From: Pseudanabaena cinerea FACHB-1277
GTDB lineage: Bacteria; Cyanobacteriota; Cyanobacteriia; Pseudanabaenales; Pseudanabaenaceae
Length of the DNA: 35,278 nt
Assembly: GCF_014696345.1 (NCBI RefSeq)
Contig: NZ_JACJPY010000044.1
Span: 1-35,278, forward strand
Reading direction: 5' to 3'
A program made the translations under genes and the position numbers. Of the stretch, positions 1 to 35,278 are shown one piece after another (the stretch's first letter is position 1; each line of letters starts with the position of its first letter). The notes below the pieces were generated by a model. The model saw only the letters and a list, made by a program, of their open reading frames with translations, made no database searches and was not told the DNA's origin.

Positions 1-101
1 AATCCATGCAATGTTCCAAAGATCTTACGTTTGCGTACAGCTTTTCTTAATAATTCCCCATCGCTAAGTATTTCTACTTAGCGCAAACTTGGGATGCTCC
101 C
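1..101 (-). mobile_element. IS end, left copy (partial)
   Basis: These 101 bases are the exact reverse complement of 35178-35278. Read on the minus strand, the shared block begins GGGAGCATCCCAAGTTTGCG and runs outward to the window edge. It contains a 9-bp stem (CGCTAAGTA/TACTTAGCG, loop TTTC) at 63-84. Identity to the other copy stops at base 102, inside the ptuB-like reading frame. Because the other copy stops at the same base inside an unrelated gene, this base is best read as the terminus of an insertion sequence. No transposase is visible and I cannot assign a family. Confidence 0.75.
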
Positions 102-278
102 TATCTTCATCTCATCTAATTTGATGCGGCTCATACAGTAGCAACAAATATATCCTTGTTCTTTTAGCAAAGATTCTCTAAGTTTATCTTTGTCTGGATA
201 ATTGTCATAGTCAGCGTTAGCTTGCGATCGATGCTCTACTAGAGATCTCGGCTCTGATTGTTTAATGATCTTTTTCAT
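78..278 (-). pseudogene. ptuB: Truncated PtuB-like HNH nuclease (N-terminus only)
   Basis: The first 59 residues resemble the N-terminus of the retron/Septu HNH endonuclease family (PtuB, TIGR02646-like). They carry the start MKKIIKQSEP, a PDKDKLRESLL helix and the YICCYCMSRI zinc-knuckle Cys pair (C45, C48) that opens the HNH fold. Homologous sequence ends at codon 59 (102-104). The remaining codons come from the IS end and reach a TAA at 78-80, so the catalytic HNH residues are absent from this copy. The ATG (276-278) overlaps the TGA of the upstream ATPase as ATGA, typical of translationally coupled ptuA-ptuB pairs. The family call rests on a short stretch and on the neighbour. The 3' half may survive on the far side of the IS. 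Confidence 0.72.
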
Positions 279-1591
279 TTCACCTTAGATAGAAAACTAA
301 TCAGTGTATTTGCCTTAACGATCTCCGAATCATTATGACCTAGCAAATCAGACAATTCACGGAGTAATACTTTAGCTTCTTCGATTTGACCGTCATCGAT
401 TTTATATAGACATTCCGTTAGTTTATTTTGAATTTCTATAGGTCTTTCAGTGACTCCCATTAATTCTGATAAAATCGAGTTGCTATCACGCCCAAAAGTA
501 TAGGCATCGGCAGGGTAAACTTGAAAATCTTCTACAATAAATACATTTTCTTTTTTGACGTTACTAAGAACTTGTGGTGAGTGGGTTGTCACAATAAACT
601 GACAGTTAGGAAAAGTACTGGTAAGACGTGGAATAATGTCGCGTTGCCATTGAGGATGTAAATGTAATTCTATTTCGTCAATTAAAATAATCCCTTCACC
701 TTCTAGTGCATTTTTTGTCGGATCTGGATTAGCGATCGCCAATCTTCTCGCAATATCTGCAACCATTACCAACAAGTTTTTCTCTCCATCAGAAAGCTGA
801 TTAAGCACTAGTTCATGATCTTGTTTTTTAAGTACAATCTGCATACGCGATCGCTTAACCTTGAGATCTGAATAATCAGGTAAGATCGATGTAATAGCTT
901 TCCTAACTAAGTTTAATTGATAGTCCTGATAATCAAGATTACCGTCCAGTCTTATCTCCTGTTCTAGATCCTCATTGTTTTTAAACCATACAAAAAAAGT
1001 TTCAAAATCGATATTATACTGATTAGTCGCATCTGTATAACAGTTAACTTGAGATAGTTTAGCAACATTTGGAGACAAAGGATCACTTCCAGAGAGCCTA
1101 TAATTTGTAACTGATCTTTTAGTAGAATAACAAACAATGATTGGAATGCTTTTGTTAGGATTATTATTTATTTGGGTATTAATAAATATTTTGAAATTTC
1201 CGACATCCTCAAAGATACTGCGTTGAAAATCTTTCTGAGGTTCTTCACTACTTGAAGGATAGCCAAAACAGTATAGGAGTTGAATATCTCTAGAAAATGC
1301 TTCACTAAATTCTGAATAGGAAATTGTTAATTCGTTTATAGTTTCTTGAGAACCGTTAGAAATGTCATTTTCTCCGAAGCCATTCATACCCCTAGTACTG
1401 AAATTCTTTGCATTTCTAGTGACACGAAGTAATCGGCTAATTAACTCAAATAATAAATTATCTAAACAATCAATTATGCTTGATTTTCCTGAACCATTCA
1501 CACCAATAAAAACAGCAAGATTTGATGGAAAATCTATGGTGACATCTTTGAAGCCCCTGAAATTTTGCATCCGCAACTTTTCTATATGCAT
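275..1591 (-). CDS. ptuA: PtuA-like AAA/SMC-type ATPase (Septu/retron effector ATPase)
   Basis: This 438-residue protein has the layout of an OLD/RecF-like ABC ATPase. The N-terminal MQNFRGFKD element leads into Walker A GVNGSGKSS (residues 30-38). There is a long divergent middle, a signature LNQLSDGEKNLL, Walker B IILIDEIELHLHPQW and the H-loop TTHSPQVL. In the Septu defence system and Ec78-like retrons such an ATPase forms a complex with the HNH nuclease PtuB and controls it. Here the next gene, overlapping by 4 bp, is a ptuB start. The ATG at 1589-1591 begins the canonical IEKLRMQNF strand. No reverse transcriptase or ncRNA is visible upstream, so Septu is favoured over a retron. With its nuclease partner cut by the IS end, the system is probably inactive. 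Confidence 0.8.
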   Translation of the reverse strand: MHIEKLRMQNFRGFKDVTIDFPSNLAVFIGVNGSGKSSIIDCLDNLLFELISRLLRVTRNAKNFSTRGMNGFGENDISNGSQETINELTISYSEFSEAFSRDIQLLYCFGYPSSSEEPQKDFQRSIFEDVGNFKIFINTQINNNPNKSIPIIVCYSTKRSVTNYRLSGSDPLSPNVAKLSQVNCYTDATNQYNIDFETFFVWFKNNEDLEQEIRLDGNLDYQDYQLNLVRKAITSILPDYSDLKVKRSRMQIVLKKQDHELVLNQLSDGEKNLLVMVADIARRLAIANPDPTKNALEGEGIILIDEIELHLHPQWQRDIIPRLTSTFPNCQFIVTTHSPQVLSNVKKENVFIVEDFQVYPADAYTFGRDSNSILSELMGVTERPIEIQNKLTECLYKIDDGQIEEAKVLLRELSDLLGHNDSEIVKANTLISFLSKVK

Positions 1592-1798
1592 AGCTGCTTT
1601 ACACTAATAAACTTGATTCTCTAATCATTGTAGCGATATCTGAGGAAATTTAGACTAAATCACCTGAAAGCAACATTGAATATGATTAATGCCTTGAAGA
1701 GCCATTGAAAGGCTATAAGTTCAGGTAAAGTTAGCATATTACTGGGATTCTAGCTTGATATAGTAGTTATAGCTTATTGAGCTTGTTGATAAAAAACT

Positions 1799-1999
1799 AT
1801 GAGTATTAAAGAACTTGAAACAGCAATCAAAAAGCTGTCTACAAAAGAATTAGCCAACCTTACTACATGGCTAATAGATTACTATAAGCAAATATAGCAT
1901 CAGCAAATAGAAGACGATCTTGAATCTGGAAAGCTTGATGATCGCTACTTCCTTTGCCCCCAACAATTAGCGGTGTGGCGCACCGCACCGTACCGCTAA
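1799..1999 (+). pseudogene. Decayed antitoxin-like small gene (in-frame stop)
   Basis: An ATG at 1799 opens MSIKELETAIKKLSTKELANLTTWLIDYYKQI and meets TAG at 1895-1897. The same frame continues beyond the stop as HQQIEDDLESGKLDD. That matches the usual run-on (WDxQIExDLxxGxLD) of small cyanobacterial proteins that precede RelE/ParE-type toxins. After GKLDD the resemblance ends and the frame closes at TAA 1997-1999. No toxin gene follows; the next gene is on the opposite strand. I read this as a remnant of a toxin-antitoxin pair. Family recall is from the motif only. Confidence 0.55.
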
Positions 2000-2000
2000 T
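1966..2000. repeat. Inverted repeat, possible terminator hairpin
   Basis: Perfect 9-bp arms ATTAGCGGT (1966-1974) and ACCGCTAAT (1992-2000) flank a GC-rich centre containing GTG/CAC complementary bases. It lies 27 bp past the stop of the convergent aminotransferase gene, so it could end that transcript. No T-run follows on either strand, so intrinsic termination is uncertain. It may be a small dispersed palindrome. Confidence 0.45.
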
Positions 2001-2026
2001 CATTAGGTTTTAATGTCTATTTTTTA

Positions 2027-3181
2027 TTAGCTATTCAGAACTTCGATCGCTGCCTTCACACCAGCACCAGAAGTGAAATTACTATAGCCAAGACTAGAAA
2101 TTGAAGCTTCTAGCGCCGCGATCGCCGTGAGAATATCGCGATCGCCCACAAAACCTAAGTGCCCAATCCGAAAAATCTTGCCATTGAGATGATCCTGACC
2201 ACCCGCCATCACGATGTCAAACTTTTTCTTGATCGTGGCGCGAATTTTTTCAGCATCCAAACCTTCAGGGGGGACAACTGCGGTGATCGAATGACTAGCG
2301 GCATCATCAGGGGCAAGTAGATCAAGATTAAGAGCTTTGATGGCGGCGCGGGTGGCATTGCGATGGCGCAGATGACGCGCAAAAATATTTTCCAAGCCTT
2401 CCCTTTGCATAATTTCCAGCGAAGCTTGCAAAGCCATCACCATATTTACCGAGGTTGTAAAAGGCGTAGAATTTTTGGCAGCATCCTTACGCGCCTTGCC
2501 AAGATCTAAATAAAACTTGGGCAGATCCGCAGTTTTATATGCTTCCCATGCCTTGGGGCTGACTGCCACAAACCCCAATCCAGGAGGGATCATATAGCCC
2601 TTTTGCGAACCTGAACCCACAACATCTAGACCTAGCTCATCAATGGGAATATTATTCGCCCCCAAACTAGTGACAGCATCAACAATTATCAGCGCTTTTT
2701 CATGAGCCTTGACATAGCTGTTAATGGTGACAAGATCATTGAGAACCCCTGTAGAGGTTTCGCTATGGGTGATGATGACCGCCTTAATTTCTTTATTAGC
2801 ATCAGCCTCAAGCTTTGCTCGAAAATCTTCAGGATTTAAGGGCTTGCCCCATTCCGCCTTGATCACTTCCGCATTCACGCCGTATGCATTACATACTTCA
2901 ACCCAACGCTCGCCAAACTTGCCATTGTCACCCACAAGGACGCGATCGCCCTTACTCAAGAAATTAATGATCCCCGCCTCCATCGCGCCAGTACCACTTG
3001 CGGTCAGGATCAATACATCATTAGTAGTCTGGTGCAGCCACTTTAGTTTGGCGGTCACATCTGCCATGACCTTACTAAAATCGCCGCTACGGTGTCCAAT
3101 GGGAGCTTTTGCCAGTGCCAACAATGCCTGTTCTGGCACTGGTGTTGGTCCTGGGATCATCAACATCAACTTGTCTTCCAT
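2027..3181 (-). CDS. Alanine/serine-glyoxylate aminotransferase (class V, PLP)
   Basis: This 384-residue class V aminotransferase has the family start MLMIPGPTPVPEQAL and the conserved LTASGTGAMEA cofactor loop. The aspartate IIVDAVTSLG is near residue 168, and the Schiff-base lysine is K194 in GSQKGYM. These enzymes transfer the amino group of serine or alanine to glyoxylate, making glycine, as in cyanobacterial photorespiratory 2-phosphoglycolate salvage. Homologues were historically labelled the 42-kDa subunit of soluble hydrogenase, which is misleading. The length is normal. It stands alone: the downstream region is non-coding and the next minus-strand gene upstream is about 150 bp away. 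Which amino donor it uses cannot be read from the sequence. Confidence 0.9.
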   Translation of the reverse strand: MEDKLMLMIPGPTPVPEQALLALAKAPIGHRSGDFSKVMADVTAKLKWLHQTTNDVLILTASGTGAMEAGIINFLSKGDRVLVGDNGKFGERWVEVCNAYGVNAEVIKAEWGKPLNPEDFRAKLEADANKEIKAVIITHSETSTGVLNDLVTINSYVKAHEKALIIVDAVTSLGANNIPIDELGLDVVGSGSQKGYMIPPGLGFVAVSPKAWEAYKTADLPKFYLDLGKARKDAAKNSTPFTTSVNMVMALQASLEIMQREGLENIFARHLRHRNATRAAIKALNLDLLAPDDAASHSITAVVPPEGLDAEKIRATIKKKFDIVMAGGQDHLNGKIFRIGHLGFVGDRDILTAIAALEASISSLGYSNFTSGAGVKAAIEVLNS

Positions 3182-3278
3182 GAGTCGAAATCTTGAATGT
3201 TTGGTTAAATATTAGATCTAGTATTTTACGCACTAATCAGCATGAAAAAATGATCATCACTAAATAGATCTCCCTCAA

Positions 3279-3297
3279 TCCCCCTTGCAAAGGGGGA
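3279..3297. repeat. CCCCC/GGGGG intergenic hairpin
   Basis: TCCCCCTT (3279-3286) and AAGGGGGA (3290-3297) form a perfect 8-bp stem with a 3-nt loop. A second, weaker copy (CTCCCTTCGCAAGGAGG) follows at about 3311-3327. Short hairpins of this CCCCCTT/AAGGGGG type are common dispersed intergenic repeats in cyanobacteria. They lie between the deformylase stop and the aminotransferase start. Confidence 0.6.
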
Positions 3298-3331
3298 AGA
3301 AGAAAATTCTCCCTTCGCAAGGAGGTATCTC

Positions 3332-3898
3332 TTAAAGTTTGTGATATTCGGCTTCTGTAATTAAATCTAGCGAACTCTCCACCCGATCTAAAAATACTTT
3401 GCCTTCTAAATGATCGTACTCATGCTGAAAGATCCTTGCTACAAAATCTGTCAGCTTTGTCCTCTGGCGATTGCCATCGCGATCGCCGTAACTCACCTCA
3501 ATTTCTTGATAGCGCGGCACAAGTCCTCGAATCATCGGCACTGACAAACAGCCCTCCCAGTCTTTCACCTTAACATCAGAATGGGCGATAATTTGGGGAT
3601 TGATCATTGCTAATGGCTCCATCTGCGGCGCATGGGGGTAACGCTCATTTGGGTGAGAGGCAATAATGATCAATTGTAGCGATCGCCCCACCTGCGGAGC
3701 CGCCAACCCCACACCCCGACTTTCCTTGAGGGTGAGGATCATTTCATCGATTAACTTTTGGATCTGCGGATCATGGACATCAGTAATCGATGTGGCGATC
3801 GCCCGTAATTTGGGATTACCCAATTGGCAGACATCCAGCTTTTTAAGGGATGGCTGATTGAATAGTTGGTTAATTAGTTGTAGAGGTGATGAGATCAT
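3332..3898 (-). CDS. def: Peptide deformylase
   Basis: Removes the N-formyl group from nascent proteins using a divalent metal. All three family motifs are intact: GVGLAAPQVG, EGCLSVP with the metal Cys, and QHEYDHLEG with the two metal His and the catalytic Glu. The open frame extends upstream to a TTG at 3943. I choose the ATG at 3896-3898, because it gives 188 residues, the usual length, and starts right at the conserved N-terminal helix. The 15 extra residues from TTG look non-conserved. It lies 47 bp downstream of the small minus-strand gene ending at 3946 and may share its transcript. Confidence 0.93.
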   Translation of the reverse strand: MISSPLQLINQLFNQPSLKKLDVCQLGNPKLRAIATSITDVHDPQIQKLIDEMILTLKESRGVGLAAPQVGRSLQLIIIASHPNERYPHAPQMEPLAMINPQIIAHSDVKVKDWEGCLSVPMIRGLVPRYQEIEVSYGDRDGNRQRTKLTDFVARIFQHEYDHLEGKVFLDRVESSLDLITEAEYHKL

Positions 3899-3945
3899 AT
3901 GAATGGCGATCAAGTGAATAGCGATCGAGCAAGAGTTAGACAAAA

Positions 3946-4173
3946 TTAAGCTTTGGGGTTTGCCTCGTAAGCAAGAATATCGATCAGAGCATCGGCTTCG
4001 GCAACTGCCAGACGTGCCTTTTGATATTCATCAGCAAACTTAACATTAGTGGAGCTATAACCCTGCATGATCATGATCGCAAAATATTCACGCTTAGTCA
4101 TTCCTTCCACCAAGCTATCAGCATCGCGGTTGTAGGAAACTGGAAATGCACTGTCAGTGCGTCTAGTAGACAT
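3946..4173 (-). CDS. Small phage-related-type protein of unknown function
   Basis: This 75-residue soluble protein has a disordered start (MSTRRTDSAFPVSYN) and two predicted helices. The core MTKREYFAIMIMQGYSS...EADALIDIL resembles small proteins often found in prophages and plasmids (LRDYFA...MQGLLA...AYxxADAML pattern). No function is known for them. No signal peptide or metal motif is visible. It precedes def by 47 bp with no other phage genes nearby. An A/G-rich stretch (gggaaagctaaat, read on the minus strand) precedes the ATG. Confidence 0.65.
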   Translation of the reverse strand: MSTRRTDSAFPVSYNRDADSLVEGMTKREYFAIMIMQGYSSTNVKFADEYQKARLAVAEADALIDILAYEANPKA

Positions 4174-4511
4174 ATTTAGCTTTCCTTTTGGGCTGTTTGT
4201 AAAATATTCACTATTAAATAATCACCTTATTATATATGTCTTCCGTCTTACACCAAATAAAGAAATGGCGTAGCCATTTCTTTATTTGAAAACCCTTACT
4301 GGGTTTGGTTTGCAAATCATAAAAGTGCAGTCACACTTTCGTGATTTGGTGTTACAGCAATTACCGATCAAAAGAACCACAAGGAAAATTTTGAAAGCAT
4401 TGCTTTGCAACGTTTTCAAAATTTTCCTTGGTTTGGGGTTGGGTGCAGAGCGCTGTAAGTTAATGCCCTATCATATATTCAGATACTATGAATGCTACTT
4501 AGCAAGTAACT
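4174..4511. repeat. Intergenic hairpin-repeat cluster
   Basis: This 338-bp gap is nearly filled by inverted repeats. First, perfect 15-bp arms AAATAAAGAAATGGC (4255-4269) and GCCATTTCTTTATTT (4273-4287) have a 3-nt loop. Second, AAACCC/GGGTTT lies at about 4289-4306. Third, perfect 17-bp arms lie at 4380-4396 and 4414-4430 (CAAGGAAAATTTTGAAA and complement). A tail with GGGTGCAGAGCGCTGTAA follows (4439-4456). Similar blocks recur at about 14826-14970 and 13018-13062, so this is a dispersed, possibly mobile repeat family. An 83-codon frame through it follows the repeats and has no gene-like features. Confidence 0.75.
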
Positions 4512-5171
4512 ATGTCAGAAGCAATTACGATCGCTGATATTTATAAACTATTTGAACAAACTAATGCGGCATTAGAGCGATCTCGCGCTGAGTTTGATCG
4601 CCGTGCCGCCGAAGCTGATCGCCGTGCCGCCGAAGCTGATCGCCGTGCCGCCGAAGCTAAGGCTGAAAACGATCGCCGTGCTGCTGAAGCTGCCCTTAGT
4701 CTAGCGAAGTTAGAGAAAACTGTTGAGCGCACCAGCAAGGCTGTGGATGGCTTAACAACTCGCTGGGGACGCTTTGTGGAAGAGCTAGTCCGCTCTGCGG
4801 TGGTGCGGATGTTTCGCGATCGCGGTATTTTAATTACGCGAACGATGGAAAGAGTGCGATCGCCTCTGACATCAGGGACTCCGATGGAAATTGATATTTT
4901 GGGCATAAATGGGATGAAAATGGTGGCAGTGGAGTGTAAATCACGATTATCTAAGGATGATGTCGATGAAATGGGCGATCGCTTAACTAACTTCAAAAAA
5001 GCATTCCCTGAATATGCTCAATACACCCTCTATGGGGCGGTGGCGGGTATCGAAATTAATGAGGGGGTAGATATTTATGCTTATCGCAAAGGTTTATTCG
5101 TGATTCGCACTAATGGCGACTCCGTGGAAATCGCTAATGACGATAAGTTTCAGCCCTTGGCTTGGGGGTAA
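4512..5171 (+). CDS. Coiled-coil protein with C-terminal PD-(D/E)XK nuclease-like domain (DUF3782-like)
   Basis: This 219-residue protein has a helical N-terminal half made of DRRAAEA heptads (residues about 29-60), predicted to form a coiled coil. The C-terminal half carries PD-(D/E)XK core elements: an IDILGING strand with the metal Asp, then VAVECKSRLS with the E-x-K pair, and a DVDEMGDRLTNF helix. Proteins of this layout are abundant in cyanobacteria and usually annotated DUF3782; their biological role is not established. Three exact 21-bp units encode the heptads (4596-4658), with a diverged fourth at 4671-4691, so copy number could vary. It is followed after 3 bp by a Uma2 nuclease-fold gene, suggesting one transcript. 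Confidence 0.75.
   Translation: MSEAITIADIYKLFEQTNAALERSRAEFDRRAAEADRRAAEADRRAAEAKAENDRRAAEAALSLAKLEKTVERTSKAVDGLTTRWGRFVEELVRSAVVRMFRDRGILITRTMERVRSPLTSGTPMEIDILGINGMKMVAVECKSRLSKDDVDEMGDRLTNFKKAFPEYAQYTLYGAVAGIEINEGVDIYAYRKGLFVIRTNGDSVEIANDDKFQPLAWG
4596..4691 (+). repeat. In-frame 21-bp tandem repeat
   Basis: Three identical consecutive 21-bp units (4596-4616, 4617-4637, 4638-4658) each encode DRRAAEA. A 12-bp interruption (AKAEN) and a diverged fourth unit (4671-4691) follow. The unit is 7 codons, one coiled-coil turn pair, so gain or loss keeps both reading frame and heptad phase. Perfect identity implies recent expansion. Confidence 0.9.
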
Positions 5172-5174
5172 ACC

Positions 5175-5744
5175 ATGATTGCTGTACCAAATAACCCCAA
5201 AATTTCCCCTGATGAATATTTTGCATGGGAATCTCAGCAAGAAACTAGGTATGAGTATATTAATGGCGAAGTATTTGCGATGGCAGGAGGAACGATTGAC
5301 CATAGTATGATCGCTACTAATTTGATTGCGCTATTGCGCCCACAGGTTAGGGGCAAAAACTGTCGGGTGCTAGGCTCAGATGCGAAGGTGGGAATTTCTA
5401 AAAATGGGGAATTTTTTTATCCCGATCTTTTAGTGACTTGCGACGATCGCGATCGCCATTCGGCTAAGGCTGTATTTTACCCAACGCTAATTATTGAGGT
5501 GTTGTCACCTAGTACTGAGGCATATAATCGCGGTAGTAAGTTTGCGCGTTATCGACAGTTAATTAGCTTGAGTGAATATGTATTAGTTAGTTCAGAGCAA
5601 GTTAATGTTGAAGCCTTTCGTTTAAATGAGCGCGGTAAGTGGGAGTTAACATCCTATGGCGAAGGTGATTTGGTGCAGTTTGCTAGTATAAATTTTGAAT
5701 GCGCGATCGCTGAAATTTATGAAGATGTGGAATTTTTAGGTTAA
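5175..5744 (+). CDS. Uma2 family endonuclease-fold protein (DUF820)
   Basis: This 189-residue protein matches the Uma2/DUF820 family. It has SPDEYFAWESQQETRYEYINGEVFAMAGGTIDHS at the N-terminus, the FYPDLLVTCDD segment with the core Asp, and LIIEVLSPSTEAYNRGSKFARYRQL containing the E of the PD-(D/E)XK-type site. The family is hugely amplified in cyanobacteria; restriction-like or mobile functions have been suggested but not shown. The start lies 3 bp after the stop of the preceding nuclease-like gene, so the two are likely co-transcribed. All signature residues look intact and the length is typical. Confidence 0.9.
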   Translation: MIAVPNNPKISPDEYFAWESQQETRYEYINGEVFAMAGGTIDHSMIATNLIALLRPQVRGKNCRVLGSDAKVGISKNGEFFYPDLLVTCDDRDRHSAKAVFYPTLIIEVLSPSTEAYNRGSKFARYRQLISLSEYVLVSSEQVNVEAFRLNERGKWELTSYGEGDLVQFASINFECAIAEIYEDVEFLG

Positions 5745-5811
5745 AAAAATAAGAACTATGTTTCTAACAGTATATGAGCAGTAAAAAAATTTTTCTAGCA
5801 GTGATATCATC

Positions 5812-5851
5812 CTGTCGGATCGTGGGTAAGTTACTCACATAACCCAGACAG
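5812..5851 (+). promoter_or_regulatory. Stem-loop in pilin leader
   Basis: CTGTC (5812-5816) pairs with GACAG (5847-5851), and inside it GGGT (5824-5827) pairs with ACCC (5842-5845). It sits 37 bp before the pilin ATG, in what is probably the 5' leader of a highly expressed gene. It could stabilise the mRNA or control translation; this is inference from base pairing only. A purine-rich ribosome site (AAAGGGAACC, 5874-5883) follows. Confidence 0.4.
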
Positions 5852-5888
5852 TTAACTCAACTCTCAATACATAAAGGGAACCAAAATT

Positions 5889-6461
5889 ATGAAATCTGAA
5901 TTCAAGACCAAGCTCATCCAGCACCTACTAGACAAGAAAGGTTCTGAAAAGGGTTTCACCCTAGTTGAACTTCTCGTTGTTATCATCATCATCGGTATTC
6001 TCGCCGCGATCGCGCTTCCTTCTTTCCTCAACCAAGCCAACAAGGCTAAGCAATCTGAAGCCAAAACCTATGTTGGTACTCTCAACAAGGGTCAACAAGC
6101 TTACTTCACCGAAAAGAACCGCTTCGGCACTGACCTTGACATTCTTGGTGTAGGTGTTAAGCGCCAAACTGAAAACTATGACTTTGGTACTAGCACACCA
6201 ACCTACGATGGTACAAACCCCACTGCAAACTTTGCAACCACCTTTGGTAACCCTCGTGCAGTAGCGATTAGAGGCTACATTGGTCGTGTGCAACTTTCCA
6301 GAGTAGATGCAACCAGCGACATCACCAGCTTGGCTGTATTGTGTGAAGCCAATGCCGCAGGTGCAGGTACAGTTGTTGGTACTGCTGGAAATATTCCAAC
6401 CGTAGGAACTTCTGCCACAGGTCCCCAATGTCAAGGTGCTACCGTACCAGTTGGTAACTAA
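5889..6461 (+). CDS. pilA: Type IV major pilin-like protein
   Basis: This 190-residue prepilin has a long cytoplasmic leader ending in KG. The prepilin peptidase site is G22|FTLVELLVVIIIIGILAAIALP, with F23 as the mature residue 1 and E27 as the +5 glutamate. The alpha-1 helix follows and then a Thr/Ala/Gly-rich head. C152 and C181 are placed to close the disulphide D-loop. It would form pili for adhesion, motility or DNA uptake. Codon use is biased and uniform, suggesting strong expression. A terminator-like hairpin at 6491-6526 separates it from the GT41-type gene at 6566. That neighbour, and the many Ser/Thr in the head, make O-glycosylation plausible. Confidence 0.93.
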   Translation: MKSEFKTKLIQHLLDKKGSEKGFTLVELLVVIIIIGILAAIALPSFLNQANKAKQSEAKTYVGTLNKGQQAYFTEKNRFGTDLDILGVGVKRQTENYDFGTSTPTYDGTNPTANFATTFGNPRAVAIRGYIGRVQLSRVDATSDITSLAVLCEANAAGAGTVVGTAGNIPTVGTSATGPQCQGATVPVGN

Positions 6462-6490
6462 CACTTAGTCCCCATAGTAAATGCTTTTAT

Positions 6491-6526
6491 AAAAGAGATG
6501 GATTGCTTGATGCTTTCCGTCTCTTT
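6491..6526 (+). terminator. Intrinsic terminator-like hairpin after pilA
   Basis: AAAAGAGATGG (6491-6501) pairs with CCGTCTCTTTT (6516-6526) with one G-T pair, giving an 11-bp stem that ends in T residues. It starts 30 bp after the pilin stop and 40 bp before the next gene, so pilA is likely mainly monocistronic with some readthrough. Confidence 0.7.
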
Positions 6527-6565
6527 TGTGTATAGGCAATATTTGAAAAAATAATTGATATAAAC

Positions 6566-8815
6566 ATGAATAATAATCAATGGCATTCTGAATCTTACAA
6601 AGCGCTATTGCAAAAAGACTATGCTGAAGTGACTAAGATTTATCAGAAAAAGATTGATGAGCAACCCGAAAAAGCATTTATTCATACCGATTACTTCTAC
6701 TTAGGGTTAGCACAGCTTTTACAAGGACAAGAAATAGAAGCGCAACTTACATGGATGAATTGCCTTACTGAAGAAACTTCTTTAGAACAAATAGAATCTT
6801 GGACTGCGGAACTGGTAAATATTCTCTGTACAGAGGTAAAGAGGCAATATGAAATAGCCGAGTATAATGTGGCATGGTTAATTTGTCAGCATATTCATGA
6901 AATAGATGGTAATAATTTAGATTATCTATTATTGAATGGTTTAATTTCCCTAAAAAGAAATACTTTAGAGGATGATGATCCATCTTTTGCAGAATTAATA
7001 AGTAGTTTACAATCTTCATTGCATAGCTGGGACTTCGGTTTGCTGTGGGAACTTTGGGAAACTTTAACTAAATATCCCCCCTTTCCGTATCTAGTTGAAC
7101 TAACTAAAGCTTGTATCGCTCTGACCGAAAATCCTCAAGATTTTGCCTATAGATTGATATATTGTGCTGTTGAGCTTGCATTTTTTTATCGGCGATCTGA
7201 TTTGGGCATCGCTCTACTAGAAATATGTCAAACTACTCTGCCCGAAGAGGTGGAAGTTTTGCACCATCTATCCTGTATGTATCAGGATGCTGGTAAGTAC
7301 GACCTAGGAGTTACCACTGCTCAAAAAAACTACAAACTATCCACAAGGCTAGTTGATAGATTTTTTGCGAATGCCATATTATTACGCGCCTATCTCAACC
7401 AAGGCAACAGTTGGCAAAATGCTTTAGCCACTTTTGCGGAGCAGCAAGCATTACTAAATTCTCTAATCACCGAACAACCCCAAAATTTACAACAAGCGAT
7501 TATCAATCGCCTTTACACCGCTAACTTCTTTGCGCCATACTTTCAGGATAAGCCTAGAGAAAATCGCCACATCCAAAATCAAATTGGGCAGCTTTGTCAA
7601 AGCAATTTGAAGTCCAGTTCAAACTTGGACTTAACAGAGAAAATGCAAGATTTCCGCAAACGACTTGACCTTAGCACAGATAGCAACAATGAATTAACCC
7701 GCAAGCTCAAAATTGGCTACATCGGTCAAGGCATGGCTTCCCATTCCGTAGGCTGGCTGGCACGATGGTTGATCCGTCATCACAATCGAGAAAAGTTTGA
7801 ACTCTATGGTTACTTTCAAACCTATCGTCAAAATAATGATGATTTGCAAGCTTGGTATGAACAACAAATGGATGGCGTTTATCGGGCTGGCGTTGATGAT
7901 GATGGCAAATACGAAGATTTTGATAATCTTGCTAAAAAGATTTATCAGGATCAAATTGATATCTTAGTAGATATTGATAGTATCACCCTCGATGGCACTT
8001 GCGGTACAATGGCACGCAAGCCCGCCCCCATACAAGTGACATGGCTTGGTTGGGACGCTTCGGGTATTCCTGCGATCGATTACTTTATTGCTGACCCTTA
8101 TGTACTGCCCAATGATGCAGAAGAATATTATCAAGAGAAAATTTGGCGCTTACCGCAAACCTATATTGCCGTTGATGGTTTTGAGATCGCTGTTCCTAGT
8201 TTACGCCGCGATCAATTAGATATTCCCGCCGATGCAGTTGTCTATTTGAGCGCTCAACGTGGCTATAAACGCCATATTGACACTGTGCGGCTACAACTGC
8301 AAATTATTAAATCTGTTCCTAATAGCTATTTTCTAATTAAAGGAATTGCCGATCAAGGTGCGATTCAAGAGTATTTTAATCAATTAGCGATCGAAGAAGG
8401 CGTTGATACTAGCTGTTTAAGATTTTTGCCTCCAACCGCCAGCGAAGCCATCCATCGCGCTAATTTGGGAGTTGCGGATATCGTGTTAGACACCTATCCC
8501 TACAATGGCGCAACAACAACCCTAGAAACACTGTGGATGTGCATCCCTTTAGTAACAAGAGTTGGTGAGCAGTTCTCGGCGCGGAATAGCTATGGAATGA
8601 TGATGAATGCAGGTGTTAGTGAGGGCATAGCTTGGACTGATGCTGAATATGTGGAATGGGGCATTAAACTTGGCAAAGATGCCCAATTACGTCAAGATAT
8701 TGCTATGAAGTTAAAAGCATCTCGGCAAACTTCACCTTTATGGAATGCAAAGCAATTTACCCTTGAGATGGAAAAAGCCTATGAGCAGATGTGGCGAAAA
8801 TTTGTTCTTGGTTGA
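6566..8815 (+). CDS. O-GlcNAc-transferase-like glycosyltransferase (GT41, SPINDLY type)
   Basis: This 749-residue protein has a helical N-terminal half (about 1-340) with repeat-like segments of TPR character. A GT41 catalytic half starts near residue 380 with KIGYIGQGMASHSVGWLARWL. Further GT41 landmarks follow: the KPAPIQVTWLGWDASGIPAIDYFIADPYVLP region, the VYLSAQRGYKRH sugar-nucleotide segment, and the DIVLDTYPYNGATTTLETLWMCIPLVT loop. GT41 enzymes move a sugar from a nucleotide donor onto Ser/Thr of proteins in the cytoplasm. The gene lies right behind the major pilin gene, so pilin or an associated surface protein is a natural target, but this is inference. Donor sugar is not predictable. 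It is followed by a second glycosyltransferase gene 47 bp downstream. Confidence 0.88.
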   Translation: MNNNQWHSESYKALLQKDYAEVTKIYQKKIDEQPEKAFIHTDYFYLGLAQLLQGQEIEAQLTWMNCLTEETSLEQIESWTAELVNILCTEVKRQYEIAEYNVAWLICQHIHEIDGNNLDYLLLNGLISLKRNTLEDDDPSFAELISSLQSSLHSWDFGLLWELWETLTKYPPFPYLVELTKACIALTENPQDFAYRLIYCAVELAFFYRRSDLGIALLEICQTTLPEEVEVLHHLSCMYQDAGKYDLGVTTAQKNYKLSTRLVDRFFANAILLRAYLNQGNSWQNALATFAEQQALLNSLITEQPQNLQQAIINRLYTANFFAPYFQDKPRENRHIQNQIGQLCQSNLKSSSNLDLTEKMQDFRKRLDLSTDSNNELTRKLKIGYIGQGMASHSVGWLARWLIRHHNREKFELYGYFQTYRQNNDDLQAWYEQQMDGVYRAGVDDDGKYEDFDNLAKKIYQDQIDILVDIDSITLDGTCGTMARKPAPIQVTWLGWDASGIPAIDYFIADPYVLPNDAEEYYQEKIWRLPQTYIAVDGFEIAVPSLRRDQLDIPADAVVYLSAQRGYKRHIDTVRLQLQIIKSVPNSYFLIKGIADQGAIQEYFNQLAIEEGVDTSCLRFLPPTASEAIHRANLGVADIVLDTYPYNGATTTLETLWMCIPLVTRVGEQFSARNSYGMMMNAGVSEGIAWTDAEYVEWGIKLGKDAQLRQDIAMKLKASRQTSPLWNAKQFTLEMEKAYEQMWRKFVLG

Positions 8816-8862
8816 GAAGCGATCAATTATTATCAATATCCCTTAAACCTATAAATAAGTCT

Positions 8863-10254
8863 ATGACGTATGATAATTTATTAGATAATGGCGAGATATT
8901 TGCTTACTGTGAATATGTGCAGGGTTGTTGTCCTGAAGTTGGTTTAGATTTCTTCGATGATCTGGAGATTGATATCCTCAACACCAAATGGGAAGAGCCA
9001 GAATCAGCAATTGATTTTAATAATGTTGCAGTAATGGCATTAATTGCAGCAGATAATTGTAATGACCTTAATGAACGCGATCTTTATATAGAATATGCGA
9101 TCGAGGCATTAGAAAAAGGCATCTTATTTACAGATAGTCCACTCTGTAAAGCACATCTTGCCATTGTCCATCACCTCATCGGTGAGTTTGATAAATCTAT
9201 AGAAATTTGCCATAAAGCTCTCTCTGAGATTCTGCAAATCAACACAGACAATCACTTTAGCTCGTTATTAGGAATCATTTACTTACCTAGATATTCTTCA
9301 ACATGGAGACAAATAATTCAAGGAGAAATCCCAAATATTCTGAGATTAGAAAATGGCATTAAGCAAGCGATCGCCCTAATATCAGAGCTAATGCGATATA
9401 TAGCCATATCTGAAAACTATTCTCCTAAGTCAACAACCTCCTTATTAGATATTACTCAACCTCCTGATTCTTACAAAATTGTTATAGTTATTTCGGGAGG
9501 ATTAGGAGAATTCGTCACGAATACACTGATTAGTATTAAAAATTGTGGTATTACCCTAGAAAATATCGAAATCTTCACGCCTAGGAACTCCATAGTAGAT
9601 CTTAAGGATTTAGGTAAAATAGATTTTTCAGGTCAAATCACGGCTATTGAAGATATTACAGAAGATCAAGAAAATCTGAATGATAGTTCTGAATATCATG
9701 ACTATGGAAGCGATCGCTTTGGTACATTCACTATTCATAAATGGAAGGCGATAAAGTATACTCTTAGCCAAGGTTTTGCCAAAGTAATATATACAGATGT
9801 TGATATAGCTTGGCGACAATCACCCATATCAATGCTTCATCATATTAGTCAAATGTATGATTTAGCTATTCAAACAGAAGGAAATTCTGGTTTCCCCCCG
9901 CACTGTTGCACAGGGTTTATGAGTTTCGCAAACACAGCAATATCACATCAAATCTTAGATTCCTTAATTGAGTTACATTCATCAGTTGCACAAACTAACC
10001 CCGAATTTCATGATCAGATTATCTTTAATAACTTGATTCATTCAAACCCTAGCTTGATCAAAAATCTTTTCTTTCTTTCGGAAACTCGTTTTGCCTGTGG
10101 TTTATCTGCAAAACTGATGTCAATTTCTGACGAAATGATTGAGAGCATCCAAACTGGTCAACCAGATCCTATGATATTCCATGCAAATTGGACTGTTGGC
10201 TTATTAAACAAAAAATCGATGCTACAAAGAACAAATAATTGGTTCATACCATAG
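8863..10254 (+). CDS. Nucleotide-diphospho-sugar transferase (PF03407/GT77-like)
   Basis: The C-terminal half of this 463-residue protein carries the nucleotide-diphospho-sugar transferase fold: KWKAIKYTLSQGFAKVIYTDVDIAW with a DxD-type metal motif (D312-V-D314), then HCCTGFMSF and FHDQIIFNNLI. The N-terminal half (about 1-190) is helical with a TPR-like KAHLAIVHHLIGEFDKSIEICHKAL segment and is not recognised further. The frame is open from a GTG at 8791 that overlaps the GT41 gene. I prefer the ATG at 8863, because the extra 24 residues are unremarkable. It probably works in the same glycan pathway as the GT41 neighbour. GT77 enzymes include arabinosyl- and galactosyltransferases; the specificity here is unknown. 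Confidence 0.78.
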   Translation: MTYDNLLDNGEIFAYCEYVQGCCPEVGLDFFDDLEIDILNTKWEEPESAIDFNNVAVMALIAADNCNDLNERDLYIEYAIEALEKGILFTDSPLCKAHLAIVHHLIGEFDKSIEICHKALSEILQINTDNHFSSLLGIIYLPRYSSTWRQIIQGEIPNILRLENGIKQAIALISELMRYIAISENYSPKSTTSLLDITQPPDSYKIVIVISGGLGEFVTNTLISIKNCGITLENIEIFTPRNSIVDLKDLGKIDFSGQITAIEDITEDQENLNDSSEYHDYGSDRFGTFTIHKWKAIKYTLSQGFAKVIYTDVDIAWRQSPISMLHHISQMYDLAIQTEGNSGFPPHCCTGFMSFANTAISHQILDSLIELHSSVAQTNPEFHDQIIFNNLIHSNPSLIKNLFFLSETRFACGLSAKLMSISDEMIESIQTGQPDPMIFHANWTVGLLNKKSMLQRTNNWFIP

Positions 10255-10315
10255 TGAGACTGCTAACATCCACTCAAAAATACGAAGTTTTCTAGATTGT
10301 TTATAATAAAGAATT

Positions 10316-11095
10316 ATGCAAATTAGTAATGATATTCCTACCAATGACTACCAAGAAATTCAAAGACTTCTGAATGTCATAGATGGGGAGTTGATTGAAC
10401 TTAGTCAATTGCTATTTCTTCTAGATCTGGTTTGGGACGAAATGAATTGTGACAATATCAATCTGGATGCAGAAAGAATTAATAACTTCTATAAGCATCC
10501 AGTTTGGTTACTCAACGGCTTTTTTGCCGAACAACACTCGCTCTCATTACAACATCGTTGTGCTATCTCTAGTTGGATCACAGCTAATCACCTTAAAACA
10601 GTCCTAGATTTTGGTGGTGGCTATGGAACTTTAGCAAGAATGATTTCTGGTCAGTATAATGAAGCTAAAGTCGATATTTACGAGCCTTATCCTAGCGAAT
10701 TTGCTATTTCTCAATGTCAAGATTATCCATCAGTAGAGTTTGTAAATCGTTTGCAAACTAATCACTATGATTGTCTAGTTAGTACAGATGTTCTTGAACA
10801 CGTACCTGAACCACTTAATCTGTTCTCTCAGATGATTGATTCTGTAAAGATCGGCGGCTATCTCATTATTGCTAATTGTTTTTTCCCAATTATCAAATGC
10901 CATCTACCATCAACATTCCATCTGCGTTATACCTTTGATCGGTTTGCGATCGCAATGGGACTTGAAGTTATGGGAAACTGCATTGGAAGCCATGCAACCA
11001 TATATAAAAAGGTCAACAACTATCCTGTAAATTGGGAGCAAATAGAACGTATGAGCCTTGTGTCTAAAAGGCTCTTCTTTTTAAGAGAGTTATAG
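10316..11095 (+). CDS. Class I SAM-dependent methyltransferase
   Basis: This 259-residue protein has motif I TVLDFGGGYGTLARM (about 96-109), an acidic strand end VDIYEPYP for ribose binding, and a motif II/III region DCLVSTDVLEHVPEPLNLFSQM. VKIGGYLIIANCF follows. These mark a Rossmann-fold methyltransferase of the Methyltransf_12/23 type. It ends the pilA-glycosyltransferase gene string with the same strand and a 61-bp spacer, so a sugar or glycolipid substrate is likely. No other domain is present. The substrate cannot be deduced. Confidence 0.82.
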   Translation: MQISNDIPTNDYQEIQRLLNVIDGELIELSQLLFLLDLVWDEMNCDNINLDAERINNFYKHPVWLLNGFFAEQHSLSLQHRCAISSWITANHLKTVLDFGGGYGTLARMISGQYNEAKVDIYEPYPSEFAISQCQDYPSVEFVNRLQTNHYDCLVSTDVLEHVPEPLNLFSQMIDSVKIGGYLIIANCFFPIIKCHLPSTFHLRYTFDRFAIAMGLEVMGNCIGSHATIYKKVNNYPVNWEQIERMSLVSKRLFFLREL

Positions 11096-11124
11096 TCATA
11101 CGCTATCTCTTAGCTCTATTAATA

Positions 11125-12915
11125 TTAAGTCAACAAATCCTGACAGTATAAAATATCAGTCATGTACTGCTGTACATATTCGCTAATACCTTGAGGCGTA
11201 AACCAATAATGAACTTCATTCATTTCTTGGAGCATTTGCTGGTATTGCTTATCTGAAATTTTGTTGAGTATATCTGGTAATTCTTTAATCTCATCTATAT
11301 GAATAATCACACTAAACTTACTGTAATCCAATACATCCGTATAGGGTAAACCAATCTCATGATCGTGAACATAAATTGGGACAATACCAAGCTGCATTAG
11401 TTCAAAGAATCTAAAACTAGAAGGACCATATCCTCTAGGAGCTAGACCAAAACGACTAGATTGGCTCACATCAACAAATTTCTGAGCTAAATCTTCGGGT
11501 ATATCAATAGACCAAGAGGATTTGACATGAAACTGAAAACCTTCTACATCTCCAAGCGCATTGTACATCCGCAATCTAACATCATGGGTGATAGTACCTA
11601 CAAAGCTACACAGAGTTGTTCGTTGTGTAAAAGGAAGTCTAGGTACATTCAACAAACGATGCTCTCTATCTTCGACAATTAAAGGAAGAGGAATATATAA
11701 ATCTGGATCACTATTGCCAGCGATCGCAAATAAAATTAAGTTCTCTGGTTTATCTGCCTGTAGTAACAAACCATCATCCCACTGGAAGAGTGTAAATACT
11801 AATTTACCTTCTTGTCTTGCCTCTTCGCATTTCTTTAAAACTAATGGAGTTAAATCTTGCATCACTGCAATCGCATTTCCGCCAGCATTTTGAAATAAGT
11901 TATGCCAAAATATATCTAAGTATACTAGCCTATCCTTTTCTGGAAAATCAATATGTTCCCAGTACAAACTAAAATATTCCTCCATATATAGACCATTCTT
12001 AAATGGAGGATAGTTTACAGAAGTTTGTGGCTTTAAATCGATAAAGTTATTTGTAGCATTTTTATTCATTGCTTGATAGCAAGAAATTCCAACACTAGAA
12101 GTATGCTGAGAAGGCAATGAATTGCATCTCAATACATTTAAGTTCTTTGAAAATATAGAGGTGCAATTTTTATATAGGTAAGAAGGAATCATTCCCCAAA
12201 AATCTATTCTATAAAATTCATTGCTTTGTAAGAAGAGTACACCCTCGTTAAACTCCATTCCATCTGTATTATCAAATACAATAATCCCATCTTTCTTTAA
12301 TTTGTTGATACATTCTTGAGCACATTTATTCCGAAAATCTCCGTCTATAACTATTACATCAAAGCAGTTATCATCAAATTTGTGGATTGACTTACTATAT
12401 TCTTCTTCAGACTTATAGTGAGATATTTGAGCATTATCAGGTAGTCTGGTCTGAACTTCTTGAAACCAATTTAAGTCACTCTCTATCGTCTGAACTTGTC
12501 TAACTCTTTTAGACCACCATAATGTTGAGTTGCCCGATCCCCACTCAAAAACTGACCAATCTGAATCAATAATTGAATCTAAAAAATCTATTGCTGGATA
12601 AGTCAGCCAAGGTACTGGCTCGTTATTGGCATTGCTGGGTTTGCCTTGAGATATTGATTGAATCCATCCAGACGTTAAAAGAAAGTTGGTTTCCCTAGGA
12701 AGCAAAGAGCTTATTTCTTCCCAGTCACAATTACAGATTAATATATGAGCATAGTAGACTTCAAAGCCTTGAAAATCTAATCCCTTTGACAAAGCTTCTT
12801 TAATTAAATAGCAAGCATCTTTATTCTTGCCCTCATTCAGTAGTTTTTGAATTTTGTTATGTACTGCGGCATTAGCTATATTGATCTTAAACTTATTGTA
12901 AAATTTATCGCTCAT
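11125..12915 (-). CDS. Fusion: SAM methyltransferase-like domain plus exostosin (GT47) glycosyltransferase
   Basis: This 596-residue protein has three parts. Residues 1-100 are a helical TPR-like stretch (KIQKLLNEGKNKDACYLIKEAL). Residues about 105-260 form a methyltransferase-like Rossmann domain with VFEWGSGNSTLWW, VQTIESD and FDVIVIDGD. The rest is an exostosin/GT47-like transferase with TTLCSFVGTITHDVRLRM, FGLAPRGYGPSSFRFFELMQLGIVPIYV and a closing DYSKFSVIIHIDE strand. GT47 enzymes use UDP-sugars in polysaccharide or glycoprotein assembly. It converges on the methyltransferase gene with 29 bp between stops. The fusion suggests one protein both methylates and extends a glycan, though the first domain could be a non-catalytic SAM-fold module. 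Confidence 0.78.
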   Translation of the reverse strand: MSDKFYNKFKINIANAAVHNKIQKLLNEGKNKDACYLIKEALSKGLDFQGFEVYYAHILICNCDWEEISSLLPRETNFLLTSGWIQSISQGKPSNANNEPVPWLTYPAIDFLDSIIDSDWSVFEWGSGNSTLWWSKRVRQVQTIESDLNWFQEVQTRLPDNAQISHYKSEEEYSKSIHKFDDNCFDVIVIDGDFRNKCAQECINKLKKDGIIVFDNTDGMEFNEGVLFLQSNEFYRIDFWGMIPSYLYKNCTSIFSKNLNVLRCNSLPSQHTSSVGISCYQAMNKNATNNFIDLKPQTSVNYPPFKNGLYMEEYFSLYWEHIDFPEKDRLVYLDIFWHNLFQNAGGNAIAVMQDLTPLVLKKCEEARQEGKLVFTLFQWDDGLLLQADKPENLILFAIAGNSDPDLYIPLPLIVEDREHRLLNVPRLPFTQRTTLCSFVGTITHDVRLRMYNALGDVEGFQFHVKSSWSIDIPEDLAQKFVDVSQSSRFGLAPRGYGPSSFRFFELMQLGIVPIYVHDHEIGLPYTDVLDYSKFSVIIHIDEIKELPDILNKISDKQYQQMLQEMNEVHYWFTPQGISEYVQQYMTDILYCQDLLT

Positions 12916-13266
12916 ATGGGTAAGTAGGTGAAGTTAGCTAAATGTGACATCTGAAATCCTTGTATTTGGTAAAAGATTTTTTAAGTGAAACCATGTTTCA
13001 CCTGATTCCCTACATGAACGCAGGATTTTTGGGCTTTAGGCTGTTACAAAGCGCTGTATCTAGCTAGCTAAAGCTTATCAATTATTCGATGTTTGTAAGC
13101 CAATTTTCATGTCTTTTGTTCTAACCTTATTGAGAGGACAAAGCAATTTACCTCATCTAAGTCGATAAACTCTGTACAGATTGTAACCCATTTTGAGTGT
13201 GCTAACCAAAATCAAAGTAGTTTCAGCCCAACTATACAGCCTACATTCAGCAGACTTAACCCTTAA
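12916..13266. other. Intergenic region, 351 bp, with small hairpin and dispersed repeat fragment
   Basis: No gene is seen. It holds the leader of the minus-strand exostosin gene. A palindrome GTGAAAC/GTTTCAC lies at 12985-13001 (3-nt loop). A fragment at about 13018-13062 (GGGCTTTAGG...ACAAAGCGCTGTAT) matches the tails of the repeat clusters at 4437-4456 and 14930-14960. The remainder is AT-rich and featureless. Confidence 0.6.
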
Positions 13267-14064
13267 TTACTTCTTAAGTATTAAGCCTAAGATTAGTAAA
13301 ACAGAGCCAATTGCTAAGCATCCAACCATGCCATAAAAGAAACCTTTAGCAGCATTGGCAGTAGATTTGGCTAATGCCTCCTCACTTTTGAGAGAGATGA
13401 TAAACTTCTTGTCCGACTGAATGGGTTTACGAAGGGTGACATTACCACCATCATCGGCAGCCGTGCCAATTACCAACACTTCACGATCGCAGGGTAAAAT
13501 TGACTCAGTGTAACGATAGCCAAGGGTGCGGCGATCGCCAACGCCAAAACTATTCCCAAGGGACATCGTGAAGCCACCAAAGGATATAGAAGTACTATTA
13601 CCATGGCAAAACTCGTCAAGGATCTGTTCTGTGTCAATGTTGCCACCATCGGGGTTAACCAAGATCTGCCCAGAGCGATCCTCAAGTACAAAGGGAATCG
13701 AGCGACTATTGTTAGATACAGTTTCTGAAGATTTACGAGTTGCGATTTTAGTCCTGCCCTCACTGTCCGTAGTTTGGATTTTCTCCTCGTACTCGCGCAC
13801 TACCCTCATGGTGTAATGCACACAGGGTTGTTGCTTGAGTTCCGACAATAACGGGCGATCGCTACGAATCAAACCGCGCACCTTTACATATTCCCGCAAA
13901 TTGCCACTGCCGATTTCAGCCGCAATTTCACTGGCAATTTTTTGTAGCTCAGCGACCGTTGCAGGAATAGCAGATTGAATACTGCGTAACTTAGTACTGT
14001 AATTTTTCTGGACAAAGAATAGGACTACACCGATTATTAAGAGAATTGCCCCAAATATTGCCAT
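13267..14064 (-). CDS. Membrane protein with GIDE/MULAN-type domain
   Basis: This protein of 265 residues (from ATG 14062-14064) has an N-terminal membrane helix (AIFGAILLIIGVVLFFV), a soluble beta-rich middle and a C-terminal hydrophobic helix (GMVGCLAIGSVLLILGLIL). The middle has VKVRGLIRSDRPLLSELKQQPCVHYTMRVVREYEE. It continues with SIPFVLEDRSGQILVNPDG and a YRYTESILPCDREVLVIGTA segment. That order is the GIDE domain found in eukaryotic MUL1/MULAN E3 ligases and in many cyanobacterial proteins lacking the RING finger. Its bacterial role is unknown. The frame is open 3 codons further to a GTG at 14071-14073; ATG is preferred. It is divergent from the ycf33-like gene. Confidence 0.75.
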   Translation of the reverse strand: MAIFGAILLIIGVVLFFVQKNYSTKLRSIQSAIPATVAELQKIASEIAAEIGSGNLREYVKVRGLIRSDRPLLSELKQQPCVHYTMRVVREYEEKIQTTDSEGRTKIATRKSSETVSNNSRSIPFVLEDRSGQILVNPDGGNIDTEQILDEFCHGNSTSISFGGFTMSLGNSFGVGDRRTLGYRYTESILPCDREVLVIGTAADDGGNVTLRKPIQSDKKFIISLKSEEALAKSTANAAKGFFYGMVGCLAIGSVLLILGLILKK

Positions 14065-14130
14065 AGCGATCACCTTTAGCTAGATTGAGTAATGTATAGC
14101 AGTTTTTAATGACTAATTGTCTAGCCCACT

Positions 14131-14334
14131 ATGAAAAACTTTATTCAAAATCTACTACGTTATCCCAAATTTTTATTACTCATTATTGGTGGAGTCCTGT
14201 CGGTAGTCATCGGTCCTATTGTGCCTCTCCTCAAACAGCCCGTTACCGCGATCGCCATGATTACGGCGATCGTGAGCGGATTTATTGGGGTTTCCTTAGT
14301 GCTGCGAGCTATGCTCGGTTTTGATATTGCCTGA
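14131..14334 (+). CDS. ycf33: Ycf33/DUF751 family small membrane protein
   Basis: This 67-residue protein has two predicted membrane helices. The pattern NLLRYPKFLLLIIGGVL...PLLKQPVTAIAMITAIVSGFIGVSLVLRAMLGFD matches DUF751/Ycf33, conserved in cyanobacteria and some plastids but of unknown function, probably thylakoid or plasma membrane. Its length matches the family. It starts 67 bp from the divergent GIDE-like gene. Confidence 0.8.
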   Translation: MKNFIQNLLRYPKFLLLIIGGVLSVVIGPIVPLLKQPVTAIAMITAIVSGFIGVSLVLRAMLGFDIA

Positions 14335-14427
14335 AGAGAGCAGAAGAATGTCGCAAAGATACAAAGATACAGAGATACCTCTTTATGTCCTCCCTGCAAT
14401 CACCTTTGAGCTTGATACTGTAAAGCC

Positions 14428-14724
14428 ATGCTAGACATCATGCTTATTTTGGCGATCGGCATAGCGCCACCCATCCTTTCCCTATGGCTGTTGCACCGCT
14501 ATCAAGCCAAATTTCGTCAGCAATATGTTAGCTCAACTATGCAGCCCCTCTATCAACCCATTGCTCCAAGCCGAAAAACTTTACCCCCTGCGGATTTGGT
14601 CATGATCGAAGGATTTGGCTATGTGATTGGTAAAGTGAGTTGTCAGTACAATGCGCGATCGCCATATATTCGCTGTGCCGTCAATCCTGATGGGCCCTGT
14701 GACAATTGTCGGCATTACAGTTGA
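14428..14724 (+). CDS. DUF6464-like small cysteine-rich protein
   Basis: This 98-residue protein has one N-terminal membrane helix (IMLILAIGIAPPILSLWLL). Its C-terminus is the conserved block GKVSCQYNARSPYIRCAVNPDGPCDNCRHYS, with four Cys spaced C-x11-C-x7-C-x2-C. This matches cyanobacterial DUF6464 proteins as I recall them. The Cys cluster may bind a metal. It lies 93 bp after the Ycf33-like gene on the same strand and may share its transcript. Confidence 0.7.
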   Translation: MLDIMLILAIGIAPPILSLWLLHRYQAKFRQQYVSSTMQPLYQPIAPSRKTLPPADLVMIEGFGYVIGKVSCQYNARSPYIRCAVNPDGPCDNCRHYS

Positions 14725-15123
14725 AATCCTGATTGACAGATACATCCCCATCACAAGCAGCCAAGGTGCTTGTGCGACAGGTCGGAAATTGCTCAAAAAG
14801 CTCAACACAGTCATGGTTTTCTAATCAAGAAATGGCTATGCTATTTCCTTGCAGCCTATTGAGGCTTTTAGTAGTGCAGAAATAATTTTGAAAGTGGCTT
14901 GGAGTGCCTTTTTCAAACATCCTTTTGGGGCTTTAGTCAGCACAAAGCGCTGTATTTGGTATAAGCTAGGATGGCTATACGCAGCAATCGTCTATCAAAC
15001 CAACTATAAAAAAGTTTTTGAAAATGCTACAGAGTAGTGCTTTTAGAAGATTTTTGAGTTTGGAATTGATCCCCAGTCGCTGCGTGAAGGTGTTTTCAGC
15101 AATTTATTTCATCACTCTAAACT
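14725..15123. repeat. Intergenic region with second copy of the hairpin-repeat family; rbfA leader
   Basis: This 399-bp region has no convincing gene. At 14826-14850 a near-palindrome AAGAAATGGC-TAT-GCTATTTCCTT resembles the 4255-4287 hairpin. At 14883-14962 a block AATTTTGAAAG...TTTTTCAAA...TTTTGGGG...AGCGCTGTA parallels the 4386-4456 cluster in the same order. A 62-codon frame at 14849-15037 follows the repeat and lacks protein features. The last 80 bp hold the rbfA leader. Confidence 0.65.
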
Positions 15124-15507
15124 ATGGCTACTACTAGACGGGTTGCCCGTGTTGCCGAACTGATCAAGCGAGAGGTTAGTAACATGATTCTCAAAGATAT
15201 CAAAGATGATCGCGTGGGCATGGGCATGGTCAGCGTCACCGATGCCGAACTGTCTGGTGATCTTCAGCACGTTAAAATCTTTGTGAGCATCTACGGCACC
15301 GAAGAAGCAAGGGCGCAAACGATGGAAGCCCTAGCCTCTGCTACGGGGTTTATCAAGCGTGAAGTTGGGCAGAGGTTAGCATTGCGCCGTGTTCCTGAGA
15401 TTGCTTTTCATGAAGATCGCTCCTTTGAACGGGGTGTTAAAGTGCTGTCGCTGATCAATCAACTCAGCCGTGAACGGGAAGAGAAGGAGGCATCTCAGAG
15501 TGATTGA
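15124..15507 (+). CDS. rbfA: Ribosome-binding factor A
   Basis: This 127-residue RbfA has the KH-type fold motifs [50 protein letters not shown] and the closing [18 protein letters not shown]. It binds 16S rRNA and helps mature the 30S 5' end, notably in the cold. The acidic tail [11 protein letters not shown] is typical. The stop TGA (15505-15507) overlaps the start of the ExbB-like gene, giving translational coupling. Confidence 0.95.
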
Positions 15508-16141
15508 ACTAATCAAGGCGGGCGGCGTGGTCATGTATCCACTGATTGCCCTATCTATATTTGCCCTCGCGGGGATCATGGAACGGCTAATCTTTTGGTT
15601 CAGAATTTTGAAGCAAGAAAAGAAGACGGCGGAAAATATCTTGGCGATCGCCCGCGAAGATTTGCGACTAGCGGCAGAGCTGTCGGAGCAATCGGCAAAG
15701 GTTCCTATCGGCAGATTCCTGAATGCGCCCCTTGCCCTTGAACACCCTGAACCTGAGTTATTTCGGCTTGCCCTTGAAAGTACTGCCGATGAAGAATTAG
15801 TGGAAATGCTCAAGGGTGAAAAAATGCTAGAAGCGATCATTACCCTCGCCCCATTACTGGGCTTGCTCGGAACCGTAACAGGTTTAATTATTTCCTTTAG
15901 TTCCCTCAAGCTAGGCGATGTGGCAGCAAATACGCGATCGGGGTCACTGACACAAGGGATCGGCGAAGCTCTGATTACCACCGCAACGGGGTTAATTATT
16001 GCCATCTTTACATCTGCTTTTCATCGGTTGTTCTTGTCACTGCACGATCAGCAGACCAAGTTATTTATGAAATTTGGCAACCAACTAGAATTAATTTACC
16101 GTCAGCATTGGCAAAAGTTAAGCTCTAGTATTACCAAATAG
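15500..16141 (+). CDS. MotA/TolQ/ExbB proton-channel family protein
   Basis: This 213-residue inner-membrane protein has three predicted helices. The first is [26 protein letters not shown]. The pair after residue about 115 is [21 protein letters not shown] and [23 protein letters not shown]. The GLLGTVTG and [11 protein letters not shown] motifs define the ExbB/TolQ/MotA family, which uses proton flow to energise outer-membrane transport or envelope maintenance. The frame is open to a GTG at 15470, but I choose GTG 15500-15502. It has an ideal GGAGG at 15486-15490 inside rbfA, and the protein then begins [13 protein letters not shown] as homologues do. No ExbD/TolR partner is next to it. Confidence 0.88.
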
Positions 16142-16184
16142 AAGTGACAGTAAATAAATTGAGATAGAAATTGAGATAGAAAAT

Positions 16185-18077
16185 ATGCAAATGCAAAATG
16201 TGGGTGATCTACAATTTAACCCTCAAGAATTATTGCAACAATATCTATCTCAAAATCACGATCAATTATCTCAAAAATTGATTAGTATTCTAGAGCATTT
16301 TGAGATGTCTACCTATCTCGAATTGAAGATTGAATCTCAATATTTTGTTAATGCATTCGTAAAGAGTTTTTTATATATATTTACGCAGCCAGATTATTTA
16401 CTTAGTGATACTTTCGTTAAGAGATTTATTCAATTAAATTTAACGATCTCTAATCTGGTAGCAATATCTGACTTCAAGACCACCGATGCTTATTTAGAAC
16501 TATTGCAACTACAGCCACAAAATTATGCCAAGATCTTAACCCTATATTCGGCTCGCAATAGTTTTAAACTCGATCGCAAGGCTATTTTTGATGCGAGTCC
16601 AGCACTTGCCTGTCTATGGTATTCCCATTATTTAGAGATATATCGTACTGGTCTAGTCAATCGCATTGTTTATCAAAATCTGCGTGAACATCTTATCTAT
16701 GAAGACGATCGCCTCCAAGACTTTTATCAAATTGATGACCTGTATTTCGGGGCAACCTATATCGATGGCGACAACGATCGCCTATTAAAAAACAGGATCA
16801 ATCGCTCTATTCAAAATAGTCAACTGGTCAAAAATACTACTATCCGCAATCGCCCACATCCCCGCAAAATTGCCATCATTTCAGGCTTATGGTTTGCCAA
16901 TCATTCAGTCTATCGAATTCTATCTAGCTGTATCGCTGCCCTCAAGGATGACTATGAATTAACCCTCATTCATATCGGCGATCAACAAATTAACATTGAT
17001 ATCCAGTACTTTCATGAGGTCAAGTATTTAAAACTTGCTAACAATCAATGGGATCTTAGTTTTATTCAAGACAACGAATTTACGGCTATTTACTATCCAG
17101 ATATTGGAATGCTACCAGAAAGTATTGTGCTATCAAATATGCGAATTGCCCCGATTCAAATTTGCGGATTAGGACATCCCGTTAGTACCTTTGGTAGTGA
17201 AATCGATTATTTTATCAGTGGTTCAGAATCAGAAATATTGCGTAACCCTGAAGTAAACTATTCCGAAAGATTGGTATTACTAAATGGTTTAGGGGCAGCA
17301 AACAACTATCCTAATTATCAACCACAAACTAATTTAGAAGTCTCAGATAAAATACACACCAATACACTTACGAATACACTTACCAATACAGCCGAGCCAA
17401 GATTGATCATTAACTGCCCTTGGTATGCCCAAAAAGTTAATTATCCATTATTGCTATTACTCAAGAAAATTATTCACGACGCCAAAGTCCCACTTATATT
17501 TCGTTTCTTTTCGGGCGGTGGACTATTGCGTAAAAATGACTTTCTGCCCTTTGTCAAGGATATCGAGCAGGTATTGGGTGCAGAAAATATTTGTATATAT
17601 CCCTATAAGTCCTACCCTGAATATATGGCAATCATGGAAGAAGCGACTCTTTGTCTAGACTCGTATCATTTCGGCGGATTTAACGTTATTATTGATGGGC
17701 TATATCTTCGCAAACCAACTATATTCTTTGAAGGAAAACGTTGGTATAATCGGGCTGGGGCGAGGTTGGCTAAAAAGCTAGGCTTGGGTGACTTAGTTGC
17801 CAAGAGTCCTGCGGAATATACTCAGTTGACCCTGAAATTAATTAATAACCTTGATTTTCGTCAAGAAATACAGGAGCGCATCAATAAAATCGATCTAGAT
17901 CGGCAAGTATTTCAGGCTGATTTTCAAGTAGATAATAGTAAATGTTTTCATCAGGCAATCAATTTCCTAATTCAAAATCATGAAGCTCTAAAAGCTGAAT
18001 CTACTGCTCAAGATTCATTAAAAGTCTCATCAAAAAATAATTATAAAAAGCTTATTCGTATCTCCTATGGATCATAA
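16185..18077 (+). CDS. HMW1C/GT41-like glycosyltransferase
   Basis: The N-terminal half of this 630-residue protein is helical and unrecognised. The C-terminal half matches GT41 enzymes of HMW1C type: RKIAIISGLWFANHSVYRILSS, then AIYYPDIGMLPESIVLSNMRIAPIQICGLGHPVSTFGSEIDYFISG. A donor-site region LIFRFFSGGGLLRKN and the loop LCLDSYHFGGFNVIIDGLYLRKPTIFFEG follow. HMW1C enzymes N-glycosylate adhesins with hexoses in the cytoplasm. The resemblance is to pattern and order, so the exact activity (protein N-glycosylation versus other) is inferred. A short run NTLTNTLTNTA (about 390-402) is encoded by near-repeats. Its last 11 bases overlap the histidine kinase gene, so the two are probably co-expressed. 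Confidence 0.75.
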   Translation: MQMQNVGDLQFNPQELLQQYLSQNHDQLSQKLISILEHFEMSTYLELKIESQYFVNAFVKSFLYIFTQPDYLLSDTFVKRFIQLNLTISNLVAISDFKTTDAYLELLQLQPQNYAKILTLYSARNSFKLDRKAIFDASPALACLWYSHYLEIYRTGLVNRIVYQNLREHLIYEDDRLQDFYQIDDLYFGATYIDGDNDRLLKNRINRSIQNSQLVKNTTIRNRPHPRKIAIISGLWFANHSVYRILSSCIAALKDDYELTLIHIGDQQINIDIQYFHEVKYLKLANNQWDLSFIQDNEFTAIYYPDIGMLPESIVLSNMRIAPIQICGLGHPVSTFGSEIDYFISGSESEILRNPEVNYSERLVLLNGLGAANNYPNYQPQTNLEVSDKIHTNTLTNTLTNTAEPRLIINCPWYAQKVNYPLLLLLKKIIHDAKVPLIFRFFSGGGLLRKNDFLPFVKDIEQVLGAENICIYPYKSYPEYMAIMEEATLCLDSYHFGGFNVIIDGLYLRKPTIFFEGKRWYNRAGARLAKKLGLGDLVAKSPAEYTQLTLKLINNLDFRQEIQERINKIDLDRQVFQADFQVDNSKCFHQAINFLIQNHEALKAESTAQDSLKVSSKNNYKKLIRISYGS

Positions 18078-20166
18078 TCATAATGTTGAGCAGGCTCTCC
18101 GCAAGAGCGAAAATAAACATATTGCTTTGATTAATGCGTTACCCGATCTGATCTTGCGGATGTCTGGTTCAGGTGTTTATTTAGATTTTTTTTATAATGA
18201 TGGATTTGGGGTTTTAGGAGATCCTAGTTTAATTGGTAAAAGTCTATATGAGAACTACCTATTGCCGTCAACAATAGCCGATATGATGATGCAATATATT
18301 GGTAAGGCTCTGCAAACAGGCAGTCTCCAAATCTATGAGCAGGAGTTGCCAATAAATGATGGGTTGCGAGTGGAGGAAGTTCGGATTACAGTCTGTGCTG
18401 AGAATGAAGTATTAGTAATTATTCGTGATGTTAGCGATCGCAAACAGGCAGAAATTGCATTAAAGCAAAGCCAAGAACGCCTGAAATCTAGTGAATATTT
18501 GCTAAATGCAATGTTCATGCGCTCTCCATTGGCGATCGCGATCACCGATATCACAGGTAAATTTGTCCGCACTAATCCTGAATATCAAAAGATTGTTGGT
18601 TATTCAGAAGCAGAACTAGCCAATTTACGATTTACTGATATTACGCTTGCCGATGATGTTGATGAAAATCTACGCCGCCGTGATTTGGTACTTAATAATG
18701 AATGTGAGAGCTACCAAATGGAAAAGCGGTTTATTCGCCGCGATGGCAGCACAGTATGGGTGAAGGCTAGCAGTTCTAAAATTGATCAAGATAATGGCGA
18801 TCCACCTTTTTTTATTGGGGTACTAGAAGATATTAGCGATCGCAAGCAAGCCGAAGCCTCGCTGCAAAGTTTGGTGGAGGGAGCCGCCGCCAAAACTGGG
18901 GCAAATTTCTTCCCTGCCCTCGTGGAATATATTGCCAAAGCTCTGAATGTCCGTTTTGTATTTGTGACAAGGGCACTCAAAGATCAACTCAAAATAGAAG
19001 TGTCATGGATTGATGGCACGATTAACCCCAGTTCGGTCATTGGCTTGCATACTTCGCCCTGTGCTGTAACCATCCATAAAGGCAGCTTTGAATGTCCCAA
19101 TCTCACAGAATCTGGTTTTGCGGATAGTGTTGTAGTTAAAAAGTTGGGGGCAGTTTCATATTTCGGGCTGGCAATTACTAAAGCCGATGGTCAAAAAATA
19201 GGTAGTATCTGCATTCTTGATGATAAGCCAATAAGGGATATCCCTAGAGCTAATGCCATTTTACGGGTGTTTGCGGCAAGGGTAAGTGCAGAAGTAGAGA
19301 GATTTGAAGCTTTAGAATCTCTGCGTGAACTTAATCAGCAACTAGAGTCAAGGGTTGAAGAGCGTACCCAAGCACTGCAATATGCCAATCAACAATTGAG
19401 TGTTACTAATGCGGAATTGGCAAGGGCGACAAAATTGAAGGATGAGTTTCTGGCAAATATGAGCCATGAGTTACGCACCCCTCTCAATGCTATTTTGGGA
19501 ATGTCTGAGGGCTTGCTGTCAGACACATTTGGGGATTTAAATGCAAGACAAAAGAAAGCTTTGGCTTTAATCGAGAACAGTGGCAGACATTTGTTGGAAT
19601 TGATTAATGATATTTTGGATGTGGCACGAATTGAGTCAGGTAAATTTAGTTTGTCTGTGAGTTCGGTGGGGGTCAGTCAGCTTTGTCAATCAAGTCTTAG
19701 TTTCATCAAGCAGATGGCAAGCAAAAAGCAGGTGCGGTTGGAGGTGATTGTGCCATCACATCTGGGGGTGATCGTTGTTGATGATTTGCGAATGCGTCAG
19801 GCTTTAATTAATCTTCTAAGTAATGCCGTAAAATTTACGCCGACTGGTGGCAAAATCTGTTTGGATGTGAAGCTAATGCCCATTGACGAAACTAATCTCA
19901 GCGCGGTTAGCGATTCATCCCATGCCATTATCTTTGCGATCGCTGATACGGGAATTGGCATTTCGCCTGAGAATATCGATAAATTATTTCAAGCCTTCGT
20001 CCAGATCGATAGCAGTTTTACGCGCCAATATGCGGGATCGGGTTTGGGGCTAACGATTGTTAAGCAGATTGCCGAGATGCATGGGGGCTATGTTAGTGTC
20101 ACTAGCAAGGTGGGGGAGGGAAGTTGTTTCGCGATCGTCCTTCCTTACATTCAAGCCCTGAAATAG
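18067..20166 (+). CDS. Sensor histidine kinase (PAS-PAS-GAF-HisKA-HATPase)
   Basis: This 699-residue soluble kinase has no membrane helix. Two PAS domains (about 10-130 and 140-265) each end in a VSDRKQAE/ISDRKQAE linker, followed by a GAF-like region (about 270-415) and a coiled coil (LRELNQQLESRVEERTQALQ). The HisKA domain has the phospho-acceptor H467 in MSHELRTPL. The HATPase_c domain has an N box INLLSNAVKF, G1 IADTGIGISPENID and G2 YAGSGLGLTIVKQ. No receiver domain and no response regulator gene are adjacent. The ATG at 18067 overlaps the end of the glycosyltransferase gene by 11 bp. The signal is unknown; PAS/GAF domains suggest a small ligand, redox or light input. Confidence 0.92.
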   Translation: MDHNHNVEQALRKSENKHIALINALPDLILRMSGSGVYLDFFYNDGFGVLGDPSLIGKSLYENYLLPSTIADMMMQYIGKALQTGSLQIYEQELPINDGLRVEEVRITVCAENEVLVIIRDVSDRKQAEIALKQSQERLKSSEYLLNAMFMRSPLAIAITDITGKFVRTNPEYQKIVGYSEAELANLRFTDITLADDVDENLRRRDLVLNNECESYQMEKRFIRRDGSTVWVKASSSKIDQDNGDPPFFIGVLEDISDRKQAEASLQSLVEGAAAKTGANFFPALVEYIAKALNVRFVFVTRALKDQLKIEVSWIDGTINPSSVIGLHTSPCAVTIHKGSFECPNLTESGFADSVVVKKLGAVSYFGLAITKADGQKIGSICILDDKPIRDIPRANAILRVFAARVSAEVERFEALESLRELNQQLESRVEERTQALQYANQQLSVTNAELARATKLKDEFLANMSHELRTPLNAILGMSEGLLSDTFGDLNARQKKALALIENSGRHLLELINDILDVARIESGKFSLSVSSVGVSQLCQSSLSFIKQMASKKQVRLEVIVPSHLGVIVVDDLRMRQALINLLSNAVKFTPTGGKICLDVKLMPIDETNLSAVSDSSHAIIFAIADTGIGISPENIDKLFQAFVQIDSSFTRQYAGSGLGLTIVKQIAEMHGGYVSVTSKVGEGSCFAIVLPYIQALK

Positions 20167-20175
20167 AGAAGGGGC

Positions 20176-21204
20176 TTAAGCGCCTTTTGCCTGTCCCAAC
20201 AATTCGATCGCTGACTCAGCCGCCGCTAAGCCTGAGTGGTAGGCGGATTCAATATTTTTGCCAGCGCACCAATCTCCTGCACAAACTAATGCTAAAGGGC
20301 TAGCGGTGGATAGGCAAGAAACACCTAAAAATTCTTCAGACAGGGCATAACGCCAGCGATGCACCTGCCACCATTCTGGACTGGCTAACCATTTTGCTAA
20401 TAATTTACCTGCTTGGTTGAGTAGGGGTTTGCCTGCAATTTCTAGATCGGATTCCTCCATGGATTGCTTGGCAAATTCGGCAGTACTCTGCAATACAAAA
20501 ACTTGCTGGCTGGAGCGATCAGGATGTTTGCTGCTGTCATGACTAATCCAACTCAAAATAGGATCATCAATACAGGCGATCGCTTGCCATGATTCGGGAA
20601 TTTCATGATTAGGGCTATATCCCGCCATAATCGAGACACTAGGTGCAAACTTTACTGACTGCACGGCTTGCAAAAATGCTGGAGCTGATGCGAGAACATC
20701 TTCAAACAATGGTAAAAACTGTGGTGCAGGAATTGTGGAAACGATCGCGCTGGTTTCTAGAATTTCTTGGCGATCGGTAATCAGTTGCCATTTACGATTG
20801 GCGTGACTCACTCCGACAATACGAGCATTGTGGATGATGGTCAAGTCACTGGCTAGATATTTAGCGATCGCCGTCATTCCTAGGGGACAGCAATAGCGCT
20901 GGTGGCGATGGTTAGCATCGGGCGGTAACAAGCCCTGAGCCGACAATTGATAGACATTGCGCGTCCATTCCTTAATCACCCCTTTATCTTGCAATTTACG
21001 GATAAATCTCTCGAAATCATCACTTTTTGCGGAGATTAACTGAGCGCCGTGATCAACCCAAGTGCCTTGCAGCCGCCTTGTTGCCATGCGCCCACCCACG
21101 CCTGCCGACTTTTCGACAATGGTGACATCTAGCCCTGCTTGCTTGAGTTGTTGGGCGCAGGTTAAGCCTGCCATGCCTGCGCCGATCACGATTACATCTT
21201 TCAT
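20176..21204 (-). CDS. Renalase-like FAD-dependent amine oxidoreductase
   Basis: This 342-residue flavoprotein starts with the Rossmann motif VIVIGAGMAGLTCAQQLKQAGLDVTIVEKSAGVGGRMATRR. A WVDHGAQLISA strand follows, and it closes with LVCAGDWCAGKNIESAYHSGLAAAESAI, the second FAD-binding element. The order fits the NAD(P)/FAD-dependent (renalase-like) group of the amine-oxidase superfamily, whose bacterial members oxidise dihydropyridine nucleotides or amines. The substrate is not certain. It converges with the histidine kinase gene, with 9 bp between stops. Confidence 0.85.
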   Translation of the reverse strand: MKDVIVIGAGMAGLTCAQQLKQAGLDVTIVEKSAGVGGRMATRRLQGTWVDHGAQLISAKSDDFERFIRKLQDKGVIKEWTRNVYQLSAQGLLPPDANHRHQRYCCPLGMTAIAKYLASDLTIIHNARIVGVSHANRKWQLITDRQEILETSAIVSTIPAPQFLPLFEDVLASAPAFLQAVQSVKFAPSVSIMAGYSPNHEIPESWQAIACIDDPILSWISHDSSKHPDRSSQQVFVLQSTAEFAKQSMEESDLEIAGKPLLNQAGKLLAKWLASPEWWQVHRWRYALSEEFLGVSCLSTASPLALVCAGDWCAGKNIESAYHSGLAAAESAIELLGQAKGA

Positions 21205-21416
21205 GTTTTTTTATGTATGTCTCTTGAAGAGCTTAGCTTATCGGAAAATGGGGTTTCAAGCCCCGTACTTCCAGCAAGGCTTTATATTACAGTAAAGCAA
21301 ATACCGTAGGGCGCAAGGAAATTCATGCTTGAGAAGCTAGTTGCTAGACGAGGCTTCAAACTAGCTCTAGCAAACTTCTGAGCATCGGCACAAAGCGCCA
21401 ATGCTCAAACTCGTGA

Positions 21417-21444
21417 TTCGGTATTAACACTTCGGTATTAACAC
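21417..21444. repeat. Direct repeat, 14 bp x 2
   Basis: TTCGGTATTAACAC occurs twice head to tail (21417-21430, 21431-21444), ending at the stop codon of the isoaspartyl peptidase gene. The rest of the gap (21205-21416) has no gene; it holds imperfect AAGCTAG/CTAGC inverted repeats near 21330-21375. Function is unknown, and it could be replication slippage. Confidence 0.7.
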
Positions 21445-22316
21445 TAAAGTGTATCTTGCATTTTTTCGCCGTCATGGTACGCCGCGAACAATACAGGACA
21501 AGTCTTTCCCCAAGCGATCGCCCCAGTGGCATCAAGACAAATTGCGCCAAAATCGCGATCGCGGCTTTTTGCTTCATTAATTGACTTATCGATCGCCTCT
21601 TGTAAGCTCATGCCATCGGTGACACGTACCACCACCCTAGTGGCAAAACCCTCATCGAGAATATCTTCGCCCACACCTGTGCAACTAACCCCCGCAAACT
21701 TCGTGGCATAGTTGCCCGCAGGGGTTGCTGAGTCGCTGACCCTGCCGATGCGCTCAAAACCTCTGCCGCCTGTCGATGTGCCAGCACAAATACTGCCGTA
21801 CTGATCAAGAACCACTGCACCGATGGTTCCCATCGCCACATCTGCCATTTTGCGAGTGAAGTTAGTCTTCCGTTCTTCCACCCATTCCGCCAACCGTTCA
21901 TCGGTAAGGGGATTGTAAATGGGAATACCTAGCTCACGGGCAAGCTCGGCAGAGCCATAATCAGACAGCACGCGATCGGCACTAGACTGTAAATGCTGTG
22001 CCATATTAATCGGATTTTTGACCCTCGCGGTATTGATGACACCACTAAAACTCTGGCGATCGCCATCCATAATTGATGCACTCATTCGCACCTGACCATC
22101 GGACTGCAACACTGAGCCAGTTCCCGCATTAAAGCGCGGATCATCCTCTAGCATTTGACAAGCCTTCACCACTGCGTCAATTGCCTTCGTGCCATTCAGC
22201 AACATCGGATAAACCGTTTCCAATACAGCAAATAGAGATTTACGCACAGGCTCATAGCCGCCCTTGCTCTCAACGGTACTGCCAGCACCGCCATGAATAA
22301 TAATTTTGGGTTGCAT
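21444..22316 (-). CDS. iaaA: Isoaspartyl peptidase / type III L-asparaginase (Ntn hydrolase)
   Basis: This 290-residue plant-type asparaginase begins KIIIHGGAGS. It contains the self-cleavage site MG|TIGAVVLD with nucleophile T164, then the substrate loop STGGRGFERIGRVSDSATPAGNYA and the SCTGVGEDI element. The proenzyme splits into two subunits and hydrolyses isoaspartyl dipeptides and asparagine, recycling damaged protein; in cyanobacteria it can also act on cyanophycin-derived dipeptides. All motifs look intact. The upstream region carries an 11-bp phased tandem array. Confidence 0.92.
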   Translation of the reverse strand: MQPKIIIHGGAGSTVESKGGYEPVRKSLFAVLETVYPMLLNGTKAIDAVVKACQMLEDDPRFNAGTGSVLQSDGQVRMSASIMDGDRQSFSGVINTARVKNPINMAQHLQSSADRVLSDYGSAELARELGIPIYNPLTDERLAEWVEERKTNFTRKMADVAMGTIGAVVLDQYGSICAGTSTGGRGFERIGRVSDSATPAGNYATKFAGVSCTGVGEDILDEGFATRVVVRVTDGMSLQEAIDKSINEAKSRDRDFGAICLDATGAIAWGKTCPVLFAAYHDGEKMQDTL

Positions 22317-22319
22317 TTT

Positions 22320-22385
22320 ATCTTGTTAATATTTTGTTAATATCTTGTTAATATTTTATTGATATTTCGCTAATGTTTCATTGAT
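22320..22385. repeat. Six 11-bp tandem units in the spacer upstream of iaaA
   Basis: Six consecutive 11-bp units of consensus AT(T/C)TTGTTAAT fill 22320-22385, decaying from left (nearest iaaA) to right (ATTTCGCTAAT, GTTTCATTGAT). The period is close to one helical turn, so the A/T runs are in phase and could bend the DNA or offer stacked protein sites at the iaaA promoter. Confidence 0.85.
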
Positions 22386-22414
22386 ATAACTGTGTTTGAA
22401 ACCCGCAATAGTAT

Positions 22415-23368
22415 CTAACTCAATCCCATCAATTCAGGATCTTGGAATAGGGGCGTACTCAGATAACGCTCACCAAAACTAGGCTGAATCATCACAATCA
22501 TTTTGCCAGCATTCTCAGGGCGCTTCGCCACCTGCACCGCCGCACAGAGCGCCGCGCCGCTAGAAATTCCTGACAGCAGCCCTTCCTCACGGGCTAATCT
22601 ACGCCCAAAAGCGATCGCCTGATCATCATTCACACAAATCACTTCATCAATCAAATCTGTCTTAAGAACCTCAGGCACAAACCCCGCACCAATACCTTGG
22701 ATTTTATGTGGACCTGGGCGACCACCTGACAGCACAGGACTATTGGCAGGCTCCACAGCGATCGCCTTAAAATCTGGTTTCCTGGCCTTGATTACCTCCG
22801 CAATCCCTGTAATCGTACCGCCAGTACCCACCCCCGAAATCAAGAAATCAATCTGCCCTTCCGTATCTTCCCAAATTTCCTCGGCTGTAGTTTTGCGGTG
22901 AATTGCTGGATTGGAAGGATTGCGAAACTGTTGCAGCATATAGGCATCGGGCGTACTTTCGCTAATTTCCTTAGCGCGACGGATTGCGCCACCCATGCCT
23001 TCAGTACCCGCCGTCAGTTCCAAAGTCGCGCCATAGGCTCGCAACATCGAGCGCCTTTCTAAACTCATCGTCTCTGGCATCGTCAAGATTAATTTATAAC
23101 CCTTAGCCGCCGCCACCATTGCCAGCGCGATCCCCGTATTGCCCGAAGTTGGCTCCACCAAAATTGTCTTATTTGGCGAAATCAAGCCCTGATCCTCCGC
23201 CTCTTGAATCATATTCACCCCAATCCGATCCTTGACCGAAGCGGCAGGATTCATACCCTCTAATTTGACAATAATTCGCGCCACACAGCCCTCAGCATGG
23301 GGAATGCGCTGCAATTCAACTAAGGGAGTCCGTCCCACTAATTCGGTAATATTCTTGGCGATTTTCAT
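22415..23368 (-). CDS. cysK: Cysteine synthase A (O-acetylserine sulfhydrylase)
   Basis: This 317-residue PLP enzyme has [11 protein letters not shown] with the Schiff-base K47, the cofactor phosphate or substrate loop [11 protein letters not shown], and [10 protein letters not shown]. It makes cysteine from O-acetylserine and sulfide, the last step of sulfur assimilation. The length and motifs are typical. It is the last gene before a long tandem-repeat spacer and is separated from iaaA by 98 bp. Confidence 0.95.
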
Positions 23369-23538
23369 AGCTTGAGTAATTGCTGGTAATTGAGCTTACA
23401 GTCAACTTTAGAGCATTTTTGAGGTCTTAGCGACTCCCCACAAATTAAGCGATCGCCACTTTCATTACCCAAAAGCTGCATACACTAACCATTTTCAGCT
23501 TTAATATAATTAAGGCGATCGTAAGAAAATTTCACAAC

Positions 23539-23650
23539 TATTAGCTTTTAGCTTTTAGCTATTAGCTTTTAGCTTTTAGCTTTTAGCTTTTAGCTATTAG
23601 CTTTTAGCTTTTAGCTTTTAGCTTTTAGCTTTTAGCTTTTAGCTTTTAGG
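23539..23650 (+). repeat. (TTTTAGC)n heptamer array, 16 units
   Basis: There are sixteen uninterrupted 7-bp units. Most are TTTTAGC, units 1, 4 and 9 are TATTAGC, and the last is TTTTAGG. Short tandemly repeated repetitive (STRR) heptamers are well known in filamentous cyanobacteria. On the opposite strand the unit reads GCTAAAA, matching the GCTAATA units of the neighbouring array, so the two arrays are partly complementary. Confidence 0.95.
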
Positions 23651-23663
23651 CTTTGCCAGTCTT

Positions 23664-23790
23664 CCAATCACCAATCACCAATCACCAAAAGCCAACCGCT
23701 AATAGCTAATAGCTAATAGCCAATCCCCAAGAACAACAAAAGCTAACCGCTAACCACTAATAGCCAATCCCCAATCCCCAATCCCCAATT
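23664..23790 (+). repeat. Degenerate heptamer array, about 18 units
   Basis: Successive 7-bp units begin CCAATCA x3, then CCAAAAG, CCAACCG, CTAATAG x3 and CCAATCC, with diverged units following. The array ends in repeated CCCCAAT. The 7-bp phase is kept nearly throughout. The CTAATAG core complements the TATTAGC/TTTTAGC units upstream. Confidence 0.88.
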
Positions 23791-23797
23791 ACCACCC

Positions 23798-24202
23798 ATG
23801 CCCACTTTAAAAGATTTTTTAGAAGAATGTCACACCCTTGGCTTAGTCCGCCTGATCGTCACCAGTGATGCAGGTGTGCTAGAGGCTAGGGTAAATATCG
23901 AGAAGCTATTTTACGCGGAACTCCCCAAGGGCAAATATGCCAATATGCACTCCGAGCATATCGAGTTTCACCTAAATATGGACAAAATTACGGATGTCCG
24001 CTTTGAAACTGCCGCAGCCAAACGGGGCAATTTCACCACCTACGCTATCCGTTTCCTTGATGCTGATGATAAGCCTCAAATGAGTGCTTTCTTGCAATGG
24101 GGTAAGCCAGGCGAATATGCTGAAGGTCAAGTCGAAGCATGGGCTGCACTCAAGGATAAGTACGGCGAAACTTGGAAGCCTGAACCTGTTGAGAAGGTAT
24201 AA
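23798..24202 (+). CDS. HemS/ChuX-like fold protein (putative haem-related)
   Basis: This 134-residue soluble protein has IEFHLNMDKITDVRFETAAAKRGNFTTYAIRFLDADDKPQMSAFLQWG and VEAWAALKDKYG. These follow the repeat pattern of the HemS/HmuS/ChuX haem-handling fold (fHLxL...V.F..RG..T..IRFLDA...F..W..L...YG). A matching N-terminal half is compact (VLEARVNIEKLFYAELPKGKYANMHSE). Many cyanobacteria have this conserved small protein. Haem transport or storage is inferred from fold only; no uptake genes are adjacent. The ATG directly follows the heptamer array with no clear ribosome site. Confidence 0.55.
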   Translation: MPTLKDFLEECHTLGLVRLIVTSDAGVLEARVNIEKLFYAELPKGKYANMHSEHIEFHLNMDKITDVRFETAAAKRGNFTTYAIRFLDADDKPQMSAFLQWGKPGEYAEGQVEAWAALKDKYGETWKPEPVEKV

Positions 24203-24223
24203 GCCGTCCATGGGCGCAACCAT

Positions 24224-24982
24224 TTAGCCAATTAGCGCGATCGCACATAAACTCAGAGCCTCGCTCCATTCCACGATCGCCCCGTAAGTATCCCCAGTAT
24301 GTCCGCCAAACTGACGCGCAAACCAAGCTCCTATTCCCCAAGCTAAGCCGCCGCTAATTATAGTTATGGCGATCGCTAGGGGTAATAATTGCCAATACCA
24401 ACCGATCGCCAAGTTTCCTATTATTAATAAAATCGCGATTAACCACACTTGATAATCGTGCAAACATTCCTGATGGAACTTCCCTTTTCCTATTGCTTTG
24501 AGATAGGGGTATTGCATGATTGCCCTTAGTTGCCCCCAACGCGCCCATCCCCAAATGCTGGTAATAATCCAAAATCGATGCTGCAAAATGGCGGCGATCG
24601 CTATCACCTTCAGCAATAGAATCACAATGGCGGCGATCGCCCCAAATGCTCCTGCGCGACTATCCGCCATTACCTCAAGGCGGCGCTGGGGATCGTCAAC
24701 AGCCAAACCATCGGCAGCATCCATCGCCCCATCTAGATGTAATCCGCCTGTGATCCATAGCCCTAGTAAAACCATTAGCAGCGATCGCAAATAGATGAAT
24801 TCGGCATTGGGTTTAATGATTGTCAATCCATAATCTAGGGTGGAGATCGTCAAGCCAATGAGAATGCCGATGAGAGGTGCATAGAGAGCAATGCCACGAA
24901 AATCTAACTGTGCTTTGATTGGTAATGGTAAACAAGTATAAAAAATCAAAGCTGCCTGAAATTTTCGCCAATAGTACATCAC
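24224..24982 (-). CDS. cobS: Adenosylcobinamide-GDP ribazoletransferase (cobalamin synthase)
   Basis: This 252-residue polytopic membrane protein has the signature GGLHLDGAMDAADGL, FYTCLPLP near the start, and MADSRAGAFGAIAAIVILLLK. CobS joins adenosylcobinamide-GDP with alpha-ribazole (or its phosphate), the last assembly step of B12-type cofactors. Cyanobacteria usually make pseudocobalamin. It is a lone gene; no other cob genes or cobalamin riboswitch are seen in the 160-bp divergent spacer. Confidence 0.93.
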   Translation of the reverse strand: MMYYWRKFQAALIFYTCLPLPIKAQLDFRGIALYAPLIGILIGLTISTLDYGLTIIKPNAEFIYLRSLLMVLLGLWITGGLHLDGAMDAADGLAVDDPQRRLEVMADSRAGAFGAIAAIVILLLKVIAIAAILQHRFWIITSIWGWARWGQLRAIMQYPYLKAIGKGKFHQECLHDYQVWLIAILLIIGNLAIGWYWQLLPLAIAITIISGGLAWGIGAWFARQFGGHTGDTYGAIVEWSEALSLCAIALIG

Positions 24983-25142
24983 TAATTATCCAAGTATTCC
25001 ACGGGTTCAATTTTACGCCCCAGAAACTAGGGCTATGGGATGGCGAGATAATTTTTTGTGAAAATAACTTCTAGTCTTTTCACTAGCGAGTGCGATAAAA
25101 TCAGCTAAAGTTAGCTTTACAAGCTGTAGCAAGATAGCCAAT

Positions 25143-27179
25143 ATGGTCACAAGAATTTTCCTGTGTAACGAACAGACTGAGCCTGAGATTCGCGATTTTA
25201 TTCGTGAAGCGATCGCCGATATTTCAGAGGGGGAGCAGTACATCGTTACATGGAACTGTGGCAACATTCAAACGCTCAAGGTGGGCGATCGCGCTTACTT
25301 TAAACGCATTGGCAGTGCTAATCAAGGTTACTTTGCATCGGGTACGGTCGTGCCAGCCGATCGCGAATATCAACTGAAACAGCGATCGGCGCGATATCGT
25401 GAGCTTAGTGAGGCATACGACATTGACTCACAGTTAAATAATTTTCGGGTATGGGTGGCTTGGGATGCCTGTGTCAGCTTTGATGAACCGCTCCGAACTG
25501 ACTATTTGCGGCAACTGCCCCACTTCCAAGGAATGCCCCTAGAACCCCAGTCCGATGCAGGTGTATTTCGGGATGAATATGTGAAGATGCTCGATCGCGA
25601 GTGGGAGCGTCAAGTCCAGAAAGCGGCAAGGGCAGGGAAAGGCGTTAGTCTAATTGAGGTCTATTATCGCTGGGGGCTAGAGGATATTCAGCAAGGTTTC
25701 CCACAGGATGCGCTGGAGTCTTTTCGTCAAGTTTTGAAGCTAAATCCCAATTTTATTAAGGCTTATCTGGGTTTAGGGGATGCCCATGTGAGTTTGAAGG
25801 AATATGCCAAGGCGGTGGGCGACTATGGTAAAGCGATCGCCATGCGTCCCGATAAGGCGAGGCTTGCCTATTACAAGCGTGGTGAGATCAACTTTTTGCT
25901 GTCCCAGTTGCAGCAGGCTTTGGCAGATTTTCAAGGGGCGATCGCCATCGATCCTAACTACAGCGATGCTCATTTGGCACTGGGCAATACCTATTTCAAG
26001 CTCAAAAGTTACGAACAGGCGATCGCTTGCTATGACCGCGTATTAGAGCTAACCCCTGAGCGCGACTTGGCGGCATTTCGCCGTGGACGTTGCCATTACA
26101 TCCTCAAGGAATATCCTGAAGCGATCCGCGACTTTAGCTATGCGATCGAACTTCAGCCTAGCAATGTCGATGCCTATTACTATCGCGGCTTGACCTATGC
26201 TCAGCCCAACATCGCCGATGAAACCCTTGCGGGTGACGATCTACGCAAGGCGATCGTGCTGTATCAAACTCAAGGCAAACCCGACAAAGCCAAGAAAGCT
26301 AAGGAAATGCTCGAAACCCTAGCGATCGACTCGCTGCCCAAGGCAAAGCCCAAGAGCAGTTACACGATCGCCCCTGCGGTGGAAGCGGCGGTCAATCTTT
26401 TACCTAATAACGATGGAGCGCCCATTGCTGCCCCGATCGCCCTTGGGGTCAGCCTAGATGCGGATGACGATCAAGAAAGTAGCGATTTGATCGTGACTCA
26501 GCCCCCTGAAACCATTTCTAACGATCGCGCGATCGCCCAAGCAGAGGTGGCGATGGGTAATCTGACTGAGGCGATCGAAAAGATTGTTGAGGTGGAAAAA
26601 ATTGTCGAGGTGGAGAGGATTGTTGAAGTTGAAAAACTAGTTGAGGTAGAAAAAATCGTTGAGGTCGAAAAACTAGTTGAGGTGGAGAAGATCGTAGAAG
26701 TTGAAAAACTAGTGGATCGCGTGGTCGAAAGGGTCGTGGATCGCGTGGTCGAAAAGCCCATTCCCTTTTCCATCGAAGATCCTAGCACTGCCGAAAAATT
26801 GGCGATGATCTCGGTGATGGCGCAATATATGCGTGATGGTTGGATGGTACGATCAGTCGATAAGTCGCAGGTTGGCTACGATCTTGAATGCGCTAGAAAC
26901 GATCAACAGGAAGCAGTGATCATCAAAAGCTTTACCAGCGATCGCGCCTCCTTTGCCATTTCCGCGATCGAGATTGAGAATGCGCGGAGTAATAAAAACT
27001 TTGTACTGTGGATAGTTAGCGGTGCTGCCGAAAATCCTGATATGAAATGTATTCGTGGTCGGGAGCTTTTCGAGCAGTTTGACCTCGATCCCTTAGCCTT
27101 TGCCGCTAGGGTCAAGCAGCCCAATGTCCAGCTAGAGCGATCGGCGATCGCTCTAGAAATGCCCCAATTTGAGCAGTAA
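25143..27179 (+). CDS. EVE/PUA-like - TPR - hexad repeat - DUF3883-like multidomain protein
   Basis: This 678-residue protein has four parts. (1) Residues about 1-145 are an EVE/PUA-superfamily domain: YIVTWNCGNIQTLKVGDRAYFKRIG, GYFASGTVVPA and LRQLPHFQGMPLEPQSDAGVF, as in modified-base readers fused to HNH enzymes. (2) About 165-390 hold at least five TPR units (e.g. AYLGLGDAHVSLKEYAKAVGDY). (3) Residues 480-521 are seven exact hexads of (K/R)(I/L)VEVE, then a charged LVDRVVERVVDRVVEK stretch, forming a stalk. (4) About 535-640 is DUF3883-like: SQVGYDLECARND...VIIKSF...FAISAIEIENA...FVLWIVSG. In nuclease-like DUF3883 the middle strand is EVK; here it is IIK, so the Glu is lost. It may be a sensor or scaffold rather than an active nuclease. 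There is no operon partner. Confidence 0.72.
   Translation: MVTRIFLCNEQTEPEIRDFIREAIADISEGEQYIVTWNCGNIQTLKVGDRAYFKRIGSANQGYFASGTVVPADREYQLKQRSARYRELSEAYDIDSQLNNFRVWVAWDACVSFDEPLRTDYLRQLPHFQGMPLEPQSDAGVFRDEYVKMLDREWERQVQKAARAGKGVSLIEVYYRWGLEDIQQGFPQDALESFRQVLKLNPNFIKAYLGLGDAHVSLKEYAKAVGDYGKAIAMRPDKARLAYYKRGEINFLLSQLQQALADFQGAIAIDPNYSDAHLALGNTYFKLKSYEQAIACYDRVLELTPERDLAAFRRGRCHYILKEYPEAIRDFSYAIELQPSNVDAYYYRGLTYAQPNIADETLAGDDLRKAIVLYQTQGKPDKAKKAKEMLETLAIDSLPKAKPKSSYTIAPAVEAAVNLLPNNDGAPIAAPIALGVSLDADDDQESSDLIVTQPPETISNDRAIAQAEVAMGNLTEAIEKIVEVEKIVEVERIVEVEKLVEVEKIVEVEKLVEVEKIVEVEKLVDRVVERVVDRVVEKPIPFSIEDPSTAEKLAMISVMAQYMRDGWMVRSVDKSQVGYDLECARNDQQEAVIIKSFTSDRASFAISAIEIENARSNKNFVLWIVSGAAENPDMKCIRGRELFEQFDLDPLAFAARVKQPNVQLERSAIALEMPQFEQ
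26580..26705 (+). repeat. In-frame 18-bp tandem repeat, 7 units
   Basis: Seven consecutive 18-bp units encode (K/R)(I/L)VEVE. The protein repeat is almost perfect, while the DNA has many synonymous differences (gtt/gtc/gtg, gag/gaa). That indicates an old array held by selection at protein level. Confidence 0.9.
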
Positions 27180-28057
27180 AAGCGGCGATCGGCAATCTAT
27201 TCTTGCTGATTTACAAAAGCCAACTACAGCAAAGCTAAATAGCCTATTTACAAGGTTTTGAGTAAAAGCAGTTAAAATGATCTTTAGGTTAACCCTACTA
27301 ATTTTCAGTACTTGCAATAAGTACAGACTCATTTGAAAAGGGCAACTCAATTTGATTAAGGAGCCAGAGCTGCTATTTTGCCGTAAGGAAAATGAAACCT
27401 CCTATAACTTCTCTTTTTCAGAAGGTCTTTTCCTTCTATATCTCTTGTCTGCCTTAATACCCAAATAGATCTTGTTGAAAATAGGGATTGCGTAGGTAAA
27501 CAAATCCATGCTATAGTTATGCTCAGGAATAGGAACAGAGCTTAGATAAAAGCAGTATGAAAGCCTTTATACTTACTTTACACTTAAATAATTTAGACAA
27601 ACGGTTGTCTAGACAGTCGCTGTTTTGCAATAGATGTTTGTCAATTTTATTTGACTTTATTTATACTCGATCAAATCTGATTGGGTAAATTTTGCTCTAA
27701 CGGTACTTCAGCTAATACAAACTCCCTAGGTTCGGTAAGTTCTGCTTCTAGGCTTGTCTTTCTTAGGAAAACATGACTTCATTTAAACTGATGTCGTCCT
27801 GATTTATTTGCTTAGGTTTGCACTGCCTAGCTACTTATCTCATAGCCTAACGAAATTCTTTAAACACCTTATCAATTGGGGTGTCTGACTCAGTTGTGTG
27901 AGTCACAGATTTAAGTGTTTGTAGCGTGGATATCCTGACTGCTTTTCGGGGGATCTGTCAGTCAATCGGTATCACTACAGAGAAAAAGATTAGTTCTCCA
28001 TGAGCTTATCTAAAATTATTTGCATTTCTCATTTAATTATTTGTTAATAGAAAAACT
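27180..28057. other. 878-bp intergenic region with several hairpins, no gene seen
   Basis: This is the longest gap in the window. No frame with protein-like features and no tRNA is seen. Structures present are AGAAGG/CCTTCT (27420-27437, possible terminator for the TPR gene); GACAAAC/GTTTGTC (27596-27602, 27636-27642) enclosing the palindrome TGTCTAGACA (27606-27615); TGACTCA/TGAGTCA (27886-27905, 6-nt loop); and GATA+TGACTG paired with CAGTCA+TATC (27929-27973). The last two sit 85-170 bp before the next ATG. The region may hold a long leader or a small RNA. Confidence 0.6.
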
Positions 28058-28711
28058 ATGCTTGCAGATGTTACAGAATCTTTCAATGTGGCAAAATCTT
28101 TGGTATCTATAGCTGTACTTAGCTTACTAAACATAGGTCTTCTGTCAGCTAAAGATTGCTCCTATGCCATTGGATTTAATCTATCTAATTCTTCTAGCGC
28201 AGATAACAACAACGTTATTTCTACTCCAATTCAGTCGCCTATTCAGGATCTTCCCAAATCTACAGTTAGTCCTGATGCCAAAATATCTTCTTTTGATAAA
28301 TCCTTAAATTCTCATATTAAAGGATTTGATATCCTTTCACTGAACAATATCTATGTAGCTGAAACCCCAAAGATACTGTCAGTGGATCATAGCAGTCTAT
28401 TTACCATGCATTATGGGGAGTCAAAAGAACCTAACCATACTTCCTTTGTCTCATTTAAAAATGACATTGCCCCGACAGCAAACTCAAAAACTGGCATCAC
28501 ATATCCCTATAAATTAACAAATGCCAGTTACAACAATTCCAATATTGCTATCTTAGGGGGTGATAGCAGTCTCAGGGTATCAGCACCAAATTTAAACAAT
28601 GTCAAACTTGATCAGTTTAAGTTTGACCCTTCTGGTGGCTTATTAGTATTGGGTTGCTTGTTTTTGGGCAAACGCTATTTGCGGAAACAAACTAATACAA
28701 ATCCAAAGTAA
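28058..28711 (+). CDS. Secreted protein with PEP-CTERM-like C-terminal anchor
   Basis: This 217-residue protein is of unknown function. The N-terminus has a hydrophobic stretch (VAKSLVSIAVLSLLNIGLL) that could be a signal peptide. The centre is Ser/Asn/Thr-rich and poorly structured, as in exported surface proteins. The end FDPSGGLLVLGCLFLGKRYLRKQ has the layout of PEP-CTERM sorting tails: an F-x-PSxGLL motif, a short hydrophobic helix and a basic cluster (KRYLRK). Exosortase would cleave it and couple it to extracellular polymer. The motif is a variant, lacking a strict PEP. No exosortase gene is in the window. The long structured leader upstream suggests regulated expression. Confidence 0.55.
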   Translation: MLADVTESFNVAKSLVSIAVLSLLNIGLLSAKDCSYAIGFNLSNSSSADNNNVISTPIQSPIQDLPKSTVSPDAKISSFDKSLNSHIKGFDILSLNNIYVAETPKILSVDHSSLFTMHYGESKEPNHTSFVSFKNDIAPTANSKTGITYPYKLTNASYNNSNIAILGGDSSLRVSAPNLNNVKLDQFKFDPSGGLLVLGCLFLGKRYLRKQTNTNPK

Positions 28712-28823
28712 AATATACGGTAAACTGTTGGCAGAGTAACTTGTTCTCGATAGTTGCTGTAAATGACTACAGGCTCATTTTTATCAAGATTTTTACTTTG
28801 CCCACGGCAATTGTACCAGCCAA

Positions 28824-31800
28824 TCAGGTTAGAAAGTGATCGATTGACTGGGTGATTTTTTTAGCTAACATTTTGGCATAGGTCTTTTCGATAATACTGA
28901 TATGATTGGCTGAGACATGGATAATTTCTACTTTGCCTTTCAGTAATTGTTCCCAATGTTCTTCTGGAAAATCAACGTCAAAGCCTAAATAACTCTTGGT
29001 AGCTCTAAAGAATAGCACTTGCCCCCAATAAGGCTTGGGTCGATACTCTTGAAGATTGGGTATATATTCGTAAACTGTTTCAGGAATATTGATATTTGGA
29101 AAATATTTGGAAATCAGGGCTTGGTATCTTATTTTGATTATGATCTTTTTTTGGTTCACATACTCGACAAAACCTAAACGATAGATAGAGTCAACCATTA
29201 TCCATAGTTTATCAATTAATCTATTAATTAATTTCTGAGGCTTCGGATAAAAGACAATCCTATCTTTGATTAAATAAGTATCAAACATTATCAGCAAAGC
29301 TACCTTTTGATTCTGTGCAGTTAGTTGTTGTGCCATCTCGAAAGCTATAGTGCCGCCGAGAGAGTAACCCATCAAAAAGTAAGGACCATCTGGCTGAAGC
29401 GATCGCATTTCTTGAATATAGTGAGATGCTAAATCTTCTATTTTGGGATAGGAGATAGGATTACCTGTATTATCCCCCATTCCATAATGTAAACCATAAA
29501 TAGGTTGATTATCCCCTAAATAATGAGATAGATCCTTATACTTCAGCCAATGAATAGCAAATAGAATAGGGCGAGTGCCTCTAGGTTGAATAGGGACAAG
29601 AGAATACCAAGGGAAAATTTCTGCTTCAGATTTTAAAATGTTAGCCAACTTTTCAATCGTTGGAGCCTGAAATATTGTCGATATGGACATATTAATATCA
29701 AAATTTAGAGCTATTTCGGATAGCACGCTTACGGATAGAAGAGAGTTGCCACCTAGTTCAAAAAAATTGTCGTGAATGCCTATATAACTAAGTTTTAAAG
29801 TTCTTTGCCATATTTGAGTAAGCTGCTTTTCTATTTCATCGCGAGGGGCAACATATTCTCCAGACATATCTTCCGCTATGTGGAACGCTGTAGCTGTGTT
29901 AGATTGGCGATCGCCTGATTTTGCTGGCGCTGGACTTATAGAGCTGTCTGAACTTGAATTAATCCAATAGGATTGGCGGTCAAAAGGATAAGTCGGCAGT
30001 GAAATTGGATAACAGTTTTTATAATCACCAACTTTAGCCCAATCGACCTTAATTCCCATTAGCCAAAACTTAATTAAATTTGAGAGTAAAGACAGTAAAC
30101 TAGCATCATTTAAGCTGTCAATTGTGTTATTATCCACACTGGCTGAATTCAGTTTGATTTTATCCAGAAATTTAATCTCATTAGTGCCTAAATCTAGTTG
30201 AATATAATTATTTGCTATGAATTGGTTAAATGCTCCTACAAAATTGTTAGCATCTGCATCAAATTCTTGTAGCCATTGATCTTTAGAAATTACTTGGTTT
30301 ACTTTTATTGTATAACCAGTTATAGGCGAGGTTATTGAAATCTTTGCAGGCTGAAAATTCAAATTTAATTCTTCTAATGTACTCTTTTTAAGAATTAACG
30401 AAACTACATCTTCTAAGGTTAAAATCTCAGCTATAGTTGCAGAAACATAATTACCAGTACCATTGCCTATAATGCTTTTAGGCTCAATTCCCCAATATAT
30501 CCATAGTCGAGCGATCGCATATTCACAAATAAAATTTACAAGATCACAGTAAGAATTATTATTAAGGCTATCTTGCTCGATAAGTTCTAAAAGTGGGCTT
30601 CCTGTATGGTATACTAAAACCAAATCACATTCTTGTAAAAAAGAATAGGCATCTATTTGGCTATGATAAAGAGACTTAATAATAGACTTGATTTTACTAG
30701 CTTGTCCAGTGCAAACAAAATAAATAGGTGCTGGTTTGCGACGATTAACTTGATCATTCAGTACAGCAGCTAATGGCTCTTTTTGAATAAATGCGTTTAG
30801 TTGTGCGCTCAATTGATCTTTTGATTTGGTAATGATCGCGAGACGATGCTTAAAATGCGATCGCCGCGTATTTGCCGTGAAGCAAATGTCATTTAAAGAT
30901 ACCGTAGGCTGTTCTTGTAGAAAAGATTGATAGCGGATGGCTAACTCTTGTAAAGCTGTTGCGGTCTTGGCTGTGAGAGTCAAAACTTTTAAAGGCAAGT
31001 CACTCTTAGTAATAGATTTTAATTTAGCTTGAGATGGATATTCCTCTAATACAACATGAGCATTAGTGCCACCAAAGCCAAAGGCACTAACTCCAGCCCG
31101 AAGTGGGTATATTTCTTCTGGTAAAGATTCTAATGTTTCTTGAACCTTTAGCCCCAATTTGTTGAAAGGGATTGAAGGATTTGGTTCTTGAAAATGTAGG
31201 TTAGGTGGTATCTGACGATGATAAAGAGAAAGAGCCGTCTTGATCAAACCCGCCATTCCCGAAGCAGCTTCTGTATGACCAATATTTGTTTTTACGCAGC
31301 CCACTCGACAAGGATTATCTAGATCGCGACCTTTCCCCACAACTGATCCTAAAGCCTTCATTTCTAATGCATCGCCAATAGGTGTTGCCGTGCCATGAGC
31401 TTCAATATAATGCACAGAGTTAGGCGCAATTCCTGCTTGCCGATAAGCTTGTTGGAGTAGATCAATCTGGGCTTGCATATTGGGGGCGGTTAAGCCGTTA
31501 CTGCGACCGTTGTGATTAACGGCACTTCCACGAATCACTGCATAAATGCGATCGCCATCCACTTCAGCCTGCGATAGCAATTTCAAAACTACAACTCCCA
31601 CTCCTTCTCCCCGCACATATCCATCAGCCTTCGCATCAAAGGATTTGCAACGTCCGTCTGGAGAAAGGATCCCCGCATTGGCAAATCTAGCTGTAACCTC
31701 AGGAGATAAGATTATATTTACTCCACAGGCTAAGGCAATAGAATTTTCTCCATTCCGCAAACTTTTGCAAGCATAATCAATAGCCACCAATGAAGATGCA

Positions 31801-32285
31801 CAAGAGGCATTAATACCCATGCTAGAGCCACGAAAATCAAAATAATAGGAAATTCGATTAGCTGACATACCATAATCATTTCCAATCGAGTCTTTAATAT
31901 CTGGAACATCCTGATGCTGGCTAGCGATTGCATAATAATCATTGGAAGAAATCCCAACAAAAATACCAGCATCCATTCCCGATAAGTTGCCAGGAATTTG
32001 TCCCGCGTCTTCCAATGCTTCCCAAGCTACTTCTAATAAAAGTCTATGCTGAGGATCAATTGCGATCGCTTCTTTAGCAGGAATTCCGAAAAATTCGGCA
32101 TCGAATTGATCTACCTGTTCTAAAAATCCTCCACGCTCATTTGATTGAACCTTAGCAGACCGCTCGCAAGGCAACTGCCCAATAGTATCAATACCTTCAC
32201 ACAATTTATTCCAGTACTCATAAAGATTGGGAGCTTGCGGAAACCGACATCCCATCCCAATAATTGCGATCAATTCTTTACTCAT
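28824..32285 (-). CDS. Polyketide synthase module: KS - inactive AT - ACP - thioesterase
   Basis: This is a 1153-residue type I PKS. The KS (about 1-425) is complete, with C162 in INASCASSL, H297 in EAHGTATPIGD and H337 in NIGHTEAASG. A shortened AT-like region (about 440-720) follows, in which the usual GHSxG nucleophile motif is GNGTG (607-611), so Ser is Gly; the GQGSQ start is GQASK. The carrier domain has S848 in LGGNSLL. The thioesterase (about 900-1150) has S975 in GYSLGGT and a late H in SANHISIIEK. There is no KR, DH, ER or methyltransferase. It would condense one extender unit with a chain from the upstream FAAL-ACP and release a free acid or lactone, with the extender supplied in trans. 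It is the last gene of the cluster. Confidence 0.88.
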   Translation of the reverse strand: MSKELIAIIGMGCRFPQAPNLYEYWNKLCEGIDTIGQLPCERSAKVQSNERGGFLEQVDQFDAEFFGIPAKEAIAIDPQHRLLLEVAWEALEDAGQIPGNLSGMDAGIFVGISSNDYYAIASQHQDVPDIKDSIGNDYGMSANRISYYFDFRGSSMGINASCASSLVAIDYACKSLRNGENSIALACGVNIILSPEVTARFANAGILSPDGRCKSFDAKADGYVRGEGVGVVVLKLLSQAEVDGDRIYAVIRGSAVNHNGRSNGLTAPNMQAQIDLLQQAYRQAGIAPNSVHYIEAHGTATPIGDALEMKALGSVVGKGRDLDNPCRVGCVKTNIGHTEAASGMAGLIKTALSLYHRQIPPNLHFQEPNPSIPFNKLGLKVQETLESLPEEIYPLRAGVSAFGFGGTNAHVVLEEYPSQAKLKSITKSDLPLKVLTLTAKTATALQELAIRYQSFLQEQPTVSLNDICFTANTRRSHFKHRLAIITKSKDQLSAQLNAFIQKEPLAAVLNDQVNRRKPAPIYFVCTGQASKIKSIIKSLYHSQIDAYSFLQECDLVLVYHTGSPLLELIEQDSLNNNSYCDLVNFICEYAIARLWIYWGIEPKSIIGNGTGNYVSATIAEILTLEDVVSLILKKSTLEELNLNFQPAKISITSPITGYTIKVNQVISKDQWLQEFDADANNFVGAFNQFIANNYIQLDLGTNEIKFLDKIKLNSASVDNNTIDSLNDASLLSLLSNLIKFWLMGIKVDWAKVGDYKNCYPISLPTYPFDRQSYWINSSSDSSISPAPAKSGDRQSNTATAFHIAEDMSGEYVAPRDEIEKQLTQIWQRTLKLSYIGIHDNFFELGGNSLLSVSVLSEIALNFDINMSISTIFQAPTIEKLANILKSEAEIFPWYSLVPIQPRGTRPILFAIHWLKYKDLSHYLGDNQPIYGLHYGMGDNTGNPISYPKIEDLASHYIQEMRSLQPDGPYFLMGYSLGGTIAFEMAQQLTAQNQKVALLIMFDTYLIKDRIVFYPKPQKLINRLIDKLWIMVDSIYRLGFVEYVNQKKIIIKIRYQALISKYFPNINIPETVYEYIPNLQEYRPKPYWGQVLFFRATKSYLGFDVDFPEEHWEQLLKGKVEIIHVSANHISIIEKTYAKMLAKKITQSIDHFLT

Positions 32286-32379
32286 TTTAAATTAAGATTG
32301 TCTCTTGCTATTATCAAGATACGAAAGTTAACTGATGCTTTTAAATGAATTATAGGTAAAATCTCAACGATTTAAATAC

Positions 32380-32904
32380 CTATACAGACTTAGAAAATAG
32401 CACATTTAAAGTTTTTAATCTTCTTATAGAAGCAGGCTTTTCCCATTCTAGTTTATGATTACCTAAATGAATATCAGGTAAACGTTGGATTAAAGTTTTA
32501 ATCGCAATTTGAGCTTCCACCTTGGCTAAAAATAATCCTAAGTAATAGTGAATCCCATTACCAAAAGCCAGATTACGATTTCTTCGACTAAAATCAAGCT
32601 AATCGGGATTAATAAATTGCTCTGGATCACGATTTGCCGCACCTATGTAAATTGATACTACATCTTTAAGATAGCGATTTTTTTGTTTTAGACGTTCAGG
32701 AAGATTATCTACTTGAAATCGTCTATCTTTTAAAATAGCACCAGCATCCGCATAACGGGTAATAACCCAAGTATTGAAGATACTTCTATGAATCGGATCT
32801 TCGCGCCGAAGACGCTCATAAGTAGGGTAAGGATCATTCTGAAAATCCTTGTCAAATGCATTAAACAGATTTTTGCTTTTAGTCATAATTTCAATATTAT
32901 CCAA
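32380..32904 (-). pseudogene. Decayed second cytochrome P450
   Basis: A near-duplicate of the neighbouring P450. The first 80 residues (MTKSKNLFNAFDKDFQNDPYPTYERLRREDPIH...LPERLKQKNRYLK) jump in frame straight to VVSIYIGAANRDPEQFINPD, dropping about 235 residues (substrate pocket, I-helix, ExxR). A TAG stop follows (32596-32598). Beyond it the same frame continues LDFSRRNRNLAFGNGIHYYLGLFLAKVEAQIAIKTLIQRLP to a TAG at 32380-32382. The haem-ligand Cys of the FGxGxHxC motif is Tyr here. Deletion, stop and Cys loss together leave no P450 function. It lies 33 bp after the intact P450 gene. Confidence 0.9.
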
Positions 32905-32937
32905 TGCTAGTTATAGTAATTACAGTTATCTAAATTA

Positions 32938-34161
32938 TTAAGAAAGTGAAGGCTCAAACTTGATCGGTAATGATATTAATCGTCTCAACATAATGCTTTT
33001 ATAATGAGTTATATGTTGAGTATTGAGGGAAATATTAGGTAATCTTTGGATTAGAGCGTTAATCGCAACTTGAGCTTCCAGTTTGCCAAGAAACTGACCT
33101 AAACAATGATGAATCCCACCCCCAAATGCAAGACCACGACTACGACGATTGAAATCAAGTCGATCTGGATTCGAGAATATTTCTGGATCTCTATTAGCCG
33201 CCCCAAGATAAACGAGTACTGTGTCGCCTTGACAAATAGATTTTCCAGCAATATCCACATTTTCTATAGCCATACGCGCTGCAAACTGAATAGGGCTGTC
33301 ATAGCGCAAAAATTCTTCTACAGCATTTTTTATTTCATCAGGATTTTGTTTCAAATATTCTAAGCTTTGTGGATCATTTAAAAGAGCAAACATCCCATTA
33401 CCAACTAGCCCCTTCATTGAATCTTGTGCCGTATCACTTAGCATAATACAGATACTGGCTATCTCATCATCGGTCATTAGACTTTCATTGTTTTTTTTGT
33501 TAATCAAATAACTAATTAAACCATTATTTGAATATTGTTTATATTCCGTTATTTTCTTTAAAAAATACTGCTTGTTTTCAATAACTATTTGATTTCGTTT
33601 TTGGTAATTCTCCAAAGACATGGGATGCTCAAAAACAACGATGGAATCAGAAGACCAGTTAATTAACTTATCATAATCTTCAACAGGTAATCCTATGATT
33701 TTAGAAATAGTTAATGAAGCTAAGGGTGCAACAAAATCGGCAATGATATCCATCTCACCTTTTTGACAAAGATCATCCAATAAATTATCAACAACTGCTT
33801 GAATTTCAGAACGCATTGATTCTAGTGCAGATTGAGAAAATAATGGCGCTAAAATTGCCTTAAGATCGGTGTGTTCAGGTGGGTTTAAAAAAAATAACCA
33901 TTTGTCAAGTGTTTCTGCAAGAGGGTTGAGATTACCATTTTTCAGGTAGCGATTTTTTTGTTTAAGGCGCTCAGGAAGATTATCTATGGCAAAGCGCTTA
34001 TCTTTCAAAATAGATTCACTTTCAGCATATCGAGTGACAATCCAAGTATCGAAAATGCTTTTGTGAACTGGATCTTCCTGTCGAAGGCGATCGTAGGTAG
34101 GATATGGGTTTTGTTGAAACTCTTTATCAAATGGATTGAATAAAATTTTCTTAGGACTCAT
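32938..34161 (-). CDS. Cytochrome P450
   Basis: This 407-residue bacterial-type P450 (CYP107-like class by general pattern) has no membrane anchor. The haem motif FGGGIHHCLGQFLGKLEAQ places the ligand at C353. The K-helix ExxR is in VEEFLRYDSP. The I-helix, normally AGxET, reads TAQDS, so the acid-alcohol pair is Asp-Ser. The C-helix PEHTDLKAIL is conserved. It needs ferredoxin as electron donor, and none is adjacent. It starts 14 bp after the FAAL-ACP stop and precedes the PKS, so it probably hydroxylates or otherwise oxidises the fatty or polyketide chain, perhaps while ACP-bound. A duplicated, dead copy follows it. Confidence 0.92.
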   Translation of the reverse strand: MSPKKILFNPFDKEFQQNPYPTYDRLRQEDPVHKSIFDTWIVTRYAESESILKDKRFAIDNLPERLKQKNRYLKNGNLNPLAETLDKWLFFLNPPEHTDLKAILAPLFSQSALESMRSEIQAVVDNLLDDLCQKGEMDIIADFVAPLASLTISKIIGLPVEDYDKLINWSSDSIVVFEHPMSLENYQKRNQIVIENKQYFLKKITEYKQYSNNGLISYLINKKNNESLMTDDEIASICIMLSDTAQDSMKGLVGNGMFALLNDPQSLEYLKQNPDEIKNAVEEFLRYDSPIQFAARMAIENVDIAGKSICQGDTVLVYLGAANRDPEIFSNPDRLDFNRRSRGLAFGGGIHHCLGQFLGKLEAQVAINALIQRLPNISLNTQHITHYKSIMLRRLISLPIKFEPSLS

Positions 34162-34175
34162 GATTTCAGAATCTC

Positions 34176-35178
34176 CTATGTTTTAACTACTTCATCCGCT
34201 AAATAAGCCGCTAATCGAGAAATCTTTGGATATTCCCAAAACAAAATCGTCTCCAATTCTAGATTAAGCCAAGCTGATAACTCACCAGTGAGTCCTAACG
34301 CTACCGATGAGTCTAAGCCATAGCTAGCAAAAGACTCTTCAGGATCAATTTCTTCAGGATCGAGTCCTAATGAATTGGCTATTTTTGTTGTCAACCAGTT
34401 CTCTATAGTTTCTTGATCCACTACACCCTCATGAATAGCCTCGACATCCAATGATAAATCTATATCTACTATATTTTGCCTCCATTCTCCAACGATCGCT
34501 AGATCACTTTGCAAAAATTTTTGACGACAAGCATAACGCTGAATTTTGCCACTGGAAGTTTTCGGGATGCTGGCTGGTTTAATCAAAGCGATCGCATAAA
34601 CTTGTAAATCATGATTCAGAGAGACGGATTCCCGAATGGCAGATACAACCTCCTCGACATTCAAGTTTCTCAAAAATGTACGTTCTATCTCTTGAACGAT
34701 TACCAATTTTTCTTGATCGTCTACTTCTATGGCAAAAGCTGCCCCACAATCCAAACGTAAGGCTGTATGACTTTGCTGCACAGAATATTCAATATCTTGA
34801 GGATAATGATTCCTTCCCCAAATAATAATTAGATCTTTTAGTCGCGATGTAATAAATAATTCACCATTGCTCATAAAGCCAAGATCGCCAGTACGGAGAA
34901 ACTTTTTATTTCCTGTCTCTACTAGCTCAGCCTGAAATGTTTTTACTGTATTCTCTTCTTGATTCCAATAGCCTTGAGCCACACTAGCACTATGTACCCA
35001 AACTTCACCCACCTGATTATCAAGACACTGAGTTAAATTATTAGGATCGACAATCCTGATATCCGTATCTAACCAAGCATGACCACATCCCACAATCTGC
35101 TTGCTATTTTTATTGTCCAAATCTACTTCTACAGCACTCCCTCTTTCTAGGGCTTCCAGTTCAGCCTTAAAATAAACG
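34176..35178 (-). CDS. Fatty-acyl-AMP ligase C-terminal part fused to acyl carrier protein (5' truncated)
   Basis: The reading frame enters from the right IS end. FAAL sequence begins at 35178 with VYFKAELEALERGSAVEVD and continues VGCGHAWLDTDIRIVDP, EVWVHSASVAQGYW, FLRTGDLGFM and LKDLIIIWGRNHYPQDIE. It ends with the C-terminal lobe to SGKIQRYACR. An acyl carrier domain follows with the phosphopantetheine Ser in YGLDSSVALG. The family activates a free fatty acid as acyl-AMP and loads its own ACP. The N-terminal lobe with the ATP P-loop and the upper active site (roughly 350-400 residues) is missing. TTG at 35118-35120 is not a credible start. Broken by the IS end or by contig truncation, so activity is doubtful. 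Confidence 0.88.
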
Positions 35179-35278
35179 GGAGCATCCCAAGTTTGCGCTA
35201 AGTAGAAATACTTAGCGATGGGGAATTATTAAGAAAAGCTGTACGCAAACGTAAGATCTTTGGAACATTGCATGGATT
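35178..35278 (+). mobile_element. IS end, right copy (partial)
   Basis: Exact inverted copy of 1-101. It begins GGGAGCATCCCAAGTTTGCG at 35178 and runs to the window edge, with the CGCTAAGTA/TACTTAGCG stem at 35195-35216. It abuts FAAL sequence at 35177/35178. The FAAL frame runs into it and hits TAA at 35226-35228. Exactly 101 shared bases at both edges is what a de Bruijn assembler gives when a contig stops on the first k-mer wholly inside a repeat. Confidence 0.75.

Follow-up and report, generated by a model that had tools for sequence, protein, structure and literature searches.

The locus and its gene

The window, i.e., the whole stretch of 35,278 nucleotides analysed here, corresponds to contig C119 in the 4.77 Mb draft genome of Pseudanabaena cinerea FACHB-1277. 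An open reading frame of 678 amino acids, with exact coordinates, encodes a multidomain protein whose parts are collected in Table 1. An earlier reading, made from the sequence alone, had described it as an EVE/PUA-like base reader followed by a TPR region, seven exact hexads and a DUF3883-like end, and had not recognised this architecture as described before. Throughout the text, the terms "genus" and "family" denote groups of the genome set used, and "Nostoc family" is the family group that holds the Nostoc genomes.

Table 1. Positions in the window of the gene and of the parts of its product
Feature	Position	Strand	Basis or remark
Whole gene	25143..27179	+	EVE-like reader, TPR, variable linker, hexad stalk, putative NOV_C pseudo-nuclease
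EVE/YTH-like domain, residues 1-156	25143..25610	+	AlphaFold2 and VIA-align; alignment A3
W37	25251-25253	+	Invariant in 25 rows of alignment A3
TPR array, about residues 171-352	25653..26198	+	Pfam TPR_1 4.3e-34, five stretches
Fast-evolving linker, residues 401-475	26343..26567	+	pN/pS 0.50, mean identity 46%
Seven exact (K/R)(I/L)VEVE hexads, residues 480-521	26580..26705	+	Motif count
Stalk end, VDRVVE-type repeats, residues 522-538	26706..26756	+	Sequence
NOV_C domain (formerly DUF3883), predicted PD-(D/E)XK fold, residues 550-637	26790..27053	+	Pfam PF13020 1e-9, 38.8 bits; fold search Hjc Z 8.4
Active-site remains	26880..26927	+	D580 (26880-26882) kept; I593 (26919-26921) for Glu; K595 (26925-26927) kept

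The EVE-like N-terminal domain

At the level of sequence, the N domain lies at the edge of what a profile can recognise. Pfam EVE (PF01878) scores 12.9 bits against residues 1-156, under the curated cut-off of 23, and for this reason the domain is termed EVE-like. Four relatives (L071, L104, L106 and L111) score 17-22 bits, all below 23, while the Pfam results of five others (L064, L065, L107, L075 and L099) hold no EVE match, nor is one among the 25 matches listed for L102; two Pseudanabaenaceae are among the relatives without any EVE match. Compared profile to profile with canonical cyanobacterial EVE domains, of which six were used, the N domain matched weakly, with a probability of 23% over 40 columns. 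Searches against the PDB sequences were uninformative, since hmmsearch with the N and C alignments returned chance matches only, and phmmer with L071, a protein with an EVE-HNH layout, returned only a weak HNH match; therefore, folds were compared instead.

The AlphaFold2 model of residues 1-165 has a pLDDT of 91, and its best VIA-align match is 2ar1 (Z 11.1, 125 residues, rmsd 2.8), followed by 1zce (Z 10.2), 2eve (Z 10.1) and THYN1 (9.6 and 9.5). The seven top matches are EVE-family entries (Z 11.1-9.5, 121-129 residues, rmsd 2.8-4.2), 2ar1 and 1zce among them. Below them come YTH and ASCH domains, and the VcaM4I endonuclease (6yex) at Z 8.4. An excerpt of PMC7897488 names 2eve and THYN1/5j3e as EVE. 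The predicted fold is of the EVE/YTH type, and the EVE/PUA-like N end of the sequence-only reading is borne out by the model, with the low Pfam score kept in mind.

The TPR array, the linker and the stalk

The identity of the TPRs is beyond doubt, as the tandem repeats exceed the Pfam cut-off (TPR_1, 115 bits), in agreement with the earlier assignment. Behind the array and the variable linker, the seven hexads that had been counted before follow one another end to end with no gap, and they are encoded by an array of 18-nt units with 73% matches between copies, meaning that the protein repeat was kept while the codons diverged. All 18 Pseudanabaena relatives counted (L081-L098) have exact hexads, from three to seven each. 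No exact hexad occurs in the other 15 loci counted (L099-L113), which include sister-genus and Nostoc-family proteins and three of which end at a contig edge before or within the stalk, and G028 has no hexads and a very long linker. From these counts, the stalk looks like a trait of the genus and not like a part of the ancestral machine. Its period of six does not fit a canonical coiled coil.

The NOV_C domain and its lost active site

When residues 539-678 are scanned alone, Pfam NOV_C (PF13020), which is DUF3883 under a new name, is found above its cut-off of 22.1 bits (Table 1), which upholds the DUF3883-like end proposed earlier; the annotation of a Tolypothrix relative as a "DUF3883 domain-containing protein" is consistent with this equivalence. 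In the scan of the full-length protein, NOV_C is not among the best 25 of 28 matches, and our guess is that the low-complexity hexads trip the bias filter of HMMER. The AlphaFold2 model of the C domain has a pLDDT of 78 overall, with blocks of 80-94 over model residues 11-120, and its top fold matches are PD-(D/E)XK enzymes, namely Hjc, I-Ssp6803I (8.1), RecU and NhoI (Z 8.4-7.1), with EcoRV lower at 5.8. The model points to a PD-(D/E)XK fold, at modest Z scores.

The D...(E/D)xK triad of an active PD-(D/E)XK nuclease is incomplete in the window protein, with I593 in place of the catalytic Glu between D580 and K595, just as the sequence-only reading had noted. The loss extends to all Pseudanabaena genomes examined: in 26 of 26 the Asp is kept, followed by Val (22) or Ile (4) instead of Glu, and then by Lys. 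The motif of the NOV_C relatives is GYD...(I/V)E(V/I)K. In sister genera, Ala stands for Glu in L099, L036 and L141, G028 has Ser for Glu together with a change of Lys to Arg, and SM2_1_8 (L102) and G430 (L142) keep EVK and have Lys in place of Asp. The Pseudanabaenaceae show two different losses of the active site, one of the Glu (Pseudanabaena, SM2_2_1 and G028 lineages) and one of the Asp with EVK kept (SM2_1_8 lineage).

As a control, D...(D/E)xK is kept in 17 of 20 other cyanobacterial NOV_C domains, and the three exceptions sit in frames of 241-285 amino acids. Among the 17 is the second NOV_C gene of the window's own genome (L191). In a tree of N domains, all 16 Pseudanabaenaceae rows cluster together (98/96), and inside this cluster the Asp-less lineage is sister to the Glu-less ones with a support of 89/65, which is not strong. 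From this tree, and with this key fork, an ancestor with an intact active site may be placed within the Pseudanabaenaceae.

Distribution and relatives

The gene is present in 26 of 26 Pseudanabaena genomes, with one C-domain match in each, and its reading frame is open in all of them; the copy of G005 is split over two contigs and that of G024 ends two residues early. Outside the genus the N domain becomes scarce, being found in 5 of 12 other genomes of the family Pseudanabaenaceae, in 11 of the 386 genomes that sample the phylum evenly (four of the 11 from the genus), and, in a patchy manner, in 30 of 217 Nostoc-family genomes. The best places in these 30 genomes comprise seven EVE-TPR-NOV_C proteins, nine EVE-TPR-HNH proteins and one more with an in-frame stop, five short stand-alone domains, one other arrangement, and seven interrupted or fragmentary copies. 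Thus the survey for the same architecture, which the sequence-only reading had suggested, returned both NOV_C and HNH versions.

All seven Nostoc-family NOV_C relatives carry an intact D...ExK (GYD...VE(V/I)K). The HNH ends were assigned by motif, and the two of them scanned with Pfam matched HNH_2 at 55 bits; this end resembles phosphorothioate-DNA restriction enzymes, below the cut-off of the model (47 of 180 bits). Two further arrangements deserve mention: L071, from a genome elsewhere in the class, has an EVE domain (22.0 bits, just under the cut-off) joined directly to HNH, and the Pseudanabaena genome G007 encodes, besides the dead core gene, a separate EVE-like protein of 608 amino acids with an HNH-type end, assigned by motif only. 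As the same EVE-TPR module occurs with either NOV_C or HNH, the C end is an exchangeable slot for a nuclease or effector behind an EVE-like reader. Judged from sequence, this is the layout of modification-dependent restriction enzymes.

A search of plasmids for N-domain relatives returned one, on a mobilizable 31 kb plasmid of Tolypothrix, and none was found in viral contigs or phage records. The plasmid copy has an intact site (GYD...VE(V/I)K), and a gene for a DNA cytosine methyltransferase follows it after 1.4 kb; the same plasmid also encodes an integrase, a VapC toxin and a TIR protein. In one published study this copy figures only as a strain-specific ORF.

Genomic setting

In the window, the upstream neighbour is cobS, in divergent orientation, and no defence gene was seen among the neighbours scanned (eight by Pfam and six by PADLOC). 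Elsewhere in the genus the usual neighbour is aroH, which Pfam identifies in L089 as a chorismate mutase gene. Of the 19 Pseudanabaena loci examined besides the window (L081-L098 and L100), 18 have aroH upstream in the same orientation, and in 15 it is directly adjacent. The window's own genome has its aroH on contig C42, with an unrelated gene behind it, and therefore the gene studied here is still under selection without its usual neighbour. No aroH was seen in four sister-genus loci, and, with its displacement in the window genome, this led us to set aside aroH as a functional partner and to regard the association as inherited linkage only.

The downstream genes vary among loci. Of 21 genus genomes, four (G005, G007, G011 and G016) have a C5 methyltransferase gene some 1.1 kb downstream, and in G007 (L089) a gene for a HindVP-type restriction endonuclease stands between the dead core gene and the methyltransferase, a gene order that L090 and G016 share. 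As for methyltransferases in general, an orthologous core C5 cytosine methyltransferase is present in 26 of 26 genus genomes. It was rejected as an obligate writer because of exceptions in both directions in the family, given that G028 has the gene without the methyltransferase orthologue, and that G027, G029, G032 and G034 have the methyltransferase without the gene.

The HIP1 octamer GCGATCGC occurs 55 times in the window versus 0.35 expected, its abundance being an already known cyanobacterial feature (PMC4390886, in excerpt). The motif CGATCG is found 20 times in the gene, a density of 9.8/kb where the remainder of the window has 2.3/kb; the orthologues are also denser than their flanks. 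When counted against the sites that the amino acids allow, CGATCG is realised at 249/423 in the gene and 596/1121 in neighbouring ORFs (0.59 vs 0.53, p 0.045, for 18 pooled loci that are not independent), and at 20/28 versus 33/71 in the window alone (p 0.028). A link to CGATCG or HIP1 was discarded as a signal, since most of the density is explained by amino-acid make-up, with twice the possible sites per kb, and a small excess remains.

Selection

The ratio pN/pS was computed over 19 Pseudanabaena sequences (171 pairs), using p-distances as synonymous sites are near saturation. The EVE-like domain has a value of 0.051, the TPRs 0.098, the linker 0.50 and the dead nuclease domain 0.085, with 0.112 for the stalk, where the repeat alignment is unsure. 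For seven neighbour families, represented by 5 to 17 sequences apiece, the values lie between 0.064 (aroH) and 0.255. Of everything measured at the locus, the reader domain shows the lowest pN/pS, the dead nuclease domain is constrained like ordinary housekeeping neighbours, and both are under strong purifying selection.

Interpretation

The reading that we favour, with confidence barely better than even, is that the protein descends from a modification-dependent restriction enzyme of the EVE-TPR-nuclease type and was domesticated after its nuclease had died, now serving the genus as a core, non-cutting reader or adaptor of modified nucleic acid. Domestication is, in our view, the least strained account. 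A fusion of reader and nuclease would have entered, or arisen in, an ancestor of the Pseudanabaenaceae, and would then have lost catalysis and gained the TPRs and, in Pseudanabaena, a stalk, to end as the product of a core gene that binds rather than cuts. In the present protein, the EVE-like domain would still pocket a modified base, more likely in DNA than in RNA because the folds joined to it in the relatives are those of DNA nucleases; the dead PD-(D/E)XK domain may still bind nucleic acid or dimerise, without cutting; the TPRs would hold a partner, and linker and stalk would form a tether. The protein would thus act without cleavage, marking modified sites or bridging them and recruiting the partner.

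A more tentative alternative, possible if on balance unlikely, is that the protein reads modified tRNA, rRNA or small RNA in a housekeeping role, its nuclease-like end being a remnant used for RNA binding or docking. The core status and slow evolution of the gene would suit it, as they recall the slow EVE class of Bell et al. (PMC7641849, in excerpt), and so would the YTH RNA readers among the fold matches and the want of relatives in viral contigs or phage records. A SpoU-type RNA 2'-O-methylase gene lies two or three genes upstream in 5 of 19 Pseudanabaena loci (L086, L089, L090, L092 and L095), but it was not seen near the other 14, several of which are short. Moreover, the nearest homologues are fused to nucleases of DNA type (intact NOV_C and HNH_2), which argues for an origin in DNA.

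The domestication reading has a bolder form, which we advance as speculation and consider rather improbable, namely that throughout Pseudanabaena the protein has become an epigenetic reader of the cell's own genome. Once unable to cut, it could safely rest with its EVE-like head on the methylated bases of the cell itself, and the TPRs would bring partners for repair, replication or transcription. Reading of self 5-methylcytosine is compatible with the core C5 methyltransferase of the genus, with the family exceptions given above, and the 55 copies of the HIP1 octamer in the window are a further observation behind the idea. Elhai 2015 (PMC4390886) postulates a methyl-dependent mismatch repair system. 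If the self-reader were true, it would be a bacterial counterpart of the methyl-DNA readers of eukaryotes, with the loss of catalysis as the price of reading self. To our knowledge, read-only readers of DNA methylation are well known in eukaryotes and hardly in bacteria, where readers of modified bases are mostly attached to nucleases, and we know of no reader for the heavy orphan methylation of cyanobacteria (HIP1, CGATCG). The window protein is a candidate methylation reader for this group.

The protein might also be a working defence component, one that recognises modified DNA of phages and recruits a separate nuclease or toxin via its TPRs; we find this doubtful. The sequence-only reading had put forward, as a possibility, the recruitment of a partner nuclease via the TPRs. 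The connection with restriction stands as far as the close relatives are concerned, as they are restriction-type EVE-TPR-nuclease fusions, one of them on the mobilizable plasmid described above, with its cytosine methyltransferase, VapC and TIR genes. The TmtA and PD-T4-1 models give weak matches to the NOV_C end. PADLOC on the full protein gave no confident family. Four genus genomes have the C5 methyltransferase downstream, with the HindVP-type endonuclease in the one that was scanned. The part that did not stand concerns the gene itself, which is present in 26 of 26 genomes whereas defence genes are usually patchy, and which has a low reader pN/pS, a usual linkage to aroH, no defence gene among the neighbours scanned in the window, and no constant partner next door. 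That reading was to fall if the gene proved to be a universal single-copy housekeeping gene without a link to defence or modification, and what was found lies between the two, as the gene is core in the genus, yet its relatives tie it to defence.

It is very unlikely that the C end remains a nuclease by virtue of a rearranged active site, e.g., with the genus-invariant E590 in the role of a Glu at 593. All 26 Pseudanabaena proteins retain D580, E590, K595 and E610, and the 13 rows of alignment A4 retain E551, but E590 is three residues before 593 on the same strand and should face the other way, and G028 has also changed Lys to Arg while the SM2_1_8 lineage has lost the Asp. Least credible of all is a decaying relic without function, which the lost active site and the seven interrupted or fragmentary copies among the Nostoc-family relatives might suggest, but which is contradicted by a frame open in all 26 genomes and by pN/pS of 0.05-0.10 over the folded parts.

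Comparison with known systems

Restriction enzymes of the EVE-HNH and EVE-PD(D/E)XK types have already been described (PMC7641849 and PMC7897488, both in excerpt). With the VcaM4I-type EVE-HNH endonucleases (PMC7897488), the window protein shares an N-terminal EVE-type reader and a C-terminal nuclease domain, and the same N domain and TPR module also bears HNH in the Nostoc family. It differs in having TPRs and a long stalk between the two, a C end of the PD-(D/E)XK type that is by its residues catalytically broken, and a core instead of a patchy distribution.

The EVE-PD(D/E)XK type IV class of Bell, Wolf and Koonin 2020 (PMC7641849) has the same two kinds of domain in one chain, whereas the window protein has lost the catalytic Glu, has TPRs, and is genus-wide; the main text of that paper makes no mention of TPR, DUF3883, NOV_C or cyanobacteria. 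Members of type IV combine a reader with a nuclease of intact site and occur in a patchy, mobile or defence-island setting. The relatives show the second of these traits and the seven Nostoc-family NOV_C relatives the first, whereas the window protein shows neither, being present in 26 of 26 genomes of its genus and usually linked to aroH. To judge from these traits, it is not an active type IV restriction enzyme.

The DUF3883 domain has been called a novel REase domain (PMC3710099, in excerpt), and the NOV_C/DUF3883 restriction-like domain is of the same family and predicted fold as the window copy, which lacks the D...(D/E)xK kept by most other cyanobacterial NOV_C domains. In the main texts of the literature searched, neither the EVE-TPR-NOV_C layout nor a core version with a dead nuclease was found described; the CoCoNuT paper mentions an EVE domain and tetratricopeptides together, but as unrelated terms.

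Finally, the slow-evolving EVE proteins, i.e., those of proteobacteria and THYN1, share with the window protein a conserved, housekeeping-like behaviour, while the latter is large and multidomain. Its W37 and D49 lie 12 residues apart, a spacing also found in the EVE-HNH protein L071, against 19 residues in the canonical EVE domains of cyanobacteria, six of which were compared. Beside these systems, one lineage shows the reader module with a live-looking nuclease, with another nuclease, and with a nuclease broken in two ways and then fixed as a constrained core gene, and the domestication of a restriction enzyme becomes directly testable.

Neighborhoods of EVE-TPR-NOV_C genes

The EVE-TPR-NOV_C protein encoded on the mobilizable Tolypothrix plasmid NZ_CP063798.1 (locus L216) has an intact active site, and the stretch that contains its gene, together with those for a methyltransferase, a toxin, and a TIR-domain protein, is possibly a small defence island. 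At three further loci, including that of the Pseudanabaena genome G007 (L089), a restriction endonuclease and C5 methyltransferase pair lies directly 3' of the EVE-TPR-NOV_C gene and 5' of a peptidase M1 gene. Because the Pseudanabaena locus L095 has the peptidase gene at the same place without the pair, the latter looks like an insertion downstream of the EVE-TPR-NOV_C gene.

In the window, the 217-aa ORF is located between the EVE-TPR-NOV_C gene (25143-27179) and a polyketide-synthase-like ORF (28824-32285).

Features collected from the window and from related loci
Feature	Locus	Positions	Details
EVE-TPR-NOV_C, cytosine methyltransferase, VapC toxin, large TIR-domain protein	L216	13187-28096	mobilizable plasmid
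Restriction endonuclease + C5 methyltransferase	L089	10178-12138	endonuclease of HindVP type
Same pair	L090	10106-12132	
Same pair	L182	3981-6007	
EVE-like protein, 608 aa	L218 (G007:C38)	715-2541, minus	HNH-type end (AAHIFPY...NGLLLRADIHTLFDL)
Stand-alone EVE-like proteins, about 160-170 aa	L108	8001-8522	also L110, L111, L073
Second NOV_C domain of the window's genome	L191 (G000:C129)	10147-10431	GFD...IEVK intact; 446-aa frame
21-nt tandem repeat	window	4595-4658	perfect, three copies; within ORF 4512-5171
TTAGCTT tandem array	window	23541-23654	16 copies, 95% matches; between cysK and ChuX/HutX-like gene
Two short 7-mer arrays, CCAATCA/CCAATCC	window	23664-23688, 23764-23789	after TTAGCTT array, same intergenic region
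ORF, 217 aa	window	28058-28711	PFE-CTERM match below threshold, 17.3 of 24 bits

HIP1 and CGATCG content

Across the whole window, the HIP1 octamer GCGATCGC occurs 55 times against 0.35 expected, and CGATCG 95 times against 4.3. The EVE-TPR-NOV_C gene ranks top in CGATCG density among the 24 ORFs counted, mostly because of its amino-acid make-up.

Other EVE-like and NOV_C proteins

The stand-alone EVE-like proteins come from Nostoc and from a single genome of Pseudanabaena, that of ULC187 (G010), and in the N-domain tree five stand-alone rows form a separate group with support of 100/100. The genome G007 encodes both the dead core gene of Pseudanabaena and the 608-aa protein, whose HNH-type end is assigned by motif; a dead form and a live-looking form thus occur together in one genome.
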